From Pseudomonas oryzihabitans (lineage in GTDB: Bacteria; Pseudomonadota; Gammaproteobacteria; Pseudomonadales; Pseudomonadaceae), in contig NZ_CP017024.1 of assembly GCF_014522265.1 (NCBI RefSeq), forward strand, positions 62,001-126,000: a DNA stretch of 64,000 nucleotides, in the 5' to 3' direction. Shown here one piece after another: positions 1 to 64,000 of this stretch. The notes beneath the pieces were generated by a model. That model did no database searches and was not told the origin of the DNA. It worked only from the letters and a program-made list of their open reading frames with translations. Each line of letters opens with the position of its first letter. Position 1 is the first letter of the stretch. The position numbers were made by a program, and so were the translations under genes.

Positions 1-1660
<1,660 letters not shown>

Positions 1661-1667
1661 CACCCCA

Positions 1668-1689
1668 AGCCCTCTCCGAGTAGAGGGCT
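1668..1689 (+). terminator. Hairpin just after nrdA
   Basis: AGCCCTCT (1668-1675) and AGAGGGCT (1682-1689) form a perfect 8-bp stem with a 6-nt loop, followed by a short T-containing stretch (CTCTTTAT). It starts 8 bases after the nrdA stop. It could be a weak terminator or attenuator that sets the nrdA/nrdB ratio, or simply an mRNA-stabilising hairpin. Confidence 0.45.
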
Positions 1690-1698
1690 GCTCTTTAT

Positions 1699-1731
1699 CC
1701 CCTCTCCCCTGGGAGAGGGCCAGGGTGAGGG
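1699..1731. repeat. Interspersed palindromic repeat, CCCTCTCCC family (copy 1)
   Basis: CCCTCTCCCCTGGGAGAGGG palindrome followed by a CCAGGGTGAGGG tail. The same unit recurs at 1762-1795, 62228-62263 and, inverted, at 63545-63578, always between genes. Confidence 0.8.
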
Positions 1732-1761
1732 CCGAATCCCCCACCCGCGCACCGCTCTTAT

Positions 1762-1795
1762 CCCCTCTCCCTCCGGGAGAGGGCTAGGGTGAGGG
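1762..1795. repeat. Interspersed palindromic repeat, CCCTCTCCC family (copy 2)
   Basis: Second copy of the CCCTCTCCC/GGGAGAGGG palindrome with the AGGGTGAGGG tail, in the same orientation as copy 1 and 30 bp after it. The pair fills the nrdA-nrdB spacer. Confidence 0.8.
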
Positions 1796-1839
1796 CCTGC
1801 CGCCCCGCCCCCACCGCACAGCCACCCAGGAGACACCCC

Positions 1840-3090
1840 ATGCTGAACTGGGAAGAATTCGACAAAGACGACGACACCGCCACCGCCAAGCCCGCGCAGG
1901 CCGCCGGCCAGCAGGCGCCGGCCCAGACCGAGCGCCTGGACTCCGAGGGCGACGCCCTGGTCCACGACGCCCGTGCCCCATCCGCTGACGACTCCGACGC
2001 CGTGGCCCGCGCCAAGGCCGCGCTGAACGAACTGGACATCCAGGAAGGCCTGGACGACCTGGAAGGCTCCTCCGCGCGCGTGCACGTCGGCGACAAGCAG
2101 ATGATCAACGCCCGCGCCGACCTCAACCAGCTCGTGCCCTTCAAGTACGACTGGGCCTGGCAGAAGTATCTGGATGGTTGCGCCAACCACTGGATGCCCC
2201 AGGAAGTGAACATGAACGCCGACATCGCGACCTGGAAGAGCGCGGACGGCCTCACCGAGGACGAGCGTCGCATCGTCAAGCGCAACCTCGGCTTCTTCTC
2301 CACCGCCGACTCGCTGGTCGCCAACAACCTGGTGCTGGCCGTCTACCGCCTGATCACCAACCCCGAGTGCCGCCAGTACATCCTGCGCCAGGCCTTCGAA
2401 GAGGCGATCCACACCCACGCCTACCAGTACTGCATCGAATCGCTGGGCATGGATGAAGGCGAGATCTTCAACATGTACCACGAGATCCCGAGCGTCGCGA
2501 AAAAGGCGAGCTGGGGCCTGAAGTACACTCGTTCCATCTCCGACCCCGAGTTCAAGACCGGTACCCCGGAGACCGATCGCCAGTTCCTCAAGAACCTGAT
2601 CGCCTACTACTGCGTACTGGAAGGCATCTTCTTCTATTGCGGCTTCACCCAGATCCTCTCCATGGGTCGCCGCAACAAGATGACCGGCACCGCCGAGCAG
2701 TTCCAGTACATCCTGCGTGACGAGTCCATGCACCTGAACTTCGGCATCGACATGATCAACCAGATCAAGATCGAGAACCCTCAGCTGTGGGATGCCCAGA
2801 TGAAGGACGAAGCCACCCAGATGATCCTCCAGGGCACCCAACTGGAGATCGAATACGCCCGCGACACCATGCCCCGCGGCGTGCTGGGCATGAACGCGGC
2901 GATGATGGAGGACTACCTCAAGTTCATCGCCAACCGCCGCCTGACCCAGATCGGCCTGAAGGAAGAATACCCGGGCGCCACCAATCCCTTCCCCTGGATG
3001 AGCGAGATCATGGACCTCAAGAAGGAGAAGAACTTCTTCGAGACCCGCGTGATCGAGTATCAGACCGGTGGGGCGTTGAGCTGGGATTGA
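1840..3090 (+). CDS. nrdB: Ribonucleoside-diphosphate reductase beta subunit
   Basis: Radical-generating diiron subunit (416 aa) of class Ia ribonucleotide reductase. Start at ATG 1840 ([11 protein letters not shown]), preceded by CAGGAGACACCCC; an upstream in-frame codon would run into the repeat. Diiron/tyrosyl motifs are complete: [11 protein letters not shown] carries the E..H ligands and the radical Tyr four residues after His, LEGIFFYCG carries the second-helix Glu, and RDESMHLN carries the final E..H pair. The N-terminus has an extra acidic, low-complexity stretch of about 60 residues before the conserved core, as in other pseudomonad NrdB proteins. Confidence 0.97.
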
Positions 3091-3149
3091 TTATTAAGTT
3101 GACCTAGTAGCTTTCGTTTTAAAAGGATTTTGACAGCAGTGTAAGCATC

Positions 3150-3169
3150 GAGGCTCTTAACCGAGCCTC
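3150..3169 (+). terminator. Probable nrdB terminator hairpin
   Basis: GAGGCTC (3150-3156) / GAGCCTC (3163-3169), a perfect 7-bp stem with a TTAACC loop, followed by TTATA. It lies 60 bp after the nrdB stop and only 13 bp before the next start codon, so it may instead structure the leader of the AT-rich gene. Confidence 0.45.
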
Positions 3170-3182
3170 TTATAGGACAAAA

Positions 3183-4703
3183 ATGAAACTAAATCTACCC
3201 TATACATTTGAAGATGTCCGATCTGCCCTGCAAAGCGCGGGGATCAACCAAAGGCTAGTGGAATTTGTTAAGCCTATAGAAAAAGCCGAAAAAATAATAT
3301 TAAAAATAAAGCAAGAGATAGAGCATTCTGGAAAAGTTCTGTTTCTTCTGGCACCTCCGGGCGTTGGAAAATCGACCTTCATTCAATCTCTAACTTGGAG
3401 ACCACATATAAAGTTTCGCAACTTTATAGAAGTTGACGCTGTCTCGGTTATGTCAGGCAACAAATTTGAAAGCCTTGTAAAAAAGATAAGAGAAATCGCA
3501 GAAACTGCAAAAAAAGAAAAGGAACAGGGACCTACCCTGGTCGTCCTAGATTATCTTGAATCGCTAAATGAGTATCCAGAGCAGGACGTCAAAGGCTTTT
3601 TCAGAGACCTAAATGGAATATTAAGGAAATCACCTCTACTTATACTTTGGCCATCTACGGAGAAGCATGACGTTGAAAAGATGCTTTCGTTTGCAGAAGC
3701 TGTATCAGGGACAATATTCTCTGATGACAATGCCTACGTAGATTTTGACGGCCCGTTGCTAGACACATATCCAGATATCGCTAAGAATACAATCTCAGTA
3801 ATAAATGGGAAGGATATTTCTGACTACTCCCTAACTCAAGCGGACTTGGAAGAATTACTTGAAAAGACCAAGACAAGACCGAAGAGAGAGCGAACAATTA
3901 GAAACTACTTAAAAGCGGTCAGATCCATCTGGTCAGAAAGAAGCAATTACATTCAGGAAATGGAGAACAAAATACCGAAACCGAACGAAATTTGGTTTAT
4001 CTTCTCTTATCCTACAGCTGAGGAAGTAGTTGGAAATTTTATACGCAAAGGTGAGAGGGTACATGAAGCATGGACTGCTATTGGAGATAAATTAGACGAA
4101 TACGTCCAGTCCAGCGCACAACGAAAAAGCATTTGGACGCCACAAAAGTTACAACTTATGTTAACAGGATCCGTCAAAACGAGGATCATGTATCTACCAA
4201 CCAACAGCTTAATATCATTAGCTTTAGCTTTTGGCCAAAACGATACCTTAAAAAAACGTATAGCACCTCACTCCCCAGTGCATTGGAAGCAGAAAAACAA
4301 AGCCGTAGCGCAACTTTCTAATTCGCCTTTGGCTAAGCAATTACAAGGAGAAACTGTTGCCGCAGGAAAACGAAAAGGCGGCCCTGCTGCAAAAGCTTTG
4401 AAAAATGCGACTAGACCGTTTGCAGAGCTAGTTGACTGGGTATCAAACGGCGGAGGACATGACAAATATGTTAATGACGCCGTAGCTAAAGGGCTAGCCG
4501 GATTGGGGTTTAGCTGCAAAACCGGACTAGACCACCCTTGGATACCTGGAATCAAGCCCGACATATTAATTGAACTACCTGACAAACAAATCTGCATCGA
4601 ATTTCATCACACCAATAACGATGCCCAATCTAAAATAGCAGATTACGTACTCAGCAAGCTTTCCGACTACAGCAACCAGCTAGACCTTTACATAAAAAGC
4701 TAA
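3183..4703 (+). CDS. Orphan AAA/P-loop NTPase with nuclease-like C-terminal domain
   Basis: A 506-aa protein of no family I can name. Start ATG 3183 has AGGA 5 nt upstream. Seen: Walker A APPGVGKST (residues 57-65), Walker B TLVVLDY with Asp123, and a sensor-1-like strand LLILWPST (152-159), so the N-terminal 240 residues look like an AAA-type ATPase. The C-terminal 90 residues read like a restriction-endonuclease fold: a helix, LGFSCKTG, then KPDILIEL (Asp460), 12 residues, and CIEFHH (Glu473-x-His475), a PD-x(n)-E-x-K pattern with His for Lys. A middle region (250-410) is unassigned. No signal peptide or membrane segment. The gene is strongly AT-rich (by eye near 40% G+C) with A/T-ending codons unlike its neighbours, and stands alone between nrdB and a chromosomal membrane-protein gene. 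That suggests horizontal transfer. An anti-phage ATPase-nuclease is an inference only. Confidence 0.75.
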   Translation: MKLNLPYTFEDVRSALQSAGINQRLVEFVKPIEKAEKIILKIKQEIEHSGKVLFLLAPPGVGKSTFIQSLTWRPHIKFRNFIEVDAVSVMSGNKFESLVKKIREIAETAKKEKEQGPTLVVLDYLESLNEYPEQDVKGFFRDLNGILRKSPLLILWPSTEKHDVEKMLSFAEAVSGTIFSDDNAYVDFDGPLLDTYPDIAKNTISVINGKDISDYSLTQADLEELLEKTKTRPKRERTIRNYLKAVRSIWSERSNYIQEMENKIPKPNEIWFIFSYPTAEEVVGNFIRKGERVHEAWTAIGDKLDEYVQSSAQRKSIWTPQKLQLMLTGSVKTRIMYLPTNSLISLALAFGQNDTLKKRIAPHSPVHWKQKNKAVAQLSNSPLAKQLQGETVAAGKRKGGPAAKALKNATRPFAELVDWVSNGGGHDKYVNDAVAKGLAGLGFSCKTGLDHPWIPGIKPDILIELPDKQICIEFHHTNNDAQSKIADYVLSKLSDYSNQLDLYIKS

Positions 4704-4997
4704 ATATAACAGGGGATAGCAAAAGCCGTCCCCTCCCTAAAACCAGCCTACTCTCCATTAGACACACTCTTAACTAAAAGTTAAAATCTCAACTTCTAAA
4801 ACTCACTACTCTTCCAATTTGAAATTCTCTTTTACCTACAAAGCTAGTGAGTTTCCCAGGCACTAACTGGGAAAACCGTGCAAATACCCTCAACAATCTA
4901 GATATTTAGCTAACTTTATACCTAGTCATTAGCCTCAGCTCTTGCATGGGAAAAGCATGCCATTTTCCAAGCTACAGAGGCCGTACGCTTCATTACC
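4704..4997. other. AT-rich spacer, right flank of the acquired patch
   Basis: No ORF with a believable start. It holds two weak hairpins: AGGGGA/TCCCCT (4711-4716 and 4729-4734) just after the orphan gene, and TTTCCCAG/CTGGGAAA (4852-4859 and 4867-4874). Composition stays AT-rich until about 4990 and then returns to genome average, which marks the right edge of the island. No tRNA, integrase or flanking direct repeat was found. Confidence 0.6.
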
Positions 4998-5024
4998 TTG
5001 CGAAATTGGAATCAAGGACGACCC

Positions 5025-6071
5025 ATGCCCCGCTGGACCGACCAACCCGCCACCGACACGGATGCCGTCTTCGATTTCATCCTTGAGTTCTCCGGCACCT
5101 TCCTGCGGCGCCATGCCTCGCTGCTGGCCAAGGGGCTGCCGCCGACCCTGGGCTTCGGGATGTTCCTGGCCTATTTCGCCCGTAATCACTTCTATCCCAG
5201 CTTCGATCTCTTCCAGTTCTCGTCGCTGCTGCTGGCCGCTGCCTGCCTGGGGTTCCTGACCATCGGCGCCTTCGTTGCCGCGCTCTTTCTGCCAGGTGCC
5301 TGGGTCTATTACCGCTTCATCAATACGGCGGCGATCAAGGAAGACATCACCTACGCCCTGCCCTATCGCGGCGAGGGGCGCTTTCGCAAGATCATGCTGT
5401 TGATGACGCTGGTGTTCTTCGTGCCCTATCTGCTGGCGGGGTTTAGCGATGCGGCCATTCTCCTAGTCGATCCTGAGCTGTTCCTCAGCGTTGCCTTGCT
5501 TGCACCCATCCCCATCACGCTGCTGGCGGGCATGGCCGTACAGGGGCTATTCGACTTGCGCCGCTTCAGTTTCCTGAAGTTCGTCTGGGAGGCTTACCTG
5601 CCGACAATGGTCGTCGGCATGTTCATTGTCTGGATGCTGGCGCAGGCCTATCCGCTGGTGAGCGATTGGCAGCCGCTGCTCAAGTGGGGCGCTCTGGCCA
5701 TCGCCCCCTTCATCATCGCCTTCGTCACGACCATGACTTCCATGCTGTTCATCGCTGGCTGGAAGGCGGCGATGATGTTTTCGCTGTTCTTCGCCCTCTT
5801 TCTGGCCGGCTATAGCGGTGTGCTCACCACCCTCCCCGAGACCATGGTCAGGACGCTGGGCCTGGGTAACTACCAGGCCAAGGCGATCGTGCTCGATACC
5901 TCCTATTGCGCCAAGGAGCAGGCCAGGGTGCTGCCTACCGATGACCAGTGCGTGCTCAAGGACGTGCAGGTGGTTTGGTCGCTGGGCGAGGCCTTCGTAC
6001 TGCGGCTGGCGGATGGCAGCACGGCGCGGTTGCCGGCCATGGCGATTCGGGCGCTGGTGAAACCCCAGTAA
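5025..6071 (+). CDS. Polytopic inner-membrane protein of unknown function
   Basis: Predicted 348-aa integral membrane protein. ATG 5025 chosen because AAGGA lies 6 nt upstream; a TTG at 4998 in the same frame has no ribosome-binding site. About seven hydrophobic helices are visible (for example PTLGFGMFLAYFA, SLLLAAACLGFLTIGAFVAAL, IMLLMTLVFFVPYLLA, LFLSVALLAPIPITLLAGM, TMVVGMFIVWMLAQA, ALAIAPFIIAFVTTMTSML, AAMMFSLFFALFLAGY). A soluble C-terminal tail of about 80 residues with two Cys (TSYCAKE, DDQCVL) follows. I do not recognise the family. First normal-GC gene after the AT-rich island. Confidence 0.75.
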   Translation: MPRWTDQPATDTDAVFDFILEFSGTFLRRHASLLAKGLPPTLGFGMFLAYFARNHFYPSFDLFQFSSLLLAAACLGFLTIGAFVAALFLPGAWVYYRFINTAAIKEDITYALPYRGEGRFRKIMLLMTLVFFVPYLLAGFSDAAILLVDPELFLSVALLAPIPITLLAGMAVQGLFDLRRFSFLKFVWEAYLPTMVVGMFIVWMLAQAYPLVSDWQPLLKWGALAIAPFIIAFVTTMTSMLFIAGWKAAMMFSLFFALFLAGYSGVLTTLPETMVRTLGLGNYQAKAIVLDTSYCAKEQARVLPTDDQCVLKDVQVVWSLGEAFVLRLADGSTARLPAMAIRALVKPQ

Positions 6072-6261
6072 CGGACGGTCCGCCTGGCCAGCCTCAGGTC
6101 AGGTTTGAATTAGCTTTATCGGCCCGTCATCATGGCGCGCAATCCTCTGCCTCAAGCCCGCGCCTGCCGTGTCGATAAGACTGCGGTGCGGCTCCGCCTT
6201 GGCGTGTGCTCGCCCCTGGCAGGGAGCGCCCTTCTCGTATCCAGACAGGTCCGATTCGCCC
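6072..6261. other. Spacer upstream of the GGDEF gene
   Basis: 190 bp with no convincing gene. An in-frame extension of the following ORF starts at 6169, but that part is not hydrophobic and lacks a ribosome-binding site, so it is treated as leader. Confidence 0.4.
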
Positions 6262-7395
6262 ATGGCACTCGATGCCCCCACCATGCTGACCCTTACCATC
6301 GCCCTGGCGGCTGCTGCGGCGGGCTATCTGGCCATCGAGTGGCGGTCGGTGCGCGAGTCGGCGCTGCTGTACTGGACCACGGGTTTCGCCCTGATTTGCG
6401 TGGGTAGCACCCTGGCGCTGTTGCGTAGCCAGGGGCTGCTGCTGGTGGGCATCTGGTTCGCCAATGGGCTGCTGATCTTGGTGCATGGCCTTTTCCTGCT
6501 CGGCGTGGCGCGCTTCACGGCGCGCAGGCTTAGACTGGGCTGGTGGGCCTTCGCTGCGATCTGGCTAGGGATGTTGCTGCTGCCCAATGAGCCTTGGTGG
6601 TCCAAGGTACTGCTGGTGGTGCAGTCGCTCATGATCGGCATACTGGCGGTGCGGGCGAGTTTGCTGCTGCGGCGGCGCAACGCGGGAGAACGGCAGCTGC
6701 GCGTGGTGTTGCTGATCCATGGACTCTTCTATCTAGTCAAGATGATCCCACCGCTCACCCCCGGCACCTTGATCGACCTGGCGGTCTATCGCGGTGTCAT
6801 CATCCAGATCTCGCTGGTAGAGGGGGTGATGGCGGTGATGCTGATCGCCCTGTCGATGACCGGCACGGTGCGTTATCGCCGCGAGCAGCATATCGAGCGC
6901 CTGGCCGGCAGCGATCCCCTGACCGGTCTGCATAATCGCCGCGCCCTCGAAGCCGAGGCGCCGCGACTGTTCGGCCAGGCGACCCCGGCCAGACCCGGTG
7001 CCCTGCTGCTGATCGATCTGGACAACTTCAAGCTGGTGAACGACCTCCATGGCCACGCGGCCGGCGACGGTCTGTTGATCGCCCTGAGCGACCTGCTGCG
7101 TACCTCCCTGCCCCGCCAGGCGCTTGCAGCCCGGCTGGGGGGCGATGAATTCGTGGTGTTGCTGGGTGAGGCGGCCGATGCGGATGTCGTGCGTTTGGCA
7201 GACACCCTGCGCCAGCGCTTCAACCAGCTGGCGGCGCAGCGCCTGCGGACGCCCGAGCCCGTCACCCTGAGCATCGGCGCCGTACTGTTCGATCAACCGC
7301 CGGAAAGTCTGGCGGCCTTGCTGGAGCGCGGAGACAGTGCCCTCTACGAGGCCAAGCGCGGCGGGCGGGATGGCTTGCGAATGAGCCTGGGATGA
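6262..7395 (+). CDS. Membrane-anchored GGDEF diguanylate cyclase
   Basis: Predicted 377-aa c-di-GMP synthase. ATG 6262 (MALDAPTM) starts just before the first helix; ATG 6283 is an alternative. About seven N-terminal membrane helices form a sensor (residues ~5-215), followed by a GGDEF domain that opens with DPLTGLHNRRALE and carries the intact catalytic loop LGGDEFVVLL. The RxxD product-inhibition site normally nine residues before GGDEF is absent (PRQALAARL), so the enzyme should not show classical I-site feedback. The input signal is unknown. Confidence 0.9.
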   Translation: MALDAPTMLTLTIALAAAAAGYLAIEWRSVRESALLYWTTGFALICVGSTLALLRSQGLLLVGIWFANGLLILVHGLFLLGVARFTARRLRLGWWAFAAIWLGMLLLPNEPWWSKVLLVVQSLMIGILAVRASLLLRRRNAGERQLRVVLLIHGLFYLVKMIPPLTPGTLIDLAVYRGVIIQISLVEGVMAVMLIALSMTGTVRYRREQHIERLAGSDPLTGLHNRRALEAEAPRLFGQATPARPGALLLIDLDNFKLVNDLHGHAAGDGLLIALSDLLRTSLPRQALAARLGGDEFVVLLGEAADADVVRLADTLRQRFNQLAAQRLRTPEPVTLSIGAVLFDQPPESLAALLERGDSALYEAKRGGRDGLRMSLG

Positions 7396-7443
7396 AGGCG
7401 CGCTGATGGCTTAGGCTTGGACGATTGCCTTAACGGAGCCGCC

Positions 7444-7899
7444 ATGCCCATCGCCTTCGAATCCCCCGACCAACCCGAGGTGATCGCCCTGATCGCCGAA
7501 CTGGATGCCTACCAGGACGACCTCTATCCGCCCGAGAGTCGTCATGCCCTGGATCTGACGTCGCTCATGCAGCCGAACGTGCTGTTCCTGGTCGCCCGGG
7601 ATGACAGCGGCAGTGCCCTGGGCTGTGGGGCCATGGTGTTGCAGGACGACTATGGCGAGATCAAGCGGATGTATGTGAGCCCCAGGGGTCGCGGGCAGGG
7701 GCTGGGTGGTCGCCTACTGGCGGAGCTGGAGCGTGAAGCGGCAGGCCGAGGGTGTGAGTCGGCGCGACTGGAAACGGGGCCCTATCAGCCGGAAGCCTTG
7801 CGGCTCTATGAAACGGCGGGTTACCAGCGGCGTGGTCCTTTTGGAGCGTATCGGGACGATCCGTTGAGTGTCTTCATGGAGAAGCGGCTGAAGGCGTAG
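7444..7899 (+). CDS. GNAT-family N-acetyltransferase
   Basis: 151-aa GNAT protein. ATG 7444 has GGAG 5 nt upstream. The acetyl-CoA pyrophosphate loop is clear (VSPRGRGQGLGGRLL, R-G-x-G-x-G type), followed by the C-terminal strand/helix pattern ARLETGPYQPEALRLYETAGY and a closing GPFGAYRDDPLSVFMEK. Substrate unknown. Its TAG stop codon (7897-7899) is the first three bases of a 10-bp sequence repeated at 8959, just past the IS110 transposase, so the insertion sits right at the end of this gene. Confidence 0.9.
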   Translation: MPIAFESPDQPEVIALIAELDAYQDDLYPPESRHALDLTSLMQPNVLFLVARDDSGSALGCGAMVLQDDYGEIKRMYVSPRGRGQGLGGRLLAELEREAAGRGCESARLETGPYQPEALRLYETAGYQRRGPFGAYRDDPLSVFMEKRLKA

Positions 7900-7906
7900 A
7901 TACCGT
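7897..7906. repeat. 10-bp direct repeat flanking the IS110 transposase (left)
   Basis: TAGATACCGT, identical to 8959-8968. The two copies are 1062 bp apart and enclose the transposase, so they may mark recombination core/target sequence of the element. Confidence 0.5.
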
Positions 7907-7915
7907 CTTCGCCCC

Positions 7916-8884
7916 TCAGTGTGCAATCGCTAAAGCAGGGTCGAAAGGCTTGCCTGATTTGAGCACGCCATAGGCGATGGTCAGCAGCTTGCGCATGGCG
8001 GCGCAGACGGTTTGTTTACCTTTCTTCCCCCTGGTTTTCAGACGCTCGGCTTGCGCCTTGATAGCCGGGTTGTAGGTCAGCGCCACGACGGCGGGTAGGT
8101 ATAGCGCACTTCGTAAGCGGACCGATCCCATGCGCGAGATGCCGGTATGGCCGCGGTAAAGACCTGATTCCTGTAGGCGTGGGTTCAAACCGGCAAAGGC
8201 GGTCACGGCGCGGGCATCGGCGAAGCGACCGATATCGCCGAGCTCCGCCAGGATCAGGGCGGCGGTCTTGTCGGCGATGCCGTCTATGCTCACCAGCAGA
8301 TCACGTTTGCCGCTCAGGTCCGGGTCATCGTCGATATGCCGTTTGATCTGTTCGAGCGTCCAGGCGATCTGCTCATCGAGCCGCTGCACGACCGCCTGGA
8401 TCGAGTTTTGGACTTTTTCCGGGCTGACCTCGAGCCGATTGAGTTCCATCTGCCGTAGCGATTAGAGATCCTCCAGGCGCCGGGTCAGCGCGCGAAGCGT
8501 GCGGATGGACACAGGCTCGGGGTGCCAGGCCCGCAGGCTGTCTTCATGCCGCTGGCCATAGGTGGCGATCAGCTTGGCGTCGAGTTTGTCCGTCTTGCTG
8601 CGCTGCAACTGGCTTTGCGCATAGCGAGCGATCTGTGCCGGATTGAGCACGGCGATTCGGTAGCCCAGCGCATGGAAATGCTCGGCGAGCGCTTCGTGAT
8701 AGGTGCCCGTGGCCTCCATCACGATCCAAGCGCCTGGCTCGGCATGCTGTTGCAGCCAGTCGGCAAAGACCGCGAAGCCTGACGGATCATTGCTCAGCCT
8801 GCCCTTGGTCCGGTGCTTGCCATTGGATTGCAGGACCGCCAGATCGAAGCTGCGCTTGGCGATATCAACACCGATTACGGCCAT
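7916..8884 (-). pseudogene. IS110-family transposase interrupted by one stop codon
   Basis: Serine/DEDD recombinase of IS110-type insertion sequences. Start ATG 8884 is preceded by a strong AAGGAGGAG. The RuvC-like N-terminal half (VIGVDIAKRSFDLAV, VMEATGTYH, KTDKLDAKLIA) and the C-terminal Tnp_20 half (LLVSIDGIADKTAALILAEL, FAGLNPRLQESG, GHTGISRMGSVRLRSALY) lie in the same frame, separated only by TAA at 8462-8464. In place of that codon the family usually has Gln or similar (EDL-x-SLRQMELNRLE), so a single substitution inactivated it. Ignoring the stop it is a full 322-residue protein. The two halves might conceivably be made separately (ATG 8449), but a dead copy is the simpler reading. 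Confidence 0.9.
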
Positions 8885-9103
8885 GATGTCTCCTCCTTCA
8901 GATGCGACACGATCACGTCATCCCGTCCAACCTTGTGCAATACGAGCTCTGGAGGCTCTAGATACCGTTCGGACTCGGGATGGGTGTGGAGGAGGCAGCC
9001 TATCTACGTTGCAAGCTCAAAGGCTTAAGGGTGGACACGGCCTGCCATCCTCCCCCGATGATCAGTCGGGGACTATGCCCCCTGAGGAGGCTGTCGTCGA
9101 GAT
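8885..9103 (-). ncRNA. Non-coding 5' end of the IS110 element; candidate bridge RNA
   Basis: About 220 bp upstream of the transposase with no ORF of its own but several hairpins: GAGC/GCTC (8944-8958 area), AAGC/GCTT (9011-9027 area) and CCCCGA-7nt-TCGGGG (about 9054-9073). In the IS110 group the non-coding end beside the recombinase start is known to encode the bridge RNA that pairs with target and donor DNA. The outer edge of the element is uncertain: if the TAGATACCGT repeat marks the end, only about 75-84 nt remain here, which is short for such an RNA. Confidence 0.3.
8959..8968. repeat. 10-bp direct repeat flanking the IS110 transposase (right)
   Basis: TAGATACCGT, the partner of 7897-7906, located 75 bp outside the transposase start codon. 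Confidence 0.5.
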
Positions 9104-9109
9104 ACAAGG

Positions 9110-9195
9110 GTGGACAACGGCGCAGCCTTGTCCACGCGGGAGCTTTGGGGGCGTGCGTTGGTGGCGTCAGTGGAAAAGGCTGCGCCGTTTTCCAC
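9110..9195. repeat. REP doublet upstream of the RAYT gene
   Basis: Two hairpins in tandem: GTGGACAA/TTGTCCAC (9110-9135) and GTGGAAAA/TTTTCCAC (9170-9195), with GC-rich loops and a conserved spacer (GCGGGAGCTTTGGGGGCGTG). The arrangement is a BIME, the normal substrate of the adjacent RAYT. Nearly the same 90 bp recurs at 9790-9866 on the other side of the gene. Confidence 0.85.
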
Positions 9196-9243
9196 GCTAC
9201 GGGTTGAGTTATCGTTTCTGTCTCTGCTCAAGGAAGAGCTGCC

Positions 9244-9774
9244 ATGTCTCGATTTCGTCGTGCCCGTGTTCCGGGGGCTTCCTATTTTTTCACCGTTGTC
9301 CTGGCGGATCGGCGTAGCGATCTGCTGACGCGCCATATTGATCTGCTCCGCGAGACCGTGCGGGCAACGCAGTTGCGCCATCCCTTTCATATCAATGCCT
9401 GGGTCACCCTCCCCGATCATCTGCATTGCATCTGGACCCTACCGGAGGGCGATGCGAACTTCACCTTGCGCTGGAAGGTGATCAAGTTCGGTTTCTCCAA
9501 GCGGCTGCCGGTAGGCGAAGTGCGTACGGCGACGCAAAGGGCCCGGGGTGAACGTGGGATATGGCAGCGTCGATATTGGGAGCACCTGATAAGAGAAGAG
9601 CAGGATTACCAGCGTCATGTGGAATACATCCACTTCAATCCGGTCAAGCATGGCCACGTTGGCGCAGTGAAGGACTGGCCTTATTCGAGTTTCCATCGAG
9701 CGGTGCGGGAGGGGCTCTATCCGCAGGATTGGGGTGCAGACTTCGCGGTAGAGACAGGAGGCTGGGGGGAATAG
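9244..9774 (+). CDS. REP-associated tyrosine transposase (RAYT, Y1_Tnp family)
   Basis: 176-aa RAYT, a domesticated Y1/HUH-type transposase that nicks and mobilises REP palindromes. ATG 9244 follows AAGGAAGAGCTGCC. Seen: the HxH metal site in LPDHLHCIW, a basic stretch, and the C-terminal helix DYQRHVEYIHFNPVKHG holding the nucleophilic Tyr. Length is typical of the family. Matching REP doublets flank it on both sides, the classic arrangement, and further REP units of this family occur at 10866, 34556 and 63637. The frame and catalytic residues are intact, so it is probably active. Confidence 0.93.
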   Translation: MSRFRRARVPGASYFFTVVLADRRSDLLTRHIDLLRETVRATQLRHPFHINAWVTLPDHLHCIWTLPEGDANFTLRWKVIKFGFSKRLPVGEVRTATQRARGERGIWQRRYWEHLIREEQDYQRHVEYIHFNPVKHGHVGAVKDWPYSSFHRAVREGLYPQDWGADFAVETGGWGE

Positions 9775-9789
9775 CGCCGTAGGGGAACG

Positions 9790-9866
9790 ACGCGCAGCTT
9801 GTCCACGCGGGAGTTTTGGGTCGTGCGTTGGTGGCGCCAGTGGAAAAGGCTGGCGCCGTTTTCCAC
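9790..9866. repeat. REP doublet downstream of the RAYT gene
   Basis: Direct copy of the upstream element: CGCAGCTTGTCCACGCGGGAG, spacer, then GTGGAAAA (9840-9847) / TTTTCCAC (9859-9866). The first hairpin has decayed on its left arm while the second is intact. The right arm ends just before the 3' end of the LysR gene. Confidence 0.8.
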
Positions 9867-9867
9867 G

Positions 9868-10743
9868 CTACGGGGTGAACTCCGCTAACAGGAATTCCAC
9901 GAAGCTCCTCACCGTCACCGACCGCCATCTTGTCTGGGGATAGAGCGCGGTCAAGGGGCGGGTGAGTTCCTGGCCTTGGAAGAGGCGGACCAGATTGCCG
10001 GCGGCGACGTCGTCCTGCAGCAGGAAGGCCGGCTGCAGGATGATGCCGAGGCCCTGCAAGGCAGCCAGGCGCAGGGCGGGGCCGTTGCTGAGGTGCAGGC
10101 GGCCGGGTGGCAGCGGGCCGAAGTTGGTGCCGGTCTGGGCGCGCCACTGGCTCAATGCGCGAGGGTCCATGCCGAGGCAGTCGTGGGCGTCCAGATCGGC
10201 CAGTCGCTCGGGGGTGCCGCGTTGGGCGAGATAGCCGGGCGCGGCGCAGCACCACATCACATAGGGCGCCAGGGGGCGCGCCACCAGGGAGGAATCGGCC
10301 AGCTCGCCGATGCGGATGGCGATGTCGATGCCCTCCTCCACCAGATCCTGTACCCGGTCACTCAGCACCAGATCGAGGGTGACCTGGGGCTGCCGCGCCA
10401 GATAGTCGCCCAGCCGAGGCGTAAGGCCGTAGGTGCCGAAAGACACCGGCGCCGACACGCGCAGGGTGCCGGCGGGCGCCAAGCGCTGGGTTTCGGCCTG
10501 GCGGTCAGTGTCGGCGACCAGGGCGAGGATCTCGCGGCAGCGGGCGTAGTAGCCCTCGCCAAAGGCGGTCAGGCGCTGGCGCCGGGTGGTGCGCACCAGC
10601 AGTTGCAGACCCAGGCGCCTTTCCAGGCCGCGCAGGTGATTGCCGGCCATGGTCGGCGAGATGCCCTGGGCCTGAGCCGCAGCGGCCAGACTGCCGCGCT
10701 CCACCACGGCAACGAACACCTGCATGCTGTCGAGCAGATCCAT
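9868..10743 (-). CDS. LysR-family transcriptional regulator
   Basis: 291 aa. The N-terminal winged HTH is typical (SMQVFVAVVERGSLAAAAQAQGISPTMAGNHLRGLERRLG), followed by a PBP2-fold effector domain of the single-domain-oxidoreductase-regulating subclass (APVSFGTYGLTPRLGDYL, DIAIRIGEL). It is divergent from the SDR gene at 10920 with a 176-bp gap, the usual arrangement when a LysR protein controls its neighbour. Its stop abuts the RAYT-associated repeat. Confidence 0.93.
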   Translation of the reverse strand: MDLLDSMQVFVAVVERGSLAAAAQAQGISPTMAGNHLRGLERRLGLQLLVRTTRRQRLTAFGEGYYARCREILALVADTDRQAETQRLAPAGTLRVSAPVSFGTYGLTPRLGDYLARQPQVTLDLVLSDRVQDLVEEGIDIAIRIGELADSSLVARPLAPYVMWCCAAPGYLAQRGTPERLADLDAHDCLGMDPRALSQWRAQTGTNFGPLPPGRLHLSNGPALRLAALQGLGIILQPAFLLQDDVAAGNLVRLFQGQELTRPLTALYPQTRWRSVTVRSFVEFLLAEFTP

Positions 10744-10865
10744 TCAACACTCCTGTTAAGTAATTCCTACACCTAGGTGGCGTTTATCTCATTTGGGTGA
10801 TGGGTGAGGCTAGTGGTGTGGGTGAGGTGGCGGAGTGTTGGACTTCGCTGCGCTCGGCCAACCGC

Positions 10866-10891
10866 GTGGAAAAGGCTGCGCCGTTTTCCAC
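10866..10891. repeat. Solo REP hairpin between lysR and the SDR gene
   Basis: GTGGAAAA (10866-10873) / TTTTCCAC (10884-10891) followed by CCTACG, the same family as the RAYT-flanking units. It sits inside the divergent promoter region about 30 bp before the SDR start. Confidence 0.75.
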
Positions 10892-10919
10892 CCTACGACC
10901 CTGAAGTGGAGAATCGATC

Positions 10920-11678
10920 ATGGATCTGCAACTGCACGGCCGTACCGCCCTGGTGACCGGCGCCAGCATGGGCATAGGCACTGGCATCGCCCGCATCCTG
11001 GCGGCCGAAGGCGTTCGGCTGGCGATCACCGCGCGGCGGCGGGACGCCCTGGAGGACCTGGCCGAGGAGATTGCCGCGGCGGGTCATGCCCGGCCGCTGG
11101 TGATCGTGGCGGATATCACCGACGCCGAAGATGTCCAGCGTCTGGCGCGGGAAGCCGAGGACGGGCTGGGCCGGGTGGACATCCTGGTCAATAACGCCGG
11201 CGGCACACGACCGCTTTCAGTGACGGCGGACGATGTGGCCTGGGACGAAGCCTGGAATCTCAACTTCACCGCGACCCGCCGCCTGACCCAGGCGCTGCTG
11301 GGTGGAATGCGCGAAAGGCGTTGGGGACGCATCGTCAATTTCAGCGGCAGCATGGAGCCACGGGACGTGAACGGCGCCGGGACGGCCAAGGCGGCGATCC
11401 AGTTCTGGTCCAAGGGGCTGGCGAGTCAGCTGGCGGCCGAGGGCATCACGGTCAACACCATCGCCCCGGGGCGGATCAATTCCGAGCAGATCCTGCAGCG
11501 GCTGCATCCGACGCCCGAGGCGCGCCAGGCCTTTATCGCCCGGCACATTCCCATCGGCTATTTCGGCGAGCCGGAAGACGTGGGCCAGGTGGTGGCCTTT
11601 CTCGCCTCACCGCTGGCGCGCTACCTCACCGGCGATGTGATCGCGGTGGATGGCGGGATGCATGCCCATGCCCACTAA
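10920..11678 (+). CDS. SDR-family protein lacking the catalytic tyrosine
   Basis: 252-aa Rossmann-fold short-chain dehydrogenase/reductase. The cofactor loop TGASMGIG (residues 13-20), NNAG (91-94), the Asn in NLNFT, and the C-terminal TVNTIAPGRI signature are all present. Basic residues after strand 2 (TARRRD) suggest NADP(H). The YxxxK active site is altered: the sequence reads NGAGTAK, so Lys157 is kept but the Tyr position is Ala153, and the Ser-to-Lys distance is about two residues short. A classical ketone/alcohol reaction is therefore doubtful. The substrate is unknown. Probably controlled by the divergent LysR gene. Confidence 0.88.
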   Translation: MDLQLHGRTALVTGASMGIGTGIARILAAEGVRLAITARRRDALEDLAEEIAAAGHARPLVIVADITDAEDVQRLAREAEDGLGRVDILVNNAGGTRPLSVTADDVAWDEAWNLNFTATRRLTQALLGGMRERRWGRIVNFSGSMEPRDVNGAGTAKAAIQFWSKGLASQLAAEGITVNTIAPGRINSEQILQRLHPTPEARQAFIARHIPIGYFGEPEDVGQVVAFLASPLARYLTGDVIAVDGGMHAHAH

Positions 11679-11684
11679 CACCCT

Positions 11685-12428
11685 CTAGCGCCTGACGCAG
11701 ACAAACAGCGCATTGCCCGCCTCGCCGGCCCAGGGTTCGATGCGCTGGTAGTCGTGCTCCAGCATCTGCACCTCGAAGTGCGGCTCCAGCAGGGCCAGCA
11801 ATTCGGGGAAGTCCACCGCCACCATGGGGTGCTCGTCCTGCCAGGTCTGCTGCGCGCCGGCGTGGCGGCGTTCGATGCGCAGGCGGAGTTGCTGGTGTTC
11901 GCCCTCGCCCGGGTAGTGCCAGGCGGAGGCGAAGCTGAAGTGGCCATCGGCCCGTTCGACGCTGTGGCCGACGCTGGAGGCATTGTCGATACGGCGCTTG
12001 TCGACGGCGTTGAAGCAGAACAGGCCGCCGGGGGTCAGGGCCGCCCGGACCTGCGTCAGGCACGCCTGGAGCCGGGCAAGGCTGCCGCTGTAGTGCAGGG
12101 AGTAGAGAAAGCAGGTGATCAGGTCGACCGGCTGGTCCAGCTCGAAAGCGCACATGTCCTGGCAGGAGAAGTCCGCCTCGGGGCAGCGCAGCGCGGCCTG
12201 GGCCAGCATCGGCGGATTGAGGTCCAGCCCGCCGCTCTGGAAACCGGCATCGAGGAAATGCCGCACATGGGGACCGGTGCCGCAGGCGAGGTCGAGATGA
12301 CGGCTGCCACCGTTGCCGAACAGTCGCTGCAGGCGCAGCACCGCCTGGCTCTGGGCCCGGTAGTCGATGTCGGCGCAGAGCAGGTCGTAGTAGGCCGACA
12401 GGTCGGTGTAGAGGGCGGTGGCGGACAT
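11685..12428 (-). CDS. Class I SAM-dependent methyltransferase
   Basis: 247 aa. Motif I is clear (HLDLACGTGPHVRHFLDAGF, followed by GLDLNPPMLAQA), with a motif-II-like region FSCQDMCAFELDQPVDLITC and post-motif FNAVDK. The domain order and length fit the Methyltransf_25 type of small-molecule methyltransferases. The C-terminal half is variable and gives no hint of substrate. Its stop lies 6 bp after the convergent SDR stop. Confidence 0.85.
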   Translation of the reverse strand: MSATALYTDLSAYYDLLCADIDYRAQSQAVLRLQRLFGNGGSRHLDLACGTGPHVRHFLDAGFQSGGLDLNPPMLAQAALRCPEADFSCQDMCAFELDQPVDLITCFLYSLHYSGSLARLQACLTQVRAALTPGGLFCFNAVDKRRIDNASSVGHSVERADGHFSFASAWHYPGEGEHQQLRLRIERRHAGAQQTWQDEHPMVAVDFPELLALLEPHFEVQMLEHDYQRIEPWAGEAGNALFVCVRR

Positions 12429-12493
12429 CGCAGGGGCTCGGGGCTGGAGACGCGGGCGCGCATCTTAGTCGGTTTCTACACGCTTCGACGCCT

Positions 12494-12499
12494 TATACT
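12494..12499 (+). promoter_or_regulatory. Possible -10 box for the SPOUT methyltransferase gene
   Basis: TATACT 27 bp upstream of the GTG start at 12526. The -35 region is weak, so this is tentative. Confidence 0.35.
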
Positions 12500-12525
12500 G
12501 GCGGTTTTCCCGAGAGTCCCCTGAC

Positions 12526-12993
12526 GTGAGCAACAAGAGATACGCCTGCATCGGCCTGAGCAACCCCAAGTCGCCGTCCAACGTCGGGTCCATCATGAGG
12601 GCGGCGGGTTGCTATGGGGTGGCCTCGGTGTTCTATACCGGCACCCGCTACGACCGCGCCAAGGACTTCGTCACCGATACCAAGAAGGTCCATCAGGACA
12701 TCCCGCTGATCAACATCGACGACCTGCGCCGCATCCTGCCGCTGGGGTGCGTGCCGGTGGCGGTTGAGCTGGTCGACGGCGCCCGGCCGCTGCCCGAATA
12801 CACCCATCCCGATCGCGCCCTCTATCTGTTCGGCTCGGAGGACGGTTCGCTGAGCCAGGAGCTGCGCGACTGGTGCGAGGACGTGGTGTACATCCCCACC
12901 CAGGGCTGCATGAATCTGGCGGCCACGGTCAATGTGGTGCTCTATGACCGCCTGGCGAAGGGCAATAACACCCGCTCCGGTCCGCTGTTTTAA
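12526..12993 (+). CDS. SPOUT-family RNA 2'-O-methyltransferase (TrmH/SpoU type)
   Basis: 155 aa, starting with GTG at 12526 (MSNKRYACIGLSNPK). All three SpoU motifs are visible: NPKSPSNVGSIMRAAGCYG (motif 1, N-x-G-x-x-x-R), LFGSEDGSLS (motif 2) and CMNLAATVNVVLYD (motif 3, the knot). Length matches the short, single-domain TrmH-like enzymes that methylate tRNA. The exact target nucleotide cannot be told from sequence. The stop codon overlaps the stop of the convergent IclR gene. Confidence 0.92.
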   Translation: MSNKRYACIGLSNPKSPSNVGSIMRAAGCYGVASVFYTGTRYDRAKDFVTDTKKVHQDIPLINIDDLRRILPLGCVPVAVELVDGARPLPEYTHPDRALYLFGSEDGSLSQELRDWCEDVVYIPTQGCMNLAATVNVVLYDRLAKGNNTRSGPLF

Positions 12994-13820
12994 CCAAACC
13001 CCTGGGTCGGCCGGCGCAAGACCGGATCGAAGGGGTTGATGCGCGCGGCGATCACCCCGGCTTCGCGGCGGAGCAGTTCGATCACCGTGGGCAGGCGCTG
13101 GGGGTTGAGGCGTTCGCTCAGGGTGCCCACGCTCAGCGCCGCCACCGCCCGGCCATTGCGGTCGAGGATGGGCACGGCGAGGCCCGCCATGCCGGCCAGC
13201 ACCCCGGTGTTGCGCGCGGCATAGCCCTGCTGGCGGACGTTGTCGATCTCGGCGCGCAGCAGCACTTCATCGTAATGATGGGCATCGCGCAGCCGCGGCA
13301 GGTTGTAGCGGATCACCTCGTCGCGTTCTTCCTCGGGCAGGAAGGCCAGGATCGCCAGGGCGCCCTGGCCGCCGCCCAGCGGCACGCGACCGCCGATGTC
13401 GCCGGTGAAGGTGCGGATCGGATAGGGCCCCTCGCTGCGATCCAGGCACATGGCGTCGAAGCCGCTGCGCGCCAGCAGGAACAGTGAGTCGCCCAGGGAC
13501 GCCGACAGCCGCAGCAGACTCGGCCGCGCCAGGTCGCGCAGGTTGCCGACATGGCCGGCGCGGGCCGCCAGGGCGAAGAAATCCAGGCTCAGGCGGTATC
13601 TCTTGCTACGGGCGCACTGCTCGACCATGCCCTCTTCCACCAGGCCACGCAGCAGCCGGTGGGTGGTGGGTTGCGACAGGCCGACGCGCTCGGCCAGGCG
13701 GGTGACCTTTTCCCCCTCGGGATCACCCTCACCCAGGGCGCGCACCACGGCGAACACCCGGCTGATGGCGCCAACACCTACCTCACCTGCCGCTGTCTTT
13801 CTTTCACTGGAATCTTCCAT
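12990..13820 (-). CDS. IclR-family transcriptional regulator
   Basis: 276 aa. An N-terminal winged HTH (VTRLAERVGLSQPTTHRLLRGLVEEGMVEQ) is followed by the IclR effector domain (GDSLFLLARSGFDAMCLDR, PLGGGQGALAILAFLPEEE, YAARNTGVLAGMAGLAVPI). It is divergent from the ABC-transporter operon at 14060 and is the likely regulator of that operon. Two similar pseudo-palindromes lie between the two start codons. Convergent stop codons with the SPOUT gene share three bases. Confidence 0.93.
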   Translation of the reverse strand: MEDSSERKTAAGEVGVGAISRVFAVVRALGEGDPEGEKVTRLAERVGLSQPTTHRLLRGLVEEGMVEQCARSKRYRLSLDFFALAARAGHVGNLRDLARPSLLRLSASLGDSLFLLARSGFDAMCLDRSEGPYPIRTFTGDIGGRVPLGGGQGALAILAFLPEEERDEVIRYNLPRLRDAHHYDEVLLRAEIDNVRQQGYAARNTGVLAGMAGLAVPILDRNGRAVAALSVGTLSERLNPQRLPTVIELLRREAGVIAARINPFDPVLRRPTQGFG

Positions 13821-13838
13821 CTACCGCGCTCCAAAATA

Positions 13839-13883
13839 TTCCACTGAGTGAATAAATCTAAAAAAAGAGTTCATTCAGTGAAA
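13839..13883. promoter_or_regulatory. Paired IclR-type operator between iclR and the ABC operon
   Basis: Read on the minus strand, 13839-13852 is TTCACTCAGTGGAA. On the plus strand 13870-13883 is TTCATTCAGTGAAA. These are two nearly identical (12 of 14), inverted, imperfect palindromes in an AT-rich patch 19 bp from the iclR start, as expected for an IclR operator. Assignment to this IclR protein is inference from position. Confidence 0.5.
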
Positions 13884-14059
13884 AACCCGCTTGTCCCGCA
13901 TCCTAGGTCGCCCTTACCTTCAGGTCCATAGGGCGATACTCACAATCACCGGACGCCGCCAATCGAGCGAGCGCCAACGTCCCAGATCCAGGCTGTCTTT
14001 CGCCCTGCCAAAACCTTGCCCACCTCTCCCGTGGGCGCGACCGGAGGAGCATTGCGGCC

Positions 14060-15079
14060 ATGGCTTTCCTGACTCTCGACAATCTCAGCAAGCGCTACGG
14101 CGACAGCTACGCGGTGGCCGGTTCGACCCTGGCCATCGAGCGCGGCGAATTCGTCTCCCTGCTCGGCCCCTCCGGCTGCGGCAAGACCACCACCCTGCAG
14201 ATGATCGCTGGCTTCGTCGACGTCAGCAGCGGGCGCATCCTACTCGACGGCCAGGACATCACCCACGCCAAGCCGGTCAGTCGCGGCCTCGGGGTGGTCT
14301 TCCAGAGCTATGCGCTATTCCCCCACATGACGGTGCGCGACAACGTCGCCTTCGGCCTGCGCATGCGCAAGGTGGCGGGCGCCGAGCTGGCGCGCCGCGT
14401 CGAGGAAGCCCTGGGCCTGGTGCACCTGGGCCAGCACGCCGAGCGCTATCCGCGCGAACTTTCCGGTGGCCAGCGCCAGCGGGTCGCCCTGGCCAGAGCG
14501 CTGGTGATAGCACCCCCGGTGCTGCTGCTGGACGAGCCGCTGTCCAACCTGGACGCCCATCTGCGCGAAGAGATGCAGTTCGAGATCCGCCGCATCCAGC
14601 GCGAGGTGGGCATCACCACCCTGATGGTGACCCACGACCAGTCCGAGGCGCTGTCCATCAGCGACCGGGTGGTGGTGATGGAGGCCGGGCGCATCACCCA
14701 GGTGGATGCGCCCTATCGGCTCTACGAACATCCGCGCAACAGATTCATCTCCGACTTCGTCGGCAAGGCCAATCTGCTGCCCGGCAGCCTGGATGCCCAG
14801 GGTCGGCCACAGGTCACCGCGGGCGGCGCCCTGGCGATCTCGCTGCGGCCGGAAAAGATCGAGTTGCGCCCCGCCGGAGAGGGGCGTCTGCAAGGGCGGG
14901 TGCTGACCCGTTTCTTCCTCGGCAGCCAGTGGCTGTATCGCCTGGAGACGGCGCTGGGCGAGGTGTCGGTGCTGCGCAGCAACGATGGGCTGCCGCCGCT
15001 GGACGAAGGGCAGCGCGTCGGGCTGCACTGGGACGACGGTCTGCTGCGCCGACTGGAAGCCGCGGAGGCCGCGGCATGA
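14060..15079 (+). CDS. ABC transporter ATP-binding protein (polyamine/opine-type, PotA-like)
   Basis: 339 aa. Walker A GPSGCGKT (residues 36-43), Q-loop VVFQSYALFPHMT, signature LSGGQRQR, Walker B VLLLDEPLSNLDAHL and the His switch VTHDQSEAL are all intact. A C-terminal TOBE-type domain (ISLRPEKIEL...) is typical of the spermidine/putrescine/iron importer family. First gene of an operon; its TGA overlaps the ATG of the first permease (ATGA). GGAGGAG lies 11 nt before the start. Confidence 0.93.
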   Translation: MAFLTLDNLSKRYGDSYAVAGSTLAIERGEFVSLLGPSGCGKTTTLQMIAGFVDVSSGRILLDGQDITHAKPVSRGLGVVFQSYALFPHMTVRDNVAFGLRMRKVAGAELARRVEEALGLVHLGQHAERYPRELSGGQRQRVALARALVIAPPVLLLDEPLSNLDAHLREEMQFEIRRIQREVGITTLMVTHDQSEALSISDRVVVMEAGRITQVDAPYRLYEHPRNRFISDFVGKANLLPGSLDAQGRPQVTAGGALAISLRPEKIELRPAGEGRLQGRVLTRFFLGSQWLYRLETALGEVSVLRSNDGLPPLDEGQRVGLHWDDGLLRRLEAAEAAA

Positions 15080-15942
15080 GCACCCTGCTGCGCGGCACCG
15101 GTCGCGCCTATCTGCTCAGCGCCCCGGCCCTGGTGCTGTTCGCCGGACTGCTGCTGGCGCCCCTGGCGCTGACCCTGGCGCTGTCCTTCAACGTCTTCGA
15201 CTACGAGACCGGAATCAAGGAAGGCAGCTACACCCTGGCCCACTACCTGAGCCTGCTGGGCGATCCCTACTTCTACGAGATCTTCCTGCGCACCTTCTGG
15301 ATCAGCGCCCTGGTCACCCTGCTCTGCGTGCTGATCGGGGTGCCGGAGGCCATCGTCCTCAGTCGCATGGGCGCGCCCTGGCGCTCGATCTTCCTGATCC
15401 TGGTACTGACGCCGCTGTTGATCTCGGTGGTGGTGCGCGCCTTTGGCTGGAGTCTGCTGCTGGGCGCCGACGGCCTGGTCAACCAGGCCATCGTGGCCCT
15501 GGGCGGGCGGCCGCTGAAGCTACTCTACACGCCCTTCGCGGTGATCGTCGGCCTGGTCCACGTGATGCTGCCCTTCATGATCATCCCGGTCTGGACCTCG
15601 CTGCAAAAGCTCGATCCCGCCGCCGAGCAGGCCGCGCTGTCCCTGGGCGCCAGTCACCTGACGGTGCTGCGGCGCATCGTGCTGCCCCAGGTGATGCCCG
15701 GGGTGCTGTCGGGGACGCTGATCGTCTTCGGCCTGGCCGCCAGCTCCTTCGCCATTCCCGGCCTGCTCGGCGGACGCCGCTTGAAGATGGTCGCCACCCT
15801 GATCTACGACCAGTACCTGGCGGAACTCAACTGGCCGATGGGCGCCACCCTGGCGGTGGCCCTGCTGCTGCTCAACCTGCTGGTGATGCTGGGCTGGAAT
15901 CGCCTGGTGGAACGCCGCTACAAACGTGCCCTGGGAGTCTGA
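15076..15942 (+). CDS. ABC transporter permease 1 (PotB-like)
   Basis: 288 aa, start ATG 15076 overlapping the ATPase stop. About six membrane helices, starting with YLLSAPALVLFAGLLLAPLALTLALS-like segments. The EAA coupling motif for the ATPase is seen as EQAALSLGASHLTVLRRIVLP. N-terminal periplasmic loops fit the PotB subfamily. It pairs with the next permease as a heterodimer. Confidence 0.92.
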   Translation: MSTLLRGTGRAYLLSAPALVLFAGLLLAPLALTLALSFNVFDYETGIKEGSYTLAHYLSLLGDPYFYEIFLRTFWISALVTLLCVLIGVPEAIVLSRMGAPWRSIFLILVLTPLLISVVVRAFGWSLLLGADGLVNQAIVALGGRPLKLLYTPFAVIVGLVHVMLPFMIIPVWTSLQKLDPAAEQAALSLGASHLTVLRRIVLPQVMPGVLSGTLIVFGLAASSFAIPGLLGGRRLKMVATLIYDQYLAELNWPMGATLAVALLLLNLLVMLGWNRLVERRYKRALGV

Positions 15943-15946
15943 CCTC

Positions 15947-16741
15947 ATGACCCGCAACGGCCCGCTCGGGCTCGCCTTCCATACCCTGGTGATGATCTTC
16001 ATGCTGGCGCCGCTGGTAGTGGTCTGCCTGGTGGCCTTCACCCCGGAAAACACCCTCAGCCTGCCCACTTCCGGCTTCTCGCTGCGCTGGTTCGCCGCCG
16101 TGTTCGAACGGGCGGACTTCCTCACCGCCTTCTACAACAGCCTGCAGCTGGCGGCGCTGTCGGCCACCCTGGCGACGCTGATCGCGGTGCCGGCAGGGCT
16201 GGCCATCACCCGCTACCGCTTTCCCGGCCAGGGCTTTCTCAACGGCCTGTTCCTCTCGCCGATCATCATCCCGCACCTGGTGCTGGGCGTGGCCATGCTG
16301 CGGCTGTTCGCCCTGCTGGGGGTGAATGGCAGCTTCAGCTGGCTGGTGCTGGCCCACGTGGTGGTGATCACCCCCTATGTGCTGCGCCTGGTGATCGCCG
16401 CCGCCATCGGCATCGACCGCAGCGCCGAGCAGGCCGCCGAGAGCCTGGGCGCCAGTCGCACCACGCTGTTCTGCCGCATCACCCTGCCGATGATCCTGCC
16501 CGGGGTGGCCGGCGGCTGGCTGCTGGCCTTCATCAACAGCTTCGACGAGGTCACCCTGTCGATCTTCGTCACCTCTCCGGCGACCCAGACCCTGCCGGTG
16601 CGGATGTACGTCTACGCCACCGAATCCATCGATCCGATGATGGCGGCGGTGTCGGCCCTGGTGATCGCCCTGACCGCGGCCACCATGATCCTGCTCGACC
16701 GCATCTATGGCCTGGATCGCGTGCTGGTGGGCAAACAATGA
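15947..16741 (+). CDS. ABC transporter permease 2 (PotC-like)
   Basis: 264 aa, ATG 15947 (MTRNGPLG), 4 bp after the previous stop. Six helices and an EAA loop (EQAAESLGASRTTLFCRITLP). A conserved NSFDEVTLSIF stretch near the fifth helix is typical of PotC-type permeases. Its TGA overlaps the ATG of the next gene (16738). Confidence 0.92.
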   Translation: MTRNGPLGLAFHTLVMIFMLAPLVVVCLVAFTPENTLSLPTSGFSLRWFAAVFERADFLTAFYNSLQLAALSATLATLIAVPAGLAITRYRFPGQGFLNGLFLSPIIIPHLVLGVAMLRLFALLGVNGSFSWLVLAHVVVITPYVLRLVIAAAIGIDRSAEQAAESLGASRTTLFCRITLPMILPGVAGGWLLAFINSFDEVTLSIFVTSPATQTLPVRMYVYATESIDPMMAAVSALVIALTAATMILLDRIYGLDRVLVGKQ

Positions 16742-17049
16742 ACAGTCGAGACCCGTCCATGGCACTGCTCAAGCGGGTGGCCGAACGCGACCGCCCGACC
16801 CTGGCCTTCACCCTCGACGGCCAGCCGGCCGAGGGCCTGCAGGGCGACACCCTGCTCACCGCCATCCTCACCCAGAGCGATCACCTGCGCGGCAGCGACT
16901 TCGGCGGCGAACCCCGCGCCGGCTTCTGCCTGATGGGCGCCTGCCAGGACTGCTGGGTACGCCTGGCCGACGGCCGCCGGGTGCGTGCCTGCGCCACCTT
17001 TCTCGAAGCGGGCCAGCAGGTCAGCCGCGATCCAGGGCGGCCGCTGTGA
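16738..17049 (+). CDS. (2Fe-2S)-binding small subunit of a three-part amine/opine dehydrogenase
   Basis: 103 aa, HcnA/OoxA-like. The cluster cysteines have the C-x4-C-x2-C-x12-C pattern (Cys64, 69, 72, 85 in AGFCLMGACQDCW and VRACATF). Such proteins feed electrons between two flavoproteins in opine, D-amino-acid and glycine (HCN synthase) dehydrogenases. It overlaps both neighbours by 4 bp, implying translational coupling and a complex of the three encoded proteins. Confidence 0.88.
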   Translation: MNSRDPSMALLKRVAERDRPTLAFTLDGQPAEGLQGDTLLTAILTQSDHLRGSDFGGEPRAGFCLMGACQDCWVRLADGRRVRACATFLEAGQQVSRDPGRPL

Positions 17050-18407
17050 GCGCCGTCGTGGTGGTGGGCGCCGGGCCGGCGGGCATTCGCGCGGCCCAGA
17101 CCCTGGTCGCCCATGGCCTGGAGCCGGTGCTGCTGGACGAAAGCGCCCGCGGCGGTGGCCAGATCTATCGCCAGCAACCGGGCAATTTCCAGCGTCCGAG
17201 CAAGGCGCTGTACGGCTTCGAAGCGGGCAAGGCCCAGGCGCTGCACGGTGCTTTGACCGAGATGCAGACGACGCTGGACTATCGGCCTGACACCTTGGTG
17301 TGGAATGCCGAGCAAAGCGCCCTGGATACCCTCAGCCAGGGCCGCTATGTCGATCGCCTGGCCTTCGACCAGGTGATCGTCGCCACCGGTGCCACCGACC
17401 GCATCCTGCCGGTGCCGGGCTGGACCCTGCCGGGCGTCTACAGCCTGGGCGCCACCCAGGTGGCGCTCAAGTTCCAGGGCTGCGCCATCGGCAGCCGCCC
17501 GGTGCTGGCCGGTACCGGTCCGCTGCTCTATCTCGTCGCCTATCAATACGCCAAGGCCGGGGCTAAGCCACTGGCGGTGCTGGACAGCGCGCCCTTCCGC
17601 GACCAGGCCGCGGCTACCCCGGCGCTGCTCGGCCAGCCGGCCACCTTCGCCAAAGGGCTCTATTACCGCAGCTGGCTGGCGCTGCATGGCGTGCCCGTGC
17701 ACCAGGGCGCTGAACTCCTTGCCGTCGAAGGCGAGCGCCGGGTGGAAGCCGTGCGCTGGCGCGCCGCCGACGGCGAAGCGCACCGGCTGGAGTGCGATGC
17801 GCTGGGCTTCGGCCAGACGCTGCGCAGCGAGACCCAGCTGGCCGACCTGCTGGGGTGCGACTTCGCCTGGAGTGTTCTCAACCGGGCCTGGTTGCCGGTA
17901 CGGGACAGTGGTGGACGCAGCAGTCAGACCGGGGTCTACCTGGCCGGCGACGGCGCCGGCATCCAGGGCGCCGATGCCGCCGAATTGGCGGGCGAACTGG
18001 CAGCCCTGAGTCTGCTGGAGGATCGTGGCGTGCCGGTGGACAGGGCGCGTATCCAGGCCCTGCAGGCACGCCTGGCGCGCTTCGAGGTCTTTCGCCAGGG
18101 TCTGGAGCGGGCCTTCCCCTTCCCCGCGGACTGGGCGGCCAAGGCGCCGGACGAACTCATGGTCTGTCGCTGCGAACAGGTCAGCGCCGGCGAGATCCGC
18201 GCCGCGGTGGATCAGGGGCACTGGGAGATCAACCGGGTCAAGGCCACCTGCCGGGTCGGCATGGGCCGCTGTCAGGGCCGCATCTGTGGCGCCGCGGCGG
18301 CCGAGCTGATCGCCTGCGCCAGTGGTCGGCCGCTGGACCAGATCGGCCGGTTGCGCGCGCAGGCGCCGATCAAGCCGCTGCCCTTCGGCGTGGAGCTGGC
18401 GCCATGA
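17046..18407 (+). CDS. FAD/NAD(P)-dependent oxidoreductase with C-terminal BFD-like [2Fe-2S] domain
   Basis: 453 aa, GTG start at 17046. FAD site VVVVGAGPAGIRAAQTL at the N-terminus, GGGQIYRQQ, and VATGATDRILPVPGWTLPGV for the second dinucleotide fold. The C-terminal 80 residues carry a four-Cys BFD-like motif (MVCRCEQVSAGEI then TCRVGMGRCQGRIC). Matches the HcnB/OoxA/SoxA-alpha type subunit in size and layout. Acts with the small FeS protein before it and the flavoprotein after it. Confidence 0.9.
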   Translation: MSAVVVVGAGPAGIRAAQTLVAHGLEPVLLDESARGGGQIYRQQPGNFQRPSKALYGFEAGKAQALHGALTEMQTTLDYRPDTLVWNAEQSALDTLSQGRYVDRLAFDQVIVATGATDRILPVPGWTLPGVYSLGATQVALKFQGCAIGSRPVLAGTGPLLYLVAYQYAKAGAKPLAVLDSAPFRDQAAATPALLGQPATFAKGLYYRSWLALHGVPVHQGAELLAVEGERRVEAVRWRAADGEAHRLECDALGFGQTLRSETQLADLLGCDFAWSVLNRAWLPVRDSGGRSSQTGVYLAGDGAGIQGADAAELAGELAALSLLEDRGVPVDRARIQALQARLARFEVFRQGLERAFPFPADWAAKAPDELMVCRCEQVSAGEIRAAVDQGHWEINRVKATCRVGMGRCQGRICGAAAAELIACASGRPLDQIGRLRAQAPIKPLPFGVELAP

Positions 18408-19540
18408 GCCGGCTGGACGTGGATGTCCTGATCATCGGCGGCGGCATCGTCGGCAGCAGCGCGGCGCTGTTCCTGGCCCAGGGCGGCCAGCGCGTCGCCC
18501 TGCTAGAGCGCAACTTCTGCGGCGCCCAGGCCAGTGGCGTCAACTATGGCGGGGTGCGCCGCCAGGGCCGCCCGCTGGTGCAGTTGCCACTGTCCAGTCG
18601 CGCCCATCAGCTCTGGGGCGGTCTGCAGGACCTGCTGGGTACCGATGGCGAATACCTCAGATCCGGCCACCTCAAGCTGGCCCGCAGCGACACCGACTTC
18701 GCCTCCCTGCAGGCCTATGCCCAGGCCAGCCAGGGTTTCGACCTCGATCTGCAACTGCTTGACCGGGGCGAACTGCGCCGACGCTTTCCCTGGGTCGGCG
18801 ACATCGCCGTGGGCGCCTCCTTCTGCCCGGAGGACGGCCACGCCAATCCACGGCTGGTCTCGCCGGCCTTCGCCCGGGCAGCCGCGCGTGCCGGCGCGCA
18901 GATTTTCGAGCGTACCGCCGTGACCGCCGTCGAGCACGACGGCCAGCGCTTCCAGCTCCGTACCGACAGCGGCCTGACCTTGAGCGCGCCCTGGCTGCTG
19001 AATTGCGCCGGCGCCTGGGCCGCGGAGCTGGCCGCCCGCTTCGGCGAGCCGGTCCCCCTCACCGCGGCCCATCCGGCCATGCTGGTGACCGAACCGCTGC
19101 CGCCCTTCATGACCGCCAGCACCGGCGTGGAAGGCGGCGGCATCTATGCCCGCCAGGTGGCGCGCGGCAATTGCGTGCTGGGCGGCGGGCGCGGTTTCGC
19201 CCTCGACGCCGATCGCGCCCGCCCCGGCCAGCTGGCCATCCTCGACATCCTCAGAAACGCCGCCGAACTCTATCCGGCTCTCACCGGTGCCCAGGCCATC
19301 CGCACCTGGAGCGGCGTCGAGGGCTATCTACCGGATCACCAGCCGGTGCTCGGCCCCAGTCTTACCACCCCCGGCCTGCTGCACGGCTTCGGCTTTGCCG
19401 GCGCGGGCTTCCAGATCGGGCCGGCGGCTGGCGAAGCCCTGGCCGAGTGCATCCTGCAGGGCGCGCCCCGGCACAGCCTGCAGGCCTTTTCCATCGCCCG
19501 TTTCCCTTCCCAGCCCAGGAGTTCCCAATCATGCGCCTGA
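18404..19540 (+). CDS. FAD-dependent amine/amino-acid oxidoreductase (DadA/HcnC-like)
   Basis: 378 aa. FAD motif DVLIIGGGIVGSSAALFLAQGG at the start (GxGxxG), NYGGVRRQGR near residue 50, and the C-terminal FAD-contact FGFAGAGFQIGPAAGEALAE. This is the substrate-oxidising subunit of the dehydrogenase trio. Substrate is unknown; a polyamine, opine or D-amino acid is inferred from the attached transporter. It overlaps the next gene by 10 bp. Confidence 0.9.
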   Translation: MSRLDVDVLIIGGGIVGSSAALFLAQGGQRVALLERNFCGAQASGVNYGGVRRQGRPLVQLPLSSRAHQLWGGLQDLLGTDGEYLRSGHLKLARSDTDFASLQAYAQASQGFDLDLQLLDRGELRRRFPWVGDIAVGASFCPEDGHANPRLVSPAFARAAARAGAQIFERTAVTAVEHDGQRFQLRTDSGLTLSAPWLLNCAGAWAAELAARFGEPVPLTAAHPAMLVTEPLPPFMTASTGVEGGGIYARQVARGNCVLGGGRGFALDADRARPGQLAILDILRNAAELYPALTGAQAIRTWSGVEGYLPDHQPVLGPSLTTPGLLHGFGFAGAGFQIGPAAGEALAECILQGAPRHSLQAFSIARFPSQPRSSQSCA

Positions 19541-20559
19541 CCCCCGCCCTGCTCGTGGCCCTCGCCGGCCTGCCCCTGGCCGCCGTGGCCGAACCGACGC
19601 TCTACCTCGGCATGAACGGCGGCACCATGGAGCGCCTCTATGCCGACAGCGTGCTGCCCGCCTTCGAAAAGGCGCACAACGTCAAGGTGGTGATCGTGCC
19701 CGGCACCTCGGCGGACATCCTCGCCAAGGTCCAGGCCAGTCCGCAGAAGCCGCCGATCCACGTGATGTTTCTCGACGACGGCATCATGTACCGCGCCATC
19801 GGCATGAATCTGTGCAGCCCGCTCAAGCCCAGCGCGAGCCTGGCGCAGATCCCCGACAAGGCCAAGATCAAGGACCAGGCGGCCGCCGTCAGCCTGGGCG
19901 TGACCGGTCTGGCCTACAACAGCCGGCTGTTCAAGGACAAGGGCTGGGCAGCGCCGACCTCCTGGGCGGACCTCGCCGATCCCAAGTACAAGGGCAAGGT
20001 GGTGTTCCAGTCGCTGTCCTCGTCGACCTTCGGGCTGCACGGTTTCCTGATGTTCAACCGCCTCAAGGGCGGCACCGAGCAGGACGTCGACCCCGGCTTC
20101 AAGGCCTGGCCCACCACCGTCGGCCCCAATGTGCTGGAGTACATCCCCAGTTCGGCCAAGCTCTCGGAGATGGTGCAGACCGACGAGGCGGCGCTGTTCC
20201 CGCTCACGCCCACCCAGGTCACCGCACTCAAGCTCAAGGGCATCCCGGTGGAATACGCGCCGCCCAAGGAAGGCGCCGTGGTGCTCAACGTCGCCGAATG
20301 CGTGACCGCCAACAACGACCAGCCGGAGCTGGCCCAGCAGCTGGCGGAATACCTGCTGACGCCCGAAGCCCAGGCGCCGGCGCTGGAACTGGGCGACCAG
20401 ATCCCGTCCAATCCCAACACCCCCACCACCGACAAGACCCGCGGCCAGGTGGACGCCATGCAGAACTACCTGAAGACCGCCGTGACCATCGACTGGGATG
20501 AGGTCAACAAGGTGCGGCCGCAGTGGAACGCCCGCTGGAACCGGCAGGTGGAGCGCTAG
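19531..20559 (+). CDS. Periplasmic substrate-binding protein (PotD-like)
   Basis: 342 aa with a cleavable signal peptide (MRLTPALLVALAGLPLAAVA, cut before EPTLYLG). Extracellular solute-binding family 1/PotD type: LGMNGGTMERLYADSVLPAFEKA, PGTSADILAKVQASPQKPPIHV, SWADLADPKYKGKV. ATG 19531 has CAGGAG 10 nt upstream and lies inside the end of the flavoprotein gene. It delivers the substrate to the two permeases. Having the binding protein at the end of the operon after the enzymes is unusual but coherent. Confidence 0.92.
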   Translation: MRLTPALLVALAGLPLAAVAEPTLYLGMNGGTMERLYADSVLPAFEKAHNVKVVIVPGTSADILAKVQASPQKPPIHVMFLDDGIMYRAIGMNLCSPLKPSASLAQIPDKAKIKDQAAAVSLGVTGLAYNSRLFKDKGWAAPTSWADLADPKYKGKVVFQSLSSSTFGLHGFLMFNRLKGGTEQDVDPGFKAWPTTVGPNVLEYIPSSAKLSEMVQTDEAALFPLTPTQVTALKLKGIPVEYAPPKEGAVVLNVAECVTANNDQPELAQQLAEYLLTPEAQAPALELGDQIPSNPNTPTTDKTRGQVDAMQNYLKTAVTIDWDEVNKVRPQWNARWNRQVER

Positions 20560-20661
20560 TCGCTCGAACAGCGCAAACGCACCGCTGGATGTCGACCCTG
20601 GACAACTCCGGTCCGAGGCGACCCCTCACCCTTGGCGGCTTCCATCACCAGGAGAGCCGCC

Positions 20662-21009
20662 ATGGCCAACCCGCCCATCACCGTTCTGCGCGATACCCAA
20701 CCCCTGCCCGTGGTCGATGCCTGCAAATGGGAGCGCATCGAGGGTGAGCCCCATACCGTCAACCTCAATGCCTACACCTCCGATGACGGCAGCAAGATCA
20801 TGGGCACCTGGATCTGCACCCCCGGCAAGTGGCGCGTCGACTACGTGAAGTGGGAGTACTGCCACTTCCAGGAGGGCTACTGCATCATCACCCCCGATGG
20901 CCAGGAACCCATTCACCTCAAGGCCGGCGACATCTTCGTCGTCGAACCCGGCATGAAGGGCACCTGGGAAGTGGTCGAGACGGTGCGCAAGTATTTCGTC
21001 TTCGCCTGA
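20662..21009 (+). CDS. Cupin-domain protein
   Basis: 115 aa small cupin (Cupin_3-like). ATG 20662 with AGGAG 8 nt upstream. Barrel motifs GTWICTPGKWRVDYVKWEYCHFQEGYCII and AGDIFVVEPGMKGTWEVVET are present; the metal-binding His set is reduced (one His, one Glu). Last gene of the operon from 14060. Such cupins accompany amine and opine catabolic clusters, but their reaction is not established. Confidence 0.85.
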   Translation: MANPPITVLRDTQPLPVVDACKWERIEGEPHTVNLNAYTSDDGSKIMGTWICTPGKWRVDYVKWEYCHFQEGYCIITPDGQEPIHLKAGDIFVVEPGMKGTWEVVETVRKYFVFA

Positions 21010-21047
21010 TCCCGCCAGGCCCCGGCACCGCTGCCGGGGCCCAGGCT

Positions 21048-22066
21048 TCAGCGCCCGTCGAAGCCGCGGAAGAAGCGCTCGGCGTTGTCGCTCAGGGTGT
21101 CCAGGTCGTACCCCCCTTCCTGCACGATCACCGTGGGCAGGCCCAGGGCCTTGATCCTTTCGCCCAGCACGCCGAATCCCGCCTGACTCACCGCCACCTT
21201 GGACTGCGGATCGTTTTCGTAGATGTCGAAGCCGAGGGACAGCACCAGCACGTCCGGCGCCCACAGCCGCAGCGCCGCCTCAGCCTCATCCAGCCGGGCG
21301 AAGAAGTCCGCCTCGGAGGCGCCGTGGGGCATCGGCAGATTGAGGTTGCAGCCCTCGCCTCGCCCGCTGCCGCGTTCATCGGCGAAACCGGCCACCACCG
21401 GATAGAAATTGGTCGGATCGCCATGGATCGACAGGTAGCAGACGTCGTCCCGGTCATAGAAGATTTCCTGGATACCCTGGCCGTGGTGCATGTCGGTATC
21501 CAGGATGGCGACCCGAGCGAAGCGCGCGCGCAACTCCTGGGCCGCGATGGCGGCGCCATTCAGGTAGCAGAAGCCACCGGCCGCTTCGGCGCGGGCATGG
21601 TGCCCGGTGGGCGACAGAGGGCATAGGCGGCTGGCGCGCCGTCCCGCACGCAGCGCGCCGCGGCGACCGCGCTCTGGGCGGAGCCATAGACGGCGGCCCA
21701 GGTCTGGGCGCCGATCGGGCAACTGCCGTCCGCCAGGTAGCGGGCGGTCTGGCCGAGGATGCCACGCAGCGGGTTGTTCTCGCGGACATAGATGTTCGAC
21801 ATCACCTCGTCACCCCAGTCCTCGGGCACCTGGTGCCAGTCGCGATAGGCATTCTCCAGGTAGGTCACATAGGCCTCGCCGTGCACGGCATGCAGCGGCG
21901 CGCGGCCGTGATCCGCCGGCTGTTCGAGGGGATAGCCCAGCCGCTCCACCGCGGCCAGCAGGGCGTCGAGGCGGGCCGGCACCTCCTGGGGGGTGCGCAT
22001 CTGGCCACGGGACAGGTAGCTGCGCGGATGATGCAGGCGCTGATCGGGATGGAAAAAGGTCTTCAT
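21048..22066 (-). pseudogene. Histone-deacetylase/acetylpolyamine amidohydrolase family protein, frameshifted
   Basis: Zn-dependent deacetylase that removes acetyl groups from acetylpolyamines or similar amides. ATG 22066 with AGGAG upstream and one base after the stop of the M20 gene. The N-terminal frame runs to CRPPG; the C-terminal frame then begins HHARAEAAGGFCYLNGA and carries DTDMHHGQG and QEGGYDLDTL. One base is missing around 21602 (a GG in the plus strand reduced to G), exactly within the catalytic His-His motif. Restoring it gives an intact 339-aa protein. Either a recent inactivation or a sequencing slip. Confidence 0.85.
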
Positions 22067-22067
22067 G

Positions 22068-23297
22068 TCATCTCTCCTGATGGCCCGCGCGGGCCAGCAC
22101 GGCATTGAACAGGACGTCGGCGCCGCGGCGGACGTCATCGAAACTGGCCGATTCGGCCTCGTTGTGGCTCAGCCCGCCGGCACAGGGGATGAAGATCATC
22201 GCCGTGGGGCAGTGCCTGGCCAGGTGGATGGCGTCGTGACCGGCGCCGCTGATGATGTCGCGGTGGGGATAGCCCAGCGCCCGGACCGCGTCGCGCACGG
22301 CGCCGACGCAGTCGGCGGCGAAGGGGGTAGCAGGGCTCAGCCAGTGCCGCTGGACATCCAGCGACAAGCCGCGAGCGTCGGCCACGGCGGCCAGGCATTC
22401 GCGTGCGGCGGTTTCCAGCGCTGCCAGGGTCTGGTCCTGGGGGTGACGCAGGTCCAGGGTGAAGTGCACCTCGCCGGCGATGGTGTTGCGCGAGGAGCGC
22501 GCCACGTCCAGTTGCCCCACGGTGACCAGTCCGTCGCCGAAGCGAGAAGCGAGATCCTCCAGCGCCGCCAGCATCCGGCCGACGCCGAACAGGGCATCCC
22601 GGCGCCTGGCCATGGGGGTGGTGCCGGCGTGGGCCGCGGTGCCGCGCACGCACACGTCGAGCCAGCAGATCGCCTGGCCCCCGGTGACCACGCCCACGGC
22701 CAGGCGTTCGTCTTCGAGCACCGGGCCCTGCTCGATATGGGCCTCGAAATAGCTATCGAAGGCCCGCCCCAACGGCTGGTCGCCGGCATAGCCGGTGCGT
22801 TCCAGACTCGTGGCCACGGAGATGCCGTCACGGTCGCAGGTCGCCAGGGCCTCGGCCAGGGGCAACTGCCCGGTGAAGACCGCGGAACCCAGCATGGCCG
22901 GCGTGAAGCGAGCACCCTCCTCGTTGGTCCAGACGGCGAGTTCCAGGGGTCGGTCGGTCTGGATGTCCGCGTCGTTCAGACTGCGCATCACCTCCAGCGC
23001 GGCGAGCACGCCATAGACGCCATCGAAGCGCCCGCCCTTGGGTTGGGTGTCCAGATGGCTGCCCATGACCACCGGCGTGGCCTGGTCATCAAGCCCCGGA
23101 CGACGGGCGAACAAGTTGCCGATGGGGTCCACCGTCAGGCTGAGGCCGGCGGCCACGCACCACTGGCTGAACAGCGCCCGCCCCTGGCGATCTTCTTCGC
23201 TCAGGGCCAGGCGACTGCTGCCCCCGGCCTCGCCCGGGCCGACCTCGGCCATGGCGGCCAGACTCTGCCAGAGGCGCTCACCATCAACTTTATACAT
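22068..23297 (-). CDS. M20-family Zn-dependent amidohydrolase (N-carbamoyl amino acid / allantoate type)
   Basis: 409 aa. ATG 23297 (MYKVDGERLW) is preceded by AAGGA; a longer frame starts at 23330. Metal ligands are visible in GSHLDTQPKGGRFDGVYGVL, TNEEGARFTPAMLGS, FEAHIEQGPVLE and SGAGHDAIHLA. That set is typical of AmaB/HyuC/AllC enzymes, which hydrolyse N-carbamoyl or ureido groups. It lies between an MFS transporter and the deacetylase-like gene, one operon transcribed away from lysR. Confidence 0.9.
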   Translation of the reverse strand: MYKVDGERLWQSLAAMAEVGPGEAGGSSRLALSEEDRQGRALFSQWCVAAGLSLTVDPIGNLFARRPGLDDQATPVVMGSHLDTQPKGGRFDGVYGVLAALEVMRSLNDADIQTDRPLELAVWTNEEGARFTPAMLGSAVFTGQLPLAEALATCDRDGISVATSLERTGYAGDQPLGRAFDSYFEAHIEQGPVLEDERLAVGVVTGGQAICWLDVCVRGTAAHAGTTPMARRRDALFGVGRMLAALEDLASRFGDGLVTVGQLDVARSSRNTIAGEVHFTLDLRHPQDQTLAALETAARECLAAVADARGLSLDVQRHWLSPATPFAADCVGAVRDAVRALGYPHRDIISGAGHDAIHLARHCPTAMIFIPCAGGLSHNEAESASFDDVRRGADVLFNAVLARAGHQER

Positions 23298-23313
23298 GAG
23301 GGATTCCTTGTGC

Positions 23314-24609
23314 TCAGGCGGGAGAGACATGGGCGGTGGCCTCCCGGCGGCGCGCCAGGGCCGCCACGCACAGCAGCGACAGGCCGGCCAGCAGGGAGTA
23401 GAAGACCGCCAGCGGCCACCACTCGCCCGTGAAGCGATGGGCCAGCAGGGTGCCGACCATGGGGGTCAGGCCACCGGCAATGGCGCCACAGACCTGGTAG
23501 GCCATGGAGATGGCGGTGTAGCGCACCCGGGTAGCGAAGACGCCACTGACGAAGCCGGCGATCACCGCATAGAAGGACGCCATGCAGGCGGCCGCCAGGG
23601 CGATTCCCAGCACGATCAGCGGCGCCGAGCCGGTCTTGACCAGCACGAACATCGGATAGGGCGAGGCCATGGCCAGGGCCGCGATCAACAGCAGGAAACG
23701 TGCGCTGCCCATACGCTCGGCGAGCAGCGCGGCCAGCGGCTGGACCAGGAACTGGATAAGGGCGACGAACAGCAGGCAATCAAGGATCAGCGAGCGCGAC
23801 AACTCCAGCACCTGGGTGGTGTAGCTGAGCATGAAGGTGTTGGTGAAATAGACCCCGGCGATGCCCAGGGTATTGGCGCCGATGCACAGCAGCAGCGGAC
23901 GCCAGGCGGTACGCAGCACTTCGGCCGCCGGCGCCTTGGCCGTTTCCTGGCGCTCCTTCATCTCGGCGAATTCGGGGGACTCGTCCACGCCCAGGCGGAT
24001 GGCCAGGCCGACCACCAGCAGCAGCGCGCTGGCCAGGAACGGCAGGCGCCAGCCCCAGTCGAGCAGATCATCTTCCGGCAGGCTGGTGACGCTACGAAAG
24101 GCGATGATCGACAGGATCAGGCCGGCCGGGCTGCCCCACTGGGCGAAGGAGGCGAAAAAGGTCCGTCGACCGGCCGGTGCATGCTCGCCGGCCATCAGCA
24201 CGGCGCCGCCCCATTCGCCACCCACGGCGATGCCCTGCACCACCCGCAGCAGGATCAGCAGGATCGGCGCCCAGACGCCGGCCTGACTGTAGGTGGGTAG
24301 CACGCCGATGAGCACGGTGACCACGCCCATCATCAGCAGGGTGACGATCAGGGATTTCTTGCGGCCGATGCGGTCGCCGATATGGCCGAAGACCAGGCCA
24401 CCCAATGGCCGGGCGAAGAACCCCACGGCGAAGGTGCCGAAGGCGGCCAGGGTGCTCAGCAAGCGGTCTTCGGAGGGAAAGAACAGCTGGCCGAAGACCA
24501 GCGCGGCGGCGGTGGCGAAGATGTAGTAGTCGTACCACTCGATGGTGGTACCCACGAAGGCAGCGGCGGCGGCGCGCCTGGGTTGGCGACGCGGTGAGGT
24601 GGACGGCAT
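23314..24609 (-). CDS. MFS transporter, metabolite:H+ symporter family
   Basis: 431 aa with 12 helices. ATG 24609 (MPSTSPRRQPRRA) with AGGAGC upstream. Family signatures: FVGTTIEWYDYYIFATAAAL in helix 1, GHIGDRIGRKKSL after helix 2, and LRVVQGIAVGGEWGGAV in helix 4, the shikimate/alpha-ketoglutarate/proline-betaine symporter group. First gene of the operon with the amidohydrolase; probably imports its substrate. Confidence 0.92.
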   Translation of the reverse strand: MPSTSPRRQPRRAAAAAFVGTTIEWYDYYIFATAAALVFGQLFFPSEDRLLSTLAAFGTFAVGFFARPLGGLVFGHIGDRIGRKKSLIVTLLMMGVVTVLIGVLPTYSQAGVWAPILLILLRVVQGIAVGGEWGGAVLMAGEHAPAGRRTFFASFAQWGSPAGLILSIIAFRSVTSLPEDDLLDWGWRLPFLASALLLVVGLAIRLGVDESPEFAEMKERQETAKAPAAEVLRTAWRPLLLCIGANTLGIAGVYFTNTFMLSYTTQVLELSRSLILDCLLFVALIQFLVQPLAALLAERMGSARFLLLIAALAMASPYPMFVLVKTGSAPLIVLGIALAAACMASFYAVIAGFVSGVFATRVRYTAISMAYQVCGAIAGGLTPMVGTLLAHRFTGEWWPLAVFYSLLAGLSLLCVAALARRREATAHVSPA

Positions 24610-24810
24610 GCAGGGTGCTCCTATCGACTGCCGGAAAAGGAAGCGGCGCGGCGGATCAACGGCCGGACGCACGGAGAGCGATGGGCAGGGGCGATCAGGG
24701 AGACATGGACGCAGCACTCCTGGGGGTATCGTTCTTGTTGGGCAGGAGAGAGAGAAGAATGCAGGAGCGTTCTAGGGCGCCTTGACGTCGTTATCCCTTG
24801 GCGGGCTAAG

Positions 24811-24847
24811 ATTAGTCAATTTTCTAATTCTTATACCTATCTATAAG
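24811..24847. promoter_or_regulatory. LysR-type box and inverted repeat before the lysR start
   Basis: ATTAG-N8-CTAAT (24811-24828) has the T-N11-A form of a LysR binding box. Directly after it CTTATA-N6-TATAAG (24830-24847) ends one base before the ATG at 24849. The region serves the divergent MFS operon and lysR itself. Confidence 0.5.
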
Positions 24848-24848
24848 C

Positions 24849-25835
24849 ATGGCTAATAATCAGGATGAACCGCTCTCCCCCGCGCCCTTGCCAGACGGCC
24901 GGCGCTTTCTCAACGATCGGCTGGACTGGAATCTCCTGCGCACCTATCTGGTGATCGTTCAGGAGGGCAGCGTGAGTCGTGCGGCCGCGCGGCTGCACCT
25001 GACTCAGCCAGCCGTCAGCCAGGCCCTCAAGCGGCTGGAGGAACAACTCGATTGTGGGCTGATCATTCGCCGGGGGCCGCGCTTCGCCCTCACCGAGGCC
25101 GGCGAAGAGGTGGCCCGCATCGCCAGCGACCTCTATGGCAACGTCTCCCGCCTCGGCGCTGCGCTGGAGCGCTCAACGGAAACCGTGGTGGGCAAGGTGC
25201 GGATGCTCACCATCAGCCGCATCCAGTCGCGCTGCTACGACGACTTCCTCGCCGACTTCCACCGCCGCTTTCCGCGGGTGGAACTGGAGATCGACGTGAT
25301 GCGCAGCTCGGACATCATCAGCTCCCTGCTGCAGAAGACCGCGACCCTGGGCCTCGCCCTCTGCCGTATTCCTCAGCCAAAACTGGAGCAACGGGTGCTG
25401 TTGCAGCAGCGCTATGCCTTTTTCTGCGGACGTCGCCATCCCCTGTTCGGACGCAGTGACCTGTCGCTGGCCGATCTGCAGGGCGAGAACTTCGTCAGTT
25501 TCACCAGCGACCAGATTGGCGGCAGCCTCTCGCCGCTCACCATCTTTCGCGATCAGCAGGGCTTCACCGGACGGATCGTCGCTTCCTCACCCAGCCTCGA
25601 AGAAATCCGCCGCCTGGTCGGCGCCGGTTACGGCATCGGCTGTCTGCCCCAGCATGTAGTGGCCGATGACGTGGCCGCCGGCGAACTCTGGCGACTGCCG
25701 CCTGGCGAAGGCGTGGCCGATGTCGACGTGCACCTGCTCTGGCACCGCGAGCAGCGCATGACCCAGGCGGAAACGGCGCTGCTGGAAGGCTTCCAGCATC
25801 TGCTGGCGACCACCGAGGTGGCCGCGCGGCTCTAG
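24849..25835 (+). CDS. LysR-family transcriptional regulator
   Basis: 328 aa. HTH DWNLLRTYLVIVQEGSVSRAAARLHLTQPAVSQALKRLEEQL, then a PBP2 effector domain. An extra N-terminal stretch of about 25 residues precedes the HTH. Divergent from the MFS-amidohydrolase-deacetylase operon and likely its regulator. Confidence 0.93.
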   Translation: MANNQDEPLSPAPLPDGRRFLNDRLDWNLLRTYLVIVQEGSVSRAAARLHLTQPAVSQALKRLEEQLDCGLIIRRGPRFALTEAGEEVARIASDLYGNVSRLGAALERSTETVVGKVRMLTISRIQSRCYDDFLADFHRRFPRVELEIDVMRSSDIISSLLQKTATLGLALCRIPQPKLEQRVLLQQRYAFFCGRRHPLFGRSDLSLADLQGENFVSFTSDQIGGSLSPLTIFRDQQGFTGRIVASSPSLEEIRRLVGAGYGIGCLPQHVVADDVAAGELWRLPPGEGVADVDVHLLWHREQRMTQAETALLEGFQHLLATTEVAARL

Positions 25836-25907
25836 GGCGCTTTCACTCGGTCCACGGGAAGGGTCTTGCTATGCTGATCCGTTGGATATCCCTGCTAAGG
25901 AGCTCCC

Positions 25908-26768
25908 ATGGATCCCTACCCTCGCCCAGGCACCTGGCGCGAGCGCCTGTACATCATCATCTTCCACACCTACACCCCGGCCGGAAGACTCTTCGACACC
26001 CTGCTGCTGGCGGTCATCATGGCCAGCCTGGGCGTGGTGATGCTGGACAGCATCCAGGCCATCCATCTGCGCTACGGCAGCTGGCTCTATGGGCTGGAAT
26101 GGATCTTTACCGGTCTCTTCGCGATCGAATACCTGCTGCGGGTGATCTGCGCGCCCCGGCCACGCCAGTACGTCACCAGTTTCTATGGCTTCATCGATTT
26201 GCTGGCCGTGCTGCCGGCCTTTATCGCCCTGCTGATGCCCGATGCCCAGTATTTCCTCGTCATCCGGGTGCTGCGGATGATGCGGGTGTTCCGCGTGCTC
26301 AAGCTAACGCCCTACCTGAGCCAGGCAGATTTCCTGATGGTGGCGCTGAGCAGCAGCCGGCAGAAGATCACCGTCTTCCTGCTGGCCATCTGCACCCTGG
26401 TGACCATGTTCGGCACCTTCATGTACGTCATCGAAGGACCGGCCAACGGCTTTACCAGCATCCCGCGCAGCATCTACTGGGCGGTGGTGACCCTGACCAC
26501 CGTGGGCTTCGGCGACATGGTGCCCAAGACGGCGCTGGGCCAGACCCTGGCGGGCATGATCATGATCACCGGTTATTCGATCATCGCCGTGCCCACCGGC
26601 ATCTTTACCGCGGAGCTGGCCAACGCCATGCGCAGCGCCACGCTACAGCGCGACTGTCCACGCTGCCAGAAGCCTACCCACGAGCCCGACTCCTCCTTTT
26701 GCAATCGCTGCGGCAATCCGCTGTTCCCTCCTACTGAGAAGAGCCAGCCGGAGGAGTCGGCCCACTAG
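25908..26768 (+). CDS. Voltage-gated-type K+ channel with C-terminal zinc ribbon
   Basis: 286 aa, six-helix ion-transport protein. S4 voltage sensor with Arg120, 123, 126, 129 and Lys132 at every third position (IRVLRMMRVFRVLKL). K+ selectivity filter TTVGFGD (residues 197-203) between pore helix and S6. After S6 the protein ends in a four-Cys zinc ribbon (CPRC at 250-253 and CNRC at 265-268) in place of the usual RCK domain. Expected to form a tetramer in the inner membrane. Regulation of gating by the ribbon is an inference. Confidence 0.92.
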   Translation: MDPYPRPGTWRERLYIIIFHTYTPAGRLFDTLLLAVIMASLGVVMLDSIQAIHLRYGSWLYGLEWIFTGLFAIEYLLRVICAPRPRQYVTSFYGFIDLLAVLPAFIALLMPDAQYFLVIRVLRMMRVFRVLKLTPYLSQADFLMVALSSSRQKITVFLLAICTLVTMFGTFMYVIEGPANGFTSIPRSIYWAVVTLTTVGFGDMVPKTALGQTLAGMIMITGYSIIAVPTGIFTAELANAMRSATLQRDCPRCQKPTHEPDSSFCNRCGNPLFPPTEKSQPEESAH

Positions 26769-26783
26769 GCCGGACGCTGCGTC

Positions 26784-27407
26784 TCAGGGCGTGGCGTCGC
26801 TGGCATAGCAGGCCCAGGCCGGGCGCGTGGCCAGACGTTCGAGATAGGCCGCGATTGCCGGCGTCGCGAAGCGCTCGATCGGAGTGCACCGCCAGCGGTG
26901 CAGCGACAGGCCGAGGGCGATGTCGGCCAGGCTGAAGTGTTCGCCGGCCACATAGGGGCCGTGCTGCGCCAGGTGCGCTTCCAGAATGGCGATGCGCCCG
27001 TTCCAGGCGGCGACACCTTGCGCCAGGCGCTGCGGATCGGGCTGCGGCGGCTGCTGCTTCACCAGGGCCAGATAGGCGTAGCTCCAGGCCGGATTGAGTT
27101 CGCAGGCCTGCCAGTCCAGCCACTGATCGACCCGCGCCCGGGCGCGCGGCGCGGTGGGATACAACGCTTCGCCACCATGGGCATTGGCCAGGTAGCGCAG
27201 GATGCTGTTGGATTCCCAGAGCACGAAGTCGCCATCCAGTAGGACCGGGATCTGGCCATTGGGATTCCACTGCAGGTACTCGGCGGATTGCGCCGAGCGA
27301 AAGCCGGCGCCCCAGTCCTCGCGCTCATAGCCCAGGCCCAGTTCGTCGAGGCACCAGAGCGCCTTGCGGACGTTGATCGAAGAGACGCGACCGAGAATTT
27401 TCAGCAT
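26784..27407 (-). CDS. Glutathione S-transferase family protein
   Basis: 207 aa. ATG 27407 (MLKILGRVSSINVRKALW). N-terminal thioredoxin fold with an S-x-N active-site start (SSIN), the cis-Pro in NPNGQIPVL and the E-S glutathione contact LWESNSILRYLA; all-alpha C-terminal domain with the N-capping box FSLADIALGL. Overlaps the stop of the PfpI-like gene by 7 bp, so the two are translationally coupled. Confidence 0.92.
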   Translation of the reverse strand: MLKILGRVSSINVRKALWCLDELGLGYEREDWGAGFRSAQSAEYLQWNPNGQIPVLLDGDFVLWESNSILRYLANAHGGEALYPTAPRARARVDQWLDWQACELNPAWSYAYLALVKQQPPQPDPQRLAQGVAAWNGRIAILEAHLAQHGPYVAGEHFSLADIALGLSLHRWRCTPIERFATPAIAAYLERLATRPAWACYASDATP

Positions 27408-28033
27408 GCCGAGGCGACCTCCCGGGATGGATGGCTGAGATAGGGCTCGATATTGCCGAGCGCGCGCTGCACATAGTCCTCCTTCTCGCCCACCGGTGCC
27501 ACGTAATGCAGCGCCTCGGCCGCGGCCTCGCGGCCCAGCAGCCGGGCGATGGCCCAGGCCGCCAGGTAGCTGGAGGCCAGGCAGCCGCCGGCGGTGGCCA
27601 GGTTGCCGCGGGCGAAGAAGGGTTGCGCCAGCACCTCGATGCCGGCTTCCTGCACCCAGGGCCTGGTGGTGAGATCGGTGCAGCCGGGTACACCGTCGAG
27701 CAGGCCGAGGCGCGCCAGCAACAGGGTGCCGGAGCACTGGGCGCCGATCAGCTGGCGTTCGGGGTCGAGCACCGCCAACTGTTCCAGCAGGGCGGCGTCT
27801 CGCGCCAGTTCCCGGGTACGGCTGCCACTGCCCACCAGCACGGCGGTGCAGTCCGCCAGTTCGTCGAAGCCGGCCTGACGCTCCAGGCGAACGCCGTTCA
27901 TGGAGGTCACGCAGGGGGTCGGCGCCATCAGCGAGACCCGCCAGTCCGGACGCTTGATGCGATTGAGGAGGCCCAGGGCGATCAGGGAGTCCAGTTCGTT
28001 GAAGCCGTCGAAGGTGAGGATGGCGAGGTGCAT
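27401..28033 (-). CDS. DJ-1/PfpI-family protein (class I glutamine amidotransferase-like)
   Basis: 210 aa. ATG 28033 (MHLAILTFDGFNELDSL). The nucleophile-elbow Cys is in IGAQCSGTLLLARLGLLDG. Early Asp (FNELDS) and the TT-containing strand CTDLTT fit the isocyanide-hydratase/AraC-N-terminal subgroup. Stand-alone, no DNA-binding domain. Operon with the GST gene that follows. Confidence 0.87.
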   Translation of the reverse strand: MHLAILTFDGFNELDSLIALGLLNRIKRPDWRVSLMAPTPCVTSMNGVRLERQAGFDELADCTAVLVGSGSRTRELARDAALLEQLAVLDPERQLIGAQCSGTLLLARLGLLDGVPGCTDLTTRPWVQEAGIEVLAQPFFARGNLATAGGCLASSYLAAWAIARLLGREAAAEALHYVAPVGEKEDYVQRALGNIEPYLSHPSREVASAC

Positions 28034-28272
28034 GGGGCTACCAGAGGCGCGGGGTGAAGCGAGAGTCTCGGCCTCACGGGCGGGCGTCGGCCAGATACAG
28101 TGCCGCGCCAGGCTGGCCATACAGTCAGGCCGGCCATAGACAAACCGCTCTAAGGCGGGCAATAGCACCCCTGCCCTACTTGGAAGCGCTAGCACTTAGC
28201 CATTACAGTGACGCACCCTGGCCGAGCCATCGGCCGATTTGCCATCGTCCAGCGGCCCTACCCCTTTCCGAG
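28034..28272. other. Divergent intergenic region, nothing specific seen
   Basis: 239 bp between the PfpI-like gene and a GGDEF gene. In-frame extension of the GGDEF ORF reaches back to 28054, but the extra residues are Arg/Pro-rich and uncharacteristic. No clear operator, RNA or repeat was identified. Confidence 0.4.
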
Positions 28273-29295
28273 ATGTCGATGGACGACGATATTCGCTATG
28301 AACAGCATGTCCGCCGGGTGCTGCGCACGCCCCTGCTGGTGTTGCAGCCCCTGATGCTGGCGATGTGGCCGCTGAGTCTGTGGAGCAATCCGCTGATCGG
28401 CAGTCCCTACAAGGCGCGCTATTTCGCGCTGATGCTGCTGTTGCTGGGGATCAGCGCCCTGCTCAGCGTGGCGCGCAGCGCGCGCATGATGAGTCTGACC
28501 TTCACGGGCAACATCTGGGCGCTCATCCTCGCCTTTCGCATCCAGATCCAGGATGGCGGCGCCCTGGGTCACTACTGGAATCTCCCCATCGCCATCGTCG
28601 TCGTGCTGGGCACCTGCGGCCTGACCTATCGCCTCTCCCACTACCTGACCACCCTCGCCGGCGCCGCCTTCATCCTCTTCGCCGGTCAGGCCCAGCTGAT
28701 ACCCGCCGCCATGCCGGTGCAACTGGTCGGTTTGCTGGTAGGCGCCACCCTGGCCATCGGCATCGCCTACAACCACGCCAACAGCCAGTGGATGCGGCGG
28801 ACCTTCATTCTCAAGGAGCGCTATCGGATTCTCGCGGAGACCGATGAACTCACCGGAATCGCCAACCGCCGCAAGCTCCTCGAGCGGGTCGACGCGGCCC
28901 GCGGCGAGAGCGGGCAGGCGCCCAGGCATTTCGTCATGCTCGACATCGACAACTTCAAGGAGATCAACGACCGCCACGGCCATCAGGTCGGTGACCAGGT
29001 GCTGTTCGCCACGGCGCGGCAACTCGATCAACTCGATCCGCGGTTGCAAGGCGGCCGGCTGGGCGGCGAGGAATTCGGGCTGCTGATCCGCGACCTCGAC
29101 GAGGCGCGGGTCAGTCAGCTGCTGGAAACCCTGCGCAGGCGCCTGGCTGAAGCCGAGCCCCTGGGTATCCGCTTCAGTGCCGGGGCGCTACAGCTCACGC
29201 CGGAGCTGTCGCTGAACGAATTGCTGCGCCAGGCGGACGAAGGGCTCTATCGGGCCAAGCGTCAGGGCAAGGACCAGACCGTCTGGATCCGTTGA
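28273..29295 (+). CDS. Membrane-anchored GGDEF diguanylate cyclase
   Basis: 340 aa. ATG 28273 (MSMDDDIRYE); ATG 28279 is also possible. Five to six membrane helices between residues ~30 and 180, then TDELTGIANRRKLLERV and a catalytic GGEEF loop (GRLGGEEFGLLI). No RxxD inhibition site (LDPRLQGGRL before GGEEF). Second c-di-GMP synthase in the window and not obviously linked to any neighbour. Confidence 0.9.
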   Translation: MSMDDDIRYEQHVRRVLRTPLLVLQPLMLAMWPLSLWSNPLIGSPYKARYFALMLLLLGISALLSVARSARMMSLTFTGNIWALILAFRIQIQDGGALGHYWNLPIAIVVVLGTCGLTYRLSHYLTTLAGAAFILFAGQAQLIPAAMPVQLVGLLVGATLAIGIAYNHANSQWMRRTFILKERYRILAETDELTGIANRRKLLERVDAARGESGQAPRHFVMLDIDNFKEINDRHGHQVGDQVLFATARQLDQLDPRLQGGRLGGEEFGLLIRDLDEARVSQLLETLRRRLAEAEPLGIRFSAGALQLTPELSLNELLRQADEGLYRAKRQGKDQTVWIR

Positions 29296-29301
29296 GGGTC
29301 G

Positions 29302-29700
29302 CTACTCCAGCTTTTCCACCTTCACCGCGGTGGTGCCGTCGTCGACCATGTCCACCCGCCGGGCAGCGGCGCGCGAAAGATCGATGATGCGGCCGCGGAT
29401 ATAGGGGCCGCGGTCGTTGATGCGCACCACCACGGCGCGATCGTTTTCCAGGTTGGTCACCTTGACCCGGGTGCCAAGCGGCAGGGTCTTGTGAGCGGCG
29501 ACCAGCTCGTTGTTGTTGAAGGTCTCGCCACTGGCGGTTTCCTTGCCATGGAATTTGCGCGCATAGAAGGAGGCCTTGCCGCGCTGTTCGAAGCTGGCTT
29601 CCTTCTTGATTGGCGCGGCGACGGTCTTGGCATCCTTTTCCTGGCAGGCGCTGCAGGCGAGCAACAGGAGCAATACGAGGGATCTGGGACGGATGAACAC
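29302..29700 (-). CDS. RlpA-like septal-ring lipoprotein
   Basis: 132 aa, short RlpA family (double-psi beta-barrel). Signal peptide ends in LLACSAC, so lipidation at Cys16 or Cys19. Conserved barrel: [50 protein letters not shown], with the catalytic-type Asp in NDRGP. No SPOR domain, so it is a minimal form. Peptidoglycan glycosidase activity is known for longer relatives; here it is inferred. Its stop is 6 bp from the convergent GGDEF stop. Confidence 0.9.
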
Positions 29701-29844
29701 GTTTCACCTTCCTCTTTTTCTTCGTTTTCGGGAAAGCAACGCTCGGGGATCGGGTTCAGCTAGCTCTGAACCCGGGCGTCCCCCGGAGGTTCGCCAGGGA
29801 TGGCCAGCGGCCATCCTATCTGTGACGAGCGCCTCAAGACCGCC

Positions 29845-30471
29845 CTAGGGCGCCGGTAGCACGTACCTGAGAATGGCGACGAAGTGCAGCGCGCTTCCGG
29901 CCATGACGAAGCCATGCCAGATGCCATGCCAGTGGCGGAAGCGATCGTCGAAGACGAAGAACAGGATGCCCACGGTATAGAGCACGCCGCCGGCCGCCAG
30001 CCAGGCGAAGCCTTCACCGCCCAGGCGATCCAGCAGCGGTCCCACCGCCACCAGCACGATCCAGCCCATGACGGCGTAGATCACCAGCGACAGGATGCGC
30101 GCCTCCGAGCGCGGCTTGAGCTCCTGCGCCATGCCGATCAGCGCCAGGCCCCAGACGATGCCGAACAGCGTCCAGCCCCAGGGCCCGCGCAGGGTGACCA
30201 GGCAGAACGGCGTGTAGCTGCCGGCGATCAGCAGATAGATCGACAGGTGATCGAGCTTCTGCAGCAGGCGTTTCGCGCGCCCCTTCACGCTGTGGTAGAG
30301 GGTCGAGACGCTGTAGAGGATCACCAGCGCGACTCCGTAGATGGCCACGCTGACGATGCGCCAGGGATCGCCCTGCAGGCTGGCCAGCACCACCAGGGTG
30401 ATGGCGCCGGCCAGGGCCAGCAGGGCGCCGACCAGATGGGTCCAGGCATTGAGACGTTCGCCGTGATACAT
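29845..30471 (-). CDS. Hemolysin III / TrhA family membrane protein
   Basis: 208 aa. ATG 30471 with CCGGAGGACGC upstream. Seven helices of the PAQR/HlyIII type with the conserved residues LNAWTHLVGA, YSVSTLYHSVKG (Ser-x3-His), HLSIYLLIAGSYTPF and FVFDDRFRHWHGIWHGFVMAGSALHF, which hold the putative metal site. Proposed role is membrane fluidity homeostasis or stress; not truly a hemolysin. Confidence 0.92.
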   Translation of the reverse strand: MYHGERLNAWTHLVGALLALAGAITLVVLASLQGDPWRIVSVAIYGVALVILYSVSTLYHSVKGRAKRLLQKLDHLSIYLLIAGSYTPFCLVTLRGPWGWTLFGIVWGLALIGMAQELKPRSEARILSLVIYAVMGWIVLVAVGPLLDRLGGEGFAWLAAGGVLYTVGILFFVFDDRFRHWHGIWHGFVMAGSALHFVAILRYVLPAP

Positions 30472-30500
30472 GCGTCCTCCGGTATGGGTCGCAAACGGGC

Positions 30501-31862
30501 TCAGGGTCTCGCCGAGCCCTCGCGACGGGCAGTGAGGCGCTCGTAGCGGTCGAGCAGCGGCTGGATGGAAATCCCGTGGACCGCGATGCTCAAGGCCACC
30601 ACCGACAGGGTCAGGTCGACGATGGTCCCGGCCCAGTCGGCCGTGACGTGATGCGTGAGCGCGTAGCACAGATAATACAGGCTACCGATGCCACGGATGC
30701 CGAACCAGCCGATCAGCGCACCCTGGTGGCGATCGATGCGCGTGAAGGGCAGCATGGTGGCCACGCCCAGCGGGCGGATAACCACGAACAGCAAGGCGCC
30801 CAGCAGCAGCGCGCGGCTGTCCCAGTGGGTGATCAGCACCACTCCGAGCAGGGTCACCAGCAGCACCTCGAAGGAGCGCTCCACCAGGCTGCCGAAGGCG
30901 AGCATGTCACCCATCATCACCCCGGCCGCCATCCGCGGCTCTTCGATGTCCTCCGCGCTGGCGACGGTGGCGCGCTCCGGCGCGCCGGTGAGATGACCGA
31001 TTACCGGCTGCGCCAGGTGCTCGGAAGGCACTTCCGCATGGCCGGAGGTCTGCACCTCGGCCTGGCGCAGGCCCAGGCCGGCGGCGAACACCGAGAGAAA
31101 GCCGAAGGCGCCGATCTCGTCGGCCAGCACATAGGACAGGGCGATCAGCGCCAGGGCGAGAAAGTCATTGGGCGAGATGGTGCTGTCGCCATGCCGGGTG
31201 CGCAGGAAGATCATCAGCCGTCCGACCCCCTTGCCCATGAAATAGCCCAGCAGCAGGCCCGCCGGCACGCCCCAGACCACATTCTTGAGGAACCACTCCA
31301 GGGTCCAGCCCCACTGCAGTTCGCCGTGCTGCAGGAGCAGCAGGCCGAGCAGCACGAAGGGAAAGGCGGTGCCGTCGTTGAGACCCGCCTCGCCGGAGAG
31401 ACCGAAGCGCACCCGGTCGAAATCCTGGGCATGGTTGACCTGCACCAGCCCGGCCAGCACCGGATCGGTGGGTGCGAGGATGGCGCCGATCAGCAGGGCC
31501 ACGCCCCAGGGCAGGCCGAGCAGATAGTGGGCCACCAGGCAAACCCCGGCGATGCTGAGGATCATCACCGGCCCGGCCAGCAGGTAGGCGCCGTGCCAGG
31601 AGGAGCGATGAAAGGACAGGCGCAGCTTGAGGCCGCTGACGAACAGTGAGAAAAGCACGGCCACCTCGGTGAGGTGGCCGATCCAGGTCGCCGACTCCTG
31701 GAAGTTGACCTCGGCGAGCCCCAGGCCGATGGGACTGATGAGCATGCCGAAGGCCAGACAGACCACCGAGGTGGTGACCGGCAGCCAGCGCAGATAAGCG
31801 GATGTCAGGGCCAGGATCATCAACAGCGATCCCAATACCCCGACCCAGACGAGAAATGTCAT
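30501..31862 (-). CDS. CPA1-family sodium/proton antiporter
   Basis: 453 aa, about 12 helices. ATG 31862 (MTFLVWVGVLGSLLMI) is the last start before the first helix; no strong ribosome-binding site. Transport motifs: GAILAPTDPVLAGLVQ and the ion-binding GLSGEAGLNDGTAFPFV (Asn-Asp). A short hydrophilic insertion rich in Glu/Ala follows the sixth helix. Cation choice (Na+ or K+) cannot be read from sequence. Confidence 0.9.
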   Translation of the reverse strand: MTFLVWVGVLGSLLMILALTSAYLRWLPVTTSVVCLAFGMLISPIGLGLAEVNFQESATWIGHLTEVAVLFSLFVSGLKLRLSFHRSSWHGAYLLAGPVMILSIAGVCLVAHYLLGLPWGVALLIGAILAPTDPVLAGLVQVNHAQDFDRVRFGLSGEAGLNDGTAFPFVLLGLLLLQHGELQWGWTLEWFLKNVVWGVPAGLLLGYFMGKGVGRLMIFLRTRHGDSTISPNDFLALALIALSYVLADEIGAFGFLSVFAAGLGLRQAEVQTSGHAEVPSEHLAQPVIGHLTGAPERATVASAEDIEEPRMAAGVMMGDMLAFGSLVERSFEVLLVTLLGVVLITHWDSRALLLGALLFVVIRPLGVATMLPFTRIDRHQGALIGWFGIRGIGSLYYLCYALTHHVTADWAGTIVDLTLSVVALSIAVHGISIQPLLDRYERLTARREGSARP

Positions 31863-32042
31863 GTGGGTAGCGTGATCCAGAACAGAAGAAGGAGAGCGGG
31901 TGGCGAACGCCACCCTTGTGATGGAGACTGCGCAAACGCAGCCACGGTGCCCCCTATCTGCCGAATGGCGCGCGCAGCCGTGACCCCGTGCCCATCGCCG
32001 GGGTCCCATGCCCTATAGTCCCCAAGGAAAATCTCTCCTCGC

Positions 32043-34441
32043 ATGAGCGATCACCGCCTCCGCAAGCAACGCCGCCTCGAACGCCTGCAGCGCTTCCTCG
32101 ACTGGGCCGGCCGCACCCATCCCGACTTCGTCGCCAGGCAACAGCACCAGGAACTCTGGTTCAAGCCCTATTCGGGTTATCCCCTGCCGCACCTGGGGCG
32201 GATCGCCAAGGCCTTCTGGCTGGGTCTGGACGAAACCGCCGCGGTTGCTGCAGGCAGCGCGCCCGATCCCGACAGCCTGCTGGGCAAGGCGCTGCTCAGT
32301 GCCGGCAAGACCTTCGGCTATGCGGTGGATGTCTTCGGCAGTGAAAAGCTCTTTACCGGCGGCGCGGCAAGCGAATTGCTCGAACCCCACTGGGCGCTCA
32401 ATCTGACTGACAGCGCTTGCGCCGAAGCCTTCGCCGCCGCGGTCAGCGAGCGCCTGGGTGATGCTGTGCGCGAGCGTCTGGGCCTCCTGGCGGTGCCCTT
32501 CGCCGAGATGGCCGACGAGGATCGCCAGCGGGTGCTGGAGCGGGTGCCCCAGGCGCTGATCCGTCTGGACGACTTCCTGCCGCGGGCGGTGGAGGTGCTC
32601 AACGAGACGCGCCACGAACTGAGATTCAACGTGGTCCTGACCCACGATGATATTCGCCTGGAGATCCCCGGCGGCTGGCGGCCAACCAGGGCCGCCTGCT
32701 CGGCGCTGCCGATGTCGCCGCGCTCAGGGCCGAAGCCGAGAGGGACCTGCGCGAGCGTTTCGCCGTGCTGGTGGGCGAAGCCGACGCCCTGGACTTCGAC
32801 CTGCACCAGCTGGGCACGCCGCGTCTGCAGGAGCTGATGCGCCTGGAAGCCGACAAGCTGCGCCGCGCCCTGCGCCATGCGGTGGCCCAGCAGCGCGAGA
32901 AGATGGCCTTCGCCGTGCTGCTGGAAAACAACCCGCGCTTCGGCCAGTACCACCAGAACTATCCGGCCCGGCGGCTGACCCGCACCTGGACCGCTCTGCT
33001 CGGCCCCACCAACAGCGGCAAGACCCACAGATCCATCGAGGCCATGGCGGCGGTGACCCATGCCATCTACCTCTCGCCGCTGCGGCTGATGGCCCTGGAA
33101 AACCAGGAGCGCCTGGAATCCCTCGGCGTACCCTGCTCGCTGGTCACCGGCGAGGAGGAGATCATCCGTCCGGGCGCCACCCACTTCTGCTGCACCGTCG
33201 AGGAATTCGCCCGCTTCCGCCGCCAGCAGTGGGAGGTGGTGGTGGTCGACGAGGTGCAGATGCTGGCCGATCCGCAGCGCGGCTGGGCCTGGGTCGATGC
33301 CCTGGTCAGTGCCCACACCAAACGCCTGCTGATGACCGGTCCGGCGCTGATCGAACCCTCGCTGCGCACCCTCAGCGCCCTGTGCGAGGACCGTCTGGAG
33401 ATCAAGCCTACCAAGCGCCTGTCACCGGTCACGGTGGCGCGCCACGCCACCACCCTGGAACGCCTGGAACCGGGTTCGCTGCTGGTGGCCTTCAGCCGGC
33501 GAGTGGTGCTGGAACTCAAGGGCCTGCTGGAGATGGCCGGCCGCCGGGTCTCGGTGGTCTACGGCGCCCTCTCGCCGGAAGTGCGCCGGGAGCAGGCACG
33601 CCGCTTCCGCGAAGGCGAGACCGAGATCATGGTCGCCACCGATGCGGTGGGCATGGGCCTCAACCTGCCGGCCCACACCCTGTGCTTCTACACCGATGAG
33701 AAATTCGACGGGGTGGAGAATCGTCCACTGCGGGTGCAGGAGGTCAAGCAGATCGGCGGGCGCGCCGGGCGCTTCGGTCACCATGCCGAAGGCGAGATCA
33801 CCGCGCTGGAGCCCCATGTGCTGCGCAATATCAAGCGGCTGTTCCACAGTCCGGACGATCCGGTTGACCTGCACCAGTTCCAGGTGCGGCCGAGTCTGGA
33901 GCACCTGCGCGCGCTGTCCGAGTTCATGGAAGAGCCCAGCCTGCTGCGCACCTGGCTGACCTTCAATCGCAACATCAACTATGGCGACGCCTTCGTCTCG
34001 GTACTGCCCGACGAGCTGGCCGAGTGGATCAAGCTGATCGACCTGCCCGGCGTCGATTTCCAGCTGCGCTGGATCTTCGCCTGCACGCCGATCCGCGGCG
34101 GCCTGGAAGGCCCGGCCAGCGGCCAGGCCCAGCGCTGGCTGCGCAGCGTCGCCCGTGGCGAGCCGGTGGACCTGCCGCGCATCCCCATGGGCACCGATCT
34201 CGCCGGGCTGGAAAGCGCCCTGCACGTGGTGGAGACCTATCTGCACCTGTCGCGCAGCCTGCCCGAGCTGTTTCCGGCGCTGGAACGCGGCCAGGACCAT
34301 CGCGACCTGCTCAACGACGCCATCACCCGGGAGTTGTCGCGCCGGCGGCGGCCACGCGGCCAGGAAAAGGGTCAGGGCAAAGGCAAGGGCGAGCGCCGCC
34401 AGGGACGGGGCGAGCGGCGCAGTGGGCGCTTCGGGCGTTAG
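32043..34441 (+). pseudogene. SUV3-like DEAD/DExH RNA helicase, frameshifted
   Basis: Bacterial relative of mitochondrial SUV3, a 3'-5' RNA helicase. The N-terminal frame (MSDHRLRKQRRLERLQRFLD) reads to about LEIPGGW. The downstream frame continues ANQGRLLGAADVAALRAEAE and contains motif I GPTNSGKT (33003-33026), motif II DEVQML, and motif VI IGGRAGRFG, ending in an Arg/Lys/Gly-rich tail (about 30 residues) suited to RNA binding. One base is missing near 32676-32684 (GGG to GG). Adding it gives an uninterrupted 799-aa protein. Could be sequencing error. Confidence 0.87.
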
Positions 34442-34520
34442 GCGGCGCGGAAAGCCACCGGGGGGTCACGCTACCAATCGCGGCCATGGCGGTCCGCCTG
34501 CCACAGGTACCATGGTAACC

Positions 34521-34546
34521 GTAGGAGCGGCCCATGGCCGCGATCA
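34521..34546. repeat. REP, GGAGCGGCCCATGG family
   Basis: GTAGGAGCGGCCCATGGCCGCGATCA; inverted partner at 34617-34641, other copies at 46099-46122 and 46151-46175. Forms a hairpin through GCGGCC/GGCCGC. Confidence 0.8.
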
Positions 34547-34555
34547 ACCGCGTAG

Positions 34556-34583
34556 GGTGGATAACGGCGAAGCCTTATCCACC
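34556..34583. repeat. REP of the RAYT-linked family
   Basis: GGTGGATAA and TTATCCACC (9-bp arms) around CGGCGAAGCC, nested between the two copies of the GGAGCGGCC family, so the whole 34521-34641 stretch is a composite BIME. Confidence 0.8.
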
Positions 34584-34616
34584 CCTCGAAGCATCCTGCC
34601 CGTGGATCACGCTGCC

Positions 34617-34641
34617 GATCGCGGCCATGGGCCGCTCCTAC
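34617..34641. repeat. REP, GGAGCGGCCCATGG family (inverted copy)
   Basis: GATCGCGGCCATGGGCCGCTCCTAC, the reverse complement of the 34521-34546 unit. The two could pair to form a long stem-loop after the helicase gene. Confidence 0.8.
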
Positions 34642-34689
34642 GTGAAACGGATATTCCTATAGGAGTGGCCGCGATAAAGACAGTCGCTC

Positions 34690-35157
34690 CTACCGGGACG
34701 TCCCTAGCGGCACCCGCGCCTTGAAGCTCCAGGTAAAGAAGAACTCCGACACCTGCTCACCGCTTTCGTCGGTGCCTACGCTTCGCAGCTCGACCTGCTG
34801 CGGCTCGCCGGTCTCCCGGGCGCGCACCAGCGCTGCGGCGATGGCCGCGCCTTGGTCGCACCGAAAGACGAGGGTGCCCACGGCCTTCTTGCTGAAGGTC
34901 GCGCTCATGGCCACCACCAGCATGGCGTAGCGGCTGCCGGAACGGCGAATGTGCCGGTCGGCGAGGATGCCGGTGGAAAATTCCGCCGCCATGCCCTCCA
35001 CCGCCCAGAACATGCTCTTGAAGGGATTCTGATTCAGCCAGCCATGGGTGACCTGCATCTGGCAGCCGGCATCGTCCAGGTGCCGCAGGCGCAGGCCGGC
35101 GATCTTGGCGATGGGCACCTTGGTCCAGACGAAGAGATTGAACAGCAGTCGATTCAT
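34690..35157 (-). CDS. DUF4442 hotdog-fold thioesterase-like protein
   Basis: 155 aa. MNRLLFNLFVWTKVPIAKIAGLRL start, then QNPFKSMFWAVEGMAAEFSTGIL and a TFSKKAVGTLVFRCD strand, the pattern of PaaI/YiiD-C-like hotdog proteins (DUF4442). Substrate unknown; a short acyl-CoA or acyl-protein thioesterase is inferred from the fold. Stands alone. Confidence 0.82.
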   Translation of the reverse strand: MNRLLFNLFVWTKVPIAKIAGLRLRHLDDAGCQMQVTHGWLNQNPFKSMFWAVEGMAAEFSTGILADRHIRRSGSRYAMLVVAMSATFSKKAVGTLVFRCDQGAAIAAALVRARETGEPQQVELRSVGTDESGEQVSEFFFTWSFKARVPLGTSR

Positions 35158-35314
35158 GGCGAGCGCATCCGGCAGCCTGGCCGGAGCGCCAGGTGTCCGC
35201 AGCTTAGCGCTTCGTCCCGGGCTGCTCCACGACTGGCGGACGCGGCCCGGCAGACAGTTCGCGACCCCCGGGTCGCGTGGCCGGGGCGCCTCGTCGAGGA
35301 GGCGCCCGCGGGCC

Positions 35315-36505
35315 TTACAGCGGATTGGCGTTGAGCTGCTCGGTGTAGCGCCGCGTCATGAAGATCGCGAACAGCAGGCCGGCCACCGCCAGGCTGCCAC
35401 CCACCAGGCCGATGTAGGGCATGCCGACATGGGTCCCCACCACGCTGCCGAGCAGGGCGCCGCCGCCGATGCCGACGTTGTAGATGCCGGAGAACAGCGC
35501 CATGGCGACGTCGGTAGCGTCCTTGGCCAGCGCCAGCACCTTGGATTGCAGCGCCAGGCCGAAACTCATGATGGCGATGCCCCAGACCACGCTCAGCCCT
35601 TCCAGCATGAAGCTCTTCCAGGCGAAGGGCAGCAGCAACAGCAGCGACAGGGCGATGCCGGCGATGGCCGCGACCAGGAAGCCATTGGGGAATCTCAGGC
35701 TGTAGCGGCTGAACAGCAGCGAACCTATGACGCCGGAACCGCCGAACAGCAGCAGCAAGGCGGTGATCTGCATGCCGCCCATGCCCGCCACTTCCACGGC
35801 GAAGGGCTCGATGTAGCTGTAGCCGGTGAAGTGGGCGGTCACCACCAGGGTAGTGAGCAGGTAGATGCACAGCAGCGCCGGGCGCTTGAACAGCACCGGC
35901 AGGCTGGCCAGGGAACCGGAGTTCTCGCTGGGCAGCAGCGGCAGGTTGCGCGCCAGCCACAGGACCGTACCCACCGCCAACGCCGCGATGGCGACGAAGG
36001 TGTAGCGCCAGCCGAGCAACTCGCCCAGTACCCGACCCAGCGGAATGCCCAGCACCATGGCCAGGCAGGTGCCGGTGGCCAGCAGGCCGAGCGCCTGGGT
36101 CTGCTTGCCGGCCGGGGCGATGCGCACCGCCAGCGAGGCGGTGATCGACCAGAACACCGCATGGGCAAAGGCGATGCCGATGCGGCTGGCCACCAGCACC
36201 TCGAAGCTCCAGGCCACTCCGGAGAGGCCGTGGCAGGCAACGAAGACGATGAAGACGAACATCAGCAGGCGGCGCCGCTCGATGGAGCGGGTGGCGAGCA
36301 TCATCGGCAGCGACATCAGGGCGACCACCCAGGCATAGATGGTCAGCATCAACCCGACCTGCGACGGACGCATGTCGAAACTGCGGCCGATGTCGCTGAG
36401 CAGCGCCACCGGGACGAATTCCGTGGTGTTGAAGATGAAGGCGGCCAGGGCCAGGGCGATGACACCGGACCAGCTGGATTTCCGGGCTTCGGCGGTAGCA
36501 TCCAT
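35315..36505 (-). CDS. sotB: Sugar efflux transporter (SotB/YdeA family MFS)
   Basis: 396 aa, the same length as E. coli SotB. ATG 36505 ([18 protein letters not shown]). Twelve helices; helix-1 signature [18 protein letters not shown] and motif after helix 4 [30 protein letters not shown] are diagnostic of the SotB/arabinose-efflux group. Exports L-arabinose or isopropylthiogalactoside-like sugars in relatives. Relevant here because an arabinose catabolic cluster lies 18 kb downstream. Confidence 0.88.
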
Positions 36506-36740
36506 GGGGGGTCTTCTACTCCAGAGCGAAAGGGTGGACAGCGACTTCCAGGCAGAAAGCCGACGACGAAAACCCACGAGCAAAGGCTTGACCCGCCTGC
36601 GATGCCTGATCGCGAGCGAGAAGTCTGCTGTAGGTAGGGATTGGAATTGGATGTGGTAAAAATTCTACGCTGTTGCTTCGGACCCTCACAACCACCTGCA
36701 GTTGCGCCTGGCGGCCGCGAGCAGCCGGTCAGAATACCCA
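36506..36740. other. Divergent intergenic region upstream of a terminator
   Basis: 235 bp between the sotB start and the plus-strand terminator at 36741. No protein gene is believable. A small RNA or leader transcript ending at that terminator would fit, but no clear promoter was found. Confidence 0.35.
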
Positions 36741-36766
36741 ACCGCCTGATCGGCGGGGCTTTTTTG
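36741..36766 (+). terminator. Rho-independent terminator with no upstream plus-strand gene
   Basis: CCGCC (36743-36747) / GGCGG (36753-36757) stem followed by GGC and TTTTTT (36761-36766). Plus-strand polarity. The gene to its left is transcribed the other way, so it must end an unannotated transcript or protect the copper-type promoter at 36860. Confidence 0.6.
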
Positions 36767-36859
36767 CCCAGGGACAAGCCTGGCAGCTGCCTGTCGCTGC
36801 GACAAAACATCGCGAAACCTTTTACCCGGGTCAGGCTGGTGGCGAAAGGCAGCGGGTCA

Positions 36860-36890
36860 TTGACCTTGCCCCAGGGGCAAGCTCTAGCCT
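36860..36890 (+). promoter_or_regulatory. CueR/MerR-type promoter-operator
   Basis: TTGACC (-35, 36860-36865), a 19-bp spacer, and TAGCCT (-10, 36885-36890). The spacer holds a near-perfect dyad CTTGCCCC-A-GGGGCAAG (36865-36881). The overlong 19-bp spacer with a centred dyad is the hallmark of MerR-family activation; the CCTTGCCCC arms resemble CueR/HmrR copper operators. Drives the DUF305 gene. Confidence 0.8.
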
Positions 36891-36922
36891 CGGCGTCGTC
36901 AGCCCAGTCAGGAGCTCTGCAC

Positions 36923-37258
36923 ATGCGTATTGCCCTTACCTCCACCCTGCTCGCCCTCACCTTGCTGGCGGGCGGCGTCGCCCAGGCCGCCGAGGCCCAG
37001 CATCCGGCCCACCAGGACATGCAGAAGAGCATGGAGACCATGCACCAAGGCATGGAAGAAGGCCTCAAGGCCAAGGACCCGGACCTGGCCTTCGCCAAGG
37101 GCATGCTGGCCCACCACGAGGGCGCGGTCGACATGGCTCGCTACCAGCTCCAGCACGGCAAGGACCCGGAGATGCGCAAGCTGGCCGAGGACATCATCCA
37201 GGCCCAGCAGAAGGAAATCGACCAGCTCAACCGCTGGATCAAGGCCCACGCCAAGTGA
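36923..37258 (+). CDS. DUF305 periplasmic protein, probably copper-responsive
   Basis: 111 aa with signal peptide MRIALTSTLLALTLLAGGVAQA. CAGGAG lies 8 nt upstream of ATG 36923. The DUF305 signature MLAHHEGAVDMARYQL is present, with Met/His-rich helices before it (HPAHQDMQKSMETMHQGM) that could bind Cu(I). The promoter upstream is CueR-like, which supports a role in periplasmic copper handling. Confidence 0.88.
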   Translation: MRIALTSTLLALTLLAGGVAQAAEAQHPAHQDMQKSMETMHQGMEEGLKAKDPDLAFAKGMLAHHEGAVDMARYQLQHGKDPEMRKLAEDIIQAQQKEIDQLNRWIKAHAK

Positions 37259-37316
37259 TGGTGCGCCGCGCCCGGGACTGGCACAGTGAGCTACCCGTCC
37301 CGACGCGGAGACCGCC

Positions 37317-37700
37317 ATGCTGATCGACCATCTGGACCATCTGGTCCTGACCACCACGGACCTCGCCGCCTGCGAGGATTTCTACACCCGGGTGCTGGGT
37401 ATGCGCCTGGAGACATTCGGCGCGGGGCGCAAGGCGCTGCGCTATGGCAATCAGAAGATCAATCTGCACGAGCGGGGGCACGAATTCGAACCCAAGGCCC
37501 ACCTGCCGGTGCCGGGCGCCCTCGACCTCTGCTTCATCGCCCGTGAGCCGCTGGAGCGAGTGATCGCCCATCTGCAGCACGAAGGCTGGCCGATCATCGA
37601 AGGCCCGGTGGCGCGCACCGGCGCCACCGGACCGATTCGCTCGGTCTATGTGCGCGATCCCGACCTCAACCTGATCGAGATCGCCGAATACCCGACCTAG
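37317..37700 (+). CDS. VOC/glyoxalase-family protein
   Basis: 127 aa, single vicinal-oxygen-chelate domain pair: LIDHLDHLVLTTTDLAACEDFYTRVLGM (metal His early), DLCFIAREPLERVIAHLQ and SVYVRDPDLNLIEIAEY (metal Glu). Typical of small stand-alone VOC proteins near fosfomycin-resistance and glyoxalase I relatives; substrate unknown. Confidence 0.88.
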   Translation: MLIDHLDHLVLTTTDLAACEDFYTRVLGMRLETFGAGRKALRYGNQKINLHERGHEFEPKAHLPVPGALDLCFIAREPLERVIAHLQHEGWPIIEGPVARTGATGPIRSVYVRDPDLNLIEIAEYPT

Positions 37701-37750
37701 GCGCTGCGCGAAAGGTCGCCGAGCGAAGGTCAGGCGAGGCGAAAAGAAGC

Positions 37751-37806
37751 CTGAGGAAGCGGACCGGGCTCGCGACCGAGTTTACGAATGGTAAACGAGC
37801 ATTCCG
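37751..37806 (+). repeat. 56-bp interspersed repeat, copy 1
   Basis: Starts CTGAGGAAGCGGACCGG and ends GAGCATTCCG. About 50 of 56 bases match 47405-47460. Inside is a small hairpin, GTTTAC-GAATG-GTAAAC. Not part of any gene here. Confidence 0.7.
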
Positions 37807-37857
37807 AAGGCTTTTTCAACGACGCATCACCGAGTGCAGGCACTTTTCGTACAGCGC

Positions 37858-38706
37858 CTAGCGCGGCCGGCCAAACACCTGGGTCCAGTAGAGGCTGTGG
37901 GTGCTGCGCGGATTCAGGGCATAGGCCGCGCCCATTTCGGTGAATTCCGGATTCATCAGATTGGCGCAGTGGCCCGGACTCGCCAGCCAGCCCTGCATCG
38001 CCTGGGTGACCGAACCGGCGCCGGCAGCGATGTTTTCGCCGATGCGGGTCCAGCCGTAACCCTGCCTGGCTACCCGTTCGGCCACGGTGCCGCCACCGGG
38101 GGCGGTGTGGGAGAAGTAGTCGCGCCCGGCCATGTCCTGGCTGTGGGCCAGGGCGGCATTGGCCAGCGCCGGATTCCAGCGCAACGGCGTGGTGGCGGCG
38201 AAGCGGCGGGTGCCGCAGGTGCGCGCCTGGGCCCGGGCGCGATTGACCTCGGCGAGCACCGCCTTGCCGGCGGTCTGCCAGTCGCCCAGGCCGGCGCTCA
38301 CCACCGGCCGCGCCAGCACCAGTTGCCAGCGCGGTCCCTGCTGGCTTACCCCGATCTGCGCATAGTCACTGCTGGCCAGCGGTCGGCAATACTGCTGGCG
38401 CAGCCCGGCCATGGCCGCCTGGGCAGTAGGCGCGCCTGCCAGCATGATCACCTGCACCGCGGACGCCTGATAACCCGCAGCGCGCAGATCGCTCTGCAGC
38501 CGATCACGACCGGTCAGGCGCACCGCCGCCAGGCGACCGTCAGCGGTGAGGGGCGCCGCGGCGCGGGTGCCGGGACAGCCCTGGGGCGCGGCGCGATAGG
38601 CGTTGATCAGGCTGACCAGCCGCGCCTCCTCGGGCGTCGCGGCCAGGGCGGCCTGGGCCAGCAGGCCGGTAGTCAGCAACAGGGAAAAGACAGATAGACG
38701 AGGCAT
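37858..38706 (-). CDS. Secreted CAP/SCP-domain protein with two CAP-like halves
   Basis: 282 aa, signal peptide MPRLSVFSLLLTTGLLAQAALA. The C-terminal half is a good CAP domain (LRWNPALANAALAHSQDMAGRDYFSH, GYGWTRIGENIAAG, WLASPGHCANLMNPEFTEMGAAY with the usual His/Glu site). The N-terminal 150 residues start similarly (VSLINAYRAAPQGCPG) but lack the His residues, so they look like a degenerate first CAP unit. Periplasmic or secreted; function unknown. Confidence 0.87.
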   Translation of the reverse strand: MPRLSVFSLLLTTGLLAQAALAATPEEARLVSLINAYRAAPQGCPGTRAAAPLTADGRLAAVRLTGRDRLQSDLRAAGYQASAVQVIMLAGAPTAQAAMAGLRQQYCRPLASSDYAQIGVSQQGPRWQLVLARPVVSAGLGDWQTAGKAVLAEVNRARAQARTCGTRRFAATTPLRWNPALANAALAHSQDMAGRDYFSHTAPGGGTVAERVARQGYGWTRIGENIAAGAGSVTQAMQGWLASPGHCANLMNPEFTEMGAAYALNPRSTHSLYWTQVFGRPR

Positions 38707-38859
38707 GCGCGAGCGGATCCGGAAAACAGGGAAGCGCTATGTACCCGGCCTGAACCCGAGGCGCAAGCCAGGCGACGGGCCAACCGAGGAACGGATGGCA
38801 GTTTGCTTGCAAGGGTGATTGGGGTAGGCTCGCCGGCTCATTCAACAGGAGTCTCTCCC

Positions 38860-39141
38860 ATGGCCAAAGCCTCTGCCCGCCACATCCTGGTTTCCGACGA
38901 AGCCAAGTGCAACGAACTCAAAGCCGCCATCGAAGGGGGCGCCGACTTCGCCCAGGTGGCCAAGGACAACTCCAGCTGCCCCTCCAGCCGCCAGGGCGGC
39001 GACCTGGGCACCTTCCGCCCGGGCCAGATGGTCAAGGAATTCGACACCGTGGTGTTCAGCGCGCCGCTGCACCAGGTCCAGGGTCCGGTAAAGACCCAGT
39101 TCGGCTATCACCTGGTGGAAGTCACCAGCCGCGAAGATTGA
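38860..39141 (+). CDS. ppiC: Parvulin peptidyl-prolyl cis-trans isomerase C
   Basis: 93 aa, the same length as E. coli PpiC. ATG 38860 with ACAGGAG upstream. Full parvulin domain: KASARHILVSDEAKCNELK, SSCPSSRQGGDLGTFRPGQMV, FGYHLVEVTSR. Cytosolic proline isomerase/chaperone. Single gene with no operon partner. Confidence 0.94.
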   Translation: MAKASARHILVSDEAKCNELKAAIEGGADFAQVAKDNSSCPSSRQGGDLGTFRPGQMVKEFDTVVFSAPLHQVQGPVKTQFGYHLVEVTSRED

Positions 39142-39235
39142 TCGCGCCGGTGCTCCCGCTCACGGCGGGAGCACCCTCCCCGCCCTGCCTCCAACCGGCT
39201 ATCCTGCAGACTTCCTGCCTCCTGAGGATAGCGCC

Positions 39236-39691
39236 TTGTCCCTGCCCCTGGAACGTCACGGCCAGTGCCTGTGCGGCGCTGTTCAGCTGGACTGTCGCCT
39301 CGATACCCTCGCCGTTTCCGCCTGCCATTGCCGGACCTGTCGCCGCTGGGGCGGTGGCCCGTTGCTGGCGGTGGAATGCGCCCACCCGCCGGTGATCGGT
39401 GGCGGCGACGCCCTGACCGTCCATGCCTCGTCCGCCTGGGCCGAGCGCGGCTTCTGTCGCCACTGCGGCACCCACCTGTTCTACCGCCTCAAGGCCGAGC
39501 CGCACTACGCCATTCCGGTCGGCCTGCTCGAGGGCGCGGACTGGGTGCTGGACAGCGAGATCTTCATCGAGGAACAGCCGGCCTGGTACTGCTTCACGCA
39601 CTCGCGCCGCCAGCTGACCGGGGCCGAAGCCTTGGCCGAGCACGACAGCCGGGACTCGCGGCCCGGGCTCGACTCCGGGCGCCAGCCATGA
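39236..39691 (+). CDS. GFA-family zinc-binding protein
   Basis: 151 aa, probably TTG start at 39236 (a region without a better ATG). Zinc ligands in GQCLCGAV, CHCRTC and GFCRHCGTHLFY match the glutathione-dependent formaldehyde-activating (GFA/CENP-V) fold, two zinc sites. Conserved C-terminal region QPAWYCF. Exact reaction unknown. Confidence 0.85.
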   Translation: MSLPLERHGQCLCGAVQLDCRLDTLAVSACHCRTCRRWGGGPLLAVECAHPPVIGGGDALTVHASSAWAERGFCRHCGTHLFYRLKAEPHYAIPVGLLEGADWVLDSEIFIEEQPAWYCFTHSRRQLTGAEALAEHDSRDSRPGLDSGRQP

Positions 39692-39895
39692 CCGCTGGTC
39701 GCCTGACCCCGGGCGCCTCCGGGCACGGCGCTTAGCGCGCCAAGGCTCGTGCCAGAGCCCCCTTCCCTTCCCCACCCCCGAGCCCTCTTGCCCGCGAGCC
39801 TGCGGCCTGGACGCACACCCCTATCAAGCCGCCGCCAAACGCGCCGATGCCTGGGTGAGCTCCCTTTCCCAGCCTGCCAGACAAGAGGAACAATC

Positions 39896-41929
39896 ATGGG
39901 GTTTCTGCAACGCTTCGGCGCGCGTGCCCGCCAGGGCGGTAGCGGCGTGTTCAGCCTGACCTGCTCCGCTCGCGAATTAGGCGACCGCCTCGGCGGCGTC
40001 GCCCTCAAGCCCACCTACATCGCCGGCTTCGTCTCGCCGCACCTGGACCTGGACGCCATCGCCCGGCAACTGGCCGGACGCTTCCCCGCGGCGTCCATCA
40101 GCCTGTGCACCACCTCCGGCGAACTCTGCGGCAGCGAGCAGCGCCTGTATTGCGCCGCCGACGGCGCCTGGGACCGGCTGGTGCTGCAATTCTTCGACGC
40201 CTCGGTCATCGCCTCGGCCGAGGTGGTGCACGTGCCGCTGGACAGCGAGGACATCCGCCGCCGCGGACCGCGGCGCAGCATGAAGGAACGCCTCGCCCGC
40301 CTGACCGAGTCGCTCAAGCGCCTGCAGGTGCGCACGCCCATCGATCACCGCGATACCCTGGCCTTCGTGCTGTTCGACGGCCTGTCCGCCTCGGAATCCT
40401 TCTTCATGGAGGCACTGTACGAGTCCGGCCGCTTCCCCTGCCTGTTCGTCGGCGGCTCCGCCGGCGGCAAGGGCGACTTCCGCCAGACGCTGCTGCACGA
40501 TGGCCGCCAGGCCTATGAAAATCATGCCCAGCTGGTCTTTCTGAAGATGGCCAGGAACACCCGCTTCGGGGTCTTCAAGAGCCAGAATTTCAGCGCCACG
40601 CCGCTCAGCCTCAGTGTCCTCACCGCCTCGCTGGAAGAGCGCTACATCAGCCAGGTGGTCGACAGTCGTGGCCAGATCAAGAGCATGGTGGCGGCCCTCT
40701 GCGAGGCCCTGAGCTGCCGCGCCGAACAGCTGGAGCAGCGCCTGGCGGATTATTCCTTCGCCATCCGCGTGGGCGAGGAGCTGTTCGTCCGCTCCATCGC
40801 CCGCATCGACTACGCGCGCGAGCGCATCCACCTGTTCTGCGACGTGGCGCCCGGTGAGGAGCTGGTGATGGTCAAGCGCACCTCGCTGGTGGACACCACC
40901 CGCCAGGACTTCGCGCGTTTCCTGCAGGGCAAGAGCGGCACCCCGCTGGTGGGCGTGCTCAACGACTGCATCCTGCGCCGCGCCAACAATGGCGCCGAGC
41001 TGCCGCGCATGGGCGAGGTGTTCGGCCAGACGCCGGTGGTGGGCTTCTCCACCTTTGGCGAGATCCTTGGCCTGAATCTCAACCAGACGCTCACCGCGGT
41101 GTTCTTTTTCCGCACCCCCGAAGGCGCGCCCTTCCGCGACGACTACGTCGACAACTTCGCCGCCCACTACGGCGAGTTCAAGGCCTTCTTCCTGCGCCGG
41201 CAGATCAAGAAGCTGGCCGGCCTGAGCCAGGTGGTGGTCAATCAGATCAACGAATTCAAGCGGCAGAACTTCACCGGCGTGGTGGATGCCCAGGGCCTCG
41301 ACGACTCCATCCAGGCGGTGTTCGGCGGCCTCGCCGATCTGGGTCAGGTCCTGCGCCAGGCCCACCAGAGTCGCCAGGAGATCGGCGAACAGCTGCGGCA
41401 CTACTCCGGCGAACTGCACAGCAGCATGGACGATCTGGCGGGCAACATCCTGCAGCAGGGCGAGGTCACCCGCCAGGCCGACAGCACCGTGCAGCACCTC
41501 ACCGAACAGGCCGAGGACGTGGTGCGCAGCGCCAACGAACTGAGCCAGTCGAGTCTGCGCATCCAGTCCATCGTCCAGGTGATCCAGCAGATCGCCGGCC
41601 AGACCAACCTGCTGGCGCTCAACGCGGCCATCGAGGCGGCGCGCGCCGGCGAGAGCGGTCGCGGCTTCGCGGTGGTGGCCGACGAGGTGCGCAACCTGGC
41701 GGCCATCACTCACAAGAACGCCGCCGAGATCGGCGCCGACATCGACCAGCTGTCCCGCGCCATCAGCGAGGTCGGCGCCCATATCGCCGGCCAGGCCGAG
41801 GACGTGGGCTCGCTGCAGGAGTTGCTCGCCGTCCTGCGCGAATCCGGGCGGCTCACCGCCCAGACCTCCCATCGTACCAAGGACATCGCCGATACCCTCA
41901 CCGGCCTCACCGCCGCCACGTCATCCTAG
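39896..41929 (+). CDS. Cytosolic FIST-domain methyl-accepting chemotaxis protein
   Basis: 677 aa without a membrane helix. FIST_N occupies roughly residues 20-210 ([47 protein letters not shown]), FIST_C roughly 220-400 ([34 protein letters not shown]), then a short coiled linker and the MCP signalling hairpin near 565-600 ([35 protein letters not shown]). FIST modules of the NosP type bind haem and sense NO; whether this one does is unproven. It would pass signal to CheA/CheW from the cytosol. RBS AGAGGAA before ATG 39896. Confidence 0.93.
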
Positions 41930-42151
41930 GCCGCAGGGACTTACCGTTCGTCGGCACTGACCGGCCAGTCGCACCCGCCGCCCCCGTAGCTGCCCCTCAC
42001 CAGGGGCAGATACCGGTGGGCGTCGGATCACCTTCCGAGTGACCGCAGGGTCACGGCCAGCGCCGTGGCTTGCACTCCCATTTTGCCCCTGCCAGCGACC
42101 CATGAGTCAGCAATAGACGCCCCAAACCCACTCACGGCCGCGTCTACGACT
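41930..42151. other. Left part of the aceA upstream region
   Basis: 220 bp after the FIST-MCP gene without a gene or clear element, leading into the paired operators at 42152 and 42291. No terminator hairpin with a T-tract was identified. Confidence 0.35.
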
Positions 42152-42182
42152 TTTGTAGTGACTATACGAAAGCACTACAAAA
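42152..42182. promoter_or_regulatory. Operator 1 upstream of aceA (GTAGTG-N12-CACTAC)
   Basis: Perfect dyad GTAGTG (42155-42160), 12 bp, CACTAC (42173-42178), flanked by TTT and AAAA. The same architecture is repeated at 42291-42319. It resembles the TGTAGT-type palindromes reported for RccR, a carbon-flux regulator of aceA in Pseudomonas (recalled, not checked). Confidence 0.6.
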
Positions 42183-42290
42183 CCCGATTGACGACGGCCT
42201 GATCTCCTGCAAATCTCTAGCTGCACCGGACGCGAACCCCCTATCCATGCGGGTCGCGCCTGGGCTCCGGGTGACCCTCGGGCCGTCTTG

Positions 42291-42319
42291 CGTAGTGATG
42301 CTCAAGAGGCACTACAAAA
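42291..42319. promoter_or_regulatory. Operator 2 upstream of aceA (GTAGTG-N12-CACTAC)
   Basis: GTAGTG (42292-42297), 12 bp, CACTAC (42310-42315), followed by AAAAG. Identical arms and spacing to operator 1, 137 bp away. Two such sites permit looping or cooperative control of the isocitrate lyase promoter. Confidence 0.6.
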
Positions 42320-42524
42320 GAAGACGACTGAAATGCCGCGCTGCTCGAGGCAGCGTCGCCAGAGGTGACGTCCGGATCCATGCAGGTACGTACGGCGACA
42401 TGACTCGACAGCTGGGCTGACCTTTCGCCTTCGCGACCGGCATCCGGATGGCAACCGCCATCCCGCTGCCGGACGTTGGGAAAAGACTGGTACCCAAGCC
42501 AACCTCATCGAGAAGGATCGACTC

Positions 42525-44120
42525 ATGTCCGCTTACGAGAACGACGTTCAGGCCATCGCCGCCCTCAAGAACAGCACCGGCAATCACTGGAGCGCCATCA
42601 ATCCGGAATACGCAGCGAGGATGCGCCTGCAGAATCGCTTCAAGACCGGTCTCGACATCGCCCGCCACTGCGCGGCCATCATGCGCCGGGACATGGCCGC
42701 CTACGACGCCGACAGCAGCGCCTACACCCAGTCGCTGGGCTGCTGGCACGGTTTCATCGGGCAGCAGAAGCTGATCGCCATCAAGAAGCACCTGGGCAGC
42801 ACGAAAGGCCGCTACCTCTATCTGTCGGGCTGGATGATCGCCGCGCTGCGTTCGGAATTCGGCCCGCTGCCGGATCAATCCATGCACGAGAAGACCAGCG
42901 TGCCGGCGCTGATCGAAGAGCTCTACACCTTCCTGCGCCAAGCCGACGCCCGCGAGCTGGCCATGCTGTTCCGCGACCTGGACGCCGCCCGCGCCGCCGA
43001 CGAGAACGCCAAGGCCGCCGCCATCCAGGCGAAGATCGACAACTACGAGACCCACGTCGTGCCGATCATCGCCGACATCGACGCCGGCTTTGGCAACGCC
43101 GAGGCCACCTACCTGCTGGCCAAGAAGATGATCGAGGCCGGCGCCTGCTGCATCCAGCTGGAAAACCAGGTCTCCGACGAGAAGCAGTGCGGTCACCAGG
43201 ACGGCAAGGTCACGGTGCCCCACGAGGACTTCCTGGCCAAGATCAACGCGGTGCGCTACGCCTTTCTGGAGCTGGGCGTGGACGAGGGCGTCATCGTCGC
43301 CCGTACCGATTCCCTGGGCGCCGGCCTGACCAAGCAGATCGCCGTGAGCAAGCAGCCGGGCGATCTGGGCGACCAGTACAACGGCTTCCTCGACTGCGAT
43401 GAGGTGGATGCCAGCCAGCTGGGCAACGGCGACGTCCTGATCAGCCGCGGCGGCAAGCTGCTGCGGCCCAAGCGTCTGGCCAGCGGCCTGTTCCAGTTCC
43501 GTGCCGGCAGCGGCGTGGACCGGGTGGTGCTGGACTGCATCACCTCGCTGCAGAACGGCGCCGACCTGCTGTGGATCGAGACCGAGAAGCCCCACGTCGG
43601 CCAGATCAAGGCCATGGTCGACCGCATCCGCGAAGTCGTGCCCAACGCCAAGCTGGTCTACAACAACAGCCCCTCCTTCAACTGGACCCTGAGTTTCCGT
43701 CAGCAGGTGTTCGACGCCCTGCAGGCCGAAGGCAAGGACGTGTCCGCCTACGACCGCGCCAAGCTGATGAGCGTGGACTACGACGACACCGAACTGGGGC
43801 GTCTGGCCGATGCGCGGATCCAGAGCTTCCAGCGCGATGCGGCGCGGGAAGCGGGCATCTTCCACCACCTGATCACCCTGCCCACCTACCACACCGCGGC
43901 CCTGTCCACCGACAACCTGGCCAAGGGCTACTTCGCCGAGGAAGGCATGCTGGCCTACGTCAAGGGCGTGCAGCGCCAGGAGATCCGCCAGGGCATCGCC
44001 TGCGTCAAGCACCAGAACATGGCCGGCTCGGACATGGGCGACGACCACAAGGAATACTTTGCCGGGGAGGCCGCGCTCAAGGCGGCGGGCAAGGACAACA
44101 CCATGAACCAGTTCCATTGA
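42525..44120 (+). CDS. aceA: Isocitrate lyase
   Basis: 531 aa, the long pseudomonad-type ICL (glyoxylate shunt; isocitrate to glyoxylate plus succinate). Catalytic loop DEKQCGHQDGKV (K-x-C-G-H) holds the active-site Cys; the Mg site is in ADIDAGFGNAEATY, substrate loop LVYNNSPSFNW, and the C-terminal LPTYHTAALSTDNLAKGYFAEEG is typical. ATG 42525 is 6-12 nt after a GAGAAGGATC stretch. Lies 205 bp downstream of a pair of dyads, consistent with carbon-source regulation. Confidence 0.97.
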   Translation: MSAYENDVQAIAALKNSTGNHWSAINPEYAARMRLQNRFKTGLDIARHCAAIMRRDMAAYDADSSAYTQSLGCWHGFIGQQKLIAIKKHLGSTKGRYLYLSGWMIAALRSEFGPLPDQSMHEKTSVPALIEELYTFLRQADARELAMLFRDLDAARAADENAKAAAIQAKIDNYETHVVPIIADIDAGFGNAEATYLLAKKMIEAGACCIQLENQVSDEKQCGHQDGKVTVPHEDFLAKINAVRYAFLELGVDEGVIVARTDSLGAGLTKQIAVSKQPGDLGDQYNGFLDCDEVDASQLGNGDVLISRGGKLLRPKRLASGLFQFRAGSGVDRVVLDCITSLQNGADLLWIETEKPHVGQIKAMVDRIREVVPNAKLVYNNSPSFNWTLSFRQQVFDALQAEGKDVSAYDRAKLMSVDYDDTELGRLADARIQSFQRDAAREAGIFHHLITLPTYHTAALSTDNLAKGYFAEEGMLAYVKGVQRQEIRQGIACVKHQNMAGSDMGDDHKEYFAGEAALKAAGKDNTMNQFH

Positions 44121-44146
44121 TCACGGCCACTGCGGAGGACACGCTC

Positions 44147-44476
44147 ATGAACCTGAACGACAACCCCAGCCTGGACGATCTCAAGCAACTGTTCGGCCGG
44201 CTCAAGGACAAGAACCACACCCACATCCTCTGGGTCTGCGAGAGCGGCGCGGTGCACGTCGACCGCCTGCCCGGCGGCGAGACGCCCGAGCAGTTCGAGG
44301 AGCGCCATCCCAGCCTGCGCATCCGCTTCAAGACCTACAACAAGGGCGGCGGCTACGTCGGCAAGTCGGCCGCGGCGGACGACAACTTCATCAGGAGCGT
44401 CCACGCCGCCCTGCAGGAGCACTGGCGCCTGGCCGGTCGGCAGCAGCAGCCGGCCTATGTGGATCGCTACTGCTAG
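44147..44476 (+). CDS. Conserved small protein downstream of aceA
   Basis: 109 aa. ATG 44147 has GCGGAGGAC about 8 nt upstream and starts 26 bp after aceA. No recognised domain: acidic N-terminus, then THILWVCESGAVHVDRLPGG and KGGGYVGKSAA, a mostly beta, soluble protein. Co-transcription with aceA is inferred from spacing and a shared downstream hairpin. Similar small ORFs follow aceA in other pseudomonads (recalled). Confidence 0.7.
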   Translation: MNLNDNPSLDDLKQLFGRLKDKNHTHILWVCESGAVHVDRLPGGETPEQFEERHPSLRIRFKTYNKGGGYVGKSAAADDNFIRSVHAALQEHWRLAGRQQQPAYVDRYC

Positions 44477-44481
44477 CCATG

Positions 44482-44521
44482 AAAAAAGGGCGCGCCGGGT
44501 GATTGACCACCCGGCGCGCCC
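44482..44521 (-). terminator. Strong terminator between the aceA operon and prpD
   Basis: Perfect 14-bp stem GGGCGCGCCGGGTG (44488-44501) / CACCCGGCGCGCCC (44508-44521), loop ATTGAC. AAAAAA precedes it on the plus strand, so read leftward it is a hairpin plus T-tract: a terminator for the prp operon. Lacks a T-tract in the plus direction. Confidence 0.85.
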
Positions 44522-44533
44522 TGCCCCACCTAT

Positions 44534-44585
44534 GAGGTGACTCGCCTGATCCTGCATGGCCCTGCAGGGCCATGCGAGTCACCTC
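44534..44585. repeat. Large cruciform-type inverted repeat
   Basis: Outer arms GAGGTGACTCGC (44534-44545) and GCGAGTCACCTC (44574-44585), 12 bp perfect. The loop itself contains a 22-bp perfect palindrome (GCATGGCCCTG-CAGGGCCATGC, 44554-44575), partly sharing bases with the arm. Next to the prpD stop and the terminator. Confidence 0.8.
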
Positions 44586-44591
44586 TTCTCT

Positions 44592-46076
44592 TCATAGAAC
44601 GAACAGATCGACGAAGCGATGCACCGGAGTGGCTTCCAGTCCCGCCTGGTCCTTGCACAGCTCGAAGATCTGGGCGCAGCGAGCGGCCGGGAAGCGCGTC
44701 GCCAGGTTGCTCTGGAATTTGCGCTCCAGCAGCGGAATGCCCTCCTCGCGGCGACGGCGATGACCGATGGGATATTCCACGGCGATCTTCTCGGTGCTGC
44801 TGCCGTCGGTGAAGAACACCTGCAGGGCGTTGGCGATGGAACGCTTGTCGGCTTCCAGGTACTCGCGGCTGTAGCGCTCGTCCTCGACGATCTCCATCTT
44901 CTCGCGCAGCTGGTCGATGCGCGGATGGGCCTGGTGGAAGGCATCCTCGTAATGCTCGGCGACCAGGTCGCCGAACAGCAGCGGTACGGCGATCATGTAC
45001 TGCAGGCAGTGGTCGCGATCGGCGGCATTGGCCATGGGGCCCTGCTTGGAGATGATACGGATGGCCGATTCGTGGGTGGTCACCACGATCTTCTCGATCT
45101 GATCGACGCGATCGCGCACCTGGGGATGCAGGATCACTGCGGCTTCGGCGGCGGTCTGGGCATGGAATTCCGCCGGGAAGCTGATCTTGAACAGTACGTG
45201 TTCCATCACGTAGCTGCCAAAGGCCTGGGGAAAGCTGAACTGGCGCTGGTCGGCCGGCTTGGTGGCCAGGTCCTTGTTGGTGTGGCTGAAGAGCACGTCG
45301 TAGAAGCCCCACTGGGGTGCGCTGAGCACGCCGGGAATGCCCATCTCGCCGCGCAGGGCGATGTCGGCCAGGCGCACGCCGCGGCTGGAGGCGTCACCGG
45401 CGGCCCAGGACTTGCGGCTGCCGGCATTGGGCGCATGGCGATAGGTGCGCAGCGCCTGGCCATCGACGAAGGCGTGGGAGAGCGCCGCCAGCAGTTGCTC
45501 GCGGTTGGCGCCCATCAGCTTGGCGCTGACCGCGGTGGAGGCCAGCTTGACCAGGAAGACGTGGTCGAGACCGACACGGTTGAAGGAGTTTTCCAGGGCG
45601 AAGACGCCCTGGATCTCGTGGGCCATGACCATGGCTTCCAGCACCTGGCGCATGGTCAGGGGGGCTTCGCCCTGGGCCACGCGGCGCTGGGAGAGGTGGT
45701 CGGCCACCGCCAGGATGGCACCGAGGTTGTCGGAAGGATGGCCCCACTCGGCGGCCAGCCAGGTGTCGTTGTAGTCCAGCCAGCGAATGATGCAGCCGAT
45801 GTCCCAGGCCGCCTTAACCGGGTCCAGGCGATAGCTGGTGCCCGGCACTCGCGCGCCCTGGGGCACCACGGTGCCCTCCACCTGCGGGCCGAGCAGCTTG
45901 GTGCACTCGGGGAAGCGCAGGGACAGCAGGCCGCAGCCGAGGGTGTCCATCAGGCAGTTGCGGGCGGTGTCCAGGGCCTCGCGGGAGGTGACCTGGTAGG
46001 TCAGCACGTAATCGGCCAGGTCCTGGATGACCTGGTCGTAATCGGGTCGGTTGTTGAGATCGACGTTGGCGCTCAT
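44592..46076 (-). CDS. prpD: 2-methylcitrate dehydratase
   Basis: 494 aa MmgE/PrpD-family enzyme of the methylcitrate cycle, dehydrating 2-methylcitrate to 2-methylaconitate. Family stretches: [41 protein letters not shown] (catalytic Asp/His region), [17 protein letters not shown], and [17 protein letters not shown]. It follows prpC with a REP-filled 106-bp gap. The alternative pair AcnD/PrpF, which normally sits here in Pseudomonas, is missing. Confidence 0.95.
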
Positions 46077-46098
46077 GAATTTTCCTTATATCGCGTCT

Positions 46099-46175
46099 AT
46101 CGCGGCCATGGGCCGCTCGTACAGGGGATTGGCAGCCGTAGGCGCTCCCGCAGGAGCGGCCCATGGCCGCGATCA
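46099..46175. repeat. REP pair (GGAGCGGCCCATGG family) between prpD and prpC
   Basis: ATCGCGGCCATGGGCCGCTC at 46099-46122 and its inverted partner CAGGAGCGGCCCATGGCCGCGATC at 46151-46175. Together they can form one long stem. Same family as 34521 and 34617. Confidence 0.8.
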
Positions 46176-46182
46176 GAGATAT

Positions 46183-47310
46183 TCAGCGATTGGCGATGGG
46201 CGTGAAGGCCCGCTGCTCGACACCGATGTAGTCCGCGCTGGGGCGGATGATGCGGTTGTCGGCGCGCTGCTCGAAGACGTGGGCGCACCAGCCGGCCGTG
46301 CGCGAGCAGACGAAGATCGGCGTGAACAGCAGCGTCGGGATACCGAGGAAGTGATAGGCCGAGGCATGGTAGAAGTCGGCGTTGGGGAACAGCCCCTTCT
46401 CTTCCTTCATGGTGCGGTCGATGGCCTCCGAGACCGGGAACAGCACGCTGTCGCCCGCCTCCGCCGCCAGTTGCCGGGCGTAGTCCTTGATCACCTCGTT
46501 GCGCGGATCGCTGTCGCGGTAGATGGCGTGGCCGAAGCCCATCACCTTTTCCTTGCGTTCGAGCATCTGCTTGAGGCCGGTGACCGCTTCCTCGGGCGAG
46601 GCGAAGCGTTCGATCAGCGCCATGGCCGCCTCGTTGGCGCCGCCATGCAGTGGGCCGCGCAGGGAGCCGATGGCGCCGGTGACGCAGGAATAGAGGTCGG
46701 ACAGCGTCGAGGCGCAGACCCGGGCGGTAAAGGTGGAGGCGTTGAATTCGTGCTCGGCATAGAGGATCAGCGAGACGTTCATCACCCGGGCATGCAGATC
46801 GCTGGGTGCCTTGCCGTGCAGCAGGGTGAGGAAGTGGCTGGCGATGTCCGGGGCGTCACTGCTGCAGTCGATACGAGTGCCGCGCTGACTGAAGTGATAC
46901 CAGTAGAGCAGGATCGCCGGAAAGGCGCCGAGCAGGCGATCGGCCACCTGCTGCTGGTCGGCGAAGCTGTGCTCCGGCTCCAGGGTGCCGAGCAAGGAGG
47001 CGCCGGTGCGCATCACATCCATGGGGTGGGCACTGGCGGGAATGCGCTCCAGGCCTTCCTTGAGCGGCTGCGGCAGGTCGCGCAACGCCGCCAGGCGCTG
47101 GCGATAGGCGTCCAGTTGCGCCTGAGTGGGCAATTCGCCATAGAGCAACAGGTGGGCGACTTCCTCGAAGTCGGCTCCTGCCGCCAGTTCACGGATGTCA
47201 TAGCCCCGGTAGGTGAGGCCGGCGCCGGTCTTGCCGACGGTGCAAAGCGCGGTGCGGCCGGCGACCTGGCCACGCAGGCCGGCGCCGCCGAGGGTTTTGC
47301 TGTCTGCCAT
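46183..47310 (-). CDS. prpC: 2-methylcitrate synthase
   Basis: 375 aa citrate-synthase-fold enzyme that condenses propionyl-CoA with oxaloacetate. Signatures: LTYRGYDIRELAAGADFEEVAHLLLYGELPT near the start, EHEFNASTFTARVCASTLSD and the active-site KVMGFGHAIYRDSDPRNEVIK (His/Asp). The size and LTYRGYDI motif separate it from housekeeping GltA. RBS AGAGGAGCGAG upstream of ATG 47310. Confidence 0.95.
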   Translation of the reverse strand: MADSKTLGGAGLRGQVAGRTALCTVGKTGAGLTYRGYDIRELAAGADFEEVAHLLLYGELPTQAQLDAYRQRLAALRDLPQPLKEGLERIPASAHPMDVMRTGASLLGTLEPEHSFADQQQVADRLLGAFPAILLYWYHFSQRGTRIDCSSDAPDIASHFLTLLHGKAPSDLHARVMNVSLILYAEHEFNASTFTARVCASTLSDLYSCVTGAIGSLRGPLHGGANEAAMALIERFASPEEAVTGLKQMLERKEKVMGFGHAIYRDSDPRNEVIKDYARQLAAEAGDSVLFPVSEAIDRTMKEEKGLFPNADFYHASAYHFLGIPTLLFTPIFVCSRTAGWCAHVFEQRADNRIIRPSADYIGVEQRAFTPIANR

Positions 47311-47404
47311 CGTCTCGCTCCTCTTGGAGTTGTTGTGCGAAAAAGCGGGCGTTCAAAGCTTTCTTTACGATCTCGCGAGCTAGCGACAAACAAGGCGGAA
47401 GTGG

Positions 47405-47460
47405 CTGAGGAAGCGGATCGGACTCGCGCTCGAGTTTACGAGTGGTAAATGAGCATTCCG
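47405..47460 (+). repeat. 56-bp interspersed repeat, copy 2
   Basis: Begins CTGAGGAAGCGGATCGG and ends GAGCATTCCG; matches 37751-37806. The internal hairpin is GTTTAC-GAGTG-GTAAAT. Lies in the 207-bp gap between prpC and prpB. Confidence 0.7.
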
Positions 47461-47517
47461 ACCGGGCTGGCGACCCAGGCCACTTCCAACGCAGTTTGGC
47501 CGACGCGCAGCAGATCG

Positions 47518-48405
47518 TTAGGATTTCTGCTGCTGGAACAGGCGATCCAACTGGTCCTCATACCTGTGATAGTCGATGCGGTCATAGAGCTCGGCGCGGG
47601 TCTGCATGGTGTCGACCACTGCCTGCTGGCTGCCGTCGCGGCGGATCGCCGTATAGACGTTCTCGGCGGCGCGATTGGCCGCGCGGAAGGCCGACAGCGG
47701 ATAGAGCACCAGGCTCACGTCGGCGCCGGCCAGTTGCTCGGTGGTGAACAGCGGCGTAGCACCGAACTCTGTGATGTTGGCCAGGATCGGCACCTCTACC
47801 GCCTGGGCGAACTGGCGGTACATGGGCAGCTCGGTGATGGCCTCGGGAAAGATCATGTCGGCGCCGGCCTCGACGCATGCGCAGGCGCGGTCGATGGCGG
47901 CCTGCAGGCCCTCCACCGCCAGGGCGTCGGTGCGCGCCATGATGACGAAGTCGGGATCGGTGCGGGCATCCACCGCCGCCTTGATGCGATCGACCATCTC
48001 CTGCTGGCTGACGATTTCCTTGCCCGGCCGATGGCCGCAACGCTTGGCGCCCACCTGATCCTCGATGTGCATGGCCGCCGCGCCGGCCTTGATCAGGGCG
48101 CGGGTGGTGCGCGCCACGTTGAAGGCCGAGGCACCGAAGCCGGTGTCGACATCCACCAGCAATGGCAGGTCGCAGACATCGGTGATGCGGCGGACGTCGA
48201 TCAGCACGTCTTCCAGGCCGCTGATGCCCAGGTCCGGCAGCCCCAGGGAGCCGGCCGCGACGCCGCCGCCGGACAGGTAGACGGCCTGGAAGCCGGCGTG
48301 CCTGGCCAGCAGCGCATGATTGGCGTTGAGGGTGCCGACCACCTGCAGCGGGCGTTCGGCGGCGACGGCGGCGCGGAATTTCTGGCCGGGACTGACGGCA
48401 GGCAT
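47518..48405 (-). CDS. prpB: 2-methylisocitrate lyase
   Basis: 295 aa, ICL/PEP-mutase superfamily; cleaves 2-methylisocitrate into pyruvate and succinate. Contains the catalytic [11 protein letters not shown] loop, Mg-binding [16 protein letters not shown] and [15 protein letters not shown] 48405 lies only 4 bp from the end of the GntR gene, so prpR and prpB are co-transcribed. Confidence 0.96.
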
Positions 48406-48409
48406 GGCG

Positions 48410-49111
48410 TTACCTCGACTGATCTTGGACTAGGGGATGGTGCTGCAGATTGCGCTTGGAAGCGGCGATGTGGCGGCGCATCAGCAGCTCGGCCAGTTCG
48501 CCATCGCCCTCGGCCAGGGCATCGAGGATGCGATGGTGCTCGGCGAAGGCCTGGCGCGGTCGATTGGGAGTGGCGGAGACCTTGAGCCGATACATGCGCA
48601 CCAGATGATAGAGCTCGCCGCAGAGCAGCCGCACCAGCATGCCGTTGCCGCTGGCCTGGATGATGCGGTAGTGGAAGTCGTGGTCGCCTTCCTGCAGGTA
48701 GTAGCCGGTGCCGGCCTGGAACGCCGGGTCGCGCTCGTGGGTGTCCAGCAACTGGCGCAATTCGTCGATGCCCTGGGGCGTGAGGCGTTCGGCCGCCAGG
48801 CGGCAGGCCATGCCTTCGAGGGATTCGCGGATTTCGTAGAGTTCGACCAGTTCGGCCAGGCTCAGGGCGGCGACCCGGGCGCCGGCATGGGGCACCCGCA
48901 CCACCAGGCGCTGGCCTTCCAGCCGGTGGATGGCTTCGCGCAGCGGTCCGCGGCTGATGCCATAGGTGCGGGCCAGCTCCGGCTCGGAAATCTTGCTACC
49001 CGGCGCCACATCGCCACGGACGATGGCCTCGCGGATCCGCCGGAACACCTGCTCGGAGAGGGTCCCGCTGTCGGTCTCGGGCGCTTCGGCCTGGAGGGGG
49101 CTATCGATCAT
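48410..49111 (-). CDS. prpR: GntR/FCD-family regulator of the methylcitrate operon
   Basis: 233 aa. ATG 49111 chosen because AAGGTG lies 6-8 nt upstream; GTG 49120 would be inside that site. Gnt[47 protein letters not shown] and an FCD effector domain with metal-binding His residues ([19 protein letters not shown]). First gene before prpB-prpC-prpD, so a local repressor. Two copies of the palindrome TTGTCGACAA lie at its start. Confidence 0.9.
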
Positions 49112-49119
49112 TGTCGACA
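49111..49119. promoter_or_regulatory. TTGTCGACA operator over the prpR start
   Basis: TTGTCGACA at 49111-49119, overlapping the start codon; its fuller palindromic twin is 55 bp upstream at 49174-49183. Position suggests autoregulation by PrpR. Confidence 0.55.
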
Positions 49120-49173
49120 CCTTTTGTGTTTATGGGCTGAATAACTACGCCTGAACGCCTTATCAGTCAATAT

Positions 49174-49183
49174 TTGTCGACAA
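49174..49183. promoter_or_regulatory. TTGTCGACAA operator upstream of prpR
   Basis: Perfect 10-bp palindrome TTGTCGACAA, preceded by an AT-rich patch (TCAGTCAATA). Similar ATTGTCGACAAT sites are associated with GntR/FCD regulators of propionate genes (recalled). Lies between prpR and pabB. Confidence 0.55.
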
Positions 49184-49264
49184 TCCGGCTGTGACAGCCT
49201 GTATCTCGCTCCGCCAGAGGCGGTTCGCTACACTAGCGCGCCGTCCCTCCCAGCCGATTTCGCC

Positions 49265-50608
49265 ATGCCCCTCTGCCACCTGCATCCCCTGCCCTACCAC
49301 GCCGATCCCACGGTGCGTTTCACCCTGCTGCAGGGCGAACCCGGCGCGGTGCTGCTGGATTCAGGGCGGCCGCTTGCCGAGCGGGGTCGCTACGACCTCA
49401 TGGCGGCCTGGCCGCTGCAGGTGCTGCAGCCCGCTGCCGGTGAAACGGGCCAGGCCTTCTTCACGCGGACGCGCGCGGCCCTGGCCAGCCTGGGTCGCGC
49501 CGACCTGCCGGCTGGTGCGGACCTGCCCTTCGCCGGTGGCCTGCTGGGCTATCTCGGCTACGACTTCGGCCGGCGCCTGGAGCGCCTGCCCGCGGGCGCC
49601 CGCGCCGACCTGGCATTGCCCGATGCGCGCCTGGGCCTCCATGCCTGGGCGCTGGTCAGCGATCACCAGGCCCGCACCAGCCAACTGGTCTGCCATCCGG
49701 CGCTGGACGCCGGGGAACGCCAGCGACTGATCGCCCTGTTCGACACCGGGGCGGCGCCCAGGGCCGAGGGCTTCCGGCTGACCGCCCCCTTCGCCGCCGA
49801 CATCGACCAGCCCACCTATCGCCAGCGCATCGAGGCCATCCAGGCCTATATCGCCGCCGGCGACTGCTATCAGGTCAACTTCGCCCAGCGCTTTCGCGCG
49901 CCCTTCCAGGGTTCGCCCTGGACCGCCTACCAGGCCCTGCGCGCGGCCTGCCCGACGCCCTTCTCCGGCTATCTGGCACTGGAGCGCGGCGCCCTGCTCA
50001 GCCATTCGCCGGAGCGTTTCCTGCGGGTGAGCCGTGGCCAGGTGGAAACCCGCCCGATCAAGGGTACTCGCCCGCGCCGCGCCGACCCGGCCGCCGATGC
50101 CGGCGAAGCCCGCGCGCTGCTGGCCAGCCCCAAGGATCGCGCCGAGAACCTGATGATCGTCGACCTGCTGCGCAACGACCTGGGGCGCAGTTGCCGCATC
50201 GGCTCGGTGCGGGTGCCCGAGTTGTTCGCCCTGGAGAGCTATCCCAACGTCCATCACCTGGTCAGCGCCGTCACCGGCGAATTGGCCACGGGCCTGGACG
50301 CCCTCGACCTCCTGGCCGGCAGCTTTCCCGGTGGCTCCATCACCGGCGCGCCGAAGATCCGCGCCATGCAGATCATCGACGAGCTGGAGGAAACCCGCCG
50401 CGGCCCCTACTGCGGCTCGCTGCTCTATCTGGACGTGCGCGGCGAGAGCGACAGCTCCATCCTGATCCGCAGCCTACTTGCCGAAGACGGCATGCTCAGT
50501 TGCTGGGGCGGCGGCGGCATCGTCATGGATTCCCACTGGGCCGACGAATACGCCGAATCCCTGGCCAAGGTGCGGGTGCTGCTGGAGACGCTGGAGACCC
50601 ACAGCTGA
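49265..50608 (+). CDS. pabB: Aminodeoxychorismate synthase component I
   Basis: 447 aa, converts chorismate plus PabA-derived ammonia to 4-amino-4-deoxychorismate for folate. Chorismate-binding domain complete: YIAAGDCYQVNFAQRF, ETRPIKGTRPR (the PIKGT signature), SFPGGSITGAPKIRAMQIIDEL and YCGSLLYLD. The PIKGT (not PIAGT) sequence favours PabB over TrpE. Followed after 48 bp by a CysH-like gene. Confidence 0.95.
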   Translation: MPLCHLHPLPYHADPTVRFTLLQGEPGAVLLDSGRPLAERGRYDLMAAWPLQVLQPAAGETGQAFFTRTRAALASLGRADLPAGADLPFAGGLLGYLGYDFGRRLERLPAGARADLALPDARLGLHAWALVSDHQARTSQLVCHPALDAGERQRLIALFDTGAAPRAEGFRLTAPFAADIDQPTYRQRIEAIQAYIAAGDCYQVNFAQRFRAPFQGSPWTAYQALRAACPTPFSGYLALERGALLSHSPERFLRVSRGQVETRPIKGTRPRRADPAADAGEARALLASPKDRAENLMIVDLLRNDLGRSCRIGSVRVPELFALESYPNVHHLVSAVTGELATGLDALDLLAGSFPGGSITGAPKIRAMQIIDELEETRRGPYCGSLLYLDVRGESDSSILIRSLLAEDGMLSCWGGGGIVMDSHWADEYAESLAKVRVLLETLETHS

Positions 50609-50656
50609 TCCGGCTTTGCTACCATGGCGGCATCCCTTCCCCGGCTGGAGCCCGCC

Positions 50657-51277
50657 ATGTCTCTCGATCTCGCCCGCATCAACGCCGACCTCGGCCGCGA
50701 TCCCGAAAAGCTCGTCGCCTGGGCCCTGGGCCTGGGTAAGAGCGCCATCGTCACCACCAACTTCCGCCCCTTCGAGGCGGTGATCCTGCACCTGGTCAGC
50801 CAGGTCAAGCCGGATATCCCGGTGGTCTGGATGGATAGCGGCTACAACACCCCCGCCACCTACCGCTGCGCCGACGAGATCGTGCGCAAGCTCGGTCTCA
50901 ACCTGGTGACCTACCTGCCCAGGCGCTCCCGCGCCCATCGCGAGGCCATCGACGGCCCGGTGCCGGGTCTGGACGATCCCCGCCACGCCGCCTTCACCGA
51001 AGAGGTCAAGCTGGAACCCTTCGCCCGCGCCCTGCGCGAGACGGCGCCCGAGGTCTGGTTCACCGCCCTGCGCGCCACCGACACCGCGGTGCGCGCCCAG
51101 ATGGATCCGGTCAGCGTCAATCCGGACGGCCTGATCAAGGTCGCGCCGCTGCTGCACTGGACCTCCAAGGACCTCTACCAGTACCTCACCGCCCACGACC
51201 TGCCCAACGAATTCGACTACTTCGACCCCACCAAGGGTGACGAAAACCGCGAGTGCGGCCTGCACCTCGCCCACTGA
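50657..51277 (+). CDS. Short PAPS/APS reductase-like protein
   Basis: 206 aa, adenylylsulfate-reductase fold. Keeps WMDSGYNTPATYRCADEI, TGLRA-like FTALRATDTAVR, and the C-terminal ECGLH active-site Cys. It lacks the CC...CxxC iron-sulfur cysteines of the assimilatory APS reductase CysH used by pseudomonads, and the PP-loop is degenerate (TTNFRPFEAV). So this is a paralog, either a PAPS-type reductase or something else; not the main sulfate-assimilation enzyme. Confidence 0.82.
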   Translation: MSLDLARINADLGRDPEKLVAWALGLGKSAIVTTNFRPFEAVILHLVSQVKPDIPVVWMDSGYNTPATYRCADEIVRKLGLNLVTYLPRRSRAHREAIDGPVPGLDDPRHAAFTEEVKLEPFARALRETAPEVWFTALRATDTAVRAQMDPVSVNPDGLIKVAPLLHWTSKDLYQYLTAHDLPNEFDYFDPTKGDENRECGLHLAH

Positions 51278-51338
51278 GTCGATACCTCCCGCGCGCTCGA
51301 TTCCGGGCGCGCGCTCTGCTCCTGCTGAACCATCGCCC

Positions 51339-52619
51339 ATGACTGCTTCCCGCCCTATCCACTCCCGCAAGGGCGTCTTTGCCGTGGTGCTCGGCAACGC
51401 CGTGGAGTTTTTCGACTTCGGCGTCTACGCCACCTTCGCCGTGCTGATCGGCCAGGTGTTCTTTCCTTCGCAGAATGCCTTCGCCAGCCTGATGGCCAGC
51501 GTCATCACCTTTGGCGTCGGCTTCGTCGTCCGGCCGCTGGGCGCCGTTCTCATCGGCGCCTGGGCAGACCGCGTCGGGCGCAAGCCGGCGATGCTGCTGA
51601 CCATGGTGCTGATGGCCCTGGGCACCGGTGGCATCGCCGTGCTGCCAGGCTACGAGCAGATCGGCATCGCCGCGCCCATCCTGCTGGTGCTGACGCGGCT
51701 GTTGCAGGGCCTGGCCTGGGGTGGCGAGGCCGGCCCGGCCACCACCTACATCCTGGAGGCGGCGCCGCTGCACAAGAGAGGCACCTACGCCTGCTGGCAG
51801 GTCGTGGCCCAGGGGCTGGCCGCGGTAGCGGCCGGCCTGATCGGCTACGGCCTGACCCTCTGGCTGACACCGGAGCAGCTGCTGGCCTGGGGCTGGCGCC
51901 TGCCCTTCCTGCTGGGCCTGGCGATCCTGCCCATCGGCCTCTATATCCGCCGGGGCCTGGTGGATACCCATGTCGGCGAAACCCGGGGTACCGGCGCGGT
52001 GCTGGGCGAGGTGCTGGCCACCCAGCGGCGGCCACTGCTGCTGGGGCTGCTGATCCTCTCCGGCAGCACCATCACCCAGTACTTCCTCAACTACATGACC
52101 ACCTTCGCCCTGGTGGAACTGAAGCTGCCGACCGGGACCGCCATGCTCGCCACCCTGGTGATGGGCGCGGCCATGGCGGTCTGCTCGATCCTGGGCGGGG
52201 TGCTCAGCGATCGCTATGGCCGGCGCATCGTACTGATCCTGCCGCGACTGCTGTTGCTGGTGCTGCTCTATCCGGCGCTGCAGCTCATCACCCAGGCACC
52301 CGGGCCGGGCACCTTCCTGCTGACCCTGGCGGTGCTCTCCGGCCTGCACGGCATGAGTGGCGCCGCCCTGATCGTGCTGCTGGTGGAAAGCTTTCCGCAG
52401 CGGGTGCGGGCGACCGGCTTCTCGCTGGTCTATGCGCTGGGGGTGGCGGCCTTCGGCGGCACCGCCCAGATCGTGGTGACCTGGCTGATCGGCGCCACCG
52501 GCGACCGTATGGCGCCGGCCGCCTACCTGCTGGTGGCCAACCTGGTGTGTCTCGGCGCCGCCTGGTTCGCCGCCGAGACCTGTCCGGGGCGTCAGCCGGC
52601 GGAACGCTCCGCGGCATAA
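51339..52619 (+). CDS. MFS transporter, metabolite:H+ symporter family
   Basis: 426 aa, ATG 51339. Helix-1 motif NAVEFFDFGVYATFAVLIGQ, loop 2-3 ADRVGRKPAMLL, helix 4 LTRLLQGLAWGGEAGPATTYI. Same superfamily as the gene at 23314 but a different substrate group. It overlaps the convergent MFS gene by 28 bp at the 3' ends. Confidence 0.9.
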   Translation: MTASRPIHSRKGVFAVVLGNAVEFFDFGVYATFAVLIGQVFFPSQNAFASLMASVITFGVGFVVRPLGAVLIGAWADRVGRKPAMLLTMVLMALGTGGIAVLPGYEQIGIAAPILLVLTRLLQGLAWGGEAGPATTYILEAAPLHKRGTYACWQVVAQGLAAVAAGLIGYGLTLWLTPEQLLAWGWRLPFLLGLAILPIGLYIRRGLVDTHVGETRGTGAVLGEVLATQRRPLLLGLLILSGSTITQYFLNYMTTFALVELKLPTGTAMLATLVMGAAMAVCSILGGVLSDRYGRRIVLILPRLLLLVLLYPALQLITQAPGPGTFLLTLAVLSGLHGMSGAALIVLLVESFPQRVRATGFSLVYALGVAAFGGTAQIVVTWLIGATGDRMAPAAYLLVANLVCLGAAWFAAETCPGRQPAERSAA

Positions 52620-53902
52620 CCCTCTTCCCGCCGATTCTTGCGCTCCAGGCGGACGTAGACGAGGCCGGTGAGCAAGAGGCCGAACAGCAGCACCGCGGCC
52701 AGCAGATAGAGCCCCGAGGCCAGGGTGCCGGTGGCCGCCTTGAGCGCGCCGATACCATAGGGGCCGAGATAACCGCCGAGATTGCCCACCGAGTTGATCA
52801 GGGCGATACCGGCGGCGGCGCTGGCCCCGGCGAAGAAGCGCCCCGGCAGGGTCCAGAACAGCGCGGTGAGGGAAAACAGACAGAAGGCCACCACCGACAG
52901 CGCCGCCAGTTGCAGCACGGCAGTGCCGAACCAGGCGCTGCCGGCCATGGCCAGGGCACCCACCCCATAGAGCACGGCCAGGTGGCCATAGCGATCGCCC
53001 AGGCGATCGGAACTGCGCGGCACGATGAGCAGGCCGAGAATGCCGAAGGCGTAGGGAATGGCGGAAATGAAGCCCGTGGTGAGATCGCTGCCGCCGAACT
53101 GGTGGATCAGCGTCGGCAGCCACAGCCCCAGGCCATAGATGCTCAGGGTCACCGGCAGATAATAGAGCGCCAAGAGCAGCACGCGGCGATCCTTGAGCGC
53201 ATGCAGGGGATTGCCATGGCGGGTCTGGTCGAAGAGGTGCAGGTCCTTTTCCAGCTCCGTTGCCAGCCAGCGCTTTTCATCGGCGTCCAGCCAGGCGACC
53301 TGTTGCGGACCATCCGGCAACCGGGTCAGGGTGGGCCAGGCCAGCAGCACCGCCGGCGCGCCGATGCAGAGGAACAGCCACTGCCAGCCGTGCAGACCGA
53401 GTGCGCCATCCAGTTGCAGGAGCATGCCCGATAGCGGTCCCGTCACCAGCATGGCGATGGGCTGGGAGAGGATGAACAGCCCCATGATCTTGCCGCGATG
53501 GCGTACCGGGAACCACTGGGTGAGGTAATAGAGCACGCCGGGAAAGAAGCCGGCCTCGGCCGCACCCAGCAGGAAGCGCATGACATAGAAGCTGTTCGGT
53601 CCCTGGACGAAGGCCATGCCCATGGTGATGGCACCCCAGGTCACCAGGATGCGGGCGAACCAGCGGCGCGCACCGAAGCGCTCCAGCAGCAGGTTGCTGG
53701 GCACCTCGCAGAGGAAATAACCGATGAAGAACAGTCCGGCACCAAGGCCATAGGCGGCATCGCCGATGCCGATGTCGGCGCCCATGTGCAGCTTGGCAAA
53801 GCCCACGGCAGAGCGGTCGATGTAGGCGACCAGATAGAGCAATACGAGAAAGGGGACCAGCTTGAGCGTGATCCGACGGATGAGGGCGGATTCAGGGTGC
53901 AT
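52592..53902 (-). CDS. MFS transporter, anion:cation symporter (sugar-acid) family
   Basis: 436 aa. Signature ACS motifs AYIDRSAVGFAKLHM and FIGYFLCEVPSNLLLERFGARRWFARILVTWG, LLGAAEAGFFPGVLYYLTQWFP. Relatives import galactonate, glucarate or similar sugar acids. Divergent from the GntR/FCD genes and lactonase, so a role in sugar-acid uptake for that cluster is likely. Confidence 0.92.
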   Translation of the reverse strand: MHPESALIRRITLKLVPFLVLLYLVAYIDRSAVGFAKLHMGADIGIGDAAYGLGAGLFFIGYFLCEVPSNLLLERFGARRWFARILVTWGAITMGMAFVQGPNSFYVMRFLLGAAEAGFFPGVLYYLTQWFPVRHRGKIMGLFILSQPIAMLVTGPLSGMLLQLDGALGLHGWQWLFLCIGAPAVLLAWPTLTRLPDGPQQVAWLDADEKRWLATELEKDLHLFDQTRHGNPLHALKDRRVLLLALYYLPVTLSIYGLGLWLPTLIHQFGGSDLTTGFISAIPYAFGILGLLIVPRSSDRLGDRYGHLAVLYGVGALAMAGSAWFGTAVLQLAALSVVAFCLFSLTALFWTLPGRFFAGASAAAGIALINSVGNLGGYLGPYGIGALKAATGTLASGLYLLAAVLLFGLLLTGLVYVRLERKNRREEGYAAERSAG

Positions 53903-53960
53903 GGCGTTCTCCGACTTGTTGTTGTTGTGCGGTTGAAGCGCAGATCGCTCAAAATTCTAA

Positions 53961-54032
53961 CGTACTATCATTGAATCGTTAAATACCCTGATCAGGCCAT
54001 TAATCGGCTCTTAAGGTTATTTTGATAATACT
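53961..54032. promoter_or_regulatory. AT-rich divergent promoter zone with TGATANTA motifs
   Basis: TGATAATACT (54023-54032) and, on the other strand, AATGATAGTACG (53961-53972). A related TGATATTATG reads on the minus strand at 56715-56724 upstream of araF. These could be half-sites for one of the GntR proteins. Tentative. Confidence 0.3.
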
Positions 54033-54103
54033 AAAATATTGTTACGAAGTGGGAGATCTTACCTCTTGATTTCCGCTGATCCCCGTTACAGAGCCGCTTG
54101 GCC

Positions 54104-54125
54104 CGCGATAACATCGGTTATCGCG
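54104..54125. promoter_or_regulatory. Perfect inverted repeat upstream of the GntR gene
   Basis: CGCGATAAC-ATCG-GTTATCGCG, 9-bp arms with a 4-bp spacer. Ends 45 bp before the ATG at 54171, with TATAGT (54136-54141) as a possible -10 between. Likely operator for GntR autoregulation. Confidence 0.6.
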
Positions 54126-54170
54126 CTGATGGTGTTATAGTGATGGCACGACGACTTCGGATGCCTTTCG

Positions 54171-54925
54171 ATGAATTACAAGACACCGCTGCCGCGCAAA
54201 AGCAGACACGCTCGCATCGTTCATGAGCTCGGCACCCAGATCGTGTCCGGGCACTTCCTGCCAGAACAGCGCCTGCCCCCGAGGCGCAGCTGTGCGAAGA
54301 GTACGAAGTGAGCCGCCCCGTCCTGCGTGAGGCCACCCGGGTGCTCGTGGCCAAGGGTCTGGTCAGGTCCAAGCCCAAGGTCGGAACCGTAGTCAAACCA
54401 CGCAACGAGTGGCATCTGCTCGATCCGGACGTGCTCCATTGGCTGCTGGAGAGCGATTCGCGGCACAGCTTCTACGAGACCCTGGTCAAGGTGCGCAACA
54501 TCATCGAGCCGGAGGTCGCCGCCATGGCGGCTGCCAACGCCCAGCCCGAAGACGTCAAGGCCATCGAGGACGCCTACCAGCGGATGGAGCAGGCGGCGGA
54601 CATCGCCAACATGGCCGAGCCGGACATGGCCTTCCATCTGTCCATCGCCACGGCCACCCACAACGAATTGCTGACTCACCTCTACAGCATCATGCTGCTG
54701 CCGGTGCGGGACTATCTGGAACGCTCCTCGGCGCTGTTCGCCGCCGGAGACAGCCTCAACCTGCTGGTCTCCCGGCACAAGGCGATCCTTACCGCGATCC
54801 AGCACCGTGATCCGCTGACCGCCCGCCACGCCGCCATCGCCCAGTTGGCCGGTGTCGATGACATGGTCGCCGAAGCCTTCCGGCCGCAGCCCTTGTCTGA
54901 AGGTGAAATTTCGTATGATCATTGA
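54171..54925 (+). pseudogene. GntR/FCD-family regulator, frameshifted
   Basis: N-terminal frame from ATG 54171 (MNYKTPLPRKSRHARIVHEL) reads to EQRLP; the rest (PEAQLCEEYEVSRPVLREATR, then FCD domain with LSIATATHNELLTHLY and SRHKAILTAIQ) is in another frame. CTGCCCCCGAG at 54273-54283 has five C where six would keep the frame (54276-54280). Restoring one C gives 251 aa. DgoR/KdgR/FadR-like FCD type. Regulation of the sugar genes beside it is inferred. Confidence 0.85.
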
Positions 54926-54954
54926 GGGCAAGAACCCACTCGCGGTATGCCCTT

Positions 54955-55641
54955 ATGTCCAGCAGCTACCATGCCTCTACCGTAGAACAACTCGGCCAGC
55001 GACTCGCGGCCGGGCAATTTCCACCCGGTAGCGCCCTCAAGGTAGAGGCGGACCTCTGCCAGGAACTGGGTGTCAGTCGCACCATCCTGCGCGAAGCGAT
55101 CAAGACCCTGGCGGCCAAGGGCATGCTGGAAGTCGGCCCCAAGGTCGGTACCCGGGTCCTGCCGCTCAGTCGCTGGAATCTGTTCGATACCCAGGTGGTG
55201 GGCTGGCTGGCCACGGGCGGTCTGCCCGCCCATTTCGTCAAGGACCTGCTGGATCTGCGCCACGCCATCGAGCCGGCAGCAGTGCGCTGGGCCTGCGAAA
55301 GGGCCACCCCCGAGCAGGTCCAGGCGATCCAGGTCGCCTACCAGCACCTGGAAGCGTCGCTCGATGGCGGCGACTACAATACCGCCGACCAGCGCTTCCA
55401 CGAATGCGTCCTGGCGGCCAGCCACAATCAGTTCATCGAGCAGATGGTGCCCGCCCTGGGCGCGCTGCTGGCAGCCTCCTTCACCCTGTCGTCGGCCGAT
55501 CCCGACGAATTGCGGCGTACCCTCCCCCTGCACAAGACCCTGGCCGACGGCATCGCCTCGCGCGATGCGGCGCGTGCCGTCTGGGCCTGCATGATGCTGA
55601 TCGACAGCGCGGCGGTGACCCTGGCGCGCTATACCGACTGA
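54955..55641 (+). CDS. GntR/FCD-family regulator
   Basis: 228 aa. ATG 54955 (MSSSYHASTVEQLGQ) chosen; the frame extends to 54922 without a ribosome-binding site. HTH STVEQLGQRLAAGQFPPGSALKVEADLCQELGVSRTILREAIKTL, then FCD (LLDLRHAIEPAAVRWACERA, FHECVLAASHNQFIEQM, HKTLADGI). Related to the preceding gene; the two are a tandem regulator pair in front of the arabinose genes. Confidence 0.88.
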   Translation: MSSSYHASTVEQLGQRLAAGQFPPGSALKVEADLCQELGVSRTILREAIKTLAAKGMLEVGPKVGTRVLPLSRWNLFDTQVVGWLATGGLPAHFVKDLLDLRHAIEPAAVRWACERATPEQVQAIQVAYQHLEASLDGGDYNTADQRFHECVLAASHNQFIEQMVPALGALLAASFTLSSADPDELRRTLPLHKTLADGIASRDAARAVWACMMLIDSAAVTLARYTD

Positions 55642-55721
55642 CGTTTCGGTCGGCAACCTTGGCGTCTCTCCAGGTTCCCATGCCTGGATTTCCCGTCCTG
55701 CCACAACAAGAGAGGTGAACG

Positions 55722-56591
55722 ATGGATTGGCAGCCGCTGCTTCCCCAGCGCTTCAAACTGGCCGAAGGTCCCTTCTGGGACCAGGAGACCCAGGCGCTCT
55801 ACTGGGTAGATATCGCCGGCTTCAAGGCCTGCCGCCTGCGCGGCGAGCAGTATCAGGAATGGCAGCTGGATCGTCCCTGCTCCGCCTTCGTGCCCACGGT
55901 CCGCGGCGATGCCCTGGTGACCCTGCCGAACGGCGTCTTCCGCCTGGATCTCGATTCCCCGCTAGAACGTCCCGCGCTGGAACTCTTCTGCGTCGCCGAT
56001 CCCGATCCGGGCAATCGCGGCAACGAGGCCCGCTGTGACGCCCAGGGGCGTCTGTGGCTGGGCACCATGCAGAACAACCTCGATGCCCAGGGCGGCGACG
56101 TGGCCATCGACCGGCACTCGGGCGGTCTGTTTCGCATCGATCCCGACGGCAGCGTCAGCCGGCACGCCAGCGACCTCGGCATCGCCAATACCCTGGTATG
56201 GAGCGCGGCGGACAACCACGTCATCAGCGCCGACACCCTCAAGGACACCCTCTATCGCTATCCGCTGGATGCCAGCGGCAACCTGGGTGCACCCACCGTC
56301 TGGGCCGGTCCCCACGAGCGCGGCTCGCCGGACGGCTCGGCCATCGACAGCGAAGGCTGCGTATGGAACGCACGCTGGGACGGCAACTGCCTGCTGCGTT
56401 TCTCGCCGGAGGGCGAGCTGCTGGAGATCGTCGAGCTGCCAGTGCAGCGGCCCACCAGCTGCGTCTTCGGCGGAGCGGATCTGCGCACCCTCTACGTCAC
56501 CAGCGCCGCCGCCGACGGTACCCTCGACGGCGCCCTGCTCAAGGCCACCGCGCCGGTCGCCGGCATGCCCTGCCACAGGTTCGCCGGCTGA
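55722..56591 (+). CDS. SMP-30/gluconolactonase-family sugar lactonase (likely arabinolactonase)
   Basis: 289 aa, six-bladed propeller lactonase. Metal residues in LAEGPFWDQE (Glu15), NEARCDAQGRLWLGTM, DLGIANTLVWSAA (Asn) and GSPDGSAIDSEGCVWNARW (Asp). Hydrolyses aldonolactones; with AraFGH, arabonate dehydratase and a semialdehyde dehydrogenase nearby, L-arabino-gamma-lactone is the likely substrate. Confidence 0.9.
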   Translation: MDWQPLLPQRFKLAEGPFWDQETQALYWVDIAGFKACRLRGEQYQEWQLDRPCSAFVPTVRGDALVTLPNGVFRLDLDSPLERPALELFCVADPDPGNRGNEARCDAQGRLWLGTMQNNLDAQGGDVAIDRHSGGLFRIDPDGSVSRHASDLGIANTLVWSAADNHVISADTLKDTLYRYPLDASGNLGAPTVWAGPHERGSPDGSAIDSEGCVWNARWDGNCLLRFSPEGELLEIVELPVQRPTSCVFGGADLRTLYVTSAAADGTLDGALLKATAPVAGMPCHRFAG

Positions 56592-56812
56592 TTCATCCTA
56601 CCGGCCCAGGCGCCCTTCCGCGGCGCCTTTCCGCTTCGAGCCCTATGTAACAGCTTGGTGACAGAGATGACGAAAAATCTCGTCACCTTTTTCTTGCGCC
56701 CGCATCCATCCAATCATAATATCAATGCAGAGCGGCGTCGTCTGACCTCCACGACGGCAGCCCGCCGCCTCGCATTGCCTGGCCACACCAATAAAAACAA
56801 GGAGTTCCAGCT
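56592..56812. promoter_or_regulatory. Intergenic region upstream of araF with hairpin and operator-like site
   Basis: 221 bp. GGTGA..GAGAT / ATCTC..TCACC hairpin (about 56655-56688) followed by TTTTTC could end the lactonase transcript. TCATAATATCA at 56714-56724 is AT-rich and resembles the TGATANTA motif at 54023. Probably holds the araFGH promoter. Confidence 0.45.
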
Positions 56813-57817
56813 ATGTTCCGTGTTCCGGGAGTTCGTTCTCTGCTGCGTGCCGCCCTCGCCGCCGGCGCTGTCAGCCTGTCCCTTTCCGCTTTCGCTGCCG
56901 ATCCGGTCAAGATCGGTTTCCTGGTCAAGCAACCCGAGGAACCCTGGTTCCAGACCGAGTGGGCCTTCGCCGAGAAAGCCGCCAAGGACAAGGGTTTTAC
57001 CCTGCTCAAGATCGCCGTGCCGGATGGCGAGAAGACCCTCGCCGCCATCGACAGCCTGGCCGCCAACGGCGCCAAGGGCTTCGTGATCTGCCCGCCCGAC
57101 GTCTCCCTCGGCCCGGCCATCGTGGCCAAGGCCAAGCTCAACGACCTCAAGGTCATGGCCGTGGACGACCGCTTCGTCGACGCCAAGGGCAAATTCATGG
57201 AAGACGTGCCCTACCTGGGCATGGCCGCCTTCGAGGTCGGTCAGCAGCAGGGCGCCGCCATGGCCGCCGAAGCCGAGAAGCGTGGCTGGAAGTGGGATGA
57301 CACCTATGCGGTGATCAACACCTACAACGAGCTGGATACCGGCAAGAAGCGCACCGACGGTTCGGTGGAAGCCCTGAAGAAGGCCGGCCTGCCCGCCGAC
57401 CACATCATCTTCGCGCCGCAGAAGACCCTGGACGTGCCCGGCAGCATGGACTCCACCACCTCCGCGCTGGTCAAGCTGCCTTCAACCGCCAAGCACCTGA
57501 TCATCGGCGGCATGAACGACAACACCGTGCTGGGCGGCGTCCGCGCCACCGAAAGCGCCGGCTTCAAGGCCGAGCAGGTGATCGGCATCGGCATCAACGG
57601 CACCGATGCCATCGGCGAACTGAAGAAAGCCAACAGCGGCTTCTTCGGCTCCATGCTGCCCAGCCCCCACGAAGAGGGCTACCAGACCGCCAGCATGATG
57701 TACGAGTGGGTGACTACCGGTAAGGAACCGCCCAAGTACACCGCGATGGACAAGGTCACCCTCATCACCCGCGCCAATTTCCAGCAAGAGCTGGAAAAGA
57801 TCGGCCTCTGGAAGTGA
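56813..57817 (+). CDS. araF: L-arabinose-binding periplasmic protein
   Basis: 334 aa, signal peptide MFRVPGVRSLLRAALAAGAVSLSLSAFA. PBP1-type sugar-binding protein: VKIGFLVKQPEEPWFQTEWAFAEKAA, MAVDDRFVDAKGKFMEDVPYLGMAAFEVG, NTYNELDTGKKRTDG. Closely follows the AraF family in those three regions. Feeds AraH/AraG. First gene of araFGH, AAGGAG at 56801 upstream. Confidence 0.94.
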   Translation: MFRVPGVRSLLRAALAAGAVSLSLSAFAADPVKIGFLVKQPEEPWFQTEWAFAEKAAKDKGFTLLKIAVPDGEKTLAAIDSLAANGAKGFVICPPDVSLGPAIVAKAKLNDLKVMAVDDRFVDAKGKFMEDVPYLGMAAFEVGQQQGAAMAAEAEKRGWKWDDTYAVINTYNELDTGKKRTDGSVEALKKAGLPADHIIFAPQKTLDVPGSMDSTTSALVKLPSTAKHLIIGGMNDNTVLGGVRATESAGFKAEQVIGIGINGTDAIGELKKANSGFFGSMLPSPHEEGYQTASMMYEWVTTGKEPPKYTAMDKVTLITRANFQQELEKIGLWK

Positions 57818-57876
57818 TGACCCCGGCGGCGCCGGTCCTGGCGCCGCCCTCCTCTTTCGTCTGACAGGAGTGCTTC

Positions 57877-59403
<1,527 letters not shown>

Positions 59404-59429
59404 TGAAAACAAGAAAAGAGGTTCAGTCC

Positions 59430-60398
59430 ATGTCCGCCCAACCCCACAGCCTGACCCCGCCGCGCCGCGGCTTCGACATGCGTCGCTTCCTCGACGACTG
59501 GGCCATGATGCTGGCCGCCGTCGTCATCTTCACCCTCTGCGCGCTGTTCGTGCAGAACTTCCTCTCCCCACTGAACATGCGCGGTCTGGGCCTGGCGATC
59601 TCCACCGTGGGCATCGCCGCCTGCACCATGCTGTTCTGCCTGGCCTCCGGCCACTTCGACCTCTCGGTGGGGTCGGTCATCGCCTGTGCCGGGGTGGTCG
59701 CCGCGGTGGTGATGCGCGAATTCGACAGCGTCTTTCTCGGCGTCGCCGCCGCCCTGGCCATGGGCCTGGTGGTCGGCCTGATCAACGGCCTGGTGATCGC
59801 CAAGCTCAAGATCAACGCCTTGATCACGACCTTGGCGACCATGCAGATCGTGCGCGGCCTGGGCTACATCTTCTCCGACGGCAAGGCCGTGGGCGTTTCC
59901 CAGGAGCAGTTCTTCGTGTTCGGCAACGGCCAGCTGTTCGGCCTGCCGGTGCCCATCGTCATCACCCTGCTGTGCATCCTGTTCTTTGGCTGGCTGCTCA
60001 ACTACACCACCTTCGGCCGCAACACCATGGCCATCGGCGGCAACGAGGAAGCCGCGCTGCTGGCCGGCGTCCACGTCGATCGCACCAAGATCATCATCTT
60101 CGCCATGCACGGGGTGATCGGCGCCCTGGCCGGCGTGGTGCTGGCCTCGCGCATGACCTCCGGCCAGCCGATGATCGGCCAGGGCTTCGAACTCACGGTG
60201 ATCTCCGCCTGCGTGCTGGGCGGGGTTTCCCTGGCCGGCGGCATCGGCATGATCCGCCACGTGATCGCCGGCGTGCTGATCCTGGCGATCATCGAGAACG
60301 CCATGAACCTGAAGAACATCGACACCTTCTACCAGTACGTCATCCGCGGAACCATCCTGCTGCTGGCCGTGGTCATCGACCGCTTCAAGCAGCGCTAA
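59430..60398 (+). CDS. araH: L-arabinose ABC transporter permease
   Basis: 322 aa from ATG 59430 (MSAQPHSL), with AGAGG 8 nt upstream; an in-frame ATG at 59403 would overlap the araG stop but lacks an RBS. Eight to ten helices of the BPD_transp_2 (ribose/galactose/arabinose) family: SGHFDLSVGSVIACAGVVAA, INGLVIAKLKINALITTLATM, GGNEEAALLAGVHVDRTKI, GGVSLAGGIGMIRHVIAGVLIL. Confidence 0.93.
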   Translation: MSAQPHSLTPPRRGFDMRRFLDDWAMMLAAVVIFTLCALFVQNFLSPLNMRGLGLAISTVGIAACTMLFCLASGHFDLSVGSVIACAGVVAAVVMREFDSVFLGVAAALAMGLVVGLINGLVIAKLKINALITTLATMQIVRGLGYIFSDGKAVGVSQEQFFVFGNGQLFGLPVPIVITLLCILFFGWLLNYTTFGRNTMAIGGNEEAALLAGVHVDRTKIIIFAMHGVIGALAGVVLASRMTSGQPMIGQGFELTVISACVLGGVSLAGGIGMIRHVIAGVLILAIIENAMNLKNIDTFYQYVIRGTILLLAVVIDRFKQR

Positions 60399-60479
60399 AC
60401 CCAGACTGTGCCCTCCCCGCGGCGCCACGGGCGCCGTGCCGGGGACCGCTTTGCCCGTGAAATGCCCGAGGACAAGACA

Positions 60480-62218
60480 ATGACCACGCCCAAACGCCCG
60501 CTCCGCTCCGCCCAGTGGTTTGGCAGCAACGACAAGAACGGCTTCATGTACCGCAGCTGGATGAAGAATCAGGGCATCCCGGATCACGAATTCCAGGGCA
60601 AGCCCGTCATCGGCATCTGCAACACCTGGTCCGAGCTGACCCCCTGCAACGCCCACTTCCGCAAGATCGCCGAACACGTCAAGCGCGGCATCTATGAAGC
60701 CGGCGGCTTCCCGGTGGAATTCCCGGTGTTCTCCAATGGCGAATCCAACCTCAGACCCACCGCCATGTTGACCCGCAACCTGGCCAGCATGGACGTGGAG
60801 GAAGCCATTCGCGGCAATCCGGTGGACGCCGTGGTGCTGCTCACCGGCTGCGACAAGACCACGCCGGCGCTGCTGATGGGCGCCGCCAGCTGCGACGTGC
60901 CGGCCATCGTCGTCACGGGCGGCCCCATGCTCAACGGCAAGCACCACGGCCGCGACATCGGTGCCGGCACCATCGTCTGGCAGATGCACGAAGCCTACAA
61001 GGCCGGTGCCATTGACCTCAACGAATTCCTCTCCGCCGAAGCCGGGATGTCGCGCTCGGCCGGTACCTGCAACACCATGGGCACCGCCTCCACCATGGCC
61101 TGCATGGCCGAAGCCCTGGGCACCTCGCTGCCGCACAACGCCGCCATTCCGGCGGTGGATTCGCGGCGCTACGTGCTGGCGCACCTGTCCGGCATGCGCA
61201 TCGTCGAGATGGTGGAAGAAGACCTGCGACTGTCGAAGATCCTCACCAAGGAAGCCTTCGAGAACGCCATTCGCGTCAACGCCGCCATCGGCGGTTCCAC
61301 CAACGCGGTGATCCACCTCAAGGCCATCGCCGGCCGCATCGGCGTGGACCTGGAGCTGGACGACTGGACCCGGGTCGGCCGCGGCACCCCCACCATCGTC
61401 GACCTGCAGCCCTCCGGACGCTTCCTGATGGAAGAGTTCTACTATGCCGGCGGCCTGCCGGCGGTGATCCGCCGCATGGGCGAAGCCAAGCTGCTGCCCC
61501 ACCCGAGGCCCTGACCGCCAACGGCAAGAGCCTCTGGGCCAACTGCGCCGAGGCGCCCATCTACGGCGACGACGAGGTCATCCGCGCCCTGGACAACCCG
61601 CTGCGCGCCGACGGCGGCATCTGCGTGCTGCGCGGCAACCTGGCGCCCAAAGGCGCGGTGCTCAAGCCCTCGGCCGCGACCCCGGCGCTCATGCAGCATC
61701 GCGGTCGCGCCGTGGTGTTCGAGAACCTGGAAGACTACAAGGCGCGCATCGTCGACCCGGACCTGGATATCGACGAGACCTGCGTGATGGTGCTGAAGAA
61801 CTGCGGACCCAAGGGGTATCCGGGCATGGCCGAGGTGGGCAACATGGGCCTGCCGGCCAAGCTGCTGGCCAAGGGCATCACCGACATGGTGCGCATCTCC
61901 GACGCCCGCATGAGCGGCACCGCCTACGGCACCGTGGTCCTGCACGTGGCACCCGAGGCCTCGGCCGGTGGCCCCCTGGCAGTGGTCCGCGAAGGCGACA
62001 TGATCGAACTGGACTGCGCTTCCGGGCGCCTGCACCTGGATATCCCCGACGAAGAACTGGCCGCGCGCCTGGCCGACTGGCAACCGCCGGCCGACCAGCT
62101 GCTGGCCGGCGGTTATCGCCGCCTCTACGTCAACCATGTGCTGCAGGCCGACGAAGGCTGCGACTTCGACTTCCTGGTCGGTTGCCGCGGCGCCGAGGTG
62201 CCTCGCCACTCCCATTGA
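60480..62218 (+). pseudogene. L-arabonate dehydratase (IlvD/Edd family), frameshifted
   Basis: [2Fe-2S] dehydratase turning L-arabonate into 2-keto-3-deoxyarabonate. ATG 60480 (MTTPKRPLRSAQWFG). Cluster ligand regions NTWSELTPCNAH, LTGCDKTTPALLMGAASCD and SAGTCNTMGTAS are intact. The N-terminal frame ends ...AKLLPHPRP*; the C-terminal frame picks up LTANGKSLWANCAEAPI and runs through GCRGAEVPRHSH. CACCCGAGG at 61500-61508 is one C short (C run 61502-61504). Restoring it gives 579 aa, the length of rhizobial arabinonate dehydratase. Probably an error or very recent. Confidence 0.9.
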
Positions 62219-62227
62219 CCGGCTCTA

Positions 62228-62263
62228 CCCCCTCTCCCACCGGGAGAGGGTCGGGGTGAGGGG
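62228..62263. repeat. Interspersed palindromic repeat, CCCTCTCCC family (copy 3)
   Basis: CCCTCTCCCACCGGGAGAGGG plus TCGGGGTGAGGGG tail, between the dehydratase and mutarotase genes. Same orientation as the two copies at 1.7 kb. Confidence 0.8.
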
Positions 62264-62340
62264 CTGGCGCAGCCTCTCTTTCCGGAACTCGGGCCCTCTG
62301 CCCCACTCTTGCACAACAACAAACCGAAAAGGTGGTCGAG

Positions 62341-63488
62341 ATGAAACGCACGTTAGCCCTCACCGGACTTGGACTGTCACTCATGATCAGCACCCTTACC
62401 GCCCAGGCGGCCGGCCTCAGCAGCCAGCAGTCGAGCTTTGGCAAGCTGCCCGATGGCACCCCCATCGAAAAGTTCGTCCTGACCAACAGCCACGGCATGC
62501 AGGCCACCGTCATCACCTACGGCGGCGTGCTGCAGGCGCTCAAGGTGCCCGACCGCAAGGGCCACAGCGAAGACGTGGTCCTGGGCTTCGATGACGTCCA
62601 GGGTTATCTCGACAACCCCACCGTATTCTTTGGCGCCACCATCGGCCGCTTCGGCAACCGCATCGCCGAGGGCCGCTTCAGTCTTGACGGCAAGAGCTAC
62701 CAGATCCCCCAGAACGACAAGACCAACGCCCTGCACGGCGGCCCCAGGGCTTCAATACCAAGGTATGGAAGGCCGAGCCGGCCAAGGGTGACGGCTGGGT
62801 CGGCGTGACCCTGAGCTATGTCTCCCCCGATGGCGAGATGGGCTTTCCCGGCACCCTCACCACCCAGGTGACCTACCAGCTGGACGAGCACAACCAGCTG
62901 ACCCTCAAGTACCGCGCCACCACCGACAAGCCGACGGTGCTCAACCTGACCAACCACAGCTACTTCAACCTGGCCGGCGCCGGCAGTGGCACCGTGCTCA
63001 AGCAGGTGGCGATGCTCAATGCCGACAAATACACGCCAGTGACCGCCAAGCTGATCCCCACCGGCGAATTGCCGCCCGTGGCCGGCACGCCGATGGACTT
63101 CCGCAAGCCGACCGCCATCGGCAAGCACATCGCCGACGAAAATCAGCAACTGAAGTACGCCGAACCCAAGCAGGGTGGCTATGACTTCAACTGGGTGCTC
63201 AACACCGCTGGCGATCTGCAGAAAGCCGCTGCCGTGGTGACCGACCCCGGCTCCGGTCGCACCCTGACCCTCTACACCACCGAACCGGGCGTGCAGTTCT
63301 ATACCGGCAACTTCCTGGAAGGGAACATCAAGGGCAAGGCCGGCAAGACCTACGGCCACTGGGGCGCCTTCACCCTGGAAACCCAGCACTACCCGGACGC
63401 CCCCAACCAGCCGAACTTCCCCACCACCCGCCTGGATCCCGGCCAGACCTACACCCAGACGACGATCTTCAAGTTCGCCGGCAAGTAG
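62341..63488 (+). pseudogene. Periplasmic aldose 1-epimerase (galactose mutarotase family), frameshifted
   Basis: Signal peptide MKRTLALTGLGLSLMISTLT, then ITYGGVLQALKVPDRKG, VFFGATIGRFGNRIAEG. Around NALHGGPRGF, the substrate-binding motif, the reading frame breaks: 62747-62749 GGG should be GGGG. The C-terminal frame contains NLTNHSYFNLAG, TGNFLEG and the C-terminal beta strands. Restoring one G gives a 382-aa mutarotase. It would interconvert sugar anomers before AraF uptake. Confidence 0.88.
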
Positions 63489-63503
63489 GGCCTGCTCCGA
63501 CTC

Positions 63504-63537
63504 AAGCAAAGGCCGCTCCCGGGAGCGGCCTTTGCTT
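63504..63537. terminator. 34-bp perfect palindrome, terminator after the mutarotase gene
   Basis: AAGCAAAGGCCGCTCCC / GGGAGCGGCCTTTGCTT, 17-bp arms with no loop, 16 bp after the stop. T-rich 3' end in both directions. Confidence 0.8.
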
Positions 63538-63544
63538 TGGTGCT

Positions 63545-63578
63545 CCCTCACCCCAACCCTCTCCCAGAGGGAGAGGGG
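63545..63578. repeat. Interspersed palindromic repeat, CCCTCTCCC family (copy 4, inverted)
   Basis: CCCTCACCCC, then CCCTCTCCC-AGA-GGGAGAGGG: the reverse orientation of the other three copies. Confidence 0.75.
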
Positions 63579-63599
63579 CAGCAGCGGTGCGCCTTTCGC

Positions 63600-63634
63600 C
63601 TCCGTGCTCCGTGCTCCGTGCTCCGTGCTCCGTA
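63600..63634. repeat. 7-bp tandem repeat (CTCCGTG)
   Basis: Five units of CTCCGTG (the last ends CTCCGTA), 63600-63634, inside the noncoding end region. Likely slippage-prone. Confidence 0.8.
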
Positions 63635-63636
63635 GC

Positions 63637-63662
63637 GTGGAAAACGGCGCAGCCTTTTCCAC
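63637..63662. repeat. REP of the RAYT-linked family near the window end
   Basis: GTGGAAAA (63637-63644) / TTTTCCAC (63655-63662) with loop CGGCGCAGCC. A half-copy (AGCCTTTTCCACTG) follows 100 bp later. Confidence 0.75.
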
Positions 63663-63819
63663 TGTCCTGCCATTGGCCCTTTTCATCACCCAATAAAAAA
63701 CCCGACGTCTCGCGACACCAGGTCTCTTCACCACTCAAGACCGCGCGATCAGCCTTTTCCACTGTCCTGCCACCGCCCCTTTCCATCACCCAATAAAAAA
63801 CCCGACGTCTCGCGACGCC
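63650..63819. repeat. Two 70-bp direct repeats with 100-bp period
   Basis: 63650-63719 and 63750-63819 share CAGCCTTTTCCACTGTCCTG and the AATAAAAAACCCGACGTCTC core. In the second copy the hairpin is complete (terminator 63795-63828); in the first the right arm has decayed (CACCAGGTCTCTTC). Confidence 0.75.
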
Positions 63820-63828
63820 GGGTTTTTT
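63795..63828. terminator. Bidirectional terminator before the aldehyde dehydrogenase
   Basis: AAAAAACCCG (63795-63804) / CGGGTTTTTT (63819-63828) with a 14-nt loop. The A-run and T-run give T-tracts in both directions, so it closes the leftward dehydrogenase and any rightward transcript. Confidence 0.75.
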
Positions 63829-63848
63829 ACCACCTCAAAGCACTAGGA

Positions 63849-64000
63849 TCAGATCGCGGCCTTGGTGTTCTCGCCGTTCACCAGACGCTGGATACCCAGC
63901 GGATTGGCGTTCTGCAGGGCTTCCGGGAGGAAGGCATCCGGATAGTTCTGGTAGCACACCGGACGCAGGAAGCGATCGACGGCCAGGGTACCGACGGAGG
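63849..64000 (-). CDS. Aldehyde dehydrogenase, 2-oxoglutarate semialdehyde type (C-terminal end only)
   Basis: The last ~50 codons of a gene on the minus strand, stop TGA at 63849-63851. Reading: TLAVDRFLRPVCYQNYPDAF then LPEALQNANPLGIQRLVNGE. The RFLRPVCYQ motif with PDAFLPE is typical of NADP-dependent alpha-ketoglutaric semialdehyde dehydrogenase, the last step of the oxidative arabinose pathway, though only the tail is visible. Supports the pathway assignment. Confidence 0.7.
   Translation of the reverse strand, partial: SVGTLAVDRFLRPVCYQNYPDAFLPEALQNANPLGIQRLVNGENTKAAI

Follow-up and report, generated by a model that had tools for sequence, protein, structure and literature searches.

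Why does a single AT-rich gene lie directly behind the ribonucleotide reductase genes of Pseudomonas oryzihabitans, and what might its product do? We addressed these questions in a stretch of 64,000 nucleotides of contig NZ_CP017024.1 (the window, to which all coordinates refer unless a locus is named). An initial annotation, made from the letters of the window, had described an AT-rich island at 3091–4990 with one horizontally acquired orphan gene, whose product would join an ATPase to a nuclease-like C-terminus, and had proposed a role in anti-phage defence.

The islet behind nrdB

The left core flank of the islet is nrdB (1840–3090, + strand), identified by sequence recognition as the small subunit of class I ribonucleotide reductase, and the right core flank is a membrane-protein gene (5025–6071, +). 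Between the nrdB stop codon at 3090 and position ~5012, the ORF list contains a sole gene (3183–4703, +), which encodes 506 residues and fills the space up to the ribosome-binding site of the next gene. In the GC profile of the window, the GC content drops from ~0.60 to 0.39–0.45 over 3091–5000 and then goes back up. The gene itself has a GC content of 41.4%, distributed over the three codon positions in a coding-type pattern (0.50/0.36/0.39). Its GC3 of 0.39 compares with 0.71–0.94 for 49 native-like window genes, a range that is partly circular since these genes were preselected at a GC3 of 0.70; an independent control is a scan in 1,500-base windows, which gave 0.413 at the islet and at least 0.597 for all starts below 1500 or above 5500. 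The composition of the islet is too deviant for chance within the window sequence. The AT-rich island and its single gene are thus as initially described; of its limits, the left edge stands and the right edge moves to ~5012, so that the islet, to which we assign no strand, spans 3091–5012, with both junctions marked by a loss of similarity among the genomes of the genus.

For the membrane-protein gene, ATG at 5025 seems the more likely start codon, rather than TTG at 4998; nine of ten genus loci have CAAGGAYGA and then the start codon, and G002 has one variant base. Just 5' of the start codon of the 506-residue gene, a perfect 7-bp inverted repeat (GAGGCTC/GAGCCTC, 3150–3169, +) can be read. 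A simple consensus scan found no terminator-like or promoter-like site on the + strand between nrdB and this gene, so that read-through from nrdAB may be possible. Neither the window nor the loci L036–L038 contain tRNA genes.

Variable cargo at the nrdB site

In the genus, represented by one genome per species, nrdB has a homologue in 13/13 genomes and the membrane-protein gene in 10/13 (E ≤ 1e-20). These two genes are neighbors in all ten genomes that possess both, of which the window's is one. The site is empty in G002 (224 bp) and occupied in the other nine by inserts of 1.1–2.2 kb. Similarity of the flanks stops at the nrdB stop codon in 10/10 loci and is regained at the ribosome-binding site of the membrane-protein gene in 9/10; in G008 this happens only inside the gene, at residue 38. 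The inserts have DNA stretches of 26–34 bp in common at most, and at the protein level the cargo shows relatedness only between two AIPR proteins (31% over 122 residues). The eight inserts besides that of the window have a GC content of 0.38–0.44, and none of 481 half-kb windows outside the site, taken from the nine fetched genus loci, falls below 0.47.

Searches with PADLOC matched five of these eight inserts with E < 1e-20: PDC-S33 (1.4e-128) to a RelA/SpoT protein, PDC-S08 (1.9e-139) to a 5'-nucleotidase, dGTPase (1.5e-72), and AbiU twice to AIPR/AbiU proteins (1.3e-109 and, as a partial match, 6.9e-21). The dGTPase insert also holds a primase-like partner gene which, like the small second gene of G006, has no PADLOC match. 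Ten control genes, drawn at random from the GC3-filtered native list of the window, yielded one match at the same threshold (mad3, partial) and another, weak one to CARF/CasR; the enrichment of 5/8 against 1/10 is one of raw counts and small numbers. With its core flanks, variable content and enrichment in defence-like genes, the nrdB site is a hotspot. Three of the eight inserts (L055, L056, L059) lack a PADLOC match, so that a use for defence alone is unsupported. A low GC content can by itself bring genes of unrelated kinds to one site.

These three inserts are AT-rich as well. From reading, L055 (11028–11816) encodes a Sel1-like, secreted-looking protein and L059 (3512–4444), on the opposite strand, a GIY-YIG-looking protein of 311 residues; the product of L056 (2437–3441) has 335 residues.

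Within the family, 64 of 79 genomes have a match to nrdB. We considered 19 further nrdB loci, from the three congeners without a match to the membrane-protein gene and 16 hand-chosen other members of the family. The first kb lies at least 8 GC points below nrdB in 13 of the 19 (barely so in L117), and frames with a GC content of at most 0.52 are present in 13 of the 14 loci inspected. For ten loci, with L105, L115 and L122 left out, one protein each was scanned with PADLOC, and four of the ten had matches with E < 1e-20 (1/1 in the genus, 3/9 outside): PDC-S59 in the congener L104, a partial HNH effector-like match in L114, dCTP deaminase in L116 and bSEFIR in L121. Matches were weak in L107 and L120 and missing at E 0.001 in the other four. 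Because of these GC drops and PADLOC matches behind nrdB in other family members, the hotspot reaches past the genus; not every genome uses the site.

The cargo directly behind nrdAB includes nucleotide-pool enzymes in L054 (dGTPase), L058 (5'-nucleotidase) and L116 (dCTP deaminase-like), beside the very genes for DNA-precursor synthesis. In L107, L110, L111 and L119, we also read genes that resemble REP-associated transposases of the Y1 type (MPGGTYFFTVNLRDRR and similar); they come after nrdB or after its cargo, within ~2 kb downstream of nrdB, and might aid cargo exchange. In the window itself, two adjacent frames at 7916–8884 (− strand) read like the halves of an IS110-type transposase, possibly a broken copy.

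Defence hotspots flanked by core genes are already known as a kind. In Pseudomonas aeruginosa, according to PMC10250203, cDHS1 (median size 26 kb) has merR on one side and a DUF4011 gene on the other, and cDHS2 is flanked by tmRNA. Both resemble the nrdB site in being variable, GC-poor and defence-rich, located between core genes and not bound to one mobile element, whereas the nrdB site of the genus differs by holding one or two genes in 1–2 kb. The accessible portions of this paper and of PMC12629846, both on Pseudomonas hotspots, contain no word starting with 'nrd'. Among the literature matches listed, none describes an nrdB hotspot, a weak absence as most subscription papers lie outside that scope.

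A sparse family of ATPases with a nuclease-like domain

Among 95 genomes (its own, 12 congeners and 82 others), the 506-residue gene occurs in its own only; with 0/12 congeners carrying it, a core gene beside nrdB is ruled out. An order-level search of 390 genomes gave two relatives, in Marinobacterium weihaiense and Marinobacter sp. CHS3-4, matched throughout residues 128–506 (45% and 42%); their complete frames have 510 and 508 residues. A contig scan with the alignment as query added a relative in Onishia taeanensis (three matches, two of them these same relatives); a first scan without the alignment had given no relatives. Profile searches contributed L050, from the same order (144 genomes; 57 bits over residues 5–352), and L078, from the same class (249 genomes; E 3.7e-32 over the full length). 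With L050 as query we found two near-identical genes on Nostoc plasmids (20.6% identity over the length); plasmid searches with the window protein and L078 gave no relatives, those with L050 and L036 being the only ones that did.

Likewise, no relatives were obtained in a phage search with three family proteins or in a viral contig search with the window protein and two alignments. Sets of 145 and 100 genomes gave matches to the Walker region or none, and sets of 369 and 398 genomes gave matches to the ATPase part or short, weak ones; the searched genome sets overlap. The class search had 18 other matches at E ≤ 0.01, all inside residues 5–137 and most, on reading, in frames of FtsH-like length, and residues 128–506 as query added 6 and 7 short, weak rows in two sets (E 0.004–0.09). 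A 507-residue frame in L002, promising by its length, turned out to be an NtrC-like regulator. Since genome searches give few and distant relatives, the family is, judged by these comparisons, real, diverged and very sparse, with full-length open frames of 506–510 residues at 41–42% identity in four genera. The gene is hence an orphan within its genus, but not beyond it.

In Onishia, a perfect 53-bp repeat is present in two copies 37 kb apart: the family gene begins 131 bp past the left one, and the other is located at the start of an ion-channel-like gene. Between the copies we read, without profile search, integrase-, repressor-, terminase-, portal- and tape-measure-like frames. Repeats and phage-like frames together identify the gene as prophage cargo between attL and int. 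Hotspots of antiviral genes borne by prophages and satellites have been reported (PMC9122126), which the Onishia gene resembles as accessory cargo in a prophage, but the phage is another one and the gene lies between attL and int. The second repeat copy (L038:7793–7845) is at the very start of the ion-channel-like gene; the attachment site of the prophage is thus the 5' terminus of a protein-coding gene.

The Nostoc plasmids carry an annotated integrase gene ~1.2 kb from the family gene. In Marinobacterium and Marinobacter, the family gene reads as standing alone between ordinary genes, and we recognized no mobile-element gene beside it in the fetched flanks of these two and of the window. All seven relatives measured have a GC content below that of their flanks (gene/flank 0.37/0.62, 0.39/0.57, 0.42/0.62, 0.44/0.58 and 0.52/0.72 outside Nostoc, 0.37/0.43 and 0.37/0.44 in Nostoc). 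The relatives are thus AT-rich genes at unlike places in other genomes, as expected of the same gene at variable sites, and together with the foreign GC content in the window, the absence from the 12 congeners and the carriage by a prophage and plasmids, this bears out the proposed horizontal acquisition. At L061 (7629–10672), we read the L050 gene as adjoining genes for a 247-residue membrane-looking protein and a 218-residue protein with the canonical-looking nuclease motif VIEVKRS; the locus lies between hydantoinase-like and dihydropyrimidine dehydrogenase-like genes, among others.

The motifs of the N-terminal ATPase, all encoded on the + strand, stand where they were initially annotated. 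Walker A is APPGVGKST at residues 57–65 (3351–3377), with G60, G62, K63, T65 and F66 invariant in the 7/7 rows of the family alignment. The Walker B-like D123-Y-L-E126 (3549–3560) has D-x-x-E in place of hhhhDE; the aspartate noted at 123 is present but not invariant (Asp in 5/7, Asn in Marinobacterium, Tyr, as aligned, in L050), and position 126 is Glu in 6/7 and Asp in L050. The predicted sensor-like strand, LILWPST, ends with residues 155–159 (LWPST, 3645–3659), where W156 and P157 are invariant and the polar residue of sensor 1 is present at 159 (Thr in 6/7, Asn in Nostoc).

AAA is the sole Pfam match over cut-off (residues 54–132, 29.2 bits against a cut-off of 21.2), reached in two of seven scanned members, the window protein and L037. 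Of the families suggested at the outset for the N-terminal part, AAA is therefore recovered, but the nSTAND models stay under cut-off in the members scanned (E 0.01–0.13). PADLOC, NCBIfam and PHROGs gave short P-loop or weak matches with the window protein; the best PADLOC matches were to PtuA over 34 residues (3.2e-6) and to mad8 and TRIP13 over the P-loop region, the longest was to LmuB (230–260 residues, E 0.003 and 0.03), and none of six family members scanned had a strong one over most of the protein. A sequence search of the whole protein against solved structures returned AAA and other P-loop proteins. We found no description of the family in profile libraries; as curated families match its AAA part only, the combination is not a named one in these libraries. 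From the AAA+ ATPases (PF00004; VPS4/Cdc48/FtsH group), to which only ~80 of its residues match in Pfam, the window protein differs by its Walker B with D-x-x-E instead of DE and by its fusion to a nuclease-like domain.

A helical middle connects the ATPase to the C-terminal domain (residues 427–506, 4461–4700, +), for which alignments and AlphaFold2 point to a PD-(D/E)xK-like order of helix, three strands and long helix. This order recurs in two models, whose mean pLDDT is only 40.5 (single sequence, unusable) and 50.6 (four sequences, weak). The putative active-site residue Asp460 (4560–4562, +) and Glu473, part of Glu473-Phe-His475 (4599–4607, +), an E-x-H where (D/E)xK would be expected, are kept in 7/7 members even though their domains are just 23–45% identical to that of the window. 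The third catalytic position is His in 5/7 and Thr in 2/7, with the row of L050 aligned differently at E-x-H in another alignment; the canonical lysine is absent. The initially proposed pattern thus holds for its three residues, with both acids invariant, but not for the lysine.

Matches to known nucleases are lacking: no nuclease-family profile matched the C-terminal part, and a search of its profile against PDB sequences gave nothing below E 0.2. The full-length profile matched designed helical-repeat proteins over residues 381–466 (2.5e-6), which we take as compositional. No nuclease came up in the fold searches: fold comparison (VIA), effectively limited to residues 31–175, listed only ATPases (AAA or other P-loop proteins), and a viral structure library, uninformative on residues 176–506, had nothing at E ≤ 0.001. 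Structure prediction hence gives the order of elements at low confidence and no confident fold.

The domain resembles PD-(D/E)xK nucleases in an invariant Asp where predicted strand 2 begins, the Glu in or next to predicted strand 3 and the flanking helices, and differs from them in the His or Thr at the third catalytic position and in the lack of a profile or fold match. PD-(D/E)xK enzymes without the canonical lysine exist. We do not claim membership for the domain and retain the wording that it may work like one; based on the two acids kept in every member and on a secondary structure predicted at low confidence, nuclease activity of the protein is plausible but unproven. Single-gene ATPase or nuclease defence proteins are an established kind, and AVAST/STAND defence NTPases unite a P-loop NTPase with a nuclease effector in one protein. 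The window protein shares with the latter the P-loop NTPase and nuclease-like domain in one chain, but differs in its length of ~500 residues, its order of ATPase then nuclease and the absence of a STAND Pfam match over cut-off.

Proposed role and rival explanations

As the gene is sparse, AT-rich at unlike places, located in a defence-rich hotspot and carried by a prophage, we interpret it as a conflict gene, most simply one for phage defence. It is likely defence cargo, a claim that follows from its location, and probably an undescribed single-protein phage-defence gene. The full reading, that of a mobile anti-phage cargo in an nrdB defence hotspot whose AAA-type ATPase is joined to a nuclease-like domain, is the one we favor, with moderate confidence. 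The defence role put forward initially thus gains from the hotspot and the mobile carriage, but not from any good match to a known defence model. In this reading, the ATPase would bind ATP, probably as an oligomer, and an infection cue, such as a phage protein or unusual DNA ends, might be sensed via the helical middle. Sensing would license the Asp460/Glu473 site to cut nucleic acid, resulting in degradation of the phage or growth arrest of the infected cell. Since the islet holds one gene only, the whole cargo would be swapped at once, for which homologous recombination within the conserved flanks is the simplest route.

The gene could also be defence cargo without a working nuclease, its C-terminal domain being a degenerate restriction-endonuclease-like fold that serves as nucleic-acid binder or as sensor while the ATPase is the effector. 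The His or Thr at the lysine position and the lack of a convincing PDB sequence match to the domain fit this possibility, which we nevertheless consider rather unlikely, as the conservation of D460 and E473 across such divergent domains is difficult to reconcile with an inactive site. Carriage of relatives by a prophage and plasmids would equally suit a selfish or conflict gene other than an anti-phage one, acting in plasmid or prophage maintenance or in competition between mobile elements. This is unlikely to a greater degree, given that the genes at the nrdB site frequently resemble defence genes and that the window, Marinobacterium and Marinobacter show no recognizable mobile-element gene next to the family gene.

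Foreign DNA that is decaying or non-functional, and open by chance, would be AT-rich and rare as well, but full-length frames in four genera that keep the ATPase and the D/E residues make this highly improbable. Finally, a housekeeping role as an accessory to ribonucleotide reductase or to DNA repair, with the place at nrdB determined by function, would account for the position 3' of nrdB on the same strand with no terminator-like site in between. The absence from the congeners and the other locations, where relatives read as adjoining clpB-like, HMG-CoA-lyase-like or prophage genes, strongly disfavor it, and we accord it next to no probability.

A more far-reaching version of the favored reading, which we advance only tentatively and consider doubtful, makes the protein the founder of an undescribed family of single-protein anti-phage ATPase-nucleases (E-x-H variant). 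Its site would be a one-gene socket that has no integrase and has so far gone undescribed, located 3' of the ribonucleotide reductase genes throughout the bacterial family. Recombination would exchange the defence genes in this socket, among them several for nucleotide-pool enzymes, and their transcription might start at the nrdAB promoter. If true, cargo in the socket would be expressed along with the demand for DNA precursors.

The locus thus provides a short candidate defence gene outside the PADLOC library. It also provides a compact hotspot, comprising one or two genes in ~1–2 kb with sharp junctions in the genus, that can be read family-wide for new defence genes by position, and the three genus inserts and four of ten further inserts without a PADLOC match at E 0.001 are ready defence candidates.
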